In this document: positions 1 through 64,000 of the stretch, one piece after another
How the letters are laid out: each line of letters begins with the position of its first letter
Numbering within the stretch: the first letter of the stretch is position 1
Source: Dactylorhiza incarnata
Lineage: Eukaryota; Streptophyta; Magnoliopsida; Asparagales; Orchidaceae
NCBI GenBank assembly: GCA_033032865.1
Contig: JAWHQI010000099.1
Location: 1,745,001 to 1,809,000 of the forward strand
Length of the DNA stretch: 64,000 nucleotides
Reading direction: 5' to 3'
Made by a program: the position numbers and the translations under genes
The notes under the pieces: generated by a model
What the model was told of the DNA's origin: nothing
Database searches by the model: none
What the model saw: only the letters and a program-made list of their open reading frames with translations

Positions 1-1054
1 GCGAAAGCCAGAACTCGCATTTGCTCAGCTTGGCATACAGCTTGTGTGCTCTCAAGGTAGACATCACCAAACACAAATGTCGAGCATGCTCCTCTTCACT
101 CAAAGAATAGACCAGCACATCATCAATAAAAACCACTACAAACTGGTCTAGATAGTCTCGAAATACCCTGTTCATCAAATCCATAAAAGCAGAGGGCGCA
201 TTCGTCAGCCCAAAAGACATCACCAGGAACTCAAAATGTCCATAATGCGTCCGGAAAGCAGTTCACGGAACATCTGAGTCGAGAATCCTCAACTGGTGAT
301 AACCGGGCCGAAGGTCAATCTTTGATAACACGCAGCTAACCTGCAACTAGTCGAACAAATCATCAATCCGCGATAACGGATACCTGTTTTTGATCGTAAC
401 CTTGTTCAACTCTCTATAATCAATGCATAGCCTCCTCGTCCCATCCTTCTTCTTCACGAACAGAACCGGCGCACCCCAAGGCGACAAACTTGGCCTAATA
501 AAACCAAGCTACAGTAGCTCATCCAACTGAGTCCGCAGCTCCTCCGATTCATGCGGCGCCATACAGTTGGGTGCCTTTGCAATAGGGCGGGTCCCAGGCT
601 CCAAATATATCACAAACTCTACTTCTCGCTCAGGAGGAAGACCAGGAAGGTTGTCGGGAAAAACGTCTGGGTACTCCCACACCACAGGAATGTCTTTAAC
701 ACAAGGCGACGACGCGCAAGCCGCAAGCAGAACTGAGACAAAACAGACACGACATTCAAACTCCGCCAAGGCCTGGGCACAGACCACCGACATAACTGAG
801 GAACTTTGACGCGGGAAGCCAAACACGCTCCTGGGCTGGCCATCTTCCATCAGGAAATCCAGACGCTTATCCCTGCACTGGATCACGGCGTCGTAACGGG
901 CTAGCCAATCCATGCCCAAGATCACGTCAAAATCCTCCAAATCGATCACCTTCAAGTCAGCATAGGCCAAAACTCCCTCCAAAACGATCGTGCACTGCCT
1001 CATGCACAGATTTGACACCACAGAATCTCCGGACGTGTACTTGACACAAAATGG
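1..1054 (-). pseudogene. Ty3/gypsy (Tekay/Del-like) pol fragment: protease end and reverse transcriptase
   Basis: Read on the minus strand, the sequence runs from the end of a retropepsin domain (motif FDVILGMDWLARYDAVIQC near 960-870) through the protease-RT linker (LPGLPPEREVEF) into reverse transcriptase ([45 protein letters not shown] and the catalytic FIDD near 125). The RT continues off the left edge. In-frame stops interrupt it near 516, 350 and 265. At FDQLQ and DVPRTAF, where the family consensus is clear, the lost codons were CAG and CGA, so both are C-to-T changes. The upstream protease and gag are missing because S1 inserted at 1055. The lineage call rests on motif resemblance only. 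Confidence 0.85.
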
Positions 1055-2473
1055 TGTTGGAACATGGTCTTCCGCATCTCCTAGGTTTGAGAATAAAAAA
1101 ACCTATGTGTATTTGATCCTGTGTGTTTAAGTGTGCAGGATAACAAAGTCCACATGACTCAAGGATTACATAAGAAGGTTGCCCCCAAGTTTGAGCCATC
1201 AAATCCAACACTCCCACTAGCGCCGGCAATAGCACCTAGAGCCTGGTGCTAGAGCTAAGGAACCACTGAGAATGGATACTGGGTTTGACGAAATTGATCT
1301 TGTGTTCGACGATCTTGCGTTCGACGAATTTCTGATCGACGAATATTGAAGCCCGCTCGACGAACTCCGGTCGACGAAATTGAGTTCGACGAATGTTGAA
1401 GCATGATCGACGAATTGAGTTCGATGAAATTTCGCACGGCAAACTGTAAGCTGCGCTCGACGAAATGCTCATCACTGCGTTCGACGAAAATTCGATCGAC
1501 GAAAAGAATGCTTAAGCGCAATTCTGGGAGCACATATAGAAGGAGATAGTGCCTGGCGGTATCCGATAGCGCAGGCGGTAGCGCGGAACACAGAAGGCAA
1601 GGGAGAAATGTTTCCTCGGATTGAAGATTCTGTCGCGCAGAATATGTCCTAAAATGGTATAGCGCCGGTGGTAGCACTAGCGCTAAGGCTATAAAATGGA
1701 CCCCTTGGCTCCGTCTTCCTCATCCTCTTCAGATCCAAAATTCCAGAGCTTCGTGCCACAGTATAGAGAGGAAGGTTCAGAGAGATACTCCCACAAATCC
1801 ATAAAGGCTTAAGGAGATCCGTGGAGAAGATTTCAACACGCGTCATCATCGTGACGAAAGACTGCATCGACTACGATCATACTCTGCGGGCCTTCGTCCA
1901 CTTCTCCAAGAGATCCATATAGGGAGTTTTATATTGTTGTTATTTCATTTATCCATCTCTTTTTTAAATCGTGTAGTAAATTCACCTCGTGTTGGCGACT
2001 AGGTCTGGGTAGGACTTAGGGAAGAAATTTGCCTCGTGTTGGCGACTAGGTCTAGGGTGTAGGTCTAGGGGGGCTCGAGGCCATATCCGGGGAAGGGTTG
2101 GCTAGAGCGGCTTGAGGCCGTATCCGGGGAAGGATCGGCTAAAGCCAACCGGTTCGTGGGGATACGAGTCGGTATAGAAAAAAAAAGAGTCTTTCATATT
2201 TCGCTTTGATTTCTAGCGTCATTGAAATCAAAATTTTGTAATCAATTTTATAAATAATAATCATGTCTCTCTTTGTGAAATAAAATTGATTTGTTCTTCA
2301 TTTCTCTAAATTGTTTATTATCCTCTCCTTTATTATACAACAATTTAGATCTTTAAACAAAATCACTATTTTGATCTCTTATCATAAGCAAGTATTTCAA
2401 AATATAATATAAGCTTTTAAAACCCTTATTCACCCCCCCCCCCCCCCCTCTAAGGGCGCCTACCGATCCAACA
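1055..2473 (+). repeat. LTR of Sirevirus-type copia element S1
   Basis: The ends are TGTTGGA and TCCAACA, a perfect 7-bp inverted terminal repeat with canonical TG...CA. The 3' end has the motif TTCA, a 16-base C tract (about 2433-2448) and TCTAAGGGCGCC, a signature shared by the other Sirevirus-type LTRs in this window. A methionine-tRNA-type primer-binding site follows. An inverted, partial copy of the same family lies at 57334-57930. The AATGG before 1055 would be the target duplication, but the right end of the element is not in place to confirm it. Confidence 0.85.
1265..1510 (+). repeat. TTCGACGAA palindromic motif cluster in S1 LTR
   Basis: About a dozen copies of TCGACGAA or TTCGACGAA, often as the odd palindrome GTTCGACGAAC or a decayed form, are spaced 15-30 bp apart. 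The same word recurs in several unrelated LTRs further right. Confidence 0.8.
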
Positions 2474-2475
2474 AG

Positions 2476-2487
2476 TGGTATCAGAGG
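2476..2487 (+). other. Primer-binding site of S1
   Basis: TGGTATCAGAGG begins two bases after the LTR end and matches the 3' end of initiator-methionine tRNA, the usual primer of copia elements. Confidence 0.85.
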
Positions 2488-2522
2488 TAGGTTATTCCAA
2501 ATCGGCTTAACACCCGGGAATA

Positions 2523-4040
2523 ATGGCATCTCATGATCTCGCTTCTACTAGTGGGGCAAATAAAAATCACTAGCACCACCTTTATTTAAAGGGACAAATT
2601 ATAAAGGGTGGAAATTTTTAATGGAAAGGTTTATTAAAACATAAGATATCGAAGCATGGAATCTAGTTATAGTAAGACCAGCGGATGAATCAAATAAAAA
2701 GGAACGTCATCTAAATGCAAAAGCCAAACACTATTTATTTTGTGGTCTATCAAATGAAGTTTTCAAATTAATATATTGTTTTTTAGTGCATACAAAGTAT
2801 GAAAATTTCTTGAAGAAATGTATGATCTTCCTCTCGCAGGTATGGAACAAACACAGAAGGAGAAGGACATACAAGCATCCACCAATATTCAAGAAGATCT
2901 CTCTCATAGCAAAACCATGGAGATCATGGAAATCAACTTAGAAAAAGAGAGCAATACATCAAGAGGAAAAGAAGATGAAAATTCATCTATGATGGAGGAA
3001 AGCCTAAAAAATGACAAAGGAACTTCATGCTCAAATCTCACAGCATCCAAAAGCACTGTAAAAGGAAATCAAATCATCGTATTGTTTGCAATTCTATTTC
3101 TACTTTACAATTGCTACAAATTACAAAGCGCAAAATTAAGAAATTAAAAAATGCGAATTGCAAATTGCGTTTAGAAAATAAAAATTTAAAAGCAAAAGTT
3201 AAAGTAGAATCAAAATCTGATTTATCTAGCTTTACTCATGTCACTTCAATTGAAAATACAAAACCTTGTTTTGATTATAATGATATTAAAGAAAAATATA
3301 AGGAACTTGAAAAAGAAATTATTTTTGTAAAAGAAATTAATAAAAAATTATCTTTAGAAAATTCATCTTCGAAAAAAGATTGTGCTACGTGCCAAAATTA
3401 TAAAATTGAAATCAAGGAGATGGATGAAACATTTGAGGAATTTAGAAATGACTATTAAAATCATATTGATTCAATTGTTTCTACTCTTAAAAATAGCACA
3501 ATTGCTTATAATAAAGCTAGACATAATTTAAAGATTAAAAATAATGAATTAAAAACTAAAATTAACTTGCTTTAGGAAATCATAAAGAAAAATTCTCAAA
3601 ACATACATTCTCAATTTAATGCAAAATCCAAAAGCAAGTTGAATATGATTTCTCAAAAGTTGAATAAGCCAAACAATGAAAATAAAAAACTTCAAGAGAT
3701 TGAAAATGAAATTCCTAAATACAATCATCACTATCATTTACAACATCAATCTTCTCCCAATGTAAAATTAAATGTTCACAAATTTCCTATGAAAAATACT
3801 TTCAATAATCATTACAACCATAATCATCAATATAAAGATTATCACAATGGAAATTTCACATATAAGAATAACACTAAACCAAAGTTTGAATGGAGGCCCA
3901 AAACTAAAAATGAAACATTAACTTCACATGAAAGGACTCATTCATCACTAACTACCCACAAACCTACACGTTATATTTGGGTACCCAAAGAAACCACCAC
4001 ACTTGATCCCCTTTGGATACCTAAATCTCTTATTCATTAG
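2523..4040 (+). pseudogene. Decayed Sirevirus-type gag of S1
   Basis: The ATG at 2523 opens a copia gag-like N-terminus (KGTNYKGWKFLMERFIKT), soon broken by stops and a shift. From about 3130 the frame is a lysine-rich coiled coil (LENKNLKAKVKVESKS, then ELEKEIIFVKEINKKLSLEN), ending near 4038 with an RYIWVPKETTT segment typical of Sirevirus gag C-termini. The CCHC knuckle expected in the middle is missing, so part of gag has been deleted. No protease, integrase or RT follows. The product would be the capsid protein, but no intact frame survives. Confidence 0.7.
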
Positions 4041-5101
4041 TATCCAATCATTTGCATGAAGTAGAAATCAACTCAAAATAAAATATCAATTCTCTACTTC
4101 ATGATATGCTTAATTTCCTTTTTGTTTTTGCTTTTTATTTTTGTTGAACCATCATGACATGATCATTTTATATAACTTGTGATATGACTCTCTCATATTA
4201 AACCAAAATTCATAAATAAATCAAATTGAACTAAGTTGACTAAAAAGTCATGTCATTTTTTTTCGAGTGATCTACTTATCTTTTTTCTTTTTATCCTTCT
4301 AAATCCATTTCCTAAAAGTCATATAAAATTTGAAAAACTAAATTTGTCATATGATATTTTTAAGACTAAATGAAATAAGTGTCATAATGGATTTAAAAGG
4401 TATTTTAGGGGTATTAGGCTAAATTTATAAAATGCGCAAGTTTTGCTTAGGTAGTTAATATAATTGCGTCATTTTCAATTACCCCAAGTATGTTTAATCA
4501 TAATCATGTCAAATCAAAATTAAAAAATTGCATGAATATTACTTCACTTATTTATGATCATTCACTCATTCAAATGTTGTGCAAAACTCAAGAATTAAGG
4601 TCTAATGAATATGGAGCTTTAATGAATGTGAAACTCATGTACTAAAATTTTAACTTCCGTAACTTTTCGTGATTTCTTCTCGTCTCTTCACTTCATTAGA
4701 CTGGCCTTACATTGCACAAACATAATTAAGAAAAATCAGAAGCAAAATCGAAGAAAATCTAGGCTATATGATCAAAATAAGCACTCTTTGTGAGCTAACG
4801 CAGGCGCTAGGACCTAACGCCGGCGCTAGCTCAAGTGTCTGATTTTCTGTAATTTTAAAATTCAGAAAAATCACTAAAAATATATTATTTTATATGTACT
4901 ACTCATTTTTGCATCTATGCATATAATTGATTTTTGAAAAATTAAAAATATAAAATTACAGAAGCCAAATTACAAAAAAAAAAAATTATTATTTGTTTGA
5001 TTTCTATTCCTATATGCAAAAATCAAATACAAAAATACAAAACAAAAACAAGTGTGAACAAGTATTTCTTTTTGAACTTACATTGTCTACTTACATGTAT
5101 C
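4041..5101 (+). other. AT-rich stretch without a recognisable gene
   Basis: This is low-complexity AT-rich sequence with poly-A/T runs and no frame of note. A GC-rich island at about 4797-4832 contains the near-palindromes AACGCAGGCGCTAG and AACGCCGGCGCTAG. Similar GCGCTAG words occur in the S1 LTR near 1215-1260 and 1660-1690, so this may be S1 internal DNA. Confidence 0.5.
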
Positions 5102-5210
5102 TTGCGAAAGGGAGATTTGGGCTATCATCCCATCGCATCTCCTAGTACCGGGCGAACCCCTCACAAGGTAGTCCTCGGGAAGTCCAAGATCAATCTTATG
5201 AGTTCAAACT
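5102..5210 (+). repeat. Fragment resembling the long gypsy LTRs
   Basis: The segment with CTTGCGAAAGGGAG, CTCCTAGTACCGGGCGAAC and TCCTCGGGAAGTCCAAGATC aligns by eye with 38317-38420 of LTR A and with about 61660-61745 of LTR B. It is probably a remnant of a third copy, cut by the Tat insertion at 5258. Confidence 0.6.
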
Positions 5211-5391
5211 TTAAATCAAAATTATTCTTCAAAATATCAAAAATACTGTATGGACTTTGTACAACCCCGATGTTCGCCAGGAAGAGTCGGACGGCTCACA
5301 CCCAAGAAAGCGAGCCAAGATGGGCGAACCCCGGTGAGGCGAGCCAAGGAAAGGTGGGAGACTCTACAAGCGAACGAGCCGGGACTGGCGA

Positions 5392-5507
5392 GCCCGCGTA
5401 GAGTATGTGCGGATAGCAATTCTGGGGCTCGCCGAGGTAAGACAAGCTAGCCCGCGTAGAGTATGTGCGGATAGCAATTCTGGGGTTCGCCGAGGTAGTG
5501 CCGGCGA
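5392..5507 (+). repeat. 58-bp tandem duplication in Tat LTR
   Basis: Two 58-bp units begin at 5392 and 5450 with GCCCGCGTAGAGTATGTGCG. The same two units are present in the 3' LTR (19218 and 19276), so the duplication predates insertion. Confidence 0.9.
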
Positions 5508-5570
5508 GCCCGCCCAAAGAAGGCATGGCTAACCTAGGAGTTCGCGAGCTCCGCTCGCAGGGAAGGTGCA

Positions 5571-5616
5571 AGGGCGAGCCGGTTCGCCCAGCAAGGGCGA
5601 GCCGGTTCGCCCAGCA
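5571..5616 (+). repeat. 23-bp tandem repeat differing between the Tat LTRs
   Basis: The unit AGGGCGAGCCGGTTCGCCCA plus GCA is present twice here but once in the 3' LTR (about 19397-19419). It contains the hairpin arms GGGCGA and TCGCCC. The copy number changed after insertion. Confidence 0.85.
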
Positions 5617-5757
5617 AGGGCTTGTAGAGAAATTCCCGGTGGTCTGCGGCTAGCTCCTCTGAACAGCGGGGTTTGGCTGTTAGCAGACCAATCCGGTGTG
5701 CGGATTGTAAGAATGGACAGCGGGATTTGGCTATTGACAGACCACAAAACTAAAATC

Positions 5758-5766
5758 TATAAATAG
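5758..5766 (+). promoter_or_regulatory. TATA box of Tat 5' LTR
   Basis: TATAAATAG sits in AT-rich context about 300 bp before the LTR end and is conserved at 19561 in the 3' LTR. Confidence 0.8.
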
Positions 5767-6069
5767 ACCATAAAGGGCACCTTGGAGGGGACCGATTCGA
5801 AATCTTTGAGCCTTCTTCTCTCCTTAGGTCGCTTTGGTTTGGGCTCTCTAGCTCTCCAAGGTGCCCAAGTCTTAGCTTTGGCTTGGGAGGGGAAGCGCTC
5901 AACGATCTTCCGGGTTAGTGGAGGGACCTCCTCGCTAAGACTAGGGTCTCTGTTCTTTGTCCGAGTTATCTGCCCACCTCTTCCGAGGGACCGGTAAGGG
6001 CTAGCTGCCCCTCAACTCGTTGAGGGCCCCCGAGCTCCACAAGAGATCGAGAAATCGGTTTCAACATTT

Positions 6070-6080
6070 TGGTGCGGTGA
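6070..6080 (+). other. Tat primer-binding site
   Basis: TGGTGCGGTGA follows the LTR end after an ACATTT spacer. Tat elements usually have TGGCGCC-type sites here, so this is a diverged version. The exact tRNA is unclear. Confidence 0.55.
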
Positions 6081-6089
6081 GCGTGGAGA

Positions 6090-7860
6090 GTGGCTGGTTC
6101 AAGAAAGTTCCATAGAAGGGTTATGGCGGGAGATGAAGAGCAAGGCGAGGAGTTCGGCGAGACACCTCAGGTGGCGATGGCCAGGATGCTCGCAGATTTC
6201 AGAAGGGAGGTTCTCGACACCTTGGGGTTTACGGTCACAGCTCTGCGAAGCGAGTTTGCGACCCCAGCACCTCAGGCGACCCCTCCCCCAACGACGGTCG
6301 GCGAGAAGGCCCCGGGGGGAAGGGATGGAAAGGAAGTTGTCGTTGGGTCAGGGCAGGACAGGGAGGGGCGAGTGTTGTTCGCCAGTCCGGCGAGCCCGAT
6401 GTCGGCGAGCTCCGTGCCGGCGAGCTCCGGGCCGGCGAGCTCAGTGCCGACAAGCTCTGTCCCAGCGATCGCGGCGCAGGCGAGCGCGCGCCAGGAGGAT
6501 ACGGCGACGGCCGGGGTGGTTAAGGCGAGCGCCGCCCTCGCGAGTGCAGTCCCGGCGAGCTCAAGTTTGGCGAGGGAGCTTGGGGGCGAGTGGAGCCAGA
6601 AAGGGTGGCATGAGGGGGAATCCCCTTTTGCGAGCTGGTGCTTTCCGCACCCGTCCCGGGGGGTTCGGGGAGTGGGACCGGGTATACTACAACGGTAGGG
6701 ATGACCCTGTCCAGCACCTGCAGAGTTTTGAAGACTCGGTCTCCATCAGGCCGATGTCAGATGCCTTCAAGTGTCGGCTCTTTGCCATCACCCTCAAGGA
6801 GAAGGCCAGGGACTGGTTCCATCAGCTCCCTGCAGGATCAATCTACGCGTTCGAGGACTTGCGCTGAAGTTTTTTGCTGGGGTTCTCGACCTCAAAAAAG
6901 AGGAAGAAGGACGATGATTCCCTCTTCAAAGTGAAGCAGGAGCCCAGGGAGTCGTTGGCTCAGTATGCGGATCGGTTCCAGGAGGAAGTGCAGCTTACTC
7001 AGGAGATGCCGGGGTTTGCACTCCAACTCGCCTTCACGGTCGGGTTGAAAGAGAGTTTCTTCAAGATGGCGTTGAAGAGGAAGGCCCCCGTCTCCTATGA
7101 AGAGCTGATGGAGAGGGTGGCGGAGGAAGTCGCGAGTGAAGAAGCCAACCCGGAGCTCATCAAGAGGCTAGCAAAGCTCAGTGAGCCGGAGGTGAGGCAG
7201 CAGGAGGTCAGAAGAAGGGAAGAGACCCGGGCCCCGGAGGGGGGATGGAGGCCGCACGGTGGAGGAATGCAAGGGCAGGGAAGGGGTTACAGCCCAGGAA
7301 GGGGTAACAATTTCGGAGGTCAAGGGGGACCCCACCAGTTAGGGTGGAGGCAGGGTCCGATGCAGATGCCTCCCCCACCTCAACAGGCCATGGCAATTGG
7401 CCGGGGAAGAGGAAGAGGAAGGAGAGGCCAGGTGGAAATAGCAGCCGCTAGGAGGAGAAGGAATAGGGTGGCGGAGGCCGAGGCGGGGGAGGTGACGTTG
7501 CCATATTGTATCTTCCATGATGAGGAAGGTCACTCAACGGACACCTGCCCGGAGTTCCTAGAGGTGAAAAGGGGCCGAGTGCCCGCACCGAGACAGCAGG
7601 TGAGAATTAAGGAGGTCGAGCCTCGAAGGGAGGAGGAAGAGAAGTGCGAAGACAGAGTTAATGTGGGGAGTAGAGGAGGGATCGGGGTGATCCATGGGGG
7701 GGTAGGGGTGGAGGCGACCCACAAGGCTAGCCTCCATACCATCTATCGGCGGAGCGTGGCCTCAACATCCACTGCTCCACCCCCAGCAGAAAGGATTACG
7801 TTCTCCCAGAAGGACATGTCAAGCTATGAAGACCCATTTTGCGATGCGCTGGTCATCTAG
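6090..7860 (+). pseudogene. Tat gag
   Basis: The ATG at 6090 starts a frame with a low-complexity Pro/Ala/Ser spacer (repeats of PASSxPASS near 6395-6460). A frameshift near 6640-6665 moves reading to the frame that then holds all downstream domains. In that frame the retrotransposon gag core is clear: DPVQHLQSFED, RLFAITLKEKARDWFHQLP, SLFKVKQEPRESLAQYADRF and LAFTVGLKESFF. A Gly/Arg-rich stretch and a Tat-type zinc motif (CIFHDEEGHSTDTC near 7507-7548) follow. In-frame stops are at 6865 (TGA) and 7858 (TAG). The role would be capsid assembly and RNA binding. Confidence 0.85.
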
Positions 7861-8670
7861 ACCGCCATCGAAAACTTCACCGTCTCACAGATTCTAGTGG
7901 ACAACGGGAGCTCGGTCAACGTCATCTTCAAGAAGGCGTTTGATGAGATGAAGGTGGAGGCCCAGAGGGTGTTGGCCTCGGATGGTCCCTTATTTGGTTT
8001 TTCGGGAGAGAGGAAGGAGGTAGACGGTGGAGTGGGACTCTATGTGACTCTCGGAGGGCAGTCCCGGAATTGCCGCTTCGTGATAGTGGATGCCCCGAGC
8101 AGCTACAGCGCCATCTTCGGGCGGCCTCTCATCAGCGCGTTTCGATGTGTCCCTTCCACCTTCCACCAATGTCTCAAGTTCAATGCAGGAGGAATCCAGA
8201 TCCGGGTCCGGGGAGACCCCAAGGTGGCGAGACAGTGCTACGTGACGGCTGTCAACACCATCACCTGGATGGGAGAAGCGAAGGAATGGGATAGAGTGAT
8301 GGAGGAGGCGGCCGAAGTCGGAGGTGAGGGGGAAGTCGAGGAGCAGGTGGAAGAAGAAGAAGTCCATGCCCAAGAGGGGGTTGCTGAGGGACCCCGGGCG
8401 GAGGAAGGAGAGGAAGAGGAAAAAGGAGAGAAGACCCCGGTAGGAGGGGCAGAGGAGCTGATGGTGATAGTGGAGGAGGTAGAGGAAGGAACCCAGGCGC
8501 TCGCTTGTGGTGGAGAGGAGGAGAGGGCTTGGGGAGAGCAATCCCGGCTGGAGGCCGTGGACAAGATCGTGGAGCTTGAGGTCACCACCCGGCTAGGGGT
8601 GGTGGAGAAGGTCCGGGTCAGCGGAGAACTCAATCCGGAAGAGCAGGCGGAGATCCTGGCCTGCGTGTAG
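7861..8670 (+). pseudogene. Tat aspartic protease with acidic tail
   Basis: It is in the same frame as gag. The active-site motif is LVDNGSSVNVIF (about 7894-7929), the DNG form usual in Tat proteases, followed by LFGFSGERKEV and YSAIFGRPLISAFRCV. A very acidic Glu-rich linker (about 8280-8530) precedes the RT. The frame ends with TAG at 8668. This domain would cut the Gag-Pol polyprotein. Confidence 0.85.
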
Positions 8671-10151
8671 AAGAATGTGGACGTCTTCGCTTGGAGCGCC
8701 GCGGAGATTCCTGGGATCGATGCGGATGTGGCTTGCCACCGCCTCAACCTCGACCCCGGCGCCCGCCCCATCCGCCAGAAGGGGAGGGCCATCGCCGACA
8801 AGCTAGAGGGGCCCATCCGCGAGGAGGTGGACAAGCTCCTACAGGCAGGCTTTGTATCGGAGATCCACTATCCAGGCTGGGTCTCCAACGTCGTTATGGT
8901 GAAGAAGGGAGGAGGTAAATGGAGGATGTGTATCGACTTTTCTTTACTTAATAAATCATGCCCTATGGATTGTTACCCCCTGCCTAGAATCGACGCGCTG
9001 GTTGACTCAGCCGTCGGTTTTCCTGTGATGTCTTTCTTAGATGCTTTTTCAGGTTACCATCAAATCCGCATGCACCCCCCGGACATCAAAGATGTCTCCT
9101 TCATCACGGGGGATGGATGCTACTGTTATAAGATGATGCCGTTCGGGCTCAAGAATGCAGGTGCCACATACCAAAGGATGATGGACAGAGTCTTCCGCGA
9201 GCAGAAGGGAAGAAACTTGGAGGTTTATGTTGATGACCTCATGGTAAAGAGCTGAGACCTTGGGTCTCACCTCCGAGACCTTGAGGAGAAGTTTGGGACC
9301 CTGCGGCGGTACAAGATGAAACTCAATCCCTTGAAGTGTGTCTTTGGGGCAAGCCGAGGAAAGTTCCTAGGCCACTTGTTCACCCCCGCGGGAGTGGAGC
9401 CTAACCCGAACAAGGTTAAGGCGGTAATGGAGTTGGGGTCGCCGAGGAATCCGAAGGAGGTTCAGAGCCTTACAGGGAAGTTGGTTGGGCTCAGCAGGTT
9501 CCTCTCCAAGGCGGGAGAAAAGTGTGCACCTTTCTTCAAGGTGCTACGGGGCAACAAGAAGTTTGAATGGACCCCAGAGTGCGAGGAGGCCTTCCAGGCT
9601 CTGAAAGAATAACTCACCCAGACCCCTCTGCTCCAGGGGCCGAGGCTAGGAGAAGACCTATTCCTGTACCTGGGGGTAGGGTCCGAAGCAGTAAGTTTCG
9701 TGTTGATCCAGGAGGAGGGGAAGAAACAGTTCCCTATCTACTACGTCAGCCGAGTGCTGAGGAAGGCGGAGCTCCGGTACCCGATTCTGGAAAAGTTAGC
9801 CTTCGCATTGGTGGTGTCGGCCTGGAGGCTCCGGCCTTACTTCCAAGCCCATTCAATCAAGGTAGTGACGGACCACCCGCTCCGTAAAATCATGGAAGGG
9901 GTGGAGCACTCGGGAAGGTTGGCAAAGTTGTCCGTGGAGTTAAGTGAATTCAATGTCACGTTCGTGCCCAGGACGTCCATCAGGGGTCAGGCGGTGGCAG
10001 ACTTCATGGCCGACTATGCGGCCGAAGTGGGGGAGCACGAGCCACCTCCTCCAGAGGCATGGAAGATGTTGGTGGACGGAGCATCGGGAAAGTACTCCTA
10101 TGGAGGGGGGATAGTCCTGGTGAGTCCCCAGGGGACCCAGATTGAGCAAGC
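8671..10151 (+). pseudogene. Tat reverse transcriptase and RNase H (interrupted)
   Basis: It continues in the same frame. RT motifs are in order: GWVSNVVMVKKGGGKWRMCI, SCPMDCYPLPRIDALVD, MSFLDAFSGYHQI, MPFGLKNAGATYQRMMD and catalytic YVDDLMVKS (near 9227). After TGA at 9253 come the RT thumb (KCVFGASRGKFLGHLF) and, after TAA at 9610, the RNase H (FPIYYVSRVLRKAELRYP, VVTDHPLRKIM). Reading reaches MLVDGASGKYSYGGGIVLVS, the start of the second, archaeal-type RNase H, and is then cut at 10151 by Z. The missing part resumes at 17210. Confidence 0.9.
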
Positions 10152-10227
10152 TGTTGAAAAAATGATTTCTCTTAACCCCTAGAAATGAGTTAAAGAAGAA
10201 TTCTATGAATGAAAAATAAGGCTAAGT

Positions 10228-10470
10228 AAATATGCATCGAATAGTATTCGACGCGATGTCGAAATGTAGTCGACATTTTCTTCAGATTGAGTCGAAGTAA
10301 CTCTAGGAAGATTTCGACGTATGTGTTGTCGACGTTACTCTGATTTCTAGTCGACGCATCTAATATAGTCGATGCACCGTTGTCGACGCACCTTCCTTAT
10401 TCTCCTCTCGACGTCCAGCCAGGATGAATTCCACGCTTACGTCGAATGGTAATCGACGCACGTCGATTTA
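10228..10470 (+). repeat. CGTCGA/TCGACG palindrome block (Z 5' LTR)
   Basis: GTCGACG and CGTCGA words repeat and pair as hairpins, for example AATCGACG-CA-CGTCGATT near 10450. The matching block in the 3' LTR is at 15957-16195. The two blocks differ by scattered point changes, some of which break a stem. Confidence 0.8.
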
Positions 10471-11118
10471 TGTGACAGATTTAAATATGCGCCAGATCTC
10501 TTTCCTTCTTTCAGTAGATCTGATTTGTATGGAATAATGTTAATATTTTATAGCCGTTCTGAATCATTCTTTCCTTCTATTTGATTCTTGGCTAATCTGA
10601 TTAACTCTACTTTGGATATTATTTGAAATCAGGACTCATTCTTTCCTTCTACAGAAAATGTCATTATGGAAATATTTCTTTCTTTCTATTTGTCTGATTG
10701 CTAATTGATTTTCCTCCTATAGTATTATTTGACTAAAACAGAGCTATAAAAAGAGGAGGTCGGCAGAAAAATGACTGAGTGATCTACCACATACATTTGA
10801 AATAGAGGAAAAGCTCCCAAAAGAATAGAGAGATAAGCTGAGAAAAGTGATAGTGTGCTGCAGAGACAAAGCCTTCATCTTCTCCTTCTTCTTCTGAAGC
10901 CACTCTGCTGCAAATTCTGATAGCTCTCACATAAGAGAGAAAAGCTACAAATCTTCTTCTTCTCTATAGAAGAAAGATTTAATTCACTTCTTGTGTTTCC
11001 AATCTTCTTGCTAGGAAGAAGATTCATTCTTGTTCTTATTTCTTTCTACTTTATTCTTCTTACTTAAAACATTGTAAAAGAGTTTTTAGAATCTCTCTTA
11101 AAAAAAATTCAGTGTACT

Positions 11119-11222
11119 GGTTCTAAGAGTCTCCTTGTCAAAAGACTCAGTTGGTTCTAAGAGTCTCCATGTCAAAAGACTCAGGGTGGTTCTAAGAGTC
11201 TCCTTATCAAAAGACTCAGTAC
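11119..11222 (+). repeat. Three 34-35 bp tandem hairpin units (Z 5' LTR)
   Basis: Units starting at 11119, 11153 and 11188 share GGTTCTAAGAGTCTCC and CAAAAGACTCAG. Each contains inverted arms GAGTCT and AGACTC. The 3' LTR copy is at about 16848-16946. Confidence 0.85.
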
Positions 11223-11486
11223 AAGATAGTGAATTCCTACCAAGGGGGTAGAAGAGTGGACTACCCAAAGTTTGGGGAACCACTATATTTTCTTGTGTTG
11301 TGCTGTGATTTCTTTTCTTGCATTTACTTTATTTACTTGTTTAATTCTTGTTGGTGTGTGGGAAGTTATAATCTGTGATCATACACATATATATATATTA
11401 ACTTTGCACAAAATAATTTTTAATCTCTATTCACCCCCCCCCCCCCCTCTAGAGAATTCTAGTGAGGCAAACTGTGCACTTTCAAT

Positions 11487-11498
11487 TGGTATCAGAGG
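11487..11498 (+). other. Primer-binding site of Z (normal orientation)
   Basis: TGGTATCAGAGG lies just after the 5' LTR. It is followed at once by a second copy of the LTR terminus (AACTGTGCACTTTCA, 11501-11515), which marks the rearrangement junction. Confidence 0.85.
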
Positions 11499-11515
11499 TA
11501 AACTGTGCACTTTCA

Positions 11516-12713
11516 TATATACTTCTTTTTTAGATTTGATTAGATCTAAACAGAATTCTTTGAAACTTTGTTTGAAGTCAGTAGAAGAGAAATCTATATT
11601 ATCAAGTATATTTACCATGGATGTATCATCAAGCTTCTCAGTGGCCATCAGACAGGTTTCCTCTTGCTTGACCTCTTGCTGATCATTATCTGATGAGGTA
11701 CTTTCTTCAGATTCTGAATCACTCCAAGATTGAGCAATGAATCCTTTTTCTTTATTCTTCTTCTTCTTTAGATCTGTTCTTTTTAGATCCTTCTTATTGT
11801 TGATCTCTTTAGGACAATCAGGTGCAATGTGTCCAGGTTTCCTGCAAGAGTAGCATATAATTTCTTTAGTAGATGTTTTATTATACCTGGTTTTTGAATC
11901 TCTTCCTCTGGATCCTTCTGTTTTGATCCACTTCTTGAACCTTCTGGCCAGTAGACTGATCAGCTCCTCATCACTTGTAGAGGGTACTCCTTCAACGGCT
12001 TTCAAGGCAATACTCTTTTCTTTTGGGAGTGGAGAAGCTTTTTCTTTTTCTTCTTTCTCAGCCCTTGTTTTCAACAGTTGTTCATAGGATTTCAATTTAC
12101 CCAATAGGACATCTGTTGAGATTTCTTTTTGACTTCGGGAGTCTTTGATTGGCCAGATTCTTGAATCCCAAGAGCTAGGGAAGCAAGTCAGCAATTTGTC
12201 ATTTATCTCAGTAAGAGATATGTCCTTCTCAAGTGTTCTCAATTCATTGACTATGAGGCTGAATCTTGAATACATGACAGCAACACTTTCACTTTCTTTC
12301 TTTTGGAAGTTTTCATATTGGGAGATGAGTAGTGCCTTTCTGTCCTTTTTCTCATCAGCACTTCCCTCAACCATTTTGGTGAGAGCTTCCCATACTTCCT
12401 TAGCTGACTCACACTCAATAATCTTTTGGAAGATTTCATCTGAGAGAGTTGAAACTAGGATATTCATAGCCTTGGCATCATATGCTTGGGCTTTCTTTTC
12501 CTCTTCTGTCCATTCAGCCTTTGGAGCAAGTGTTTCAGTTACTTTTCCACTTGAATCCTTTTTGAATGGCTTGGGGGGACCTGTCATGACAACATTAAAT
12601 AATTCATCATCAATAGAGTTTAAATAGATTCTGATTCTTGTTTTCCAAAGTGCAAACTTTTCAAGGTTGCAAGTTGGTGGTCTGGTGGAAGCATAATCTT
12701 TGATTTGTGCCAT
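11516..12713 (-). pseudogene. Inverted Sirevirus gag within Z
   Basis: On the minus strand the ATG at 12713 opens a near-intact gag of about 400 residues: STRPPTCNLEKFALWKTRI, the UBN2-like core (EVWEALTKMVEGSADEKKD, TCFPSSWDSRIWPIKDS), a CCHC knuckle (CYSCRKPGHIAPDC) and an acidic Ser-rich segment. It matches gag of element X closely. It ends at LDLIKSKKE, after which the frame runs into inverted LTR sequence, so the coiled-coil C-terminus is missing. No stop interrupts the gag part. Its strand is opposite to the LTRs, so the normal genomic transcript cannot express it. Confidence 0.9.
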
Positions 12714-12800
12714 GAAAATAATTTTGTAGAAAAAAAAAATATATATATATAAGGTAGGACCTTTTTGATCAAGGAGTTAACCTTTTTAGATCAACCTACC

Positions 12801-12813
12801 TCTGATACCAAAA
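12801..12813 (-). other. Second, inverted primer-binding site in Z
   Basis: The minus strand reads TTTTGGTATCAGAGGTAGG about 88 nt before the inverted gag ATG, the spacing seen in X. The inverted block thus starts at a former LTR-internal junction. The RT remnant begins at about 12820. Confidence 0.85.
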
Positions 12814-12820
12814 GACATAT

Positions 12821-13480
12821 ATGGCAATCATAGGATCCCTTCTATATCTCACTGCTAGCAGACCTGACATTATGTTTGCAACTTGCATATGTGCTAGATT
12901 TCAGGTTGAACCAAAGGAATCCCATCTCACCTCTGTAAAAAGGATTCTTAGATACCTAAAGGGAACTCCTGAACTAGGTCTATGGTATTCAGCAGAAACC
13001 AACTTTGAATTAATAGGTTTCTCAGATGCAGACTATGCTGGATGTAGGGTTGATAGAAAAAGCACATCTGGCACTTGCCAATTCCTAGGTGACAGATTAA
13101 TCTCTTGGTTTAGTAAGAAACAAACCTCAGTCTCAACCTCAACAGCAGAGGCTGAATATATAGCTGCTGGGAGCTGTTGTTCACAAATCTTGTGGATGCA
13201 AAATCAGCTTCTTGACTACAAACTGGAAGTCAATAACTCTAAGATTTATTGTGATAGCTCTAGTGCTATATCTATAGCATCTAACCCAGTCCTTCATAGT
13301 AGAACCAAACACATAGAGATCAGACATCACTTCCTTAGAGACAATGTTGAAAAAGGTAAGATAACCTTAGAATATATACCCACAGAAAATCAAAGAGCAG
13401 ACATTTTTACAAAACCCTTGGATGAAACCAAGCACAACTACTTCATAAACACCTTAGGAATGCTTGATGGAAGCTTGTAA
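12821..13480 (+). pseudogene. C-terminal RT and RNase H of Z
   Basis: The frame opens inside the copia RT at [19 protein letters not shown] and continues through RYLKGTPELGLWY into RNase H ([62 protein letters not shown]), ending at TAA 13478. It is uninterrupted, 219 residues, and close to the X sequence at 41700-42370. The YVDD core lies upstream and is deleted, so it cannot polymerise DNA. Confidence 0.9.
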
Positions 13481-13529
13481 ACACCATTGTTAGGGAACTC
13501 TAAAGGAATCCGACAATCTAAGAAAACTT

Positions 13530-13760
13530 CTTGCAGATGCGTCGAATACATATCGACGCTCCGTCGAGACAAACTCGACGCTGGCACCAATTTCCATCAG
13601 ACAAAGTTACGTCGATCTTTTATCGACGCACCGTCGAATTCATATCGACGCATTACTATGATCACGTCGATAGAGCTCTAGGCTGGCCGATCTCCACGGA
13701 GCACCAACTCTATATCGACGCAAACGTCGACATCCATTCGACGTAACGACGACTTCAGGT
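13530..13760 (+). repeat. Palindrome block downstream of pol in Z
   Basis: It holds successive hairpins with CGTCGA/TCGACG arms, such as CGTCGAG-ACAAA-CTCGACG and CGTCGAT-CTTTT-ATCGACG, plus TCGACG-CAAA-CGTCGA. It uses the same words as the Z LTR but lies in internal DNA between the RNase H stop and the third ORF. X has a similar block at the equivalent place (42610-42690). Confidence 0.85.
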
Positions 13761-13930
13761 TAAAATTAGAATCAAATCCTTACTTCCTCTTCTGACGATT
13801 GGATTATCTTGATTTCTGTTTCCTTTCTCGACGTTTCATCTTCTTTAAATAATACTTCTTATTTCATAACATATACCTTTTTGAACCCGCCAATACTCTG
13901 TCTTCCACCTCTCTCTCTCCTTCTGCATCA

Positions 13931-15719
13931 ATGGCGCCTACTGCTGTTCAAATTGCCCTTATCAAAGCGATGAACGATGCTCTGGAAAATCTTCTCACTG
14001 ACTTCCAGACACGTCTAACCAACTTCTCCAATGAATGTGCCAATATGATCACCACCTGTGAAGCCAAATTGGCCACCCTATCTGCCTCTCTTCCTGAGCT
14101 TCATGCTCTTCTTCGAGAAGAACCTCTGTCGCCACAAAGGTTTACATCCTTCCTGAAAGATATAAACCAGGGGGAGAGTTGCTCCAGAAACCCCTCTTGC
14201 CAGGTCTTTGATCTCACTTAAAGCTCAGATTTAACTCTCTTCTATCCAACTCTGAGTATTCTCTCTAACTATTACTCCAATTCCATTATAGGCTCCACTC
14301 CTCTCAAATCACTATGACTACACCTTCATCAAACACTTTGGTGAATCTTCCTCTTACAACACTGAAGAGGAGCATGCTGTGGATTCAGAATTCAGAATTG
14401 ATAATCCATATAACCAGGGGGAGATTCCTGTAGTTAAGAACCCAGAAATCCAGGGGGAGGAAGAAGCAGTCACCTCTGATGATTGGAATGGACAGATATT
14501 GATTGATGCACCCTTATGTGAGGAGGAACTTCAACATCACTCCCCTGGCTTCTCTGCCAGTTACATCAAGCTGAAGACACCTCTACTTGAGGACATCCCT
14601 ACAAAAGAGCTTGGAGGAGACAATCATCCCTCAGCAGAGATCATTCTACCTGAAGTCATTCTGCCTTCTATTGCAGAACAGACTCCTCTTCTTGATATTG
14701 TTCCCTCTCCACCCAAAGAGAAAACTCACTCTCCTTCATCTCCACCTCTACCTCTATCACCACTTCAACCTTCTTCTCTACCTCCTCTGCTACCTCTACC
14801 TCCACAAGTGGCAAGCTTCTCCAAACAAATCCTACCTAGGCAAAGTTCAGGAGGACAGATGAAAAGGAAAAGAGAAGTCATTCCCTACTGGCAAAACTTC
14901 TCCAAAGAAGAAAGGAGAGAGTATGCAAAAGAAAGGAAGTATAGAAAAGCATGTGAGCAAATAAAAAGATTTGAAAAGATGCCTATTATCACTCCTAACA
15001 GCCCTGTGAAGGAGTACCATGACCCTGACATGGAAAAGAGGCATGAAGAGATAAGAGAAAGAGAACTGTATGAATATGAAGCAGCTAGGAAAGAAGTGGA
15101 AGATAAAAGGATTGCCTGGATGGAAAAGATCAACAAGGGAATGACTAAAGAACAAATTCTTGTTGAATCTTCTATCAGAATTCCAAAGAAATTGTTTGAT
15201 ATTGAAGCTTATCAAAAGAAAAACCCTCAGGCAGGGATCATCCTAGATAAAGGTCAAAAAGACAAGAAGGGTGTAGGGTGTACAGAAGATACTTACATTC
15301 CCTACAAGAAGCCCAACAGACCTATAAAATTAGACAAGTGGCATGCCTCACCCTGGAAAGGGAAAGAAAAAATGGCTGACATTCCAGAGAAGCAGCAATC
15401 AGAAAAGAAAACAATATATAGGCCCAAGGTTGATAATAAGGGACCACCTGAGATCAAGCCTACTGAAAAGAAAGTTCAAAACATTACAATTGAGATGATT
15501 GATGAAAAAGCAGCAATCATCATCAGCAAAGGCTACTCCATAAATGACACAATCCCTGATGGTGATAAACTATTGAAAAAACTGCATACAATCATCAAGA
15601 ATGTCCAGGAACGACCTGATAGAGTCAGGGGCTACATTCTTGATGCTATTGAAAACTTATCTAGGAAACTTTATTCTGCTTTTGTTAACTTCATGAACAA
15701 AAAGAAGTTTCTAGTTTAA
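13931..15719 (+). CDS. Accessory third ORF of Z, predicted spliced
   Basis: It lies between pol and the 3' LTR, where Sireviruses carry a third, often envelope-like, ORF. The first open segment, 13931-14203, starts MAPTAVQIALIKAMNDALEN in good start context (ATCAATGG) and is predicted helical. A second frame opens at 14292 and runs to TAA 15717-15719. It has an acidic region, a long proline-rich tract (about 14700-14810) and a Lys/Glu-rich coiled coil (KEERREYAKERKYRKACEQI onward). A GT-AG intron at 14204-14291 would join them in phase 0, giving about 566 residues. I see no clear signal peptide or membrane segment, and no function is assigned. Without splicing there are two separate ORFs. Confidence 0.65.
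14204..14291 (+). other. Predicted 88-nt intron in the Z accessory ORF
   Basis: The donor is CAG|GTCTTTG, the acceptor ATTCCATTATAG|GCTCC, with a branch-like CTCTAAC about 28 nt before the acceptor and pyrimidine-rich context. The intron contains in-frame stops. Both sides are open and in phase 0. There is no transcript evidence. Confidence 0.5.
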
Positions 15720-15861
15720 ATTTATGTGAAAGACAAATACTTGTCATATGCTTTCTTATTCCACTTTCTCTTCTGATTATTTAATATATTTCTTATCCTT
15801 ACAAATGTTGTGCTGGGTTAATTATATGCTAGTACAATTTCCCTCTAAATAGGATTAAGAC

Positions 15862-15875
15862 AAATAGGGGGAGAT
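15862..15875 (+). other. Polypurine tract of Z
   Basis: AAATAGGGGGAGAT directly precedes the 3' LTR and would prime plus-strand synthesis. Similar AGGGGGAG words occur inside the accessory ORF near 14168, 14416 and 14453. Confidence 0.85.
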
Positions 15876-17209
15876 TGTTGGGAAAATGATTTCTCTTAAC
15901 CCCTAGAAATGAGTTAAAGAAGAATTCTATGAATGAAAAATAAGGCTAAGTAAATATGCGTCGAATATTATTCGACGCAACGTCGAAATGTAGTCGACGT
16001 TTTCTTCAGATTGAGTCGAAGTAACTCTAGGAAGATTTCGACGTATGTGTTGTCGACGTTACTCTGATTTCTAGTCGACGCATCTAATATAGTCGACGCA
16101 CCGTTGTTGACGCACCTTCCTTATTCTCCTCTCGACATCCAGCCAGGATGAATTCGACGCTTACGTCGAATGGTAATCGATGCACGTCGATTTATGTGAC
16201 AGATTTAAATATGCGCCAGATCTCTTTCCTTCTTTTAGTAGATCTGATTTGTATGGAATAATGTTAATATTTTATAGCCGTTCTGAATCATTCTTTCCTT
16301 CTATTAGATTCTTGGCTAAATTGATTAAACCCTTTATGGACATTATTTGAAATCAGATTGAATACTTTCCTTCTATGGATATAACTGTTATGTAAATTTC
16401 TCTTTTTTTCTAATACTCTGCCTGCTAATTGATTACTCTCCTATAGTGTTATTTTAATGAACAGAGCTATAAATAACCAAGGAGGTCGGCAGAGAAAGGC
16501 GACTAGGTGATTCATCATTTTACATTTGAAAAAGAGGAAAAGCTCCCAAGTGATAAAGAGAGAATTGAGAAATAGCCCTGCAGCAATACTCAAGCATTCT
16601 TCTTCTCCTGCTTCTGAAATCACTCTGCTGCAAATTCTGATAGCTCTCACATAAGAGGGAAAAGCTACAAATCTTCTTCTCTCTATAGAAGAAAGATTTA
16701 ATTCACTACTTCTTGTGCTTCCAATCTTCTTGCTAGGAAGAAGATTCATTCTTGTTTTAAATACTTCTTTTCCTTTTTCTTATTTTCATTCTCACATATT
16801 GTAAAAGAGTTTTTAGAATCACTCTTCAAAAAATTCAGTTGTACTGGTTCTAAGAGTCTCCTTATCAAAAGACTCAGTTGGTTCTAAGAGTCTCTTTATC
16901 AAAAGACTCGGGGTGGTTCTAAGAGTCTCCTTATCAAAAGACTCAGTGCAAGATAGTGAATTCCTACCAAGGGGGTAGAAGAGTGGACTACCCAAAGTTT
17001 GGGGAACCACTATATTTTCTTGTGTTGTGCTGTGATTTCTTTTCTTGCATTTACTTTCTTTACTTGTTTAATTCTTGTTGGTGTGTGGGAAGCTATAATC
17101 TGTGATCATACACATATATATATATTAACTTTGCACAAAATAATTTTTAATCTCTATTCACCCCCCCCCCCCTCTAGAGAATTCTAGTGAGGTAAATTGT
17201 GCACTTTCA
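15876..17209 (+). repeat. 3' LTR of Z
   Basis: It starts TGTTGGGAAAATG and ends GTGCACTTTCA, followed by the duplication CAAGC. Most of it matches the 5' LTR closely, but 16320-16445 differs much more from 10600-10740. The C tract is 12 bases here and 14 in the 5' LTR. Confidence 0.9.
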
Positions 17210-17445
17210 CAAGCCTTAAACATCCATTTCCCAATTACCAACAACCAGGCTGAGTATGAGGCAGTGATAGCGGGCCTTCGGCTGGCCCAGGAACTAGGGG
17301 TGCAGGACGTGGAGGTCTCAACGGACTCCATGGTGGTAGCATGCCAAATCAAGGGAGAGTTTGAAGCGAAGGACCCGACCCTCCTGCTATACCTGGAGAA
17401 GGTCAAGGGGTCATCGGGCAGTTCTGCACCTTCTCCATCAAGCAC
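17210..17445 (+). pseudogene. Tat archaeal-type RNase H, second half
   Basis: After the duplicated CAAGC the interrupted frame resumes with QALNIHFPITNNQAEYEAVI, AGLRLAQELGVQDVEVSTDS and QIKGEFEAKDPTLLLYLEKV. This second RNase H is diagnostic of the Tat clade. A frameshift near 17405 moves reading to the integrase frame. Confidence 0.88.
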
Positions 17446-18645
17446 GTGCCGAGGGAGGAGAGCACCCAGGCGGACCTCTTAGCCAAGTTTGGTCCCCGAG
17501 CGGGAGGGACGGCTTCGGAACTCTTCCGGCCCTCCATCGAGGAAGGAGAGTTGATGGAGGTGGATCAACGAGCCTCGTGGATGGATCCATTCATCACCTT
17601 CCTATCCTCCGGGAAGTTCCCTGGAGAGGGCGTGGACAAGCGGCGCTTCAGGTATAAGTCCGCCTATTACTCCTTGCATGCAGGAGGGCTATATAGGAAG
17701 ACTCTCTCGGGACACCTGGCCCGTTGTGTTTCCGAGGAGGAGGTTCCGAGAGTCCTGGAAGAAATCCACTCCGGGGAGTGCGGCAGTCACTCCGGGAGCC
17801 GGACCCTGGAGGGGAGGGTGTTGAGGCAAGGCTACTTCTGGCCCACTCTCAGCAAGGACGCGGCGGAGTTCGCGAGGAAGTGTCCGAAGTGCCAGCTCTA
17901 TGCTCCGCTCCAACTCCTCCCAGCTCAAAGGCTCCGGACCATCACGGCTCCCTGGCCCTTCGCCATATGGGGGTTGGACCTGGTCGGTCCCTTCCCCCAA
18001 GCCAGCGGCCAGAGGAAGTTCCTGCTGGTCATGATCGACTACTTCTCCAAGTGGGTAGAAGTGAAAGCACTCGCTAATGTAACCTCTCAGGTTGTAAGGA
18101 ATTTTGTGTGGGGGGAGATAATTTGCAGGCACGGGCTCCCTCTAGCTATAGTGACGGACAATGGGCCGCAGTTTGCTAGTGAAGAGTTTGTTGGCTTCTG
18201 CACTCAGCTCGGCATTGACCTCAGGTTCGCATCGGTCCACCACCCGAGGAGCAATGGGCAGGTGGAGGCGGCGAACAAAATAATCGTTAACCTATTAAAA
18301 AAGAAAGTGGAGAACCTTCGGGGGAACTAGGTGGAACAGCTACCCTCCGTCCTCTGGGCCATGAGGACTACTCCGAATACCGCCACCGGGGAGACTCCGT
18401 TCAAGCTCTCTCACGGGTCCGAGGCCGTTCTCCCCATAGAGTTTGAGGTAAAGACCCCTCGGGTGATCGCTGCGAGTGAGGGGGATGAAGAGTGGCTAGA
18501 AGATAACAATGCAGAGCAGAGGCTGTCTTTGGACCTAGTGGAAGAACTCCGGGACTTGGCCACCATCAAGCAAGAAGAGGTCAGCGTAAGGCCCTCCATG
18601 CGTTCCTCAGGGGGAGGATTCTGCGAGAGGGAAAGGAATAAGTAG
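17446..18645 (+). pseudogene. Tat integrase
   Basis: HVPREESTQADLLAKF links to integrase. The HHCC zinc domain is visible (H and H in EIHSGECGSHSG, then CPKCQ near 17884). The DDE core is LDLVGPFPQA, TDNGPQFASEEF and NGQVEAANK. A TAG at 18328 replaces the Trp of the family motif GxWVEQLP (TGG to TAG). Reading continues through VLWAMRTTPNTATGETPF and FKLSHGSEAVLPIEFEV and is lost near 18590-18645. No chromodomain is seen, as expected for Tat. Confidence 0.88.
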
Positions 18646-18663
18646 GGATTCGATATAAAGAAT

Positions 18664-18891
18664 TTAGACGAGGAATACCTGTTGCGCGAGCCCGGTATTC
18701 GGCGGCGGGGGCGAGGCAGGAGGTGACGACACGTCCTCCCCCTGTGACCTCCTAACCGTCTTGGCTTTCTTGGTCTGGGGAGAAGGGGAGGTGGCAGGGT
18801 TGAACATCCAGGCGTTGCACTCGGCGGCCTGGGCCTTCGCCATCTCCCTGGAAGCCTTCAGTCGATCCCGCGCGCTCTGCTTGGAAGACAT
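18664..18891 (-). CDS. Antisense ORF between Tat integrase and 3' LTR
   Basis: This 75-residue minus-strand ORF starts MSSKQSARDRLKASREMAKA, has a basic nuclear-signal-like KKAKTVRR and a Pro/Ser-rich end. It lies in the place where several Tat elements are known to carry extra antisense ORFs, which encourages the call. A TATA box lies 71 nt upstream on the same strand. I recognise no domain. It may be truncated, since the known antisense ORFs are often longer. Confidence 0.55.
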   Translation of the reverse strand: MSSKQSARDRLKASREMAKAQAAECNAWMFNPATSPSPQTKKAKTVRRSQGEDVSSPPASPPPPNTGLAQQVFLV

Positions 18892-18961
18892 TCTGAAGGA
18901 AGAGTGTTTTCAGCGAGGAAGAGGGAGAAGGAAAGGCTTGATCACTAGCCACGGTGGACGG

Positions 18962-18969
18962 TATTTATA
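18962..18969 (-). promoter_or_regulatory. Antisense TATA box in Tat
   Basis: The minus strand reads TATAAATA about 70 nt before the antisense ATG (18891). A start about 30 nt downstream would leave a leader of about 40 nt rich in CT, ending CTTCAGAATG. Confidence 0.5.
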
Positions 18970-19067
18970 GTTTTGGGCATGGGACCCACCAAAAGATTCC
19001 CGCCACGTCAGCAGAATCGGCGAACACCAGGGGTTGGATGTTTCTTCGCGAGCTTAGGACAACCTCG

Positions 19068-19083
19068 CAAAGAGCGGGGATTT
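19068..19083 (+). other. Polypurine tract of Tat
   Basis: AAAGAGCGGGGATTTT lies directly before the 3' LTR start TGTACAACC. Confidence 0.7.
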
Positions 19084-19578
19084 TGTACAACCCCGATGTT
19101 CGCCAGGAAGAGTCGGACGGCTCACACCCAAGAAAGCGATCCAAGATGGACGAACCCCGGTGAGGCGAGCCAAGGAAAGGCGGGAGACTCTCCAACCGAA
19201 CGAGCCGGGACAGGCGAGCCCGCCTAGAGTATGTGCGGATAGCAATTCTGGGGCTCGCCGAGGTAAGACAAGCTAGCCCGCCTAGAGTATGTGCGGATAG
19301 CAATTCTGGGGTTCGCCGAGGTAGTGCCGGCGAGCCCGCCCAAAGAAGGCACGGCTAACCCAGGAGTTCGCGAGCTCCGCTCGCAAGGAAGGTGCAAGGG
19401 CGAGCCGGTTCGCCCAGCAAGGGCTTGTAGAGAAATTCCCGGTGGTCTGCGGCTAGCTCCTCTGAACAGCGGGGTTTGGCTGTTAGCAGACCAATCCGGT
19501 GTGCGGATAGTAAGAATGGACAGCGGGATTTGGCTATTGACAGACCACAAAACTAAAATCTATAAATAAACCTTAAAG
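19084..19578 (+). repeat. Truncated Tat 3' LTR
   Basis: It matches 5258-5776 of the 5' LTR, including the 58-bp duplication, then stops about 10 bp after the TATA box (19561-19568). The U3 promoter is thus retained and points into the flanking remnant. Confidence 0.88.
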
Positions 19579-20306
19579 TGCGAAGCAATATCGAGCACTA
19601 GCAGTTACTTATTCGGAGGACATGACTGCACATGATTGCTGGGAGCTACTCAGTTAGAGTGCGAAGCAGTTTAAGGACAAGTAGATAGAGGTTTTTTCGC
19701 TATGCTTCCCAGAATTATGCATACTGTACACCATCTTCTCAGACGGACTATTGGAGGGTCATATGTTCGCACCAACATTTTTAGTAGGAGGGATTTCTAT
19801 TCTTGTACAACATGTACGCAGAGTACCAAGTCAATGTGGGGTACTTCCTATTTCAGAGTATATACGATCAGGCGGAAAGACCTTCGATCACCACCATGAG
19901 CATTAGCCCATATATTACATTCCTAGCAAAGGCATTGTGAGCCTTCAATAGACTTTCACACATGGAGTCCATCTATCGGGTGACTCTAATCTCGATGGTT
20001 GATCTAGTGTCTTTGGGGATAGTCAAAATGCATATTGGGCGAAGTGGAGTGCATTTCTACATCGATGGTTGTGTATTGGGTGATCCTCATGTTCGTGCAA
20101 ATAGGCATGCTTCCTCTGGTTCTTTCGACACCCCACCCATTACGAAAGATATTCATGAGTGCAATCAGGCACCAACCACCCCAGAAGTTAGATCTGAAGG
20201 AGTCCAAGAGTTAGATCGATGGAAGAAGACGGAGGAAGCTCGGGAGACTATGACTACCCTAATTGCTACCATTATCAGCACTCAGGAGAGGATGGAGGAA
20301 ACTCTA
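19579..20306 (+). pseudogene. Athila-like gypsy accessory region, left part
   Basis: Broken frames include MTAHDCWELLS, a segment like ILVQHVRRVPSQCGVLPIS and, at 19962-20306, an open stretch starting MESIYRVTLISMVDLVSLGI and ending in an acidic helix (LDRWKKTEEARETMTTLIAT). The pattern resembles the plant transposon-associated protein found in Athila-like elements (putative-plant-transposon-protein family). It continues after the solo LTR at 22233. The assignment is tentative. Confidence 0.45.
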
Positions 20307-20414
20307 TGTTGGGAATCTTGCCCACATGATTCCTGATTTGAAGAAGTCACCAAGTCAAGAAAACTTCACTTTGTATTTGATTACTTCTCTAGCTTATGAT
20401 CTCAGGAAGTTAAA

Positions 20415-20960
20415 GAAATGCCGTCGAGAAGAATACAAGATATCGTCGACAAAGTTTGCACATCGTCATAATGATGAACAGAGCAAACGCTGAGAATTGG
20501 CGAGTTCGTCGAACGCTGAGACGGGATAGAAGAATGAAATTCGTCGAACTCAGAAGGAAGATCGACCACCGCTGAGATTTGGCGTGTTCGTCGAACGCAG
20601 AAGCAAGATCGTCGAATTCAGAAGGAAGATCGACGACCGCTGAAATTTGGCGTGTTCGTCGAACGCAGAAGCAAGATCGTCGAACTCAGAAGGAAGATCG
20701 TCAACCGTTGAGACTCGGCAAGATCGTCAAACGCAGAGAAGACGCAGTATCATCGACTTCATCAAAGTGGCCTTGTCGTTGAGAAGAACAGATATCTTCG
20801 TGAAGAAGCCTTGTCGCTGAGAAGGCTAAGTATGACTAATGTTGTTGGACATCGTCGTAAAGAAGGCATGTCAACTAAAGAAAGACAAGCTGAAGCCTAG
20901 CAGCTGCTGAAGCGTCGACATAACATCACTCATGTCGTCGAGAGAATAACATGATTACGA
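20415..20960 (+). repeat. TTCGTCGAA/TCGACGA motif array with 68-bp tandem units
   Basis: Motifs such as GTTCGTCGAACGC, GATCGTCGAACTC and GATCGACGACC recur. Between about 20544 and 20720 they form 68-bp units (GGCGTGTTCG at 20581 and 20649). Further right, GTCGTCGAG forms predominate. Confidence 0.85.
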
Positions 20961-21662
20961 CGACAGACAGCAAGAAAGAAGATCTCAACGACACAGTCAG
21001 AGATAGCTTATCGTCGTATATGCAGAATTGTCAGGATATCTTGTGTCGTCGAGATACCACCATCAATGGCAGAAGTAAGAAGACTTGAAGATCTACTAAA
21101 GCCCAAGGCATCGACAAAGTCTTGCCGTCGAGATATTGTCCACATCGTCGAGATACTGTCAGTATCAGCTTGAAGATGGAAATATCAAACGTTGCAGACG
21201 CGCTGTCAGCATTTAATGCCGCAGCCTGATTGTCCAATCCGCGCGTGCTCTTATGGAATAGGCGTCTGACATTGAAGGACATCACATGTTACCGTATGCG
21301 GCTCATCTGTCCTATAAAAGGGAACAATGATGCCCTAGAAAAGAAGTCTTCGAAGGAGAAAGAGAAAAAGAACGAGAAAGTATCCCGCCGCTCTTCAATA
21401 GAATAGTATATTCTCGGCGGAGAAGGAGAAGATCAAGTAGAGAGCAAGCATCAAGTGCTCTCTGAAGAATCAGTCATCATCATCGACTGAAAAGTAGCCG
21501 ATCAACAACAGGCAAAAGAAGTGAAGGCTGAAGAAGATCCAGTGCTGAATCTCCAGATCAAAAAGCATCTTCTTCAACCTTAAGAAGCCGATCTTCAACA
21601 GGCTAAAGTTGCCAATCTTCATCCGGCAGAAGTAACAGTCTTATTACTGTAATCTCTTGTAA

Positions 21663-21993
21663 AGGCTTGCGGGCCTATTTTTCTAGCTTGAGGGCTGGAG
21701 AGCTGTGAGGCTTGAGGGTCAGGGCAGTGGACTTGCGGGTCCGACACCGTCTAGCTTGCGGGCTGGAGAGCTGTGAGGCTTGAGGGCCAGGGCAGTGCAC
21801 TTGCGGGTGCGATTTGTCGAGCTTGCGGGCTCGGGGGCAGTAGGGGCTTGCGGGCCTAGGCTGCTGGGATTTGTGGGTCCGTGTTGTAGGGCTTGAGGGC
21901 CTGAGTGTCGAGTTTGTGGGCTCGGGGGCAGTAGGGGCTTGCGGGACTAGGCTGTTGGGACTTGCGGGTCCGAGTTGTAAGGCTTGAGGGCCT
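21663..21993 (+). repeat. Array of about 14 hairpins with constant TTGNGG loop
   Basis: Every 20-26 bp a hexamer loop TTGCGG, TTGAGG or TTGTGG is flanked by complementary arms of 3-5 bp. Examples are AGGC/GCCT (21663), GGAC/GTCC (21729), GCAC/GTGC (21797), CGAGC/GCTCG (21818), GGAT/GTCC with a wobble (21867), CGAGT/GCTCG with a wobble (21909) and GGAC/GTCC (21958). One unit at about 21935 has lost its pairing. It lies in the last third of the LTR, upstream of the C tract. Confidence 0.88.
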
Positions 21994-22232
21994 GAAAATT
22001 TGGCGGAGTTTGCCGAGCCTAGCACACTGCTGGGTAGGCGCAGAGGGACAGAGGACTACTCAAGACACCCAGTCTTGAGGAACCTCTATAGATCGTTGTG
22101 TGTTTTCTGCGTTGTGCTTTCTACTTTTAGATCTACTAACCAGAAATCAAGAACACCTAAAAGGGGATAATATAATTTGAAAAACCTATTCACCCCCCTC
22201 TAGGTGATAAAGTAGACACCCCATAAACAACA

Positions 22233-22740
22233 CTCTACATCACCTTCATTATCAGGGGATAGATCTCCAACAGACACAGTATATGATTACAGACGATTTG
22301 AGAGTTCGGACTGTAAGCACTCATGATTATATTTCCAATTTATGCGGTAAACACAATGCTGCGTCCTCCTCCTGTGAAGGATCGTCTCATTCCCGTGCTC
22401 GCCATGTGCAATCTTTATTTCATGATAGCTGCTAGTTCTATATATTATATGGCTTTCAATTGTAGAAAACTATGTATATATTTCCTTATTTTATGTTTGA
22501 ACATTTGTTATTTGTCATCACGTATATTATTATTGTCTTGAATCTCATGCTACCACTTGTTATAAATATATCCCTGTTCAAATTTATGAAATGTAGTAAC
22601 TTTTTAATTACTTGCTCTCATAAACTTATTTATTACTATAATAATAATAATCATATAAATTATTTATTTTATGTCTTCTCTATACAATGAGGATATTGTC
22701 TATCTTAAGTATGTGCGTGGGGGAGGGGGTGGGGGCATGA
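22233..22740 (+). pseudogene. Athila-like remnant, right part, with polypurine region
   Basis: Sequence resumes after CTCTA as TSPSLSGDRSPTDTVYDYRR in the same broad frame as the left part. AT-rich non-coding DNA follows, then GAGGATATTGTCTATCTTAA and GTGCGTGGGGGAGGGGG (about 22708-22730). This resembles the phrase before the 3' LTR in Athila-like elements. No LTR is recognised after it. Confidence 0.45.
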
Positions 22741-23240
<500 letters not shown>

Positions 23241-23346
23241 TGTGGAATGATTAAGATCACACCTTGAGGGGGGGGTTAAATAGTGTGATATGTGATTTAT
23301 GATATCTTTTCAAAATTAAAGGCACGCAGCAAAGCACACAAAGATT
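23241..23346 (-). repeat. Possible inverted end of a copia LTR
   Basis: TGTGGAATGATTAAGATCAC followed by CCTTGAGGGGGGGGTTAAA looks like the reverse of the C-tract LTR terminus seen in the Sirevirus-type LTRs. It is cut by X at 23347. Confidence 0.35.
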
Positions 23347-23477
23347 TGTTGGAACAACCCTATTACTGATTTGGGCTAGGATCACTATTTGTTGACTAGG
23401 ACTAAGTTGACCCCAATGTATAGTCTAAGGGTCAAGGTTTTAGGCTGTTAGAACTTAGGAAAAGAACAAGTTTCTGC

Positions 23478-23885
23478 GTTCGACAAACTCCAAACTGCGT
23501 TCGACGAAATGCATTCTGCGTTCCACGAACGTCTTGCTCCAGTTCGACGAACTTGCCAAGTATTAGCGTTCGACGAACTTGCCAAATCTCAGCATTCGAC
23601 GAACTTGCCAAGTCTCAGCGTTCGACGAACTTGCCAAGTCTCATCGTTCAACGAACTCAGCTCTGTGGTCGAAGAATAAGTATCAAGATGTTCAGATCGA
23701 CGAAATTCATTCTCAGCTCGACGAATTCAATTCTTCCAGCCAGATTCAGATTTATTCTCTCAGTTCAACGAACTCCAACTTGAGCTCGACGAATTCCAGT
23801 CTGCGTTCGACGAATCAGCAACAGATGTTCAGTTCGACGAAATCCAACATTCTGTTCGACGAACTCAGTTCTCAGGTCGACGAAA
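23478..23885 (+). repeat. TTCGACGAA array in X 5' LTR, with 26-bp tandem units
   Basis: About 20 copies or decayed copies of GTTCGACGAAC occur. Part of the array is a 26-bp tandem repeat, GCGTTCGACGAACTTGCCAA plus GTCTCA. The 3' LTR copy is at 43676-44090, with units at 43765, 43791, 43817 and 43843. Confidence 0.9.
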
Positions 23886-24650
23886 GTTTCTCTTCAGCTT
23901 GTTAATTTCAGACAGATCAGTTTTATTCTATTCTCTGAACTCAGATCGACTTTCAACAACGAATCTATTCTTTTAATTGGATCTATTCATTTCCAGATAA
24001 GTAAAAGATTTGTTCCTTTATTTATTTCATTTCCATTTCTCTTCTCTCGAGAAAATAGTCGTTGACATATATTGGAAAATGACACTTTCATGGAAAAGGA
24101 AAAGAGTTAAAGTTTATTTGCTGAATCAGATTACAGTTCCAAGAATATCTATTCAGAATATTTTATTCCTTAAATTAAAAGATTTGAATTTCAAATATGT
24201 CAGAGATTTTCTCTAAGGAAAAATAAAGAAGACGTATTATAGCAGGACAGCATATAGGAAGAAGAGAGAAAGAAATTGTCCAAAAAAGATATACAGGAAG
24301 AAAAAGAAAAAGCTTTCAGATCTTCATCTTCCTCAAGCAGCACCCTTTCATTCTCTGAGAACAAAACAAGATCATTCTCTCAGTATTCTGCTGCTAGTTC
24401 AAATCTTCAAGAGCAACAACAAATCTGAGAAACATTCTCTTAGATTCATTAGCTATCAGGAAGATTTGCTTCATTCAAGTGAAAGCTCCATCCTCAACTG
24501 TCAACCATTTCTATCAGACAAGGAGAGCTTTACAACAACAAATTCGCTAGTCTTCTCTCAGATTATTGACAGAAAAGAACTTCATAACCCTCTTTATCCC
24601 ATCTTGTACAGGGTTCTAACTCCCTTCAAAGGTTAACCCCTTGGTGGCAG

Positions 24651-24760
24651 GGCACCTGATCAAAAACCTATGATTGGTTTGAGCACCTGATCAAAAGCTC
24701 ATTGGTGTTTGGACACCTGATCAAAAATCCATTGGTGATAGGGCACCTGATCAAAAACCT
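24651..24760 (+). repeat. Four 30-bp units before the U5 hairpin (X 5' LTR)
   Basis: Units starting at 24651, 24681, 24711 and 24741 share CACCTGATCAAAA. They occupy the same place as the three hairpin units of the Z LTR. Confidence 0.85.
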
Positions 24761-25029
24761 AGTGGAATCCTACCAAGGGTGGTAGAAGAGTAGATGTACC
24801 CAGGTTTATTGGGGAACTACTATAAATCCTTGTGTCGTATGTGTTCTTGTTTATTTTTCTGTACCGTGCTGTGCTTTGTTCTTCTTTGTTTTTATAACTC
24901 ACTTTGTACACATATAAATATCACTATTTTAACTCCGCTATAAAAATAAGTGAACAACTTTTTAATACTCTATTCACCCCCCCCCCCCCCCCCTCTAGAG
25001 TGACTTTAAGATCTAACCTCACTTTCAAT

Positions 25030-25041
25030 TGGTATCAGAGG
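25030..25041 (+). other. Primer-binding site of X
   Basis: TGGTATCAGAGG lies two bases after the LTR end and is of the methionine-tRNA type. Confidence 0.88.
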
Positions 25042-25128
25042 TTGGCTGATTGTATATAGGCTAACACCTGAATCCAAAGATCAATTAGATCTTAATTTAT
25101 TCTAGAGTTTTATTTTTTCTAAAAATCC

Positions 25129-25239
25129 ATGGCACAGAACAAAGAATACTCAAGCACAAGACCTCCTATGTGCAATCTAAATAAGTTTGCACTATGGAAG
25201 GCATGGATCAGGTTATATATGAATTCTATTGACGAAGAT
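25129..25239 (+). pseudogene. X gag, N-terminal fragment
   Basis: The ATG at 25129 opens MAQNKEYSSTRPPMCNLNKF, ALWKAWIRLYMNSIDEDIF, the same start as the inverted gag in Z. Element Y cuts it inside the codons after DEDIF. The sequence resumes at 30710. Confidence 0.9.
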
Positions 25240-25244
25240 ATTTT

Positions 25245-25884
25245 TGTTGAAGTTGGGGAACACTTCTGGTCAGGGTTCGTCGAACTGCGATCGATGAACG
25301 GAGAAGGGTTCGTCGAACGGCGATCGACGAACGGAGAAGGGTTTGTCAAAATCCACCTGCGTTCGTCGAACGGGTCCTTAAGTAATGCCGTCTCAGCGGA
25401 TGTAGCTGAGCGGTCTCAGTGCTCTTTACATACTGTCTCAACGGAGGTAGCTGAGCGGTCTCAGCGCTTGTACATGTCGTCTCAGCGGATGTAGCTGAGC
25501 TGTCTCGACGCCTTGCAGATGTAGCTGAGCTGTCTCGATGCTTTGAAGATGTAGCTGAGCGGTCTCAGCGCTTATACATGCCGTCGCAGTGGAGGTGGTT
25601 CTGAGTCCGGTTTGGCGCCCTATTTAAAGGGTGCGTAACCCTGGTTTAGGGTTAAGCCAAAAGCCTAAAAGTGTACAACAAAGAGGTAGGATCAGTTCTT
25701 GTAACCTTGTAAGCTGTAATCCGATTTGGTGAATACAACATCGTGAAGAGGAAGGGGAGAGGGGACGTAGCCCAGATTGGGGTGAACCTCTAAAAATTCG
25801 GTGTGTCTTCTGTGATTGATCTGTGTTCTTTGTGAATTATTTTCTTTCGAATTTCTCGTCTCGGCACTCCCTTTTTTGTTTACA
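25245..25884 (+). repeat. 5' LTR of Y
   Basis: It starts TGTTGAAGTTGGGG and ends TTTGTTTACA. It contains TTCGTCGA/TCGACGAA hairpins (25275-25370), a series of CTCAGC/GCTGAG palindromes (25392-25600) and a TATA-like CCTATTTAAAGG (about 25618-25629). Confidence 0.92.
25275..25600 (+). repeat. Two palindrome arrays in Y 5' LTR
   Basis: First come units like GTTCGTCGA-ACNGCGA-TCGACGAAC with 9-bp arms (intact copies are in the 3' LTR at about 30034-30095). Then three units of CTCAGC-GGATGTA-GCTGAG occur at about 45-bp spacing (25392, 25437, 25481), with CTGAG-CGGT-CTCAG between them. Confidence 0.85.
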
Positions 25885-25886
25885 TT

Positions 25887-25898
25887 TGGTATCAGAGC
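25887..25898 (+). other. Primer-binding site of Y
   Basis: TGGTATCAGAGC is an exact 12-base match to the methionine-tRNA-type site. Confidence 0.92.
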
Positions 25899-25917
25899 TA
25901 GGTTCTTGATCCTGGAA

Positions 25918-26780
25918 ATGGGTTCTGGCGGCGTGCGGATCGAGATCGAGAAGTTTGATGGAAGCCGATTCAATCTATGGAAGATGAAGATGGAGGATAT
26001 GTTGATTGATCAAGATCTATGGTCTGCGATCGAATATGATCCTCCCGTTGCTAAGGTTGGAGAGAAGGCTGCGAGCACATCGAAGGGAGAATCTGCAGAT
26101 GCGACTGCAGCGGTAACAGCGGAGGCTACGTCCTGGATGAAAACCGATCGGAAGGCTTAGGGTCTGATCCGGTTATTCCTAGCAGATTCAATCTTGACTA
26201 ACGTCATGGAGGAGACTTCAGCACGAAGTCCGTGGCGTAAGTTGGAATCCCTTTACCAGAGCAAGTCCCTGGTAAACAAATTGCTATTGAGGAAGAAGTG
26301 GTATAAACTTCGGAAGCATGAGGGCGATTCATTTTCAGAGCACTTGACTCAATTCAATACCATTGTGAGTCAGTTAATCTCTATGGGTGAGAAGATATCG
26401 GATGAGGATAGAGCCATCACCTTGTTGTGCTCACTGCCAGATTTATTGTACAATCTGATTGTCGTGATTGGGGGGAGTGGAGACAAGGAACTGTCATATG
26501 ATACTGTATGTGTAGCTCTTTTATCTGAGGAGACCAGGAGAGGAGGTTCTGAGGTGACAAACAAAGGTGCTTTGAGTGTATCTAGATCCCGTCCTCAATG
26601 AAGGGAGAACAAGCATGGTGGATGTCGAGATAAGTCTCGAGGTAGATCCAAGAGACAGGAGAGGGAGAAGAGTAAGAAGCCCATTCGGTGCTGGAAGTGG
26701 AATGAGACTAGTCATGTGAAGTCTCAATGTCCGAACAAGGCTGTTCAGAACAAGGAGACACCGACAACTTCTGGTATGAA
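25918..26780 (+). pseudogene. Y gag
   Basis: ATG at 25918: MGSGGVRIEIEKFDGSRFNL, WKMKMEDMLIDQDLWSAI. The copia gag core follows (LYQSKSLVNKLLLRKKWYKL, YNLIVVIGGSGDKELSYD). Stops are at 26158 (TAG) and 26599 (TGA). The knuckle reads CWKWNETSHVKSQC, so its second cysteine is lost. Frames are otherwise consistent. Confidence 0.88.
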
Positions 26781-29700
26781 GAAGGAGGGCGACGACGGTG
26801 ACATGTACATCGCTGTCGCGTGCGTTGCTCAGAGAGATTCTGATGTGTGGTATGTAGACACAGGAGCATCATACCACATGACCCCTCATAGGCATTGGTT
26901 CTGTGAGTATGAGAGGTTTGATGGTGGAGATGTCATGCTGGGTGATGATTCTGCTGTGCAGATTATTGGGCGTGGCAAGGTGATGTTGAAGTTGTCTAAT
27001 GGGATCACAAGGTCTCTTCCCAATGTGATGCACATTCCAGGGATGAGCAGGAATTTAATCTCGGTGGGTTCCATGGCGGATGCAGGAGTGCACTTCAGCT
27101 GTGACAAGCAATCTTGCAAGATGACAAGAGGGGCAATGGTGATTGCCAGTGGAGTGAGACATGGAACAATGTATACTCTGCTTGCTGATACAGTGGATCC
27201 AAGTGGGGTTCTTATCTCTGAGAGCCAGGAGGTTGACCAGGAGGAGGTGTCCAGGCTGTGGCATCATCGGCTTGGGCATATCAGTGAGAAGGGGATGTCG
27301 TCCATGGCATCTGGTCAGATGGTGGAAGGGGTGTCGGAGTGCTCCACAAGCCTTGGTTTTTGTGAACATTGCCTGCTTAGCAAACATACCAGAGTAAGCT
27401 TTTGTGGGACGGGCATGAGGGAAACTGAAGTGCTGGAGTTGATACACAATGATGTGTTTGGGCCAACTCCAGCTCCATCTCTTGGCGGCGCAAAGTACTA
27501 TGTGTCATTTACTGATGACCTCTCACGTTACTCCTGGATCTATTTTCTCAGGTCCAAGTCAGAAGTTCTGGACAGGTTTAAGGAATTTAAGAACCTGGTG
27601 GAGAACCAGTTGGAGAGAAAGGTGAAGGTCCTCCGTTCTGACAATGGAGGTGAGTACTGCTCTGATGCTTTTGAGCGGTACTGTACTGAGCAGGGGATTG
27701 CACGGCAGAAGACCACACGGTATACTCCAGAATAGAATGGAGTGTCGGAGAGGCTGAACAAAACCTTGATGGAGAAGGCCAGGTGCATGCTCAGTTGGGC
27801 AGGCTTGGGGAAGGAGTTCTGGGCTGAAGCAGTGGCGACTGCAAATTACCTGAAGAATAGGTCCCCTACATCTGCTGTGGAGGGATGTACACCCTTTGAA
27901 ACCATCTTCAAGAGAAAGACAAATTTGGCCTATGCTCGTGTGTTTGGGGTGTGATGCATATGTTCACATTCCAAAGGAGAAAAGGGGGAAGCTTGATGTT
28001 AAATCTGAGAAGTGCATTTTTGTGGGTTACAAAGAAGGCATAAAAGGGTACAAGCTTTGGAACCCTGTGACCAGGACTGTAACATTCAGCAAGGATGTGG
28101 TATTTCATGAAACCAGTCCACATGCAGTCACACAAGCCGAGAAGGCAAAAGAAGCAGAAAAAGAGACAGTGGTGGTGGAAGGAAGCTTTGAGAAAGGAGC
28201 TACCATTGTTGGGGCTGAATCTGATTCTGAATCAGATGATTTGGAGGTGGTGAGAAGTGCTGTTGAGTCAGAAGATGAAGCTGCAAAAATCCCACTTATG
28301 AGGAGATCGACAAGGGAAAGAAGGGCACCAGTAAGATATCCCCAATGTGCAGTGGTTGCACAATGTTGCCTGAGTATGCTTGGTGAAGATCCAATCTCTG
28401 CCAGAGATGCTAGATCAAGGGCTGATTCAAATCAGTGGGAGCTAGCCATGGTGGATGAAATGGAGTCTCTGGGGAAGAATCAGACTTGGTGTCTGTGTAA
28501 GCTTCCAAAGGGGAGGAAGGCCATTGGAAGCAAATGGGTTTTCAAGCTGAAGGTGAAGGGTGATGGCACTGTGGAGAAATACAAGGCAAGGTTGGTTGCA
28601 AAGGGATTCTCCCAGGTCGAAGGTGTTGATTATGATGAGATCTTTTCACCGGTAGCAAAGATGATGTCGATCAAACTGGTACTCTCTATTGTGGCAGCGC
28701 ATGACTTAGAGATCGAGCAGATGGATGTGAAGATGACGTTTCTTCACGGTGATCTGGAGGAGGAGATATACATGAAGCACCCAGAAGGATTCGAAGCCAA
28801 GGGCAAGGAGGATCAGGTTTGCAGGCTGAAGAAGTGCCTGTATGGACTTAAACAATCTCCGAGGATGTGGTACCAGAAATTCGACACCTACATGCTGGAG
28901 TTAGGTTTTGAAAGATCGAATTCGGACCACTGTGTACATGCAGAGAAAGGGAGAGCAGTTCATCTTCCTGACACTTTATGTAGATGATATGCTACTGGTG
29001 GGCAATAGTGTCAGGACGATCCAACAAGTGAAGAAGCTGCTCTCAGCCAAATTCGAGATGAAGGATTTGGGGCCAGCAAGTGTTATCTTGGGAATGCAGA
29101 TTTCCAGGGATCGAAGCAAGAAGAAGCTTTGGTTGGGGCAGTAGAGGTACGTTGAGGAGATGTTGAAGAAGTTCAATATGACGGACTGCAAGCCAGTGGG
29201 ACCACCAATGCCAGTTGGGTGCAAGTTATCTGCAGAGTTGAGCCCGAAGACACAAGATGAGGTCGAGGACATGGCGAAGGTCCCTTATGCTAGTGCTGTG
29301 GGAAGCTTGATGTACGCCATGGTCTGCACTCGCCCTGACATTGCTCAAGCAGTGGGAGTGTTGAGCCGGTATATGGCTACACCAGGAAAGGAACACTGGA
29401 ACGCTGTGAAGCGTGTGTTCACGTATCTCTGAGGCACTTCAAATTACTCCCTATGTTTTGAAGGAGCTGGTGAAGGAGGAGTCTTGGACGTGGTTGGGCA
29501 CGTGGACTCGGATTGGCGAGGCGATCTGGATTGCAGGAGATCCACCAGTGGGTACGTGTTCACACTGTTTGGAGGTGCTATCAGTTGGATGAGTCGGAGG
29601 CAATGCAAGGTGGCACTCTCGTCGATGGAAGTGGAGTACATGGCTCTTACTCATGCAAGCAAGGAGGCCATATGGCTGAGGAGGCTATGTTTGGAGCTCG

Positions 29701-29985
29701 GGTTTGAGCAGGGGCCAGTGAAGCTGTGGTGTGACAGCCAAGGAGATATTCGGCTAGCCAAGAATCCAGCCTTCCACGCACGAACCAAACACATTGACAT
29801 CCAATATCATTTCATCCGGGAGAGGGTGGAGAAGAAGGTAGTTCAACTGGAGAAGGTGGACACGATGGAGAACAACTCTGATTTTCTTACCAAGGCGGTT
29901 CCTGTTGCCAAATTTCAATGGTGTGCAACGGTCGTAGGGTTGAAGAGGAGGGTTAGAGGAGAAGCTCTCGTCGGAGGAAGATGTT
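26781..29985 (+). pseudogene. Y pol: protease, integrase, RT, RNase H
   Basis: Protease active site WYVDTGASYHMTPH near 26850. Integrase has LWHHRLGHISEKGM, CEHCLLSKH, NDVFGPTP, SDNGGEYC and the PEQNGV motif with CAG changed to TAG at 27733. A frameshift near 27950 follows. RT has KWVFKLKVKGDGTVEKYKAR, EQMDVKMTFLHGDLEEEIYM and, after a frameshift near 28950, TLYVDDMLLVG. A TAG at 29142 and a TGA at 29430 (in YLRGT, a lost CGA) precede RNase H (HVDSDWRGDLDCRRSTSGYV, AEVEY replaced by MEVEY, HARTKHIDIQYHFI). The product would be the replication enzymes, now inactive. Confidence 0.9.
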
Positions 29986-30000
29986 CACCAAATGGGAGAA
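29986..30000 (+). other. Polypurine tract of Y
   Basis: CACCAAATGGGAGAA directly precedes the 3' LTR. Confidence 0.75.
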
Positions 30001-30704
30001 TGTTGGAGTTGGGGAACACTTCTGGCCAGGGTTCGTCGAACTGCGATCGACGAACGGAGAAGGGTTCGTCGAACGGCGATCGACGAACGGAGAAGGGTTC
30101 GTCGAACTCCGTCTGCGTTCGTCGAACGGGTCCTTAAGTAATGCCGTCTCAGCGGATGTAGCTGAGCAGTCTCAGTGCTCTTTACATACCGTCTCAGTGG
30201 AGGTAGCTGAGCGGTCTCAACGCTTGTACATGCCGTCTCAGTGGATGTAGCTGAGCTGTCTCGACGCCTTGCAGATGTAGCTAAGCTGTCTCGACGCTTT
30301 GAAGATGTAGCTGAGCGGTCTCAGCTCTTATACATGCCGTCACAGCGAAGGTGGTTCTGAGTCCAGTTTGGCGCCCTATTTAAAGGGTGCGTAACCATGG
30401 TTTATGTTTAAGCCAAAAGCCTAAAAGCGTACAACAGTATTTTGAGCGGTTGTTCTTGGCGGCGGTTCCTTTGTTCTTGTCTGAAGAGGATTGAGTGAGG
30501 TAGGATCGGTTTCTTGATCCTTGTAACCTTGTAAGCTGTAATCCGATTTGGTGAATACCACATCGTGAAGAGGAAGGGGAGAGGGGACGTAGCCCGGATT
30601 GGGGTGAACCTCTGAAAAATCTATGTCTTCTGTGATTGATCTGTGTTCTTTGTAAATTATTTTCTTTCGAATTTCTCGTCTCGGCACTCCCTTTTTTGTT
30701 TACA
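30001..30704 (+). repeat. 3' LTR of Y
   Basis: It starts TGTTGGAGTTGGGG and ends TTTGTTTACA, then the duplication ATTTT. It is 64 bp longer than the 5' LTR because a segment near 30437-30495 (ATTTTGAGCGGTTG and onward) is absent from the 5' copy. Palindrome arrays are at 30034-30125 and 30148-30340. Confidence 0.92.
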
Positions 30705-30709
30705 ATTTT

Positions 30710-32283
30710 TAATGTTATTTTGATAGGACCTCCTACTCCTACAATAACAACAAGTGCTGAAACAACAACAAATAATGTTGTTCCACCTCCTGAGTGGACA
30801 GAAGCTCAAAAGAAGCAGAGAAGTGTTGATGCCAAAGCAATGAATATATTGGCACAGACAATGTTTGATGGCATTTTTCAAAAGGTTGTGGAATGCACCT
30901 CAGCAAGGGAAATATGGACCTCCCTCCACAACATGGTTGAAGGATCTGCAGATGAGAGAAAAGATAGAAGATCTCATCTCATCTCTCAGTATGAGAATTT
31001 CAAGAAAGGAGAAACTAAGAGTGTTGCAAATATGTACAACATGCTCAGTCTCATAATCAATGAACTGAAGACTTTGGACAAAGTGATCTCCATCACTGAA
31101 GTCAATGATAAGATCCTAATGTGCTTCCCCAGCACATGGGACTCTAGGATCTGGCCAATCAAGGAAGTCAAAAGCCTCAATGAGATCTCCACTGAGAACT
31201 TGTTAGGCAAGCTCAAATCCTATGAGCAACTTATCAAGTCCAGAGAAGCTGAACAATCTACTTCCTCACCAGCATCCAAGAAGGAAAAGAGCATTGCTTT
31301 CCAAGCAACTGAAGAGGAAGATAAAGCTCCAGGAGAAGTGGAGTTCATGAGTCTTCTAGCCAAGAGATTCTACAAGATGGCTAGAAAAGACTTCAGAAAG
31401 AAGGATTCCAGATCAAGAGAAAAACCAAGGTATGACAAATCAAATTCTAAAGAAATTATCTGTTTTGGTTGCAGGAAACCTGGACACATTCTACCTGAGT
31501 GTCCAGAGAAACAAAATAATGAAAATAGAAAAGAAAAAGAAGAGAAAAGACACTCCAACAAGTCTTCCTCCCACAAACACAAACATAAGGGAAGAGGCTT
31601 TGTAGCTGAATCATGGAGTGAAACAGAATCAGAATCTTCATCCAGCTCTTCTGAAGATGAAGAAAATGCAAATGAGAAGGACCAATGCTTGATGGCTATA
31701 TATGACTCAAGCAGTGAGTCAGAATATGCATCATCATCCAGCTCTAGTAATGATGAAGAAGAAAGAAACTTCTGCATGATGGCTATCAATGCCTCAGGAA
31801 ACAACTCTGAAGAATTAGAATCAGAAATTGACAGTGATCAGGTAATTTCTACATTTGATTTCAATTCAAATGAATTCAAAGATGAATTCAGAACTCTTTG
31901 TTTAGATTTAATTAAATCTGAGAAGGAAATAATTTCCCTCAGAAATAAGTTGGCTGAAATGAACCAACTAAGTAAAGATAATGCCAATCTTAAGAAAGAA
32001 TTGGCTGCCTCCAGAGAACACATTGTTCTCATTGAGAACAAGTTGTCTGAAGCTAAGAAGTTTAAAGAATCCCTCAATGGGAGAAGTATCAAACTAATGG
32101 ACATCACAAGCACAGTGAATGCCAGACTTAGTTGCAAACTAGGCTTGGGTGCATCATCAAGTGAGCCACATCTTATTAAGAAAAACATTCTCTCTACACC
32201 AATAAAATTCATTTCTGCTAAGAACAAAGTGGTAGTAGATGTTAGTAAGAATGTTTCAAGCAAGAATATTCAGAATAAAAGAA
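30710..32283 (+). pseudogene. X gag, main part
   Basis: Gag resumes with FNVILIGPPTPTI and runs without a stop: EWTEAQKKQRSVDAKAMNIL, EGSADERKDRRSHLISQYEN, CFPSTWDSRIWPIKEVKSL, a CCHC knuckle (CFGCRKPGHILPEC, about 31462-31503), Ser/acidic low complexity and a coiled coil (SLRNKLAEMNQLSKDNANLK). A solo LTR cuts it at 32283 after QNKRM. The capsid and nucleocapsid parts look intact if the insertions are ignored. Confidence 0.9.
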
Positions 32284-33594
32284 TGTTGGATCTTACGGCG
32301 CCCTTAGAGGGGGGGTGAATAAGGGAATAAAATTCTTTTTATAATTTCCAAGATAATTACTAAATTGTTTTATAATGAAAGAGATTGAAATAAACAATTT
32401 AGATTTAGAATTGAAAACTTAGAACACAATATAATAGAGATTACGCCAAATGATACAAATCAAGTAAACACAAAAGAGACATGATTATATATATGAAAAC
32501 GTGTTTACATAAATTTGATTTCTATATCGCTAGAAATCGGAGGCGTACAAATGTAAATTTCTTTTTGTTTACCAATCCTTCTCCCAAGGATCGGAAGGCT
32601 ATCACTTGTCTCTCCCTAGACCAAGCCCAAGCCTATCCTCTAGATCTTCCCAAGATCTAGACGTAGCACACAAGGCCACGATTTCCCACCAAGCCACGCA
32701 AGGACTTGGACGCTCCGCACAAGGAAGCGATTTTCCCCTAAGCCGCGCAAGGACTTAGACGCTCCGCACAAGGAAGCGATTTTCCCTACCAATACAAAGT
32801 AAAATGTATATAAATGAAAATACAAGATAAAATAAGAACTCCCTAGAAATTCAGATCTCTGAAAGGAAGGTTGAAGCCTCGAGATAATCCTTGATGTAGA
32901 AGCGCGTCCGATCTCGTCTTCAATTTCAAACCTTCTCAGCATAAATGGGAGTTCATGAGGTTCTGGAGCTCTCTGGATGGAATGCACTCAGGAAGGGACT
33001 TAGAATCTTTAGTTGTTTTAAATGCACGAACAGAAGGTGTCAATTTATAGAAAATCGCTGTCGGAATTTCCGACAGTGACTGTCGGAATTTTCCGACAGC
33101 GCTAAACTGCCGCTGGAGTGCCGTCGTGGGTGGAGTCGTGGGCAGTTGGTGTAACCGTCGAGCTGTCGCCTGGGCGACATCGATGTCGGATTTCCGACAT
33201 CTCAAAACTGCTTTTCGTCGTGCTGCCGTGGGGGAAAGTAGTTGTAACTTCTCTGCTGTCGCCTGGGCGACAGTGGCTGTCGGAATTTTCCGACAGTGAA
33301 ATTTCCCACATTCAAATTTAGCTCCAGCATGTAGATTGATTCGTTCTCATCTCCGAAATGGGGTGGCACGTTCTGTAACTCTTCCTGGATTGAAAGTTAT
33401 GGTCAATTTAAGATCAGCACACAAAACTCATCCAACCTGAGACTTGTCGTTCTCGGATCATGCCCATGAACGAGGACTTGTCTCCTCATTGAACCTGTAC
33501 AACCTGGCCACTATAAACACACAAAAGACTAGATCAAATACATCATTGTATTTGTTATTCTCAAACCAAGAGATGCGGAAAGCAAGCTCCAACA
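32284..33594 (-). mobile_element. Solo LTR of S1-related copia family, inverted
   Basis: Plus-strand ends are TGTTGGATCTT and AGCTCCAACA, with duplication AAGAA at 32279-32283 and 33595-33599. The segment GGCGCCCTTAGAGG followed by a G tract and TGAATAA near 32297-32323 is the reverse of the S1 LTR terminus, so it is oriented opposite to X. It carries a palindrome array at 33058-33296 and two near-identical 60-bp segments (CTAAGCCGCGCAAGGACTTA type, 32690-32790). Confidence 0.93.
33058..33296 (-). repeat. TGTCGG/CCGACA palindrome array in the solo LTR
   Basis: CTGTCGGAA-T-TTCCGACAG (33058-33076), CTGTCGGAA-TT-TTCCGACAG (33080-33099 and 33277-33296) and GATGTCGGA-TT-TCCGACATC (33182-33201) are perfect hairpins. 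TGTCGCC-TG-GGCGACA occurs twice between them (about 33164 and 33257). Confidence 0.92.
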
Positions 33595-33955
33595 AAGAAT
33601 TCAACAGAATTCGTCGAACGGAGCTCGACGAAATCACCCAAATTCGTTGAACGGAGATCGACGAACTCAGAAGACAGATTTTCAGTATAGTTATTATTCG
33701 AACGGCGCTCGATGAAATAACCTCAATTCGTCGAACGGCGATCGACGAATTCACCCAAATTCGTCGAACGAAAAATATACAGAGAATCTGAAGAACTCTT
33801 ATTCTCAATATACAAAAAATTCTTTTACTGAGTGGATAATTCCTCCAAGGAGATGTCATCCACAAGGTTATAAGGACCAGCCTGAGATATCTTATATTTC
33901 AGAATTTTGTGGAAAAACAAAAAGACCCAAGGTAGTCTGGGTCAAGAACAACTAG
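33595..33955 (+). pseudogene. X gag tail with an in-frame palindrome block
   Basis: After the duplication the gag frame passes through TTCGTCGA/TCGACGAA units (33604-33780) and meets a TGA near 33711. Near 33905-33955 another frame gives KTRPKVVWVKNN then TAG, which resembles the WVPK-type end of Sirevirus gag. So the gag-pol junction region is decayed here. Confidence 0.6.
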
Positions 33956-34619
33956 AATGTTTTCTCTTTTGTAGGTACAGGGCTATCCAAAAATAAAAGA
34001 ACATTGGTACTTGGATAGTGGGTGCTCAAAGCATATGACAGGAAACAAGGCCAACCTAAGCAACTACAAGGAAAGGCTTGGACCCAAAGTTATCTTTGGA
34101 GACTCCAACTATGGACAAACCAAAGGTTATGGACAAATCAAAGTTGGAGCAGTCACCTTCAAAGAGGTAGCTTATGTCAAGGGTCTGAAGCACAATCTCA
34201 TTAGCATAAGCCAGTTATGTCATGAAGGTTATCAGGTAACTTTTAACCATTCCTTATGTCTTATTACCAATAAGAAAAACATAAATGTATTATCTGGTAT
34301 TAGACATGGAAATATTTATTTAGTCAATTTTGACTCCGCCAATTCAGATATTTGTTTATTTAATTCTATAAGTAAAACAAATAAATTATGACATAAAAGG
34401 CTTGGACATATTAACCTTAGAAATATATCTAAGCTTTCTAAGGACAATCTTGTTAGAGGACTGCCTTCTGGTTCATACAAGAAGGAAGGACTCTACAGGG
34501 CTTGTCAATTAGGTAAGCAGACTAGAAGTAGTTTTAAATCTTTATCCAAGAGTGATTCACCTAGGATTTTGTACTTACTGCATTTGGATCTTTTTGGACC
34601 CACTGCAATACAAAGTCTA
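33956..34619 (+). pseudogene. X protease and integrase N-terminus
   Basis: KEHWYLDSGCSKHMTG carries the protease active site DSG. The region continues FGDSNYGQTKGYGQIKV, LKHNLISISQLCHEGYQV. A TGA at 34388 replaces the Trp of LWHKRLGH (TGG to TGA). The integrase zinc domain follows, with its first cysteine changed (YRACQLGKQ instead of CxxC). LDLFGPTAIQSL holds the first catalytic Asp. LTR A inserted at 34620. Confidence 0.88.
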
Positions 34620-34782
34620 TGTAACATCCCCCAAACAAATAGACCCCTAAGTTGGTTTTGTCATGACTAGGTCATGACAAAACCATAGGAAGAGCTCAAG
34701 ACCTTGTGAACATAGGTGAGAAGGAGAAAACTCAAGTGGTCTGTAAATAACAATTTTCAGATACCAATCCTAGGTTTGGACT

Positions 34783-35235
34783 TTAGGACCCCACCTTGAA
34801 CCTTGACCCCACAATATCATCCCTAACCCATTAGAGGTCTCCTTGAAGCACCAGTGACCCATTGGGGTCAACCTAAGAGGCCAATTTGACTAAAGTCAAC
34901 CTTAACCCTAAATTGACCAAACTAGCTCAATTAAGGTCAATTGGCCCCCCACCATGCCAAATTGATCATGCCCCTACTCTTGTATTGGTATTAGGATCTT
35001 AATGGACCAAAACGCCCCATCATGGTGCCTCCAATTTGACCAATTTGCCCTAAACCCTAAATTAGTCAAAGTGCCCTAATAAGGGGCAATTCACCCTCAC
35101 CTTGTCAAATTGACCCTACCTAGACCTTCCTAACCTTTAAGGGAAGTCAATGGAGCCCAAGCCACCCTTTGGTGTCAACCCAATTGGTCAATTTGACCAA
35201 AGTCAAACTCAAGCTTAATTTAGGTCAAAATACCC
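34783..35235 (+). promoter_or_regulatory. W-box-like cluster in LTR A
   Basis: I count 16 copies of TTGAC or its complement GTCAA in about 450 bp, several as TTGACCAAAGTCAA inverted pairs. TTGAC with C or T is the core bound by WRKY factors. Binding is inferred only. Confidence 0.6.
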
Positions 35236-35639
35236 CAATTTAACCTAATCTAGCCCAATCTATTTGGGCTAGGCCCAATTAAGGAGATCCACCATCTAGT
35301 GGGTCTGCTGATTTCTGAATTTACCTCTTGGAATCTGTGTTTGGTGACTAGGAGAGAGAAAAGAGAAGTTTCCCCCAAATCGGAGAGAGAGAAAGAGAGC
35401 ATTCATGGAGATTTATTGCAATTGATCCTTCATTTCCCTCCCAATTGATAGACATTCACCTTCCCCCATCAGTTACAAACAAAATCTGGGGTTTCTATGG
35501 CCAGGGGGGCTGGATTAAGAGAAAATTGGAAGAAACCGAAGTCTGGGTTAATGGCCATTAATGGCTATCAGGAATAAAGACATCCCATCCTGATTGAAAC
35601 CCCCCATTTCCTTCAGTACTCAGAGAGGAAGAGTTTCCC

Positions 35640-36055
35640 CAACCCTCCAGAGAGAATCGTGCAGAGGAGGGCTAAATCGGCATGGCACCAAAAGCTCCAG
35701 GATGGCCATGGCCAACAAGAAAGCGGCAAGGAGCCAAGAACCCAAACAGGTCCGATCCTCTTCTCCTCGCCTGGTGCTAGATCTTTTCATATTTTGGGGC
35801 TTGATCCGTGCACAATAGGGCTCGGATTGTGTTTCCAAAAGAGAACGTTTCGTACTCTTTTTTTTCCTCCTCTAAAAACCAGATCCGACCACCTCCGGCC
35901 GGCCAACCACCCCTATCGCCGGCCACCACCTCAACGAAGGTGGTGGTGGCATTGGCCGGCCGGAAAGAGGCGTAGGTGGCCGGGAAATCGCCCCTCAAAG
36001 AAGCCCAGGACGGGCTGTCGCGAGCCATCCAAAGATTGGGGACGATGATGGAGAG
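35640..36055 (+). other. GC-rich island in LTR A
   Basis: This segment has short open frames on both strands and phrases such as CGAAGGTGGTGGTGGC and GCCGGCC shared with 59180-59300 in LTR B. It may be transcribed leader DNA of the family. The frames are not conserved between A and B, so I call no protein. Confidence 0.4.
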
Positions 36056-36089
36056 CCGTTAGATCTTTTATTTATTGTTTACGATTAAA

Positions 36090-36420
36090 TATTTTATTAG
36101 TCGAACAAAATAATTTGTCGAACGAAAGTTGGCCTGCTTTAGTCGAGCGCCGTTATTAGAGAAATTAGTCGAGCGCTGTTTTAATAATATTAGTCGAACG
36201 AATTTTCAGTTCGTCGAACGAACTGATTTAGTCGAACGTAGTTAGTCATTAATTTAGTCGGGCGTAGATTATAAATTTATTAGTCGAATGAAATAATTCG
36301 TCGAACGCAGGTTGCTCTATTTTCGTCGAGCGTTGTGCATTATTCGTCGAACGCAGATGTGTTCAGCGTTCGTTGAGCGATGTTTTACTTTCGTCGAACA
36401 CAGGTTCAGTTAATAATTAA
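36090..36420 (+). repeat. TCGTCGAACG block in gypsy LTR A
   Basis: About 15 copies of GTCGAACG, TCGTCGAACG, TCGAGCG and decayed forms, on both strands, are packed into 330 bp. LTR B has no such block at the matching place: A and B align again at AGTGTCCAACACCAAAGTTG (about 36506) and its counterpart near 59500. Confidence 0.85.
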
Positions 36421-38503
36421 AGGCTATATTAATTTCTGTCACACCCTTTTTGGTGTAGTTTATTTTAATTATTAAAAATACTAGATCACCTCTGATTAAA
36501 AAGTGTCCAACACCAAAGTTGTAGCCCTTAGAGTCTACCTTAGTTTAAAATTTGATTTCACCCCAGAAGGAGTACTGTAGCTCCCTGTAGAGTCAAAATG
36601 GTGGGACTGGTCCCTAGGGTAGGGCAGTCACTCTTTCTTTCATATCTTTTTATTGGTAGATGTTATGGCCTTGATATTTAAAACCTAGACTAGTCTCTTG
36701 CACCCACACAACATACTAAAAGATGGAATTTTTAGGAGATTCTTTTTCTAAGGTTTTTGAAATAATTTCATAAATCATCTAATAATTAATTAGTGGGTCA
36801 AAAGACATCCAATGCCCTCCAAATTTTGGTGGGTGCATTTTAGTGTTAAGTTATGTTCCAGGTAAAAATCCCAGCCCAGTTGGGACTGTTTTGGTTGGGT
36901 AATTTGTAAACCCAAGTTAGGTCAAGTTGGGACAAAGTTAGGGCATGGTGTTTATCTTGGAATTTTGTGGTCAAATCTCCTCACCATGAGATGGAACCTT
37001 GTCCACTGGTTTAGGATCACCTAAAGTATCCCCATGAGTGGTTTGGGGTGGTGTAGAGGTGATTAAGCCCTAGAACACTAGTTTTATTCCTAGGTGTGCA
37101 TTTAGAACCTTGTGAAGGCCATGTGGCCAAAATTCCCTGGATGGTTATGAAACTTGGTGGATAAGTTCATAGGATATAAATAGGCCCTGGGTAATTTTAT
37201 AAGAATTTTGGGAGCAATTATTCCCTTTGAATTAGGTCATAATCCCTTTAGAGAAATTTCTTATAAGAGATGATTAGAGGATCAAAATGCCTTTTATGAT
37301 GATTAAACTTGGGTAGTGTCTATGCTATCATGATATACACCTTTGGTAATTTTTGTGTATTTAATTGAATGATTTAACGAGTACTTCATTCATAAGACAC
37401 CTATTTTGATTTAGAATTAAGAAAAATAATTGAGGGTGCAATACTCATTGTTAAATTGTGCAAATTGGTGATAGGACATTTCAGAGTATTAGAAAGCTCT
37501 GTGAATTTTTATAGAATTTTTGAAGACTTAAATAAGTAGGCTACTTCACAATTTATTTAATTTGAGGTTTTCTAAAAGTATTTATTTAAGTAAGAAAATG
37601 ATTCCCTTAAATCCTGAAACTTAGTCAGTAGCCTTTTCTGATGAATACAAGAGTTTGGTAATTTTTCCAAAATTTAGTGTTGAGCTTTTTGGTGGTTCCT
37701 TCATAAAACTACAATTTTGGACAAATGTTAAATAATTAAATTAGAGGACAATTTCTTACTGTAAAAATATGATATGATGTTTTTGATGTTATTTAGTCAT
37801 CATAGATTTATAATAATTTTTGGAGAGCCATATCATAAGAATTCCTTATACTTCATGTTCATTTTCAGACCTGGCAAATGTTTGGAGAAATTAAATTAAA
37901 TACTAAATAATTAGGGAAAAATATGATTCTATGGATTTAGTCTTATAACATCATAATAGACCTCCAATAAATATCTTGAGTCAGTTGGATGAATATTTGG
38001 AGTACCTCTACTTTTAGGCTTCATATAGTTAGTTTGGTCTGCGTTTAGTAAAACTGTGAAACTTAGGTTCTTAGTGACATACTAGGTGGTAATGGGGTGA
38101 AAATGGTGCACATGGGTTGGTTAAGTAGATAGGAGTCCACCCCGAGGAGTGTAGGTGATGAGAGTGCACATGGTGGGTTAAGGGTAAGGTTGTGCTTGGG
38201 ATTGACGAAGGATCGTCTTTTCCCTAGCGTGTCTTAAAGCATTTAGGTTTAACTCAAGTGAAATGATAAGAGGGGTGTTCTTACGGGTAGATACCAACAA
38301 CACTAAGTGTCTTGAGAAAGGGAACCTTAGGGTGTCATCCCATTACAGTTCCTAGTACCGTAGCGAGCCCCTTACATGGTAATCCTCGGGAAGTCCAAGA
38401 TTAACCATAAGTCGTAGGAGTAAGAAGTTGGTATACAAGATTAACATAATAATACTCTCACCCACACCCCGTTATCACGGGAATATTAGTCGGTTTGGTC
38501 TTA

Positions 38504-38657
38504 CGAGCGGTAGGCTCGGTGGTTGTAGCAGTAGACTAATTAGTCTGGTGAGCTTGTGACTCAGTAAGGTTTGTGGGTACAGACGGGTTGGTCTGGCGAG
38601 CCGGTGGCTCGGAAGGTTATTGATGATGGGCAAGTTAGCCCGGGGAGCCTATGGCTC
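38504..38657 (+). repeat. Series of GAGC/GCTC hairpins in LTR A
   Basis: CGAGC-GGTAG-GCTCG (38504-38518), TGAG-CTTGTGA-CTCA (38549-38563), CGAGCC-GGT-GGCTCG (38597-38611) and GAGCC-TAT-GGCTC (38645-38657) come 45-48 bp apart. LTR B has one unit, GAGCT-GGA-AGCTC near 61857. Confidence 0.75.
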
Positions 38658-39844
38658 GGAGATAGATAGTAGATCATGTTTGCATGTGCACGAAGGTGGT
38701 GGGTCTTCGGTATTGGACGGTTGTTCACACCGACGTCAATACGTTGACTCGGCAGTGTGGAATTTGCACTTAGCCATAAAAGTCTAGTGGTCCATCCAGT
38801 GAGAGTACGCAGATGCTCCGCTGTTTTACGTTGAGGCATACGATAGGTCTAGATTAGGTAGTGTGAATACCAACCTAGAGGTGGGCGAGGCCCAACCCAC
38901 CGCTTCTGTTTGCCACTACGGGAGTATCCTGGGTGTCTTGCTAGCTCCAAAAAGGGGGAACTAAAGGTCTGTGCGCACATAGTCGAAGTGTGTGAGTTAC
39001 ACTTGTATGAACATAGCATAAACAACATATCTTGCATGTCATAGCATAAACATTGCATTTCAACCCCTACCCCTATCGTATAAATTGGAATGAGACTTTT
39101 ATACGATAGGCCTTGCTAAACGACCCCTTGGTCTATAGGTTTGTATGGGCATTCCTATAAATCAATGGTTACTTTCATTTTATATGCATGTCTTTACTTA
39201 CTGCACTTTACTTATTCTTTACCTGCTCTTACTATGCTCTTTTACTGCTTCGATTATGTACATATATACTTGAGTAGTGGTATAACTCTTCCTATAGATC
39301 ATGCCCCGTCATCTGCTTTTTTATTATACCCCTTGTTGTCCTCCGCTTCATCCTTCCCGCTCGGCGCCTAGGAGTCACCGGGGGAGGGGTGGGGGATTGG
39401 CTTAGTCCTTTTGACTAACGGTCGGTGGACCTTATCATTTTAGGAGACCGCGGCGACGGAGCAGCACCAGAGGCCGGTGCAGACGGAGGCAGGCCAGTGC
39501 AGTACAAGAGCACATGATTCAGGATCAGTGAGTGATTAGGAGTTAGCTTCCGCGAGTGATCTTGTAGTGAGGATATGATGTACTGGGCATGAGCCCTTCC
39601 TTCTTCTTTATTATTGTAACCCTTGTTATCTTTTTATTCAGTTATATCATGTGGACATTTTTATATTTTTCATGTTGATTCTGTGGACTTGTCTTCTTTA
39701 ATGCACTTTTCTTTGTGATCGATTTGGTCGGCAGGATCGGCATTTTGTAGTGGCGACCTTTCCGAGTGAAGGTGTCACTGCAAAGCGGCGGTTCTGGGCC
39801 TAAGACCCGGTGTTTGGAAGAAAAAAATGGGGTCTTACAGTCTA

Positions 39845-40570
39845 GGAGGGAAGCATTATTCTCTAGTTATTGTAGATGACTTCTCAAGATTCACTTGGGC
39901 GTTCTTTCTTAGGAACAAGTCTGACACCTTTAGTGTTCTGATAGACTTTCTCAGGTCCATCAAGATTGAGTACTCAACTCTAGTTGCATTGATCAGAAGT
40001 GATCATGGCACTGAGTTTGAATCTCTTCTGATGAGAGAATTCTGTGGAAAAGAAGGGATCAGGCAATATTTCTCTGCTCCTAGAACTCCTCAACAAAACG
40101 GGGTAGCTGAAAGGAAAAATAGAACCTTAATTGAATCAACAACTACATTGCTTGTTGATGCTCACTTGCCACTCTCTTTTTGGGCAGAGGCAGTGAACAT
40201 AGCAAATTATGTGTTGAACAGAAGCCCGATACATAAGATTAAGGGTAAAACTCCTTATGAATTACTCAAAAATAAAAAGCCTAAGGTTAACTATTTTAAG
40301 ATATTTGGCTGTAAATGCTATGTGCATAACAATGATAAGAAGTATCTCAGGAAATTTGAAGCAAAATCTGCTGAAAGTATATTCCTTGGATATTCTCTTT
40401 CTAGTAAAGCATACAGAGTTTACAACAAATCCACTCTTAAGATAGAAGAGTCCATGTATGTATCCTTTGATGAATTTAATATGTTAAATGAGGAGAGAAA
40501 CACCACCTCTACCAAAAATACTTTGCAGGTTCCAGTTCTATATGAAGAACTCAATGGACTAAATATATAG
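39845..40570 (+). pseudogene. X integrase core and C-terminus
   Basis: Reading resumes LGGKHYSLVIVDDFSRFTWA and includes RSDHGTEFESLLM, SAPRTPQQNGVAERKNRTLI and the copia C-terminal motifs KTPYELLKNKKPKVNYFKIF and SIFLGYSLSSKAYRVYN. The D, D and E residues are present once the part before LTR A is counted. A TAG at 40568 is the only stop before RT. Confidence 0.9.
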
Positions 40571-42370
40571 AATGAAGATTCTTTACTTCCATCATCTCAA
40601 ATTATTGAAGACAGTGAAGAAGAAGATAATCCAGATCTTGCTGACAATTCCAATCAAGTGGCAGCTGATCATATCCCTCAAGTGGAAACTATTGCTGAAC
40701 CAACTCCCACTGTTGACCACATCACAGTTAGAGATCATCCAATATCTCAAGTCATTGGAGATATTTCAGCAGGTGTTCAAACAAAGCATCAACTACACCA
40801 AAATCAGATGCACACTTATTTCCTATCACAAGTTGAACCTCAGTCCATAAAAGATGCAGAACAAGATCCAAACTGGATTCTTGCAATGCAAGAGGAGCTC
40901 AACCAATTTGAAAGGAACAAGGTTTGGGATTTGGTTCCAAGACCAAAAGGCCATCCAATCATTGACACTAAATGGGTTTTCAGGAACAAGCTAGATGATC
41001 AAGGCATAATCATCAGAAATAAAGCAAGATTGGTAGCCCAAGGATATTCTCAGGAAGAAGGAATTGATTTTGATCAAACCTTTGCTCTTGTAGCTAGACT
41101 TGAAGCTATAAGATTTTTTCTTGCATTTGTTGTATTCAAGAAGTTCAAGGTATATCAGATGGATGTGAAGAGTGCTTTTCTGAATGGAGATATCAAAGAA
41201 GAAGTCTATATGGAACAACCACCAGGTTTCATCTCTCCAACTCACTCTTCTTATGTACTTAAGCTTAATAAAGCTCTCTATGGTCTCAAGCAAGCTCCCA
41301 GAACATGGTATGAGACCTTAGCTAATTTTCTTTTGGAAAACAAGTTCTGTAGAGGCATTGTTGATAAAACTCTATTTTTCAGGATACATAAAAATCAAAC
41401 ATTACTAGTTCAAATTTATGTAGATGATATTATTTTTGGCTCTACTGATTCAAATCTATGCAAAAGGGTTTCTGACTTAATGCAATCTAAATTTGAAATG
41501 AGTAGTATGGGTGAGTTATCTTACTTCCTTGGTCTTCAAGTGAAGCAAACTCCAAATGACATATTCATATCACAATCCAAATATGTTAAGGAATTAGTGA
41601 AAAGATTTGGTATGTCTGATGCGTCCACTATGAAAACACCCATGCCCTCCAATGCTGTTGTTGACAATGATAAATCAGGGAAACCTGTTGATCAGAAAGT
41701 GTATAGAGCAATTGTTGGCTCATTACTTTATTTAACAACTAGTAGACCAGACATAATGTTTGCTACATGTATTTGTGCTAGGTTCCAAGTTAACCCCAAA
41801 GAATCTCACCTAATTTTACTAAAAAGAATTTTGAGATATATAAAGGGTTGTCCAAATCTAAGACTCTGGTATCCAACAGCTTCAGAATTTGAATTAACTG
41901 GATTCTCAGATTCTGATTATGGTCGATGCAGAGTAGACAGGAAAAGCATATCAGGAACTTGCCAGTTTCTTGGTGATAGGCTTGTGTCTTGGTTTTGTAA
42001 GAAACAGACATCTATGTCTACATCAACAACTGAAGCAGAATATATTGCTGCAGGCAGTTGCTGCTCACAAATATTGTGGATACAAAATCAACTTCTAGAT
42101 TATGGTATCAATCTAAATAAATCAATTATATTTTGTGACAATACTAGTGCAATATCTATAGCACAAAATCCAGTACTCCATAGTAGGACTAAACACATAG
42201 AAATTAGGCACCACTTTATCAGAGATAATGTGGATAAAAATAAAATTTGCCTACAATTTATTCCTACTGACTTACAAAGAGCTGATATTTTCACCAAACC
42301 ATTGGATGAAAAGAAACATATTTTCTTTATAAATCAGCTAGGAATGATAGATGGAGATTCAATCAATTAA
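40571..42370 (+). pseudogene. X reverse transcriptase and RNase H
   Basis: It is in the same frame as the integrase and open for about 600 residues: [73 protein letters not shown] and catalytic [10 protein letters not shown] (near 41417). RNase H has [35 protein letters not shown] and [13 protein letters not shown], ending with TAA at 42368. The enzyme part itself looks intact. Only the upstream TAG separates it from integrase. Confidence 0.92.
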
Positions 42371-43533
42371 AAAATTTATCTCTTTTATTTATCCCTCACT
42401 GTGTGAATTAAGTTCAGTTGGTTTGTTGTCTAAGCAGCTGAGACAAGCTCTTAGCCTCAACAAAACAACTGAGACAAACTCTCAGTCTCAACTGAACAGC
42501 TGAGACAAGCTATTAATCTCAGCTGAACCGCTGAGACAAGGCCTTGGGCCGCTGAGAAGCTTTCTGGATCCGTTGAGACCAAACCGCTGACGTGATATCT
42601 ATTAGATCCAGGGATCGACGAAGACAAGCTCAATCGTCGAACTGAGATCGACGAAAATTATTTTTTTGTCGAACGCAGTCTGACGAAAGCTAAGTCTTTT
42701 CGACTTCTGATCTCTCTCTATATAATCAAACTTTGATTTCATTTTATCTTTATGCCTACATAAATTGCTTCTCTCTCCAGTTCCTTTGCACTTGATCTTT
42801 TTTTTTTCTTTTGCAGGAACAATGACAATATTTCTTCAAAAAAAATTGCATCCTTCCCTACCTCCTATACAACTGTCCCTTCTTCTAGGGGCCTAGCTCC
42901 AGGTCTTCCTGAAACTAGGCAGGGGGAGATGTTTTGAAGAAGCTCCTTTTTGATAGGGGGAGATGCTTTCCTTTTTGATAGGGGGATATGCTTTTTGTAG
43001 AAGCTCAAGTTTCAGGGGGAGATACTGTATGAAGAAGCAAAAATCAGTTCTTGATGAAGAAGCTCCTTTATGATAGGTTTCAGTTATTTTAAGAAGCTCC
43101 GGCAGTTTCAGTTTGATGACACTTATATGACAGATGCAAATGCAGATTCAGAAATAATTTTTGATAGAGCAGATTCAGTTCAGATCAACAAAAGCAAAAG
43201 CTGAAAAATGCAGATTCAGATTCAACAAAGCAGTTCAGTTATTGCTACAGCTCAGATCAACAAAAGCAAAAGCTGAAGGCAAGGATTTATTTCAGTTCTC
43301 TACAATGTCAGAATTCAGAAAGCAAGAATTTGAAAGGCAAATCACATTCAAGCCTCCTTCAGAGAAAGACAAAAGGTTCTGATTATTTGTTTTTATTATT
43401 TCTATTTTCAATGTAAAATTTCAAAACTCAGAGTATCATATTTTATATCTGCTGAAATGTGTAAAATCTATCAGATATATATGCTCTGTTGTTTATTTTA
43501 TTATTTGATTTTGTCAAATAGTGTCCTAACCCA
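42371..43533 (+). other. X region between pol and 3' LTR: hairpins and polypurine-like motifs
   Basis: There is no long ORF, unlike Z. It holds CTGAGA/TCTCAG hairpins (42425-42590), a TCGTCGA block (42610-42690) and polypurine-like words at 42921, 42954, 42979 and 43013 (AGGGGGAGAT type). A pyrimidine-rich stretch near 42840-42910 could be debris of a third ORF. Multiple polypurine-like motifs are a known Sirevirus trait. Confidence 0.7.
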
Positions 43534-43545
43534 AATAGGGGAGAT
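43534..43545 (+). other. Polypurine tract of X
   Basis: AATAGGGGAGAT directly before the 3' LTR. Confidence 0.85.
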
Positions 43546-45060
43546 TGTTGGAACAACCCTATTATTGATTTGAGCTAGGATCACTATTTGTTGACTAGGA
43601 CTAAGTTGACCCCAATGTATAGTCTAAGGGTTAAGGTTTTAGGCTATTAGAACTTAGGAAAAGATCAAGTTTCTGCGTTCGACGAACTCTAAACTGCGTT
43701 CGACGAAATGCATTCTGCGTTCGACGAACGTCTTGCTCCAGTTCGATGAACTTGCCAAGTATCAGCGTTCGACGAACTTGCCAACTCTCAGCGTTCGACG
43801 AACTTGCCAAGTCTCAGCGTTCGACGAACTTGCCAAGTCTCAGCGTTCGACGAACTCAGCTCTGTGGTCGAAGAATAAGTATCAAGATGTTCAGATCAAC
43901 GAAATTCATTCTCAGCTCGACGAATTCAATTCTTCCAGCCAGATTCAGATTTATTCACTCAGTTCGATGAACTCCAACTTGAGCTCGACAAATTCCAGTC
44001 TGCATTCGATGAATCAACAACAGATGTTCAGTTCGACGAAATCCAACATTCTGTTCGACGAACTCAGTTCTCAGGTCGACGAAAGTTTCTCTTTAGCTTG
44101 TTAATTTCAGACAGATCAGTTTTATTCTATTCTCTGAACTCAAATCGACTTTCAGCAACGGATCTATTCTTTTATTTGGATCTATTCATTTCCAGATAAG
44201 TAAAAGATTGGTTCCTTTATTTATTTCCTTTCCATTTCTCTTCTCTTGAGAAAATAGCCGTTGACATATATTGGAAAATGACACTTTCATGGAAAAGGAA
44301 AAGAGTTAAAGTTTATTTGCTGAATCAAATTGCAGTTCCAAGAATATCTATTCAGAATATTTTATTCCTTAAATTAAAAGATTTGAATTTCAAATCTGTC
44401 AGAGATTTTCTCTAAGGAAAAATAAAGAAGACGTATTATAGCAGGACAACATATAGGAAGAAGAGAGAAAGAAACTGTCGAAAAAAAGATATACAGGAAG
44501 AAAAAGAAAAAGCTTTCAGATCATCATCTTCCTCAAGCAACACCCTTTCATTCTCTGAGAACAACACAAGATCATTCTCTCAGTATTCTGCTGCTAGTTC
44601 AAATATTCAAGAGCAACAACAAATCTGAGAAACTTTGTCTCTCAGATTCATCAGCTATCAGGAAGATTTGCTTCATTCAAGTGAAAGCTCCATCCTCAAC
44701 TGTCAACCATTTCTATAAGACAGGGGGTGCTTTACAACAACAAATCCACTAGCCTTCTCTCAGATTATTGACAGAGAAGAACTTCATAACCCTCTTTATC
44801 CCATCTTGTACAGGTTCTAACTCCCTTCAAAAGTTAACCTCTTGGTGGTAGGGCACCTGATCAAAAACCTATGGTTGGTTTGAGCACCTGATCAAAAGTT
44901 CATTGGTGTTTGGACACCTGATCAAAAATCCATTGATGATATGGCACCTGATCAAAAACCTAGTGGAATCCTACCAAGGGTGGTAGAAGAGTAGATATAC
45001 CCAAGTTTATTGGGGAACTACTATAAATCCTTGTGTCGTCTGTGTTCTTGTTTATTTTTC
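43546..45060 (+). repeat. 3' LTR of X, truncated
   Basis: It starts TGTTGGAACAACCC and parallels the 5' LTR to TGTTCTTGTTTATTTTTC, where it breaks about 165 bp before the expected end. The TTCGACGAA array is at 43676-44090. The break removes the C tract and target duplication. Confidence 0.92.
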
Positions 45061-45592
45061 AGTAGGAACACGGAGAGTGAGGTAAAGAGATAATATCCTC
45101 CCAAAATTTGAGCTTTCCAAGCTTTGCATAATCTTTTCAAACAAAACCTTGCTCAAGTCAGTCTTCTTGACTAGGATTATCCTTCTCACTAAAGAGAACA
45201 TGTCCTTGGAGATTCTATCAAAAGTGCCTGGTTTGCAGATAAGAGACTTTCCAACAATATCAGTTAACAATTTTCCGTGAGAATTCATCTTCATCCTGTG
45301 AAGGGACCCATTAGTCTCTTCAACATACTCACAAAATTCAAGGGTAGATTCCCTATCTTCTTCATTCAGTGACTCTTCCACTTCCTTCTCTTCTAGTCGA
45401 GGAAGCTGGAGATGACGATCAAGAATGCTTGTAGATATCCGAACTACTCGACTGCCTATGATGCTTTTTATCCTTGTGCCACTGGGATTTATCTTGACAT
45501 TCGGGTAAAACTCAAGTAATTCTCGATTAAAGATGAGAGTGGGTTCAGAAAGTAGGAATTTTGGGCCTGATGCTACTATAACCCATATGACA
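45061..45592 (-). pseudogene. Inverted accessory-ORF fragment
   Basis: On the minus strand a continuous frame reads EFYPNVKINPSGTRIKSIIG, RVVRISTSILDRHLQLPRLE, then an acidic stretch and SRKLYS-like helical text ending in LSLYLTLRVPTEK beyond the X boundary. The EFY...RG...LxLP layout resembles the putative-plant-transposon-protein family linked to retrotransposon accessory ORFs. The start Met of the open frame lies inside LTR C, so the true N-terminus is missing. The assignment is tentative. Confidence 0.45.
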
Positions 45593-46622
45593 TGTAAGAT
45601 CCCTCTCCTCCTTACCGAAGAGTTCCCGGATCTTATGCCCAGAACCACCATCTTATGGTGACCCCAACTCACGGGTTAGCTGTCACCGCTTAACGTCGAT
45701 CCTGCCGGCTAATTCGATCAGATTACATGCCAATTTTGCAAGAAAGAATTAATACAAATATGACAAGTCCACAACCACAACATATATATATACATATTTA
45801 AAGAAGAGTGCAAATAGTCCACAATGAGTATAAGACTAAAAGAGTGCAAGGGCTTAAGCCCGATAGAGATCCAAAAGGAAAATACTAATGACAAAGCACT
45901 CTCTCACTCGACACTATGTGAAAGCAAAACAAAATACTCTCCAACCTGTCGGCGTGTGAAAGTAGTGATGCGCAACATCTGCTCCTCAGTGTCTGCCGTC
46001 ACGTCCTGCATGATGTACTGCGGCTCCTGCACCTCGATCTCCTGGTGTTATGGCCACATCCGACCGTTAGTCAAAAAGACTAAGCCATTTTGTCCACGCC
46101 TCCCCCCGCAACTCCTTGGTACCGAGCGGGAGGACAAAGCGAAGGACAACAAGGGGTAAGAGAAGGTGCAGGTGACAAGGATTATACTAATAGTATAATG
46201 AACAAGCGAGCAGTAAGTATAACAACAATAGATAATATATGAGCAATAAATATGACAATAGTAGGTAGTAAACGAGCAGAAAGTAAGTAAATACAGTGCA
46301 AGTAACGTAATAAGAAAGCTACCGTACTATCATCTAGAGTACCTTAACTTATATCAATGAACATAAAAACTTATGAGTTAAGATTTTCGGAATTGTAACT
46401 TATCATATAAAAGAGCATATACTAATTTATATGATAAGGGCCTGCAAATGTATATATGTATGAATGTTATGCTATGATATGTTATGTTCATATAGTGCAA
46501 CTCACTCACATGACTCCGCGTGCACAAACCTTTAGTTCCCTCTTTTTGGAGGTAGCAAGCCTCTCAGGTACTTCTGTCGTGGCAACGGAATCAGTGGATA
46601 TGACACTCCACTTCTAGATGGG
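45593..46622 (-). repeat. LTR C: inverted 3' part of a long gypsy LTR
   Basis: The plus strand starts TGTAAGATCCC, the complement of the ...ATCTTACA end seen in B. Segments such as GACCGTTAGTCAAAAAGACT and CCGAGCGGGAGGACAAAGCG match the complement of 39330-39440 and 62590-62700. Only about 1 kb is present. Element D begins at 46623 and cuts it. Outside the end, the flank reads TGTCATATGGG on the minus strand, with no primer site. Confidence 0.8.
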
Positions 46623-48867
46623 TGTAACGCCCCAGGTTTTTCTTATAGTCTTTTAAGCGGGATTACAGAATGGCAATGGCTTAATTATTAAAATTATCTT
46701 TTGTGCAGTGTTAATGCGAGGGGGCGTTGCCATTTCGGAAACACCGTCGTCATTCGGCGAGTAGATTCTAGAATGGGCTATTTCTGCAACATATTTATAT
46801 GTACATAAATGTGTATATATGAAGTTGTTTCTCTTCTTTTGTTGTTACATGAAGAGGCAAGCTTTTATGATTATGTTTTCGCTTAGGAGGGTGTGCATGT
46901 GGGTAGACATATATGTATAATTATATATATATTTATATATACGAGTGAAACGGCACGGGCCTCCGGCCCTATGTGAGTGCAACGGCGTGGGCGGCGATAT
47001 TTAGCGAGGGCGGCGACATTTGTCATGGGCGATGACTCTCTCTCTCTCTCGTCGGGGGCGGTGACATTTGTTGTGCTCGCCGACTCTTAGCGGGCTTTGC
47101 CCGCATTCGAGCAAGCTGCGCCCGCCTATGAGCGGACTGCGCCCACATATGAACAACATTTAGGCAACATTCAAAGGGACACAACTCTATTGATCTTAAG
47201 GGGCACATGTTCATCTCATAGAGCTTCGACCACAACAATTTTAATCTTAAAAGTTTTATGTTGAGGGATGAATTGAGGGAGGAGTGAAGGAGTATGGATT
47301 TTAGTGTTAGTTCCAACAACCTTCATCTACATATGCATAAAGATTATGGAGGATGAGTGATCTTCCATAGTTTACCTACACATGCTCCATAAATTTTCTC
47401 TAATCTATATCAAATTTGCGTGCAATAAATGTGCTGCAAATTTTCTTCAGGAAGAAATACGGAACTTAAGAATTTTTCATCAAGCTAAGACTAAAAAATT
47501 AGGTGAAGAAATAATAGAAAGAGGTGAATCCTACATTCGGTGTCTCCTACCATAACTATTACATGATTCCCTCTACTTGCAAAGTAACCAGAATCTACAA
47601 ATAAAAAAATTCATATAGAAAGAGAAACAAATAAGAAATCTAAGAAAAACAAAATCAATAGCATATTGATATCATTTCAAAAAAATTGAATCAAAATCAT
47701 TTATTATGCTTAGCATTTTTCTGTTAGTATGCAAAGATATAAATTTAAGAAAAATTGATGTCAAATATAGAACAATTTTAGGTAAGGCATTCCTTATGTG
47801 AACTACCCAACACAACAAAAATAGCAAAGAGCCATTTTTGCAGCAGTTCTACAGCAGTTCGATTAGTGTGTACAGGACACCTATATCAACCTGAAAATGG
47901 ATGTGCATAAATATTAAGAAAACATAAATTATACAACTCCAAAAGAGATGAACGTTTTGAGGAAATTATCTATATGTAGTGAAAACCTTGGAACATTACA
48001 CAACCGAGCTGATGAATTTTATACTCGATTAAACACTAATGAAAATTCGAGCCTGAGTTGAACATCTTGCAAAATATATAATAGCAATTAAAGAGAATGT
48101 GCCAACAAACTGAATTTTAGCAATTATTCTTCAATATTTCTAATTCCTCGTGCTCAGTAACTGAGAACACAAAATAGAGAGAAGTGAGCTAGTGGAGCTT
48201 GGAGAAATTTGAAAGAGTAGTCACAAATGTCTCCGTTCCCTTTCTTCCTTGATTCATGATTTTGGCCGCTACGAAACCACAAATGAGGGTTTTCTCATCC
48301 TGGAACTCAATTTATGAAGGAAAATTAGAGGAATCGATCACATAACAAAAATCAGGCCAAAACTACAATTTATTTAGGGGAATGAAGACTGTTTACCTCT
48401 GTTAGAAGCTGTGTAGTCGAGAGACTGCTGCAGGCTTTACAGACCGGTGAGGGGGGAGGCGTGCAGTCGAAGGATGCTCCGGGTGAAACCGTTAACAGAG
48501 CGATGAGGGGGTTATTTATATGGGACATTTGCAGTATTCTGCAAAGCAATGAGAATTTACTTTTTAGAACACAATAACTATCTTGCTAGAAGATGAAGAG
48601 ATTTCTTAATTAGAAACCTGTAGATTAATGGCTTGCATAATTAGTTACACAGGGAAATGTATTGCATTATGATCTAGAATTAATTCATACGATTTTCAGA
48701 ATAGTAAGATAACCTAGAGTTGGATCTGTAGCAGAATGTCATATATTTCCCAATATACAAAGAAACACAAACTACTATGAAATTAAGGTAAGGTTAACCA
48801 AATAAATGATGCAGCAAAAGTTAAGCCTTGGTTGGAGAATTCATCAAACACATGAAGAACAACCAAA

Positions 48868-49185
48868 TATGGAGATTGAACAGTGTGTCGAGTAGGCGGG
48901 CAGAGGAGTATACCTGCAGGTGGTAGAGGTTGGCGGAAGGAGCAGAACCTCTTTTGAACAATGCTACTTTCCTACTTCAATGGTGAAGGCGGCGCTTGGG
49001 TCCTCGTCCAACAGTGATATTAAAGAAGTTTTAGCAAGAGTTCATAAATATGGAGATCGAACAAAATGATGAGGAGGTGGGCAGATGAGCATACTTACAG
49101 GCGGTAGAGGTTGGCGTGAGGAGCATAACATCTTTTGGAACAATGTTACTTCAATGGTGAAGGCGGCGCTTGGATCGTCGTCCGA
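48868..49185 (+). repeat. Diverged 180-bp duplication within LTR D
   Basis: Two copies (48868-49010 and 49047-49185) share AATATGGAGAT, GGCGGGCAGA-like and TGGTGAAGGCGGCGCTTGG segments. Confidence 0.75.
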
Positions 49186-49297
49186 CTTTGACATTTGCCT
49201 CCTCCGGCGAGCGAACTGGGTCATCGTTCGCAGGGGATGGATGATTGAGTGATGAAGAAAGCTTACAGATCTGGCGAGTGGATTTTCGGAGGCGGCG

Positions 49298-49483
49298 GCG
49301 TGAGGAGGTTTGCGGCGGAGAAGGCAAACAACGTGAAGAGGTTTGCGGTGGATTTGCCCTGGCGAAGCGACTGGATTTGCGGCGTCGGCGGCGTGAGGAG
49401 GTTTGCGGCGGAGAAGGCAAACAACATGAGGAGTTTTGCGGTGGATTTGCCCTAGTGGAGTGACTGGGTTAAGCACGGTGGAG
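49298..49483 (+). repeat. 93-bp tandem duplication within LTR D
   Basis: Units begin at 49301 and 49394 (TGAGGAGGTTTGCGGCGGAG). As 93 is a multiple of three, open frames cross it on both strands (49245-49463 plus, 49042-49623 minus). I do not regard these as proven genes. Confidence 0.85.
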
Positions 49484-49800
49484 AGCAGATCGCGATCTGA
49501 GTAGCAGCGGGATAATGAGGCGGAAGAGTGCGGGAGATAAGTGTCCACGATGCAGGAAAATTCAAAATAAAGTGAAGCTTTTGGGAGCTGTTCCAAATTC
49601 GACGGTGAGATCAGATCAGTCAACGGCTGCGATTAAATATGTGTCTCATATAGTTAACATAATATCGTAACCTTTATATTTCTTTTTAAGTAGTTATAGA
49701 TATAGGTATATGTATCACCCCTCCCATCTTTTTACTTCCCTTTGCATCATGCATAAATATATATACAAAAACACACATGTATATATGAGCATTAAATAAG

Positions 49801-50488
49801 TAGACCCGCAAGCGGTTCGGTTCGATTTGGTTTTAGGTAAAACCGAAACTGAATAGGCTCGGTTTTTACACACCCAAAACCGAAACCGAACCGAAATGGA
49901 TCGGTTCGGTTCGGTTTGGTTCGGTTTTTTAACATCAGTTCGGTTTTTTGGTAAACCTAAAACATATTATCCCTCAAAATAATTTTTAATGTTTGTCCAA
50001 GTGCTTTTCTAATAGTAAATTTACAAAGCAGTTCATCGGCATTGAAGAGAAAATGAAAAAAACACAATAACATTTAGATTAACTGGTACAATTAATACAA
50101 TAAGTTCAAGTATTAGTTTAAAATTAAAATCAATAAGCACAACATATTTAATTTACTCGTTCACGCTCGGGTAATTGTTACAAACTTATGATAAGATAAG
50201 TGATATTACATGGTCTCGTTATTTCGGGTTCAACTTCAAACTCAAAGCTCACAACCTAATGTTTTAATCCGACGAGACAAACTCCAAGTCCAAACTTATA
50301 ATCGGTTCGGTTTTCTCGGTTTACCGACCCTATAAACCGAAACCGAACCGAATAGGCTCGGTTTTCAGCCCCCCCCCCCCCCCCCCAAACCGAAACCGAA
50401 CCGAACCGATCGGTTCGATCCAAATTCGGTTCGGTTTTGGTCGGTTCGGGTCGGTTTGGTCGGTTTCGGTTTTTTGTGCACACCCCTA
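49801..50488 (+). mobile_element. Non-autonomous hAT element, 688 bp
   Basis: An 8-bp duplication TAAATAAG (49793-49800 and 50489-50496) flanks ends TAGACCCGCAAG and, in complement, TAGGGGTGTGCAC. The right end is a typical hAT terminus. The left end is diverged. The subterminal regions are packed with CGGTTCGGTT and ACCGAACCGA repeats, which can fold on each other. There is no transposase. It contains a run of about 19 C near 50370-50388. Confidence 0.82.
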
Positions 50489-50879
50489 TAAATAAGTGTT
50501 GATTTCTTGGAGCTGGGTGATATATTTTCCCCTTGGGGGTGCGGCTAGATATTTTTGTTTTCTTTCCAAGGAGGAGTTCCTTCTCTCTTCGGATCCCGAT
50601 ATTTCTCCAGGAGCTTGGAGGGTAGGGTTTGGCGAGGTCGGTGTGGAGCGGCGCCGGAGCCGTCGGAGGTGAAAGGCTTTTGGTTGTCGGGGCTGGTTCC
50701 TTCGCCGGAGCTGTGGATCCGGGAGGCTTTTCCTCTGCTTGTCGCAAGTCCGTTGTGTCGCCGTTTGGATTAAGGCAAGGAAACCTTTCTCTTCTTCTCC
50801 CCCCCCCCCCCCCCCTTTTCCTTCCCCTCTGTGCTTGATTGAGCTTGGCAGGTGTCTCCCTATAAACTGTGCTAAATAT

Positions 50880-51105
50880 CCTTCCAGTTTCTTGCATTAA
50901 CTCTTCGAATTGATTTTTTGGGAAAATTGGGTGGTGGCTGGTGGCTACTTGATTTTCTCCTTCCAGTTTCATGTATTAGCTCTTCGAATTGATTTTTTTT
51001 TGGGAAAATTGGGTGGTGGCTAGTGGCTGCTTGATTTTCTCCTTCCAGTTTCACGTATTAGCTCTTGGAATTGATTTTGTTGGAAAAATTGGGTGGTGGC
51101 TTCTT
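50880..51105 (+). repeat. Three 79-82 bp tandem units in LTR D
   Basis: Units start with CCTTCCAGTTTC at 50880, 50959 and 51041 and share AAAATTGGGTGGTGGCT. The third is shortened. Confidence 0.88.
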
Positions 51106-51920
51106 GATTTCTTTTTGGTGTTGGGAATTAGTGAGCTCCCTTGGCTCCCTGTTAGCAGTTCTTTTGCTTGGGCTGTGTGGGGAAATGGTGAATTCTAGGT
51201 TATAACTCTCGAAAATGGTTATTAGATTATGTGTTAGAATGTTATTCAAGACCGTGGTGACTGCTATAACATTTATGCACACCTTGGATAGGATGGATGG
51301 AAACTAACATTAGGTTGGTCTACTTGTGATTTAAATTCTCTGGGTTATATGCTAGAGATTTCCTTTGTTGGGAAGGGTTGAGGCAGTCAACTATTCGTTT
51401 TTTTTATGGGGTTTTCCTTGGACGATTTTATATTAGCTAAGTCCTGAACTCCTTTATTTGGTTTAATATGACTGGTCTTGCTCGGCTAATTTTCAATCCT
51501 GCACTTTTCCTTTGTTGGCTAAGTTTTGATGTTTCGGCGGGCTAAAATTCCCTGGAAATTTTGTATTCTAATTTCCTGACGACTTGGGGAAATTAGATGC
51601 TAAATTTCCTGGGAATTTCTCTTGCTAGTTCTTGATGATTTAGTGAGGCGAGCAATTGTTGTCTTGAAGGATTCGTGGATGAGACTTCGGCCTTGGGTCT
51701 CCATCTGTTCCAGGGACCGACAACTTTGTACTCATAGTAACAGAATGTATCGAATACTATTATATAACACTCATATATATATATAAGTTATTGAAGGTTG
51801 CTAAATAGCTTTACACTTATAGCGAATGTTAAAGTTCATCCTCCTGTGTTAAACATGAGACCCTCCTTGATCGTCAAACTAAGCACGTTGCTCATGAGTT
51901 TATGTTGGAAAATGGTATTA

Positions 51921-52377
51921 GACTGGAGAGTGGGTGGACGTATGGGGTCCTCTCCACAGTGGTTTCAGACTGGAGAGTGGGTGGACGTATGGGCCCTCAC
52001 CACAGTGGTTTCAGACTGTAGAGTGGGTGGACGTATGGGCCCTCACCACAGTGGTTTCAGACTGGAGAGTGGGTGGACGTATGGGCCCTCACCACAGAGG
52101 TTTCAGACTGGAGAGTGGGTGGATGTATGAGCCCTCACCACAGTGGTTTCAGACTAGAGAGTGGGTGGACGTATGGGCCCTCACCATAGTGGTTTCAGAC
52201 TGGAAAGTGGGTGGACTTATGGGCCCTCACCACAGTGGTTTCAGACTGGAGAGTGGGTGGACGTATGGGCCCTCACCACAGTGGTTTCAGACTGGAGAGT
52301 GGGTGGACATATGGGGCCCTCACCACAGTGGTTTCAGACTAGAGAGTGGGTGGACGTATGGCCGTCCACCACAGTTC
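51921..52377 (+). repeat. 46-bp tandem repeat, about ten copies
   Basis: Units of GACTGGAGAGTGGGTGGACG, TATGGGCCCTCACCACAGTG and GTTTCA start at 51921, 51968, 52014, 52060, 52106, 52152, 52198, 52244, 52290 and 52337. The period is 46, or 47 where one base is added. Since 46 is not a multiple of three, the long open frames here are chance. Confidence 0.96.
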
Positions 52378-53310
52378 TTTTAGCTTGTCATGCATCAGCT
52401 TGGTATGGCTTCCTTTTAGATTCCCTGGTTTGGGGATGCTCTTATGGATTATGCTTTATACGAGGAAAATTGTTTAACTCGAGCCTTACCTATAGCAAAT
52501 CAGCATATCTGTCATTTTATAGCTTTCTCTCCTTTCTTACTGTTTCCTTGCACCCCTTTGGGCTGAGACATTCTTTTCTTATGGATGCCTCAGGTTCAGG
52601 TCAGTAGCCGTCGTTGGTGTTAGAGCGGAGTCGTTCAGTTCCTTCCTCCGAGGCATTCTTTCCTTGTATGTAAGGATGCAGTTCTTTTATTTTGTTAACT
52701 ATAGCCCTCTTTTGGAGTGTCTGCTTTCTTTCCTGCTGGTTCGTGTCAGCTGTTGGCGCCCGTATGGCTTTTTGCTCAGATTACTTGCTTATGTTGCTAC
52801 TTGTACTTCTTTTCCTATTTTTGTTTTAGTATACATGTACTCTCTGGGAAATGTATTATTTTTGGTATACGTGAAACTCATTTAGCAAATTAATTTTTAT
52901 AGCATGTCTTGCTTTACTAACTATTATGTATCACCTATTTGCAAAAAGTGTAGACAATATTTTTCTTAAAATATACTAAATTTAGACTTTTGTTCGCCCT
53001 GAAGGCATCTCTTTTCTTCAGCGCTCTTAGGATGAAAAGGAACTTATTTTCTTCCGTTGTGTACGCGTTTTCTTTTTCTATGGGTGTCTATGTAGACCGC
53101 AGGGCCGAGGGGCACGACCTCCTAACCAAAGAAAGAAATGTTAAAAGATAAATTCTTTTTTATATATATACCTCTTTTCTCGCAAAATGTTCATTTGAGT
53201 GCTTGCCTGAACGTCTGTAGTTGTCCCCTGCAGGACGTGACATCACGACGCGTATTTTACCTTACTCTGATATCGTAGCATAATTCGGGGAAAATACGGG
53301 TTGTGGCAGT

Positions 53311-53321
53311 TGGTATCAGAG
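53311..53321 (+). other. Primer-binding site of D
   Basis: TGGTATCAGAG lies two bases after the LTR end GTGGCA and is of the methionine-tRNA type used by many chromoviruses. Confidence 0.85.
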
Positions 53322-53476
53322 GGAGGTTGACCAGGTTGCTGTAAATGGTCTGGTTGGCCCGGTTAACCGCCTAGTGAGAATCGTTATTCATTGCATACAC
53401 TCACCGATGGGTCATCGGTAGATCTCGGCTAAAGCACGAACACTACACTCATAAGCATGAAAGAAGTATACGGGGC

Positions 53477-53648
53477 ATATTATGTAGTATGCGATGCATA
53501 ATATGTGTCTGTATATGGATCCTCATATGTGACAACATGCGACTGTTATGTAGTATGTGATACATAACGTAGGTCGCATACATATCCATTAGATTTTCTT
53601 TTTTGTTGCATGTGATAATATGTAGTATGGGATGCATAAGATCACATG
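53477..53648 (+). repeat. Three leader hairpins with a constant core
   Basis: The core TATG-TAGTATGNGATR-CATA occurs at 53482-53501, 53548-53567 and 53619-53638. Each is enclosed by a different stem: CATAT/ATATG, GT/AC extended by ATGCGAC/GTCGCAT, and CATGTGAT/ATCACATG across a 2-base mismatch. Confidence 0.88.
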
Positions 53649-53841
53649 TGTACACCGCTCATAGCATGCATTAAGGCATTTTTCTTAGTTTGCATAGCAC
53701 TGCATGCATTGCATAACATTGCATAAGCACACGTGTCAAGCTAGAGATCTACACAATGACACATGTACACGTGATTTCAAAGGTATGATGCTAAGTTTAT
53801 ATGCATATGGGAGAGGTGCATGAGAGATAATGGATGATATA

Positions 53842-55694
53842 TGATGATGAAAATCGTGTTCTCCAATCTATACTCGATTAAGGCAAGTGTACCTATCGAA
53901 AAATAGCATAGGATATAAAATATATCAAGGTCGTATAAACACTCGGGTCTGGCAAGTACTATTACTCACAACAACTCTATTATCCTACCGAACGATTGAT
54001 TGGGTTTTGAAAATAAAAATAAACTAAGCTTAATTAAAAGAGAAATAAATTATTACGAAAAGAGTGCTCGATCGACGATTCACTTTGAAATAAAATAACG
54101 GAATAAATTAGTTTGACATTTGCAATTTTATAAGACCGTGGCGGATCCGAAAATGAGAAATAATCTCGCTAGAGCATTAAATCTCCTAACTTCTAGACGT
54201 TTTGACCGAAATCTCTTTGCAAATCAAAAGGCCTAAAGTCGCATTATCGAAGTGAACCACGCTATTGGATTTGACTCCAATCCGAAGGATTTACGTCATC
54301 CTATCTCTAGGGTTGCGTGCAACTCCTTCCTTCCTTGAGTGATCTTTCATATTCACGAGCCTCTCGGCTACTCAAATATGAGATCGGAATCTACTACCGT
54401 ATACTAGCAATACGGAGTCGATACGATGAAAATCAAGGTCGGATCAAAAATAAAAAGACAAACGTGAAACATAAAACGAAAGAAACGTTATTTCATTGCA
54501 AAGCTTATCGCGATCGAACACAAAAAGTTTAGTTACGCATTATTAAAAGAGAAACAACAATAAGATAGAAAGAAAACATTTTCATTGATGATAAAAAAGG
54601 GGAGTACAAGAAATGAGAAGAGAGACAATATTAAACTAAAATAAGAAGTACAATAAAAACTAACTAAAGAAACAAAGAAGAAACACTCTCTTGCACTTCA
54701 CTTCCAACTTTTTCTAACTCCCTCTTGCTTGAGATATGGGGTCCTTTTATAGATGAGGGGGAAGATTCTAGATGGAGGAGAAGGTGCATGAATGGAGAGA
54801 TGCATGAATGGGGAAGTGCATGAATGGGTTTTAATGAGGTGGAGAGAGAAGGCATATTCATGCATTTTTATTTTGGAAAATGAAATGGTAATTAAAGGTA
54901 GAGGAGGGGGGGTGGATGAGATTAAATGGAGGGAAAGAAGTGCATGAATATATAATTAAATGGAGAGAGAGGGAGGAGAGAAGGATGGTTCGGCCATGCA
55001 AGGTATAAATGAGAATGAAATTGCATGCAAAGGTGGCTGTGCTGTAATAGGCTATTTGTGGCTGCATGATTTATGAAGTGGAGAAAGTGGGTCAACGGTT
55101 GATTGAAATGGGCTGCTACATATGGAGGTTCACGGTTGGAGTGTAGTGGAGCTGCTGCAATGGTATTAAAGTGGGCTAGATTGTTTTAATTAAAAGAGGT
55201 AAGTGGCTGCTTCACGTGGGCAGCAAGGTGGACTTTGATGGCTGCATTCAAGGAGACGGGCTGGAACACTTGGACAGCACAAAGGAGGCTCGACTGAATT
55301 TGCATGGTGCGGCGATGGCGTTGCGGCATGAATATTTGACGGCGCGACGATGGTGACATGGACGGGCACACGACGGCGAACGCGACGACTTCATGCAAAG
55401 GTGGCGGCGACAACATTCCTACAAAATAAAATAAAATAAAACATTAGCATTAGTTAAGAAAATATAAAAATATAAAACTAGAACATAAAATAAAATAAAA
55501 CATTACATAAAATTAGCTTAAGAAATATAACAACATGAAATTAAAACATAACATAAAATAAAACATTAGTTTTTTTGAAAATAGGAAAATAACAAAATAA
55601 CAAAAACATGCATAAAATATAACAAAAGATAAAAATAAAAACGCAAATAACATACTAAACTAACCTAAAAATGATGACTAAAAACTAATTATCA
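53842..55694 (-). mobile_element. Solo LTR F, 1853 bp, in the leader of D
   Basis: The plus-strand ends are TGATGATGAAAATC and ACTAATTATCA, with duplication ATATA at 53837-53841 and 55695-55699. On the minus strand a TATA box (TATAAAAGG, complement of 54743-54751) precedes transcribed-looking DNA, so the LTR is oriented minus. The phrase AAGGCAAGTGTACCTATCG near 53880 is typical of an LTR edge in gypsy families of the Athila/Tat type. 55424-55660 is an AAAATAAAATAAAACATTA-like AT-rich repeat. Confidence 0.88.
54743..54751 (-). promoter_or_regulatory. TATA box of solo LTR F
   Basis: TATAAAAGG on the minus strand in otherwise GC-richer context gives the LTR its orientation. Confidence 0.7.
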
Positions 55695-55839
55695 ATATAC
55701 CATCCCGAGTGTAGCGAAATATTATGCATTTACGTTTCCCAGAGAAAAAGTAGTAGAAAAAGCAAGTATTTGTATGTCTTCCCTTCCTAGAGGTTTGAGT
55801 TCAGCCTTATCATGCTGTTTGTTGTTGTTTCTGCTAGAT

Positions 55840-57045
55840 ATGGCTTCTAGGCATTGGTCTGTGAAACCTGTTCCCCAGTCTGAGGGCGAGACATCAGGTG
55901 CGCATAGTGAAGCGGTAATTGAAGAGCTGCGCCTGAATAACGAGACTTTGGCGTGACAATTGGTCGCGATGTAGGAGCAGATGCAGGCGTTGTTGACTGC
56001 CACTCAGCGGCAGCAACCCGTGACGAGTTAGCCGGAGCCCGTTCGTCCTGCACCCCTTGTTCCCCCTGCTGCTTTGCCGCCAGAGATGAACTTTATTTCC
56101 AACTTCCAGAGGCTAGGACCCCCGGCTTATGACGGGAAGGCAGACTTTATGGCGCTTGATGATTGGGTCTTGGCGATGGAGGAGATGTTCTCGTATTCTG
56201 GCGTGTCGGTGGACCAGAGAGTGATGGTTGCTGCCTTTCAGCTGAAGGGTTTGGCAAAGAGTTGGTGGATCAGGGAGAAGGAGGCACTCGCAGAAGGCTG
56301 CTCGTGGGAGCAGTTTAAGGGGAGACTGTTGAAGAAATTCCTACCTGCAGTTGAACATGATCGCCTGATGAATAGCTTCTTGCATCTAAAGCAAAGACAG
56401 CTCACTATAGGGGAGTATGAGATTGAGTTCAGTAAGCTGAGTAGGTTCGCCCCGGATTTGGTTGCCTCTGAGGAAAACCGGGTTAAGAGATTTTTGGGAG
56501 GTCTCCGTAGTGAGATCTAGCAGTTAGCCAGTGCTTACAGGTCCGTGAACTTTGCGGATGCTGTGGAGGCCGCGCTGAAGGTAGAAGCTATTGAGAATGC
56601 CAAAAATAGAGGGAAGGAATTTCGAAAAAAGAAGAGAAAAGCAGGCGATGGAGGCAGCTCCGCTCCGAGTAAGAAGGGCAAGGTTGTGTGCAGTTTCTGC
56701 GGCCGTGTGGGACACCCCTTTGAAAAATGTTTCAGGAGGCAGGGTGGCAGGAGCAGCAGCAGCTGATGGCTCTTCAGGGTGCCCCGAAGAAGCCCCACCT
56801 TTGCACATTTTGCAATCGGGCGGGGCATGAGGCCGCCCAGTGTTGGAAGAAGGATAAGGTTTGTGGGTACTGCGGGCAGAGGGGCCACGACGCGACGCTG
56901 TGCCGGCTGACGGATAAGTCGTGTTTTCAGTGGGGTCAAAGGGGACACTTGAAGTCCAAGTGTCCGCAGCTCCAGATTGCTGGCCAACAGTTTGCGCTCC
57001 CAGCCGCTGCACCGCCGCCGCCTCAGCAGCAACATATGGATTGAG
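55840..57045 (+). pseudogene. Gag of gypsy element D
   Basis: The ATG at 55840 starts MASRHWSVKPVPQSEGETSG. In-frame stops at 55954, 55972, 56029 and 56518 break it. The gag core is FQRLGPPAYDGKADFMALDD, LKGLAKSWWIREKEAL and FLHLKQRQLTIGEYEIEFSK. A frameshift near 56730-56766 follows the first knuckle. Four knuckles can be seen: CSFCGRVGHPFEKC, CTFCNRAGHEAAQC, CGYCGQRGHDATLC and CFQWGQRGHLKSKC, the last with a Cys changed to Trp. Its role is capsid and RNA packaging. Confidence 0.88.
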
Positions 57046-57166
57046 GGAAGGTGAAGTTGAATGCAGTGACAAAGGAAGAAGCGCAGTGCTCGAACCAGGT
57101 GATATCAGGTTCGTCCTCTTTCTCGTTGTAGTTCAACCTTGCTAGGTTAATTTAGATGTTATATTA

Positions 57167-57333
57167 ATGCCTCATCTTTGTTATGTCCTTGGCTTTACTG
57201 CTTTGTTAGGCGAGTTTAAGGTTCAAGATTGTTGGGCGCACGTTCTTTTTGACTCTGGTGCCACTCACTCTTTTGTGGCCAAGAAGTTTGTTGATCAGCA
57301 TCGCTGGGCTTTGGAGCGAGTTGATGATCCATT
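57167..57333 (+). pseudogene. Protease start of element D
   Basis: The active-site motif VLFDSGATHSFVAKKF is clear, preceded by a broken link to gag. LTR E cuts the frame after RVDDPF. Confidence 0.85.
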
Positions 57334-57930
57334 TGTTGGATCGGTAGGCGCCCTTAGAGGGGGGGGGGGGGTGAATAAGAGTTTTAAAAGCTTATATTAT
57401 ATTTTGAAATACTTGCTTATGATAAGAGATCAAAATAGTGATTTTGTTTAAAGATCTAAATTGTTTTATAATAAAGGAGAGGATAATAAACAATTTAGAA
57501 AAATGAAGAACAAATCAATTTTATTTCACAAAGAGAGACATGATTATTATTAATAAAATTGATTACAAAATTTTGATTTCAATGACGCTAGAAATCAAAG
57601 CGAAATATGAAAGACTCTTTTTATTTTCTATACCGACTCGTTTCCCCACGAACCGGTTGGCTTTAGCCGATCCTTCCCCGGATACGGCCTCAAGCCACTC
57701 TAGCCAACCCTTCCCCAGATATAGCCTCGAGCACCCCTTAGACCTACACCCTAGACCTAGTCACCAACACGAGGCGAATTTCTGCCATAAGTCCTACCCA
57801 GACCTAGTCGCCAACACGAGCCGAATTTACTACACGATTTAAAAAAGAGATGGATAAATGAAATAACAACAATATAAAACTCCCTATATGGATATCTTGG
57901 AGAAGTGGACGAAGGCCCGCAGAGTATGAT
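57334..57930 (-). repeat. LTR E: inverted partial S1-family LTR
   Basis: It starts TGTTGGATCGGTAGGCGCCC and follows the complement of 2473 back to about 1875, including a 13-base G tract (57359-57371) and the CCGGATACGGCCTCAAGC segments. LTR B cuts it at 57931. Confidence 0.9.
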
Positions 57931-58069
57931 TGTAACATCCCCAATCCTTCTAGACCCCTAGATGGTGTTAGGGCATGGGTGGTGTGCAGAATGGCCACTA
58001 AGGCCCTTGGGCCAAGTGGAGTGTGCTAAGTGCACACCAATGGCACAAAATCAACATAGCCCAATACCA

Positions 58070-58545
58070 CTCCCTTAGGCCAATTGACCCTCAATTCACC
58101 AAATTGACCTCCCCCATACCACCCTAACCACTAAGGAGGACCATTGCCTTGAGAATTGCACTTGGGTGGGACCCAATTGCATGAAATTGACCAAAGTCAA
58201 CATTAGGTCAACATTAACCAAACCAAGTCAATTAGGGTTCAATTGACCCTCAAATGTTCAAATTGACCTTACCACCACACTCTAAACACTTTAAGGAACT
58301 CATTGGACCCAAAAGCCTCATCATGGTGGGACCAATTGACCCCAATTGACCAAAGTCAAACTTTACCCAATTTTGGTCAAATCTACACCCTTTGATTAAA
58401 TTGAACCAATTGGAGCCCCACCATGGACCAACCTATGTTGGGTGATGTTAAGGGACCCATGACCCCCAAGTGGGGTCAACCCACTCACCTTGGTTGACCA
58501 AAGTCAACCATGGTCAACTTAGCCCTTTAAAGGTGAATTTCAAGC
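58070..58545 (+). promoter_or_regulatory. W-box-like cluster in LTR B
   Basis: Again 16 TTGAC or GTCAA cores in under 480 bp, including TTGACCAAAGTCAA three times or nearly so. It matches the cluster of LTR A in place and density, though the exact sequences differ. Confidence 0.6.
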
Positions 58546-60487
58546 CTAAATTGAAATGAACCTTAGCACCATCATCAAACCATTAATCATGGACCTTAGG
58601 CCTTGCATTCAGCCCTTAGACTAAACCCTAAACTATGGTAGGATTGATTAATGGAGGGGGGGGGGGGGGGACCAAAAGCTTGATCTAAAAGCAAAAGCAA
58701 AAGCAAAAAGGAAAAAAAAAGCTATCATCCCCTCCTCCACACTCAATCTCCAATCAACCTATGGCCCTTCCCTGATTGCTGGGGGTCTGCCCTTGACCCA
58801 GGTGGAAGCAGGGAGGCTGGCAGCTGCAGGAGGGTGGCAGCCATGGGAGAACCGAGGAGGCCCAAGCTCAAAACCAACCAAGGAGCCCTCCTCACGATAA
58901 TCTACCCATTCCATTAGCTTCAGAGCTCTGAGAGCAGACGGAAACGATACCTGGAGCTAAGCTTTTGGTGGACAATCAAGATCGGGAGCAGGATCGCCGG
59001 AGCTGCACACTTTCATGGCAAACCGCCGCCGGAGCCGCCGCCACGCACCAACAACGGTCCGTTTCTCCTCCCCTCCCCTCATGCTAGCTTCCCATCCCTT
59101 AATGCTGAAGGATCGGGCTCAATTGAGCCCGGATCCATTTCCGAAATCCATGGATTTCGGCTCGATTCGTGACACCAAGAACCGCCGAGAAACGCCTCCT
59201 CCGGCCGCCATGTCGCCGGGAGTCGTAGCCCCGACCACCACGAAGGTGGTGGAGGTGGTGGCCGGCCGTGGTGCCCACCAGGTGGCCGGGAAAGGAGGAA
59301 GGAAGATGGCCCAGGTCGGTTCGATCCCAGCCGTCGGCTGAAGGAAGAAGATGAAGGAAGGGGGTTGGATGTGCTTTAAAATCCGTGTTGATCTCCTTTT
59401 CTTGCATTTAATTAATTCCCTCCATTTGATATTCTGCCTCAAATATTCAGTCATCTTCAAACAGAAATTAGGGCCTCTTAAGGGCTGAACTAGAAAAAGT
59501 GCCCAACATGAAAGTTGTAGGCCGTGGTCTTATCTTTCATTTGGCCTTAAGTGTAGGTCATTTGGTGACCTACAGCTCCCTAGGGAGCAGTTTTACTAGG
59601 ACTGGTCCTACACTAGGTCAGTCCATTAGAAAAATTGCCTAGGTCAAACCCCTCCATCTTTTGAGCTGTGCTTTTAACCATGGGTTGGTATACCCTAGGG
59701 GCACCCCCTGCCAAAGGGGCAGCCCTTGGTAGTCAATTTTACCTAGGGTTTTTGTGCTAGTTAATACTTTTAAATTAAGTTGATTTTTGGAGCATATGAT
59801 GTCCAAATGACACCAAACTTTGGTGGATGGCTCTTTTATATGTGTGTGGTGACTACCTAAAATTTCACTCTATTTGGAGTTGATTTGATATGGAAAGTTG
59901 GAAACCCTAATGAGGACCTTTAAGGGTCAAAGTAGGGTTTGAATCAATTTGAGGAGTTGAGTGTGTTAGCCTCCTCCCATCTTGTTGGTTATGTGGGTAT
60001 AGCTATGCATATGCTAGTGTTACACCCAAATGGTCCATTTGGAGCCATTAAGGTGGGGTGACCTAAAACCCTAAGGGTGAATCCTTAAGGGTGCCAAGTG
60101 AGATTTGTGAAGGACATAGGGCCAAATGTTCTAGCCTTGGCTCTGAACTTTGAGGATATGTTTTTAAAGGCATAAAATGTCTTAGGAAAATTAAATAGGA
60201 ATTTTAGAGGCATTTAAGTATTTTCTACCTAATAAATGAAATAGCCACCCCTTTCCTTAATAAATTGAAATGCATGGTCATAGGACCTTGTATGGTGTTG
60301 AAACTCCATCAGTGGCTGATTAGGGATGAAATTGTGCTATAGTAATTTTGTTATAATTTATTGAAGTTTCATTCCTTGTGTAGGAAATTTTAAGTACTTG
60401 CTAGCTTAAGGGAATTTAATTTTGAATAATATCAAATCATAGGAAAAAAATGTGATTTTTAGTTAACTGTCATTCAATGCTATTTCA

Positions 60488-60905
60488 TACCCATGATAAT
60501 TGTTTGGAAGCTATTGGAATTGTATTTCATATACTTCATGTAGAAATTGAGATTTACATCACTAGAGTATTTAATCTTTTTAAAATATCAAATCATAGGG
60601 CTTTGGCATGATACTTGGTGATCTGTGATTTTAGGTTAATCTATACCCATGATAATTGTTTGGAAGCTATTGGAATTGTATTTCATATACTTCATGTAGA
60701 AAATGAGATTTACATCACTAGAGTATTTAATCTTTTTAAAATATCAAATCATAGGGCTTTGGCATGATACTTGGTGATCTGTGATTTTAGATTAATATAT
60801 ACCCATGATAATTGCTTGGAAGCTATTGGAATTGTATTTCATATACTTCATGTAGAAATTGAGGTTTACATCACTTGAGTAATTAATCTTCTTAAAATGT
60901 CAAAT
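60488..60905 (+). repeat. 156-bp tandem repeat, about 2.7 copies
   Basis: TACCCATGATAATTG begins units at 60488, 60644 and 60800, with near-identical bodies (TTGGAATTGTATTTCATATA). LTR A has no such triplication. Confidence 0.92.
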
Positions 60906-62948
60906 CACATGGTAATGACACATACTTTTGGAAGAGGACTTTAGGTCCCAATATTATAATTGGGTAATTTTTGTAGAATTTTCAGAAGTGAGATTACTAT
61001 TTTTCCTAATTATAGTGGCATTTTGGTAATTATACAATTATGATGATATAGTAGGTCAGATGATATCCTAGGGCCATGATACTCAATGAACCACCTTTAT
61101 TTGGGATAATATCTTGCTGATAATTTCCATATAACATGAGAAATCATTTTGAGGGTAGTTCATGTGTATTTTGACTTAAGTCCTTAACTATTTTGAATTA
61201 AAATAAATACTAAATTAATATGGAAAATTATGGAAATTGGGCAATACCTTATTAAGGTCAGTAGTAGCCTAGGATAATTATACCAGACCCTGGAGATGAG
61301 TTTTAGATGGATTCCCTTATGGGGTTGAGGGATAGTTCAATTTGGTGGACCGCGTTTAGTGAAAATAGAATTTGGTGGACTGCGTTTAGTAAAAACAGAA
61401 TTTAGAGTTTTTGACAATTTAGACCCCTAAGTAGTGGGTAGGAGTTATACCCAATCAGTAAATGAGATATAGCCCACCATGATTCAAGGAGGGTCAATTC
61501 TAGGGTTAGTTGTGAGGTTGTGCTGGAGTTAACGTAGAAGGAATAAAGGTACGTCCAACCCGATTGGGTGGGACGGGGGATGAGCTAAGTCACTTTAACT
61601 ATATGTAATGATGAAGGGTGAACCAAACATTGATCACCAACTAAAGTAATTGTCTTGAAGAGGATTGTGGGGTTGAGCTCATTGATCTGTAGTACCGTTA
61701 GGGGCCCCTTACGGAGTACACCGCGGGAAGTCCAAGATTCACTCTAAATATAACACGAACTAAATTGTAGGCAAGAGTAGCCTAAGTGGATATGCAGACT
61801 GGTATGGATCTCCTCAGTGAAGGAGGTGGGTTGGATCAGCTGGTGTGTTAGTCCCTGAGCTGGAAGCTCGGGTGGACAGGTTAACACCTATTACTTATTC
61901 AAATAGTCGCGAGACTTCGGTACTAGGCTAGTCGTGTCACCGATGGTAGTACGTTGACTCAGGTGAGGGTGAGGTTTAGAGGGCCGGTAAGTTTGAGTAC
62001 CGCGGTCTGGAGGACAATCCCTAATAACCCACCCCGACCTTAAAGTCTGGTGGATTCCAGCAAGAGTACGCAGGAGCTCCGCTGTTGTGTTATTAGCGTT
62101 GAGACGTACATGAGGTCTAGGCTTGGTAGTGACCATACCCGCCTAGGATGTGGAGTGCCTGATCCACTGCCACCGTGAGCCACGACGGTCGGTACCCGAA
62201 AGGTTGGCTTCCTTTCAAACAAATTGGGAACTACAAAGGTCTGTGCGCATAGAGTCGTGTGGGTGAGTCACATTGCATAAATTCATTAAAACATCATAAC
62301 CATAGCATAACATAACATACACATAGCATACCCCCATCATATAAATTAGTATGGGCTCTTTTATATGATGGGTTTCCTGGACATCTTAACTTATATGTCG
62401 TATGAGCGTTCATATAAGTTAAGGTACGAATCTGTGATGGTAGTTTAGATTTACTTACTGCACTGCTTTTCTTTCCATTTACTGTTTACTTCATTGCTCT
62501 ACATTACTGCCTTATACCTGCACTATACTGCTAGCTAGATTTTACTGCTTTACTTATACCTGCTAGAGTAATGCCATGTCACCACCTTCTTGTTTACCCC
62601 TTGTTTGTCCTCCGCTTCTTCCTCCCGCTCGGTGCCTAGTAGTCGTGGGGGAGGCGAGGACAAAACGGCTTAGTCTTTATGACTAACGGTCGGTGTGACC
62701 GCAGGAGTCCGAGGAGACGGAATTGTTCCACGCGCAGCAGGACGAGATGGCAGGACCTGAGCAGCAGATGCAACGCACTACCACGACGCCACAGGTTGAT
62801 GATTAGATAGCTAGTCTTCCGCACTTTTGAGAGTTTTGATGTAGTCTTCCGCATGATGTAGTGAGAGAGAGATAGTACATTATTTTGGTTATGTATCGGG
62901 CATAAGCCCCTTTTTGCTTGTACTTCTCTTTTGGACTACTATTTTCAT

Positions 62949-62973
62949 TATATATATATATATATATATATAT
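62949..62973 (+). repeat. (TA)n microsatellite in LTR B
   Basis: About 12 TA units. Confidence 0.95.
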
Positions 62974-63202
62974 GATGCTGTGACACTGTGGACATGCCTT
63001 TTTTTTCTGTTCTTACTTCTTTGGCATATTTTACTTATGATCGTATAGCCGGCAGGGTTGGTGCTAAGCGGTGTTGGTCAACCCGAGTGTTGGCGACACC
63101 GCGAGGCAGCGATTCTGGGCGAAGATCCACCTCAACCGTGCGATGCGGGAGAGGTTCGAGTTTTCAAGTACCCGTTCGGGTTTTGGAAAAAGAGATCTTA
63201 CA

Positions 63203-64000
63203 AATGGTATCACTGAACGAACGATCATAAGAGAACAGTCCACAACATACTGGGTCACCCCGCTCGAGTGTAGTTTGAGGACAAACTATGCAGCGGAAGC
63301 TGTGGTGTGCCCAGGTATGAAATCACATAAAACAGTCCATTAAGCAGCAAGTTAGGTCAAATTTTGACTTACTTAGGCAATTTAGTGACGCACCCTAGTC
63401 TAAAGAGCGACCTCGGGTCTAGATTTTGTTGAAGGTTAAGGATACCCAACGTAGCTAAGGGAAGAAGTTAGTATAAGTCTTGACGTGGAGAATTTCACGC
63501 TGAGGGTTACGCTTCACTACCAAGTGGTAGGACCATCTCGAGGAGATCGGGTGTCTGTAGTCTTCTTTAGAGTAATAGAAGATCCATAAGCATAACCCCA
63601 TTACCATAACTTGATACTTCCCATTTTAGTACGTTGAGACAACCACCATAAAATACCAGAGGTCGAATTGGAATTTGAATATTTTGTTTGGAAAAGGCCC
63701 CTTTCCTAGTTAATCATATAGGGAACTCGGAAAAGTTAGCATAATTTATAGCATTGGGAGCCTAAGTTTTGTCATAACATTATGTCTCAGGGTGGAACAC
63801 CAAGTCAGAAATTTGTTTTATGCCCTAAAGTTTTTGTGCGTATGTAAGATGAATACACCGTAGAGGTATTGAAGAGACTTAGCCCAAATCGGTAGGGGCT
63901 TATCCTTTTGTTTATTGGGCCAATAAAATACCGACTTGGATTGCCCCCTAGACTTTGTTTAGAAAAGGTTATGACTTTTTCGTAGTAATCTCGAGGTTTG
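63203..64000 (+). other. Primer-like site and leader of the element behind LTR B
   Basis: AATGGTATCACTGAACG at 63203 resembles the TGGTATCAGAG site with changes at the end. The following 800 bp have no gag-like frame. I take this as untranslated leader. The coding part would lie beyond the window. Confidence 0.6.

Follow-up and report, generated by a model that had tools for sequence, protein, structure and literature searches.

A tandem array of 15 short hairpin units was found on the plus strand of a solo long terminal repeat (LTR) of Dactylorhiza incarnata, within the 64,000-nt stretch of DNA analysed here (the window). The loop is constant (TTGNGG, family-wide TTG(A/C)GG), the stems covary, and the array is likely to be under selection at the RNA level. 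A literature search, with most subscription papers outside its reach, found no description of such a tandem hairpin array, in keeping with the initial annotation, which knew of no LTR element like it.

The boundaries of the host LTR were taken from full-length copies. In locus L417 the junction between LTR and primer-binding site (PBS) reads AACAACA|AGTGGTATCAGAGC, with the PBS TATCAGAGC, which places the LTR end at 22232, rules out an alternative end at CCAACA (~22270) and allowed the flanking target-site duplication to be recognised. In locus L418, AATAGGGGGAGAT directly precedes TGTTGGG, giving the PPT|LTR junction with the PPT AGGGGGAG. The window copy, being a solo LTR, carries no PBS of its own. 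Since both motifs match those given in the accessible text of PMC2829016, the LTR was called a Sirevirus-type Copia LTR. Two other signals of Sirevirus-type LTRs were also present, the TATA motif CTATAAAAG at 21312 and the poly-C integrase signal TTCACCCCCC at 22189.

Table 1. Features of the host LTR, of the hairpin array and of the corresponding arrays in other LTR families (positions in the window).
Feature	Positions	Strand	Remarks
Solo LTR (TGTTGGG...AACAACA), Copia element with Sirevirus-type signals	20307–22232	+	Target-site duplications on both sides; L417 and L418 junctions
Target-site duplication CTCTA, left	20302–20306	.	From sequence; LTR end set by L417 junction
Target-site duplication CTCTA, right	22233–22237	.	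From sequence
U3 palindromic repeats, TTCGTCGAA type	20488–20737	+	Upstream of TATA box
TATA box CTATAAAAG	21312–21320	+	Presumed start site ~21345 (inferred, 25–35 nt past TATA)
Presumed 5' leader part of LTR	21345–22232	+	888 nt without ATG
Array, 15 units, constant loop TTGNGG, covarying stems	21663–21993	+	Family-wide loop TTG(A/C)GG
Hairpin 1, AGGC/GCCT	21663–21676	+	
Hairpin 2, CTAGC/GCTGG	21682–21699	+	
Hairpin 3, GGC/GTC	21709–21720	+	Weak; absent from local MFE
Hairpin 4, GGAC/GTCC	21728–21743	+	
Hairpin 5, CTAGC/GCTGG	21750–21767	+	
Hairpin 6, GGC/GCC	21777–21788	+	Absent from local MFE
Hairpin 7, GCAC/GTGC	21796–21811	+	G-C/C-G swap against its duplicate, hairpin 4
Hairpin 8, CGAGC/GCTCG	21817–21834	+	
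Hairpin 9, GGGC/GCCT	21844–21857	+	Other register in local MFE
Hairpin 10, GGAT/GTCC	21867–21880	+	
Hairpin 11, GGGC/GCCT	21889–21902	+	
Hairpin 12, CGAGT/GCTCG	21908–21925	+	
Unit 13, GGC/GAC	21938–21945	+	Pairing lost
Hairpin 14, GGAC/GTCC	21958–21971	+	
Hairpin 15, AGGC/GCCT	21980–21993	+	
Downstream hairpin A, CCTAGCA CAC TGCTGGG	22018–22034	+	Families 1 and 2: CTACC/GGTAG hairpin here
Downstream hairpin B, CTCAAGAC ACCCA GTCTTGAG	22059–22079	+	Families 1 and 2: CCCA/TGGG-type stems here
Poly-C signal TTCACCCCCCTCTAG	22189–22203	+	
Family 1, corresponding 3-unit hairpin array, GAGTC ... GACTC	16845–16947	+	Identical arms; other copy 11118–11220
Family 2, corresponding 4-unit hairpin array, loop CACCTGATCAAAA	24644–24770 (approximate ends)	+	

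The units are marked by YTTGNGGG motifs starting at 21666, 21687, 21711, 21732, 21755, 21779, 21800, 21822, 21847, 21870, 21892, 21913, 21938, 21961 and 21983, that is, at spacings of 21, 24, 21, 23, 24, 21, 22, 25, 23, 22, 21, 25, 23 and 22 bp. The initial annotation had described about 14 hairpins with a fixed TTGNGG loop, repeated every 20–26 bp; the array and the spacing (21–25 bp observed) are confirmed, the number of units is to be corrected to 15. The differing arm pairs it had quoted are all present in the array, and the one unit it had considered unpaired, near 21935, is indeed the single unit in which pairing is lost (21938). At least three consecutive stem pairs are formed in 14 of the 15 units and at least four in 12. 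TRF detected two duplications of a higher order within the array, 68 and 91 bp long, and the duplicate hairpins 4 and 7 differ on both sides of the stem. The unit spacings do not keep to multiples of three, as those of a coding tandem repeat would.

The complementarity of the arms exceeds chance. When the 3' arms were permuted among the 15 units, none of 20,000 permutations reached the 57 of 60 inner positions paired in the real array (mean 45.5), and with a single representative of each 68- or 91-bp duplicate, in two sets of eight units, p ranged from 0.0008 to 0.006 by set and measure. The nine other YTTGNGGG sites on the plus strand of the window form runs of one or two pairs only. A three-unit pattern matched four times in the window and in none of 100 shuffles. 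With local pairing only, the mean probability of the inner three pairs was 0.743, against 0.180 in arm-shuffled arrays (maximum 0.456).

Folding energy, which the initial annotation proposed to compare with shuffled controls, did not set the array apart: the global minimum free energy (MFE) over 361 nt gave z = −3.3 on the plus strand and −0.7 on the minus strand, making use of long-range pairs, but with local pairing only z was −1.8 and −1.5, respectively, and 13 of 200 arm-shuffled arrays folded as well as the real one. When folding is left unconstrained, the unit hairpins face competition from long-range pairs; the expected hairpin is present in the local MFE in 11 of the 15 units. Local folding in 120-nt sliding windows did not single out the array (z mostly above −2), and stability was therefore not counted as evidence. 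The signal of the array is arm complementarity, not stability, its folding energy being ordinary for its composition.

In the whole 3.27 Gb genome containing the window, the triple-unit pattern was matched 60,991 times (29,887 + 31,104), and the reversed pattern 8 + 40 times. As the first 100 matches listed group into 19 arrays, roughly 10^4 LTRs would carry the array, with 5–17 units in the other loci read. Covariation was assessed on 115 distinct TTGMGG-loop units, picked irrespective of their arms, from 18 other loci, which had been located by a pattern with pair 1 and one pyrimidine kept fixed. Over the four inner pairs, standard pairs made up 88.7% of the cells (75.1% when shuffled), both-side changes 75 cells (27.4) and the covariation score was 0.573 (0.304), none of which was reached in 500 shuffles. 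Of the five measures, the remaining two were weaker: 103 of the 500 shuffles attained the observed value for pairs showing a both-side change, and 28 did so for further pair types. The units are related, which inflates these tests, and the shuffle counts are not to be read as probabilities. In slid registers, standard pairs amounted to at most 58.7%. When one pair was counted genome-wide in CRAGC-TTGMGG-GCTYG, over copies that are not independent, we found G-C 9292, A-T 2396, G.T 2404 and A.C 577 (odds ratio 16). Outside this genome, triple-unit patterns matched 84 and 101 stretches of viral_contigs and at least 120 of genome_contigs, which were judged, from match lengths and hosts, to be coding repeats or chance; two patterns derived from the conserved downstream hairpins had no match in viral_contigs.

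The loop is constrained as well. Of the 682 TTGNGG hairpins from 58 loci in which three positions are paired, 378 have C as the fourth base of the loop, 276 A, 27 T and one G, A or C thus occupying the M position of the YNMG consensus in 654. Since the T cases are matched by the mirror decay TTGCAG (28 cases), C and A look like maintained states. On sequence grounds, T[TG(A/C)G]G, with its U.G closing pair, agrees with the YNMG (UNCG-like) consensus for tetraloops, and four-base loops were drawn by the local MFE in 11 of the 15 units. TTGMGG is not self-complementary, as a kissing loop would be. According to the available text of PMC5633025, UGCG is frequent among the natural loops of the enterovirus oriL, where replication was also supported by UGAG and UGUG loops closed by a U.G pair.

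As to the position of the array, no ATG occurs in the 888 nt between 21345 and the LTR end, where the PBS adjoins in L417, against 20 in the 1038 nt upstream. Base composition would predict 13.5 when summed over segments, and 15.7 when taken over the 854 nt of leader in L299, the window's own copy, where other triplets still occur (CAT 6, GTA 12, TGA 16). In L417, the first ATG past the LTR opens the gag frame. An ATG-free stretch running to the LTR end is what a 5' leader scanned by ribosomes should show, and we presume it to be such a leader; the placement of the array in the RNA leader, already advanced in the initial annotation, is supported, short of proof, by this stretch and by the TATA box at 21312, from which the start is inferred. 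Between TATA and poly-C, the count could be made in 10 of 26 loci tried: nine had 0–5 ATG where 15–18 were expected, and the tenth (L370), whose stretch spans two arrays, 22 where 39 were expected. Over 18 diverse arrays ATG was depleted, not absent (42 vs. 121 expected). For four other LTRs of the window, ATG were counted up to the LTR end, starting from the TATA box or from the last ATG upstream, and the observed and expected numbers were 2 and 13.0 in LTR1a, 0 and 12.8 in LTR1b, 2 and 13.6 in LTR5, and 3 and 13.3 in LTR2, the last counted from the last upstream ATG as it has no clear TATA box. Two LTRs of the window besides the host LTR have TATA-to-LTR-end stretches free or nearly free of ATG (16458–17212 and 1697–2483, with 0 and 1 ATG, respectively).

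Corresponding arrays were found in two other LTR families of the window, and in all three families they lie upstream of a conserved block made of hairpin A, GGACTAC or similar, hairpin B and GGAACYWCTATA; hairpins A and B retain pairing with different stems among families. The four units of family 2 have arms CAGG/CCTG, TGAGC/GCTCA, TGGA/TCCA and TAGG/CCTA; units 1 and 4 pair in a shifted register, their pairing being register-dependent. Over 104 family 2 units of 30 loci, read in the same register, pairs 2, 3 and 4 were standard in 103, 100 and 102 units, and pair 5 in 53; pairs 2 and 3 alternate between G-C and A-T, and pair 4 between G-C and G.T. Family 2 keeps three ATG in its presumed leader. 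The hairpins of family 1 have a related loop, and one common stem is shared by its three units, hence no covariation is seen. The loops of family 2 (24644–24770 and 44845–44970) hold the six-base palindrome TGATCA, repeated four times, a possible kissing-loop dimerisation site. Other repeats and hairpins were noticed in the window. Near the 3' end of LTR5 (2020–2260) small hairpins stand back to back (CGGC TTGAG GCCG; ATCC GGGGAA GGAT; local-fold z −3.2 to −3.6). A 31-bp tandem repeat of inverted repeats (CTGAGAC...GTCTCA type) occupies 42435–42540; it is preceded by an RVT_2 frame and followed by two PPT-like repeats (42944) that belong to another Copia element. A minisatellite of ten 46-bp units lies at 51913–52375.

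We tentatively propose that the array is a multivalent leader RNA element, serving probably in Gag recognition and packaging. It would be part of the 5' leader of the plus-strand element RNA, each unit being predicted to form a 3–6 bp stem capped by a U[UG(A/C)G]G tetraloop of YNMG (UNCG-like) consensus. As the capped stem and the loop are kept and the arm sequence is not, the units would act as a row of equivalent docking sites for one RNA-binding partner, most likely the element's own Gag, which has a CCHC knuckle. By analogy with short leader hairpins in Ty1 and retroviruses, the task may be selection, dimerisation or packaging of the genomic RNA. A serious competitor, to which we give a smaller share of belief, is that the array governs translation or RNA fate by way of a host RNA-binding protein, and not of Gag, with an effect on ribosome scanning, on the stability of the RNA or on its export from the nucleus. 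Ribosomes probably scan the presumed leader, since it is free of ATG up to the LTR end and followed by the gag start in L417. However, loop and array vary among LTR families of one genome (TTGMGG; CACCTGATCAAAA; CCTTGTCAAAA-type), and family-specific loops and arrays fit element-specific partners better than one host factor.

In the 40 closest copies, 95–100% identical over the array, pairing was kept in changes from G-C to G.T (51 cells) and from G.T to A-T (10), and lost in changes from G-C to A.C (19) and in 48 other counts, four of which are two double losses counted from both sides. Stem changes were mostly uncompensated, and no compensated double change was found among these 40. At the 21 CpGs of the same copies, C>T was counted 51 times and G>A 44 times, of which 15 and 14 in stems, and in the loops of the 58 loci CpG decay was 27 C>T and 28 G>A; as decay in stems is near symmetric, we read the uncompensated changes as decay after insertion. 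Over all sites, G-C pairs showed G>A less often than spacers did (odds 0.44, p 0.002), with no such deficit for C>T (p 0.72); the direct interaction test gave p 0.08 on cells that are not independent. Compensatory change, as expected of a packaging element, was seen between units and genome-wide and not within the 40 closest copies. The compensation that the initial annotation proposed to test in related copies is thus absent from the closest ones and appears between lineages and units.

Both changed bases of CRAGC-TTGMGG-GCTYG lie in CpGs and CpG decay has little strand bias, therefore neutral decay of a G-C pair should give G.T and A.C about equally. The observed four-fold excess of G.T, which is a wobble in plus-strand RNA where A.C is no pair, points to the plus strand as the RNA, as selection at the RNA level predicts. 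Selection on a folded strand, suggested at the outset, is hence supported by unit covariation, by the genome-wide count and by this excess. The same counts weigh against the view, which we hold to be improbable, that the array is a functionless copying artefact of hairpin-templated repair or template switching by reverse transcriptase (quasipalindrome correction) together with tandem duplication. Growth by blocks of 68 and 91 bp, uncompensated decay in close copies and unexceptional folding energy all agree with it, and a copying mechanism, also raised in the initial annotation, is possible for the origin of new arms. Template correction, however, yields Watson-Crick arms and, given near-symmetric CpG decay, no favour for G.T over A.C (2404 vs. 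577); hairpin template switching leaves that excess unexplained, as well as the limit to A or C at the fourth base of the loop and the ATG-free stretch.

We give little credence to a regulatory repeat acting as DNA, be it a transcription-factor site TTGMGG or units extruded as cruciforms like the U3 palindromes of Sireviruses. Sirevirus LTRs do have clustered palindromes, that is, repeated dyad-symmetric units, proposed as cis-acting sites in the accessible part of PMC2829016, and the window LTR has TTCGTCGAA palindromes in U3. Sirevirus palindromes, however, are constant, lie upstream of the TATA box and mostly have a CGG-CCG core, those of the window LTR being of the TTCGTCGAA type, whereas the array begins 343 bp past the TATA box, keeps its loop constant and varies its arms. 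Moreover, a DNA-binding site requires no covarying arms, and a cruciform would treat G.T and A.C alike, since its strands mirror each other, whereas the counts differ four-fold. Dicer substrates are much longer than the array stems of 3–6 bp, and selection on the element would not be expected to preserve a target of silencing, so that a structured transcript diced to feed silencing is a very improbable account. Structured Copia LTR regions of maize do attract small RNAs, as far as the available text of PMC10760457 goes.

Arrays in the same orientation occur 5.3–6.6 kb apart at several places, and one C7 pair 9.0 kb apart; provided that they are LTR pairs, the internal region of the element would measure about 3.4–4.6 kb. 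Internal pieces at four places contain a gag domain of copia type (E 4.8e-6, narrowly under the Pfam curated cutoff). They also contain a PF20167-like frame (E 9.9e-10) and a CCHC knuckle that is weak (E 0.006), both likewise under the curated cutoff. No pol domain was found in the scanned frames of these four pieces, which are short of a whole element, and the element is likely to be non-autonomous. L417 and L419 show gag, the weak CCHC and the PF20167-like frame, with pol not seen, in a very abundant family. When a gag piece was compared with 1522 candidate proteins, none matched at E ≤ 0.001. The stretch L420:1003–1689, between two C7 arrays, holds a tandem repeat that reads ATSQGEVARL in one frame and has no Pfam match. 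In five comparisons of neighbouring LTRs, from four probable elements, the LTRs were 92–95% identical with nearly equal unit numbers, which suggests that units are gained mainly in the retrotransposing lineage.

Extra units would raise avidity for Gag, and such a gain would explain why units were multiplied in blocks of 68 and 91 bp, and why the array is kept in copies where pol was not seen and which would need help in trans. A bolder idea, which we regard as rather unlikely as it stands, is that of an amplifiable RNA signal: plant Copia elements would compete for Gag by multiplying a leader tetraloop hairpin, the number of units setting the strength and the loops proper to each family giving specificity, and elements with gag and without pol would have reached about 10^4 LTRs in this way.

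Retroviral packaging signals are leader stem-loops with exposed conserved loops; these and R-region signals are few and distinct stem-loops, whereas here one unit forms a long tandem array. In long retroviral R regions residual conservation was linked to stem-loops (PMC3601003, in its accessible text). Closer in kind are the hairpins and kissing loops in the 5' leader of Ty1 (TIPIRT domain), also a Copia-type element (Pseudoviridae) with short hairpins near the 5' end of its genomic RNA, for which the available text of PMC5454406 reports that stem pairing rather than sequence matters, with compensatory rescue, and proposes a role in dimerisation or packaging. The hairpins of Ty1 are single and unlike one another, whereas here one type is repeated, its loop is not self-complementary, and dependence on Gag is presumed. 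The YNMG hairpins of domain d of the enterovirus oriL share the UGCG/UGAG consensus and tolerate a U.G closing pair, and their spatial structure weighs more than exact sequence (PMC5633025, text available in part); they differ in being picornaviral and bound by 3C/3CD, while the fold of the tandem array in this plant retroelement is predicted.

Retrotransposons make up much of plant genomes and, to our knowledge, their cis-acting RNA signals are poorly known. A tandem signal with very many natural variants, diverged inside a single genome, amounts to a covariation experiment already carried out by nature, which reveals the parts of the hairpin that count with no need of mutagenesis, and the ATG-free stretch offers a simple way, from sequence alone, to map the leaders of plant LTR elements. 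The array makes the question of what a plant Gag recognises directly testable and, if the number of units tunes mobilisation, it could also be part of the reason why copies that lack pol reach such high numbers.
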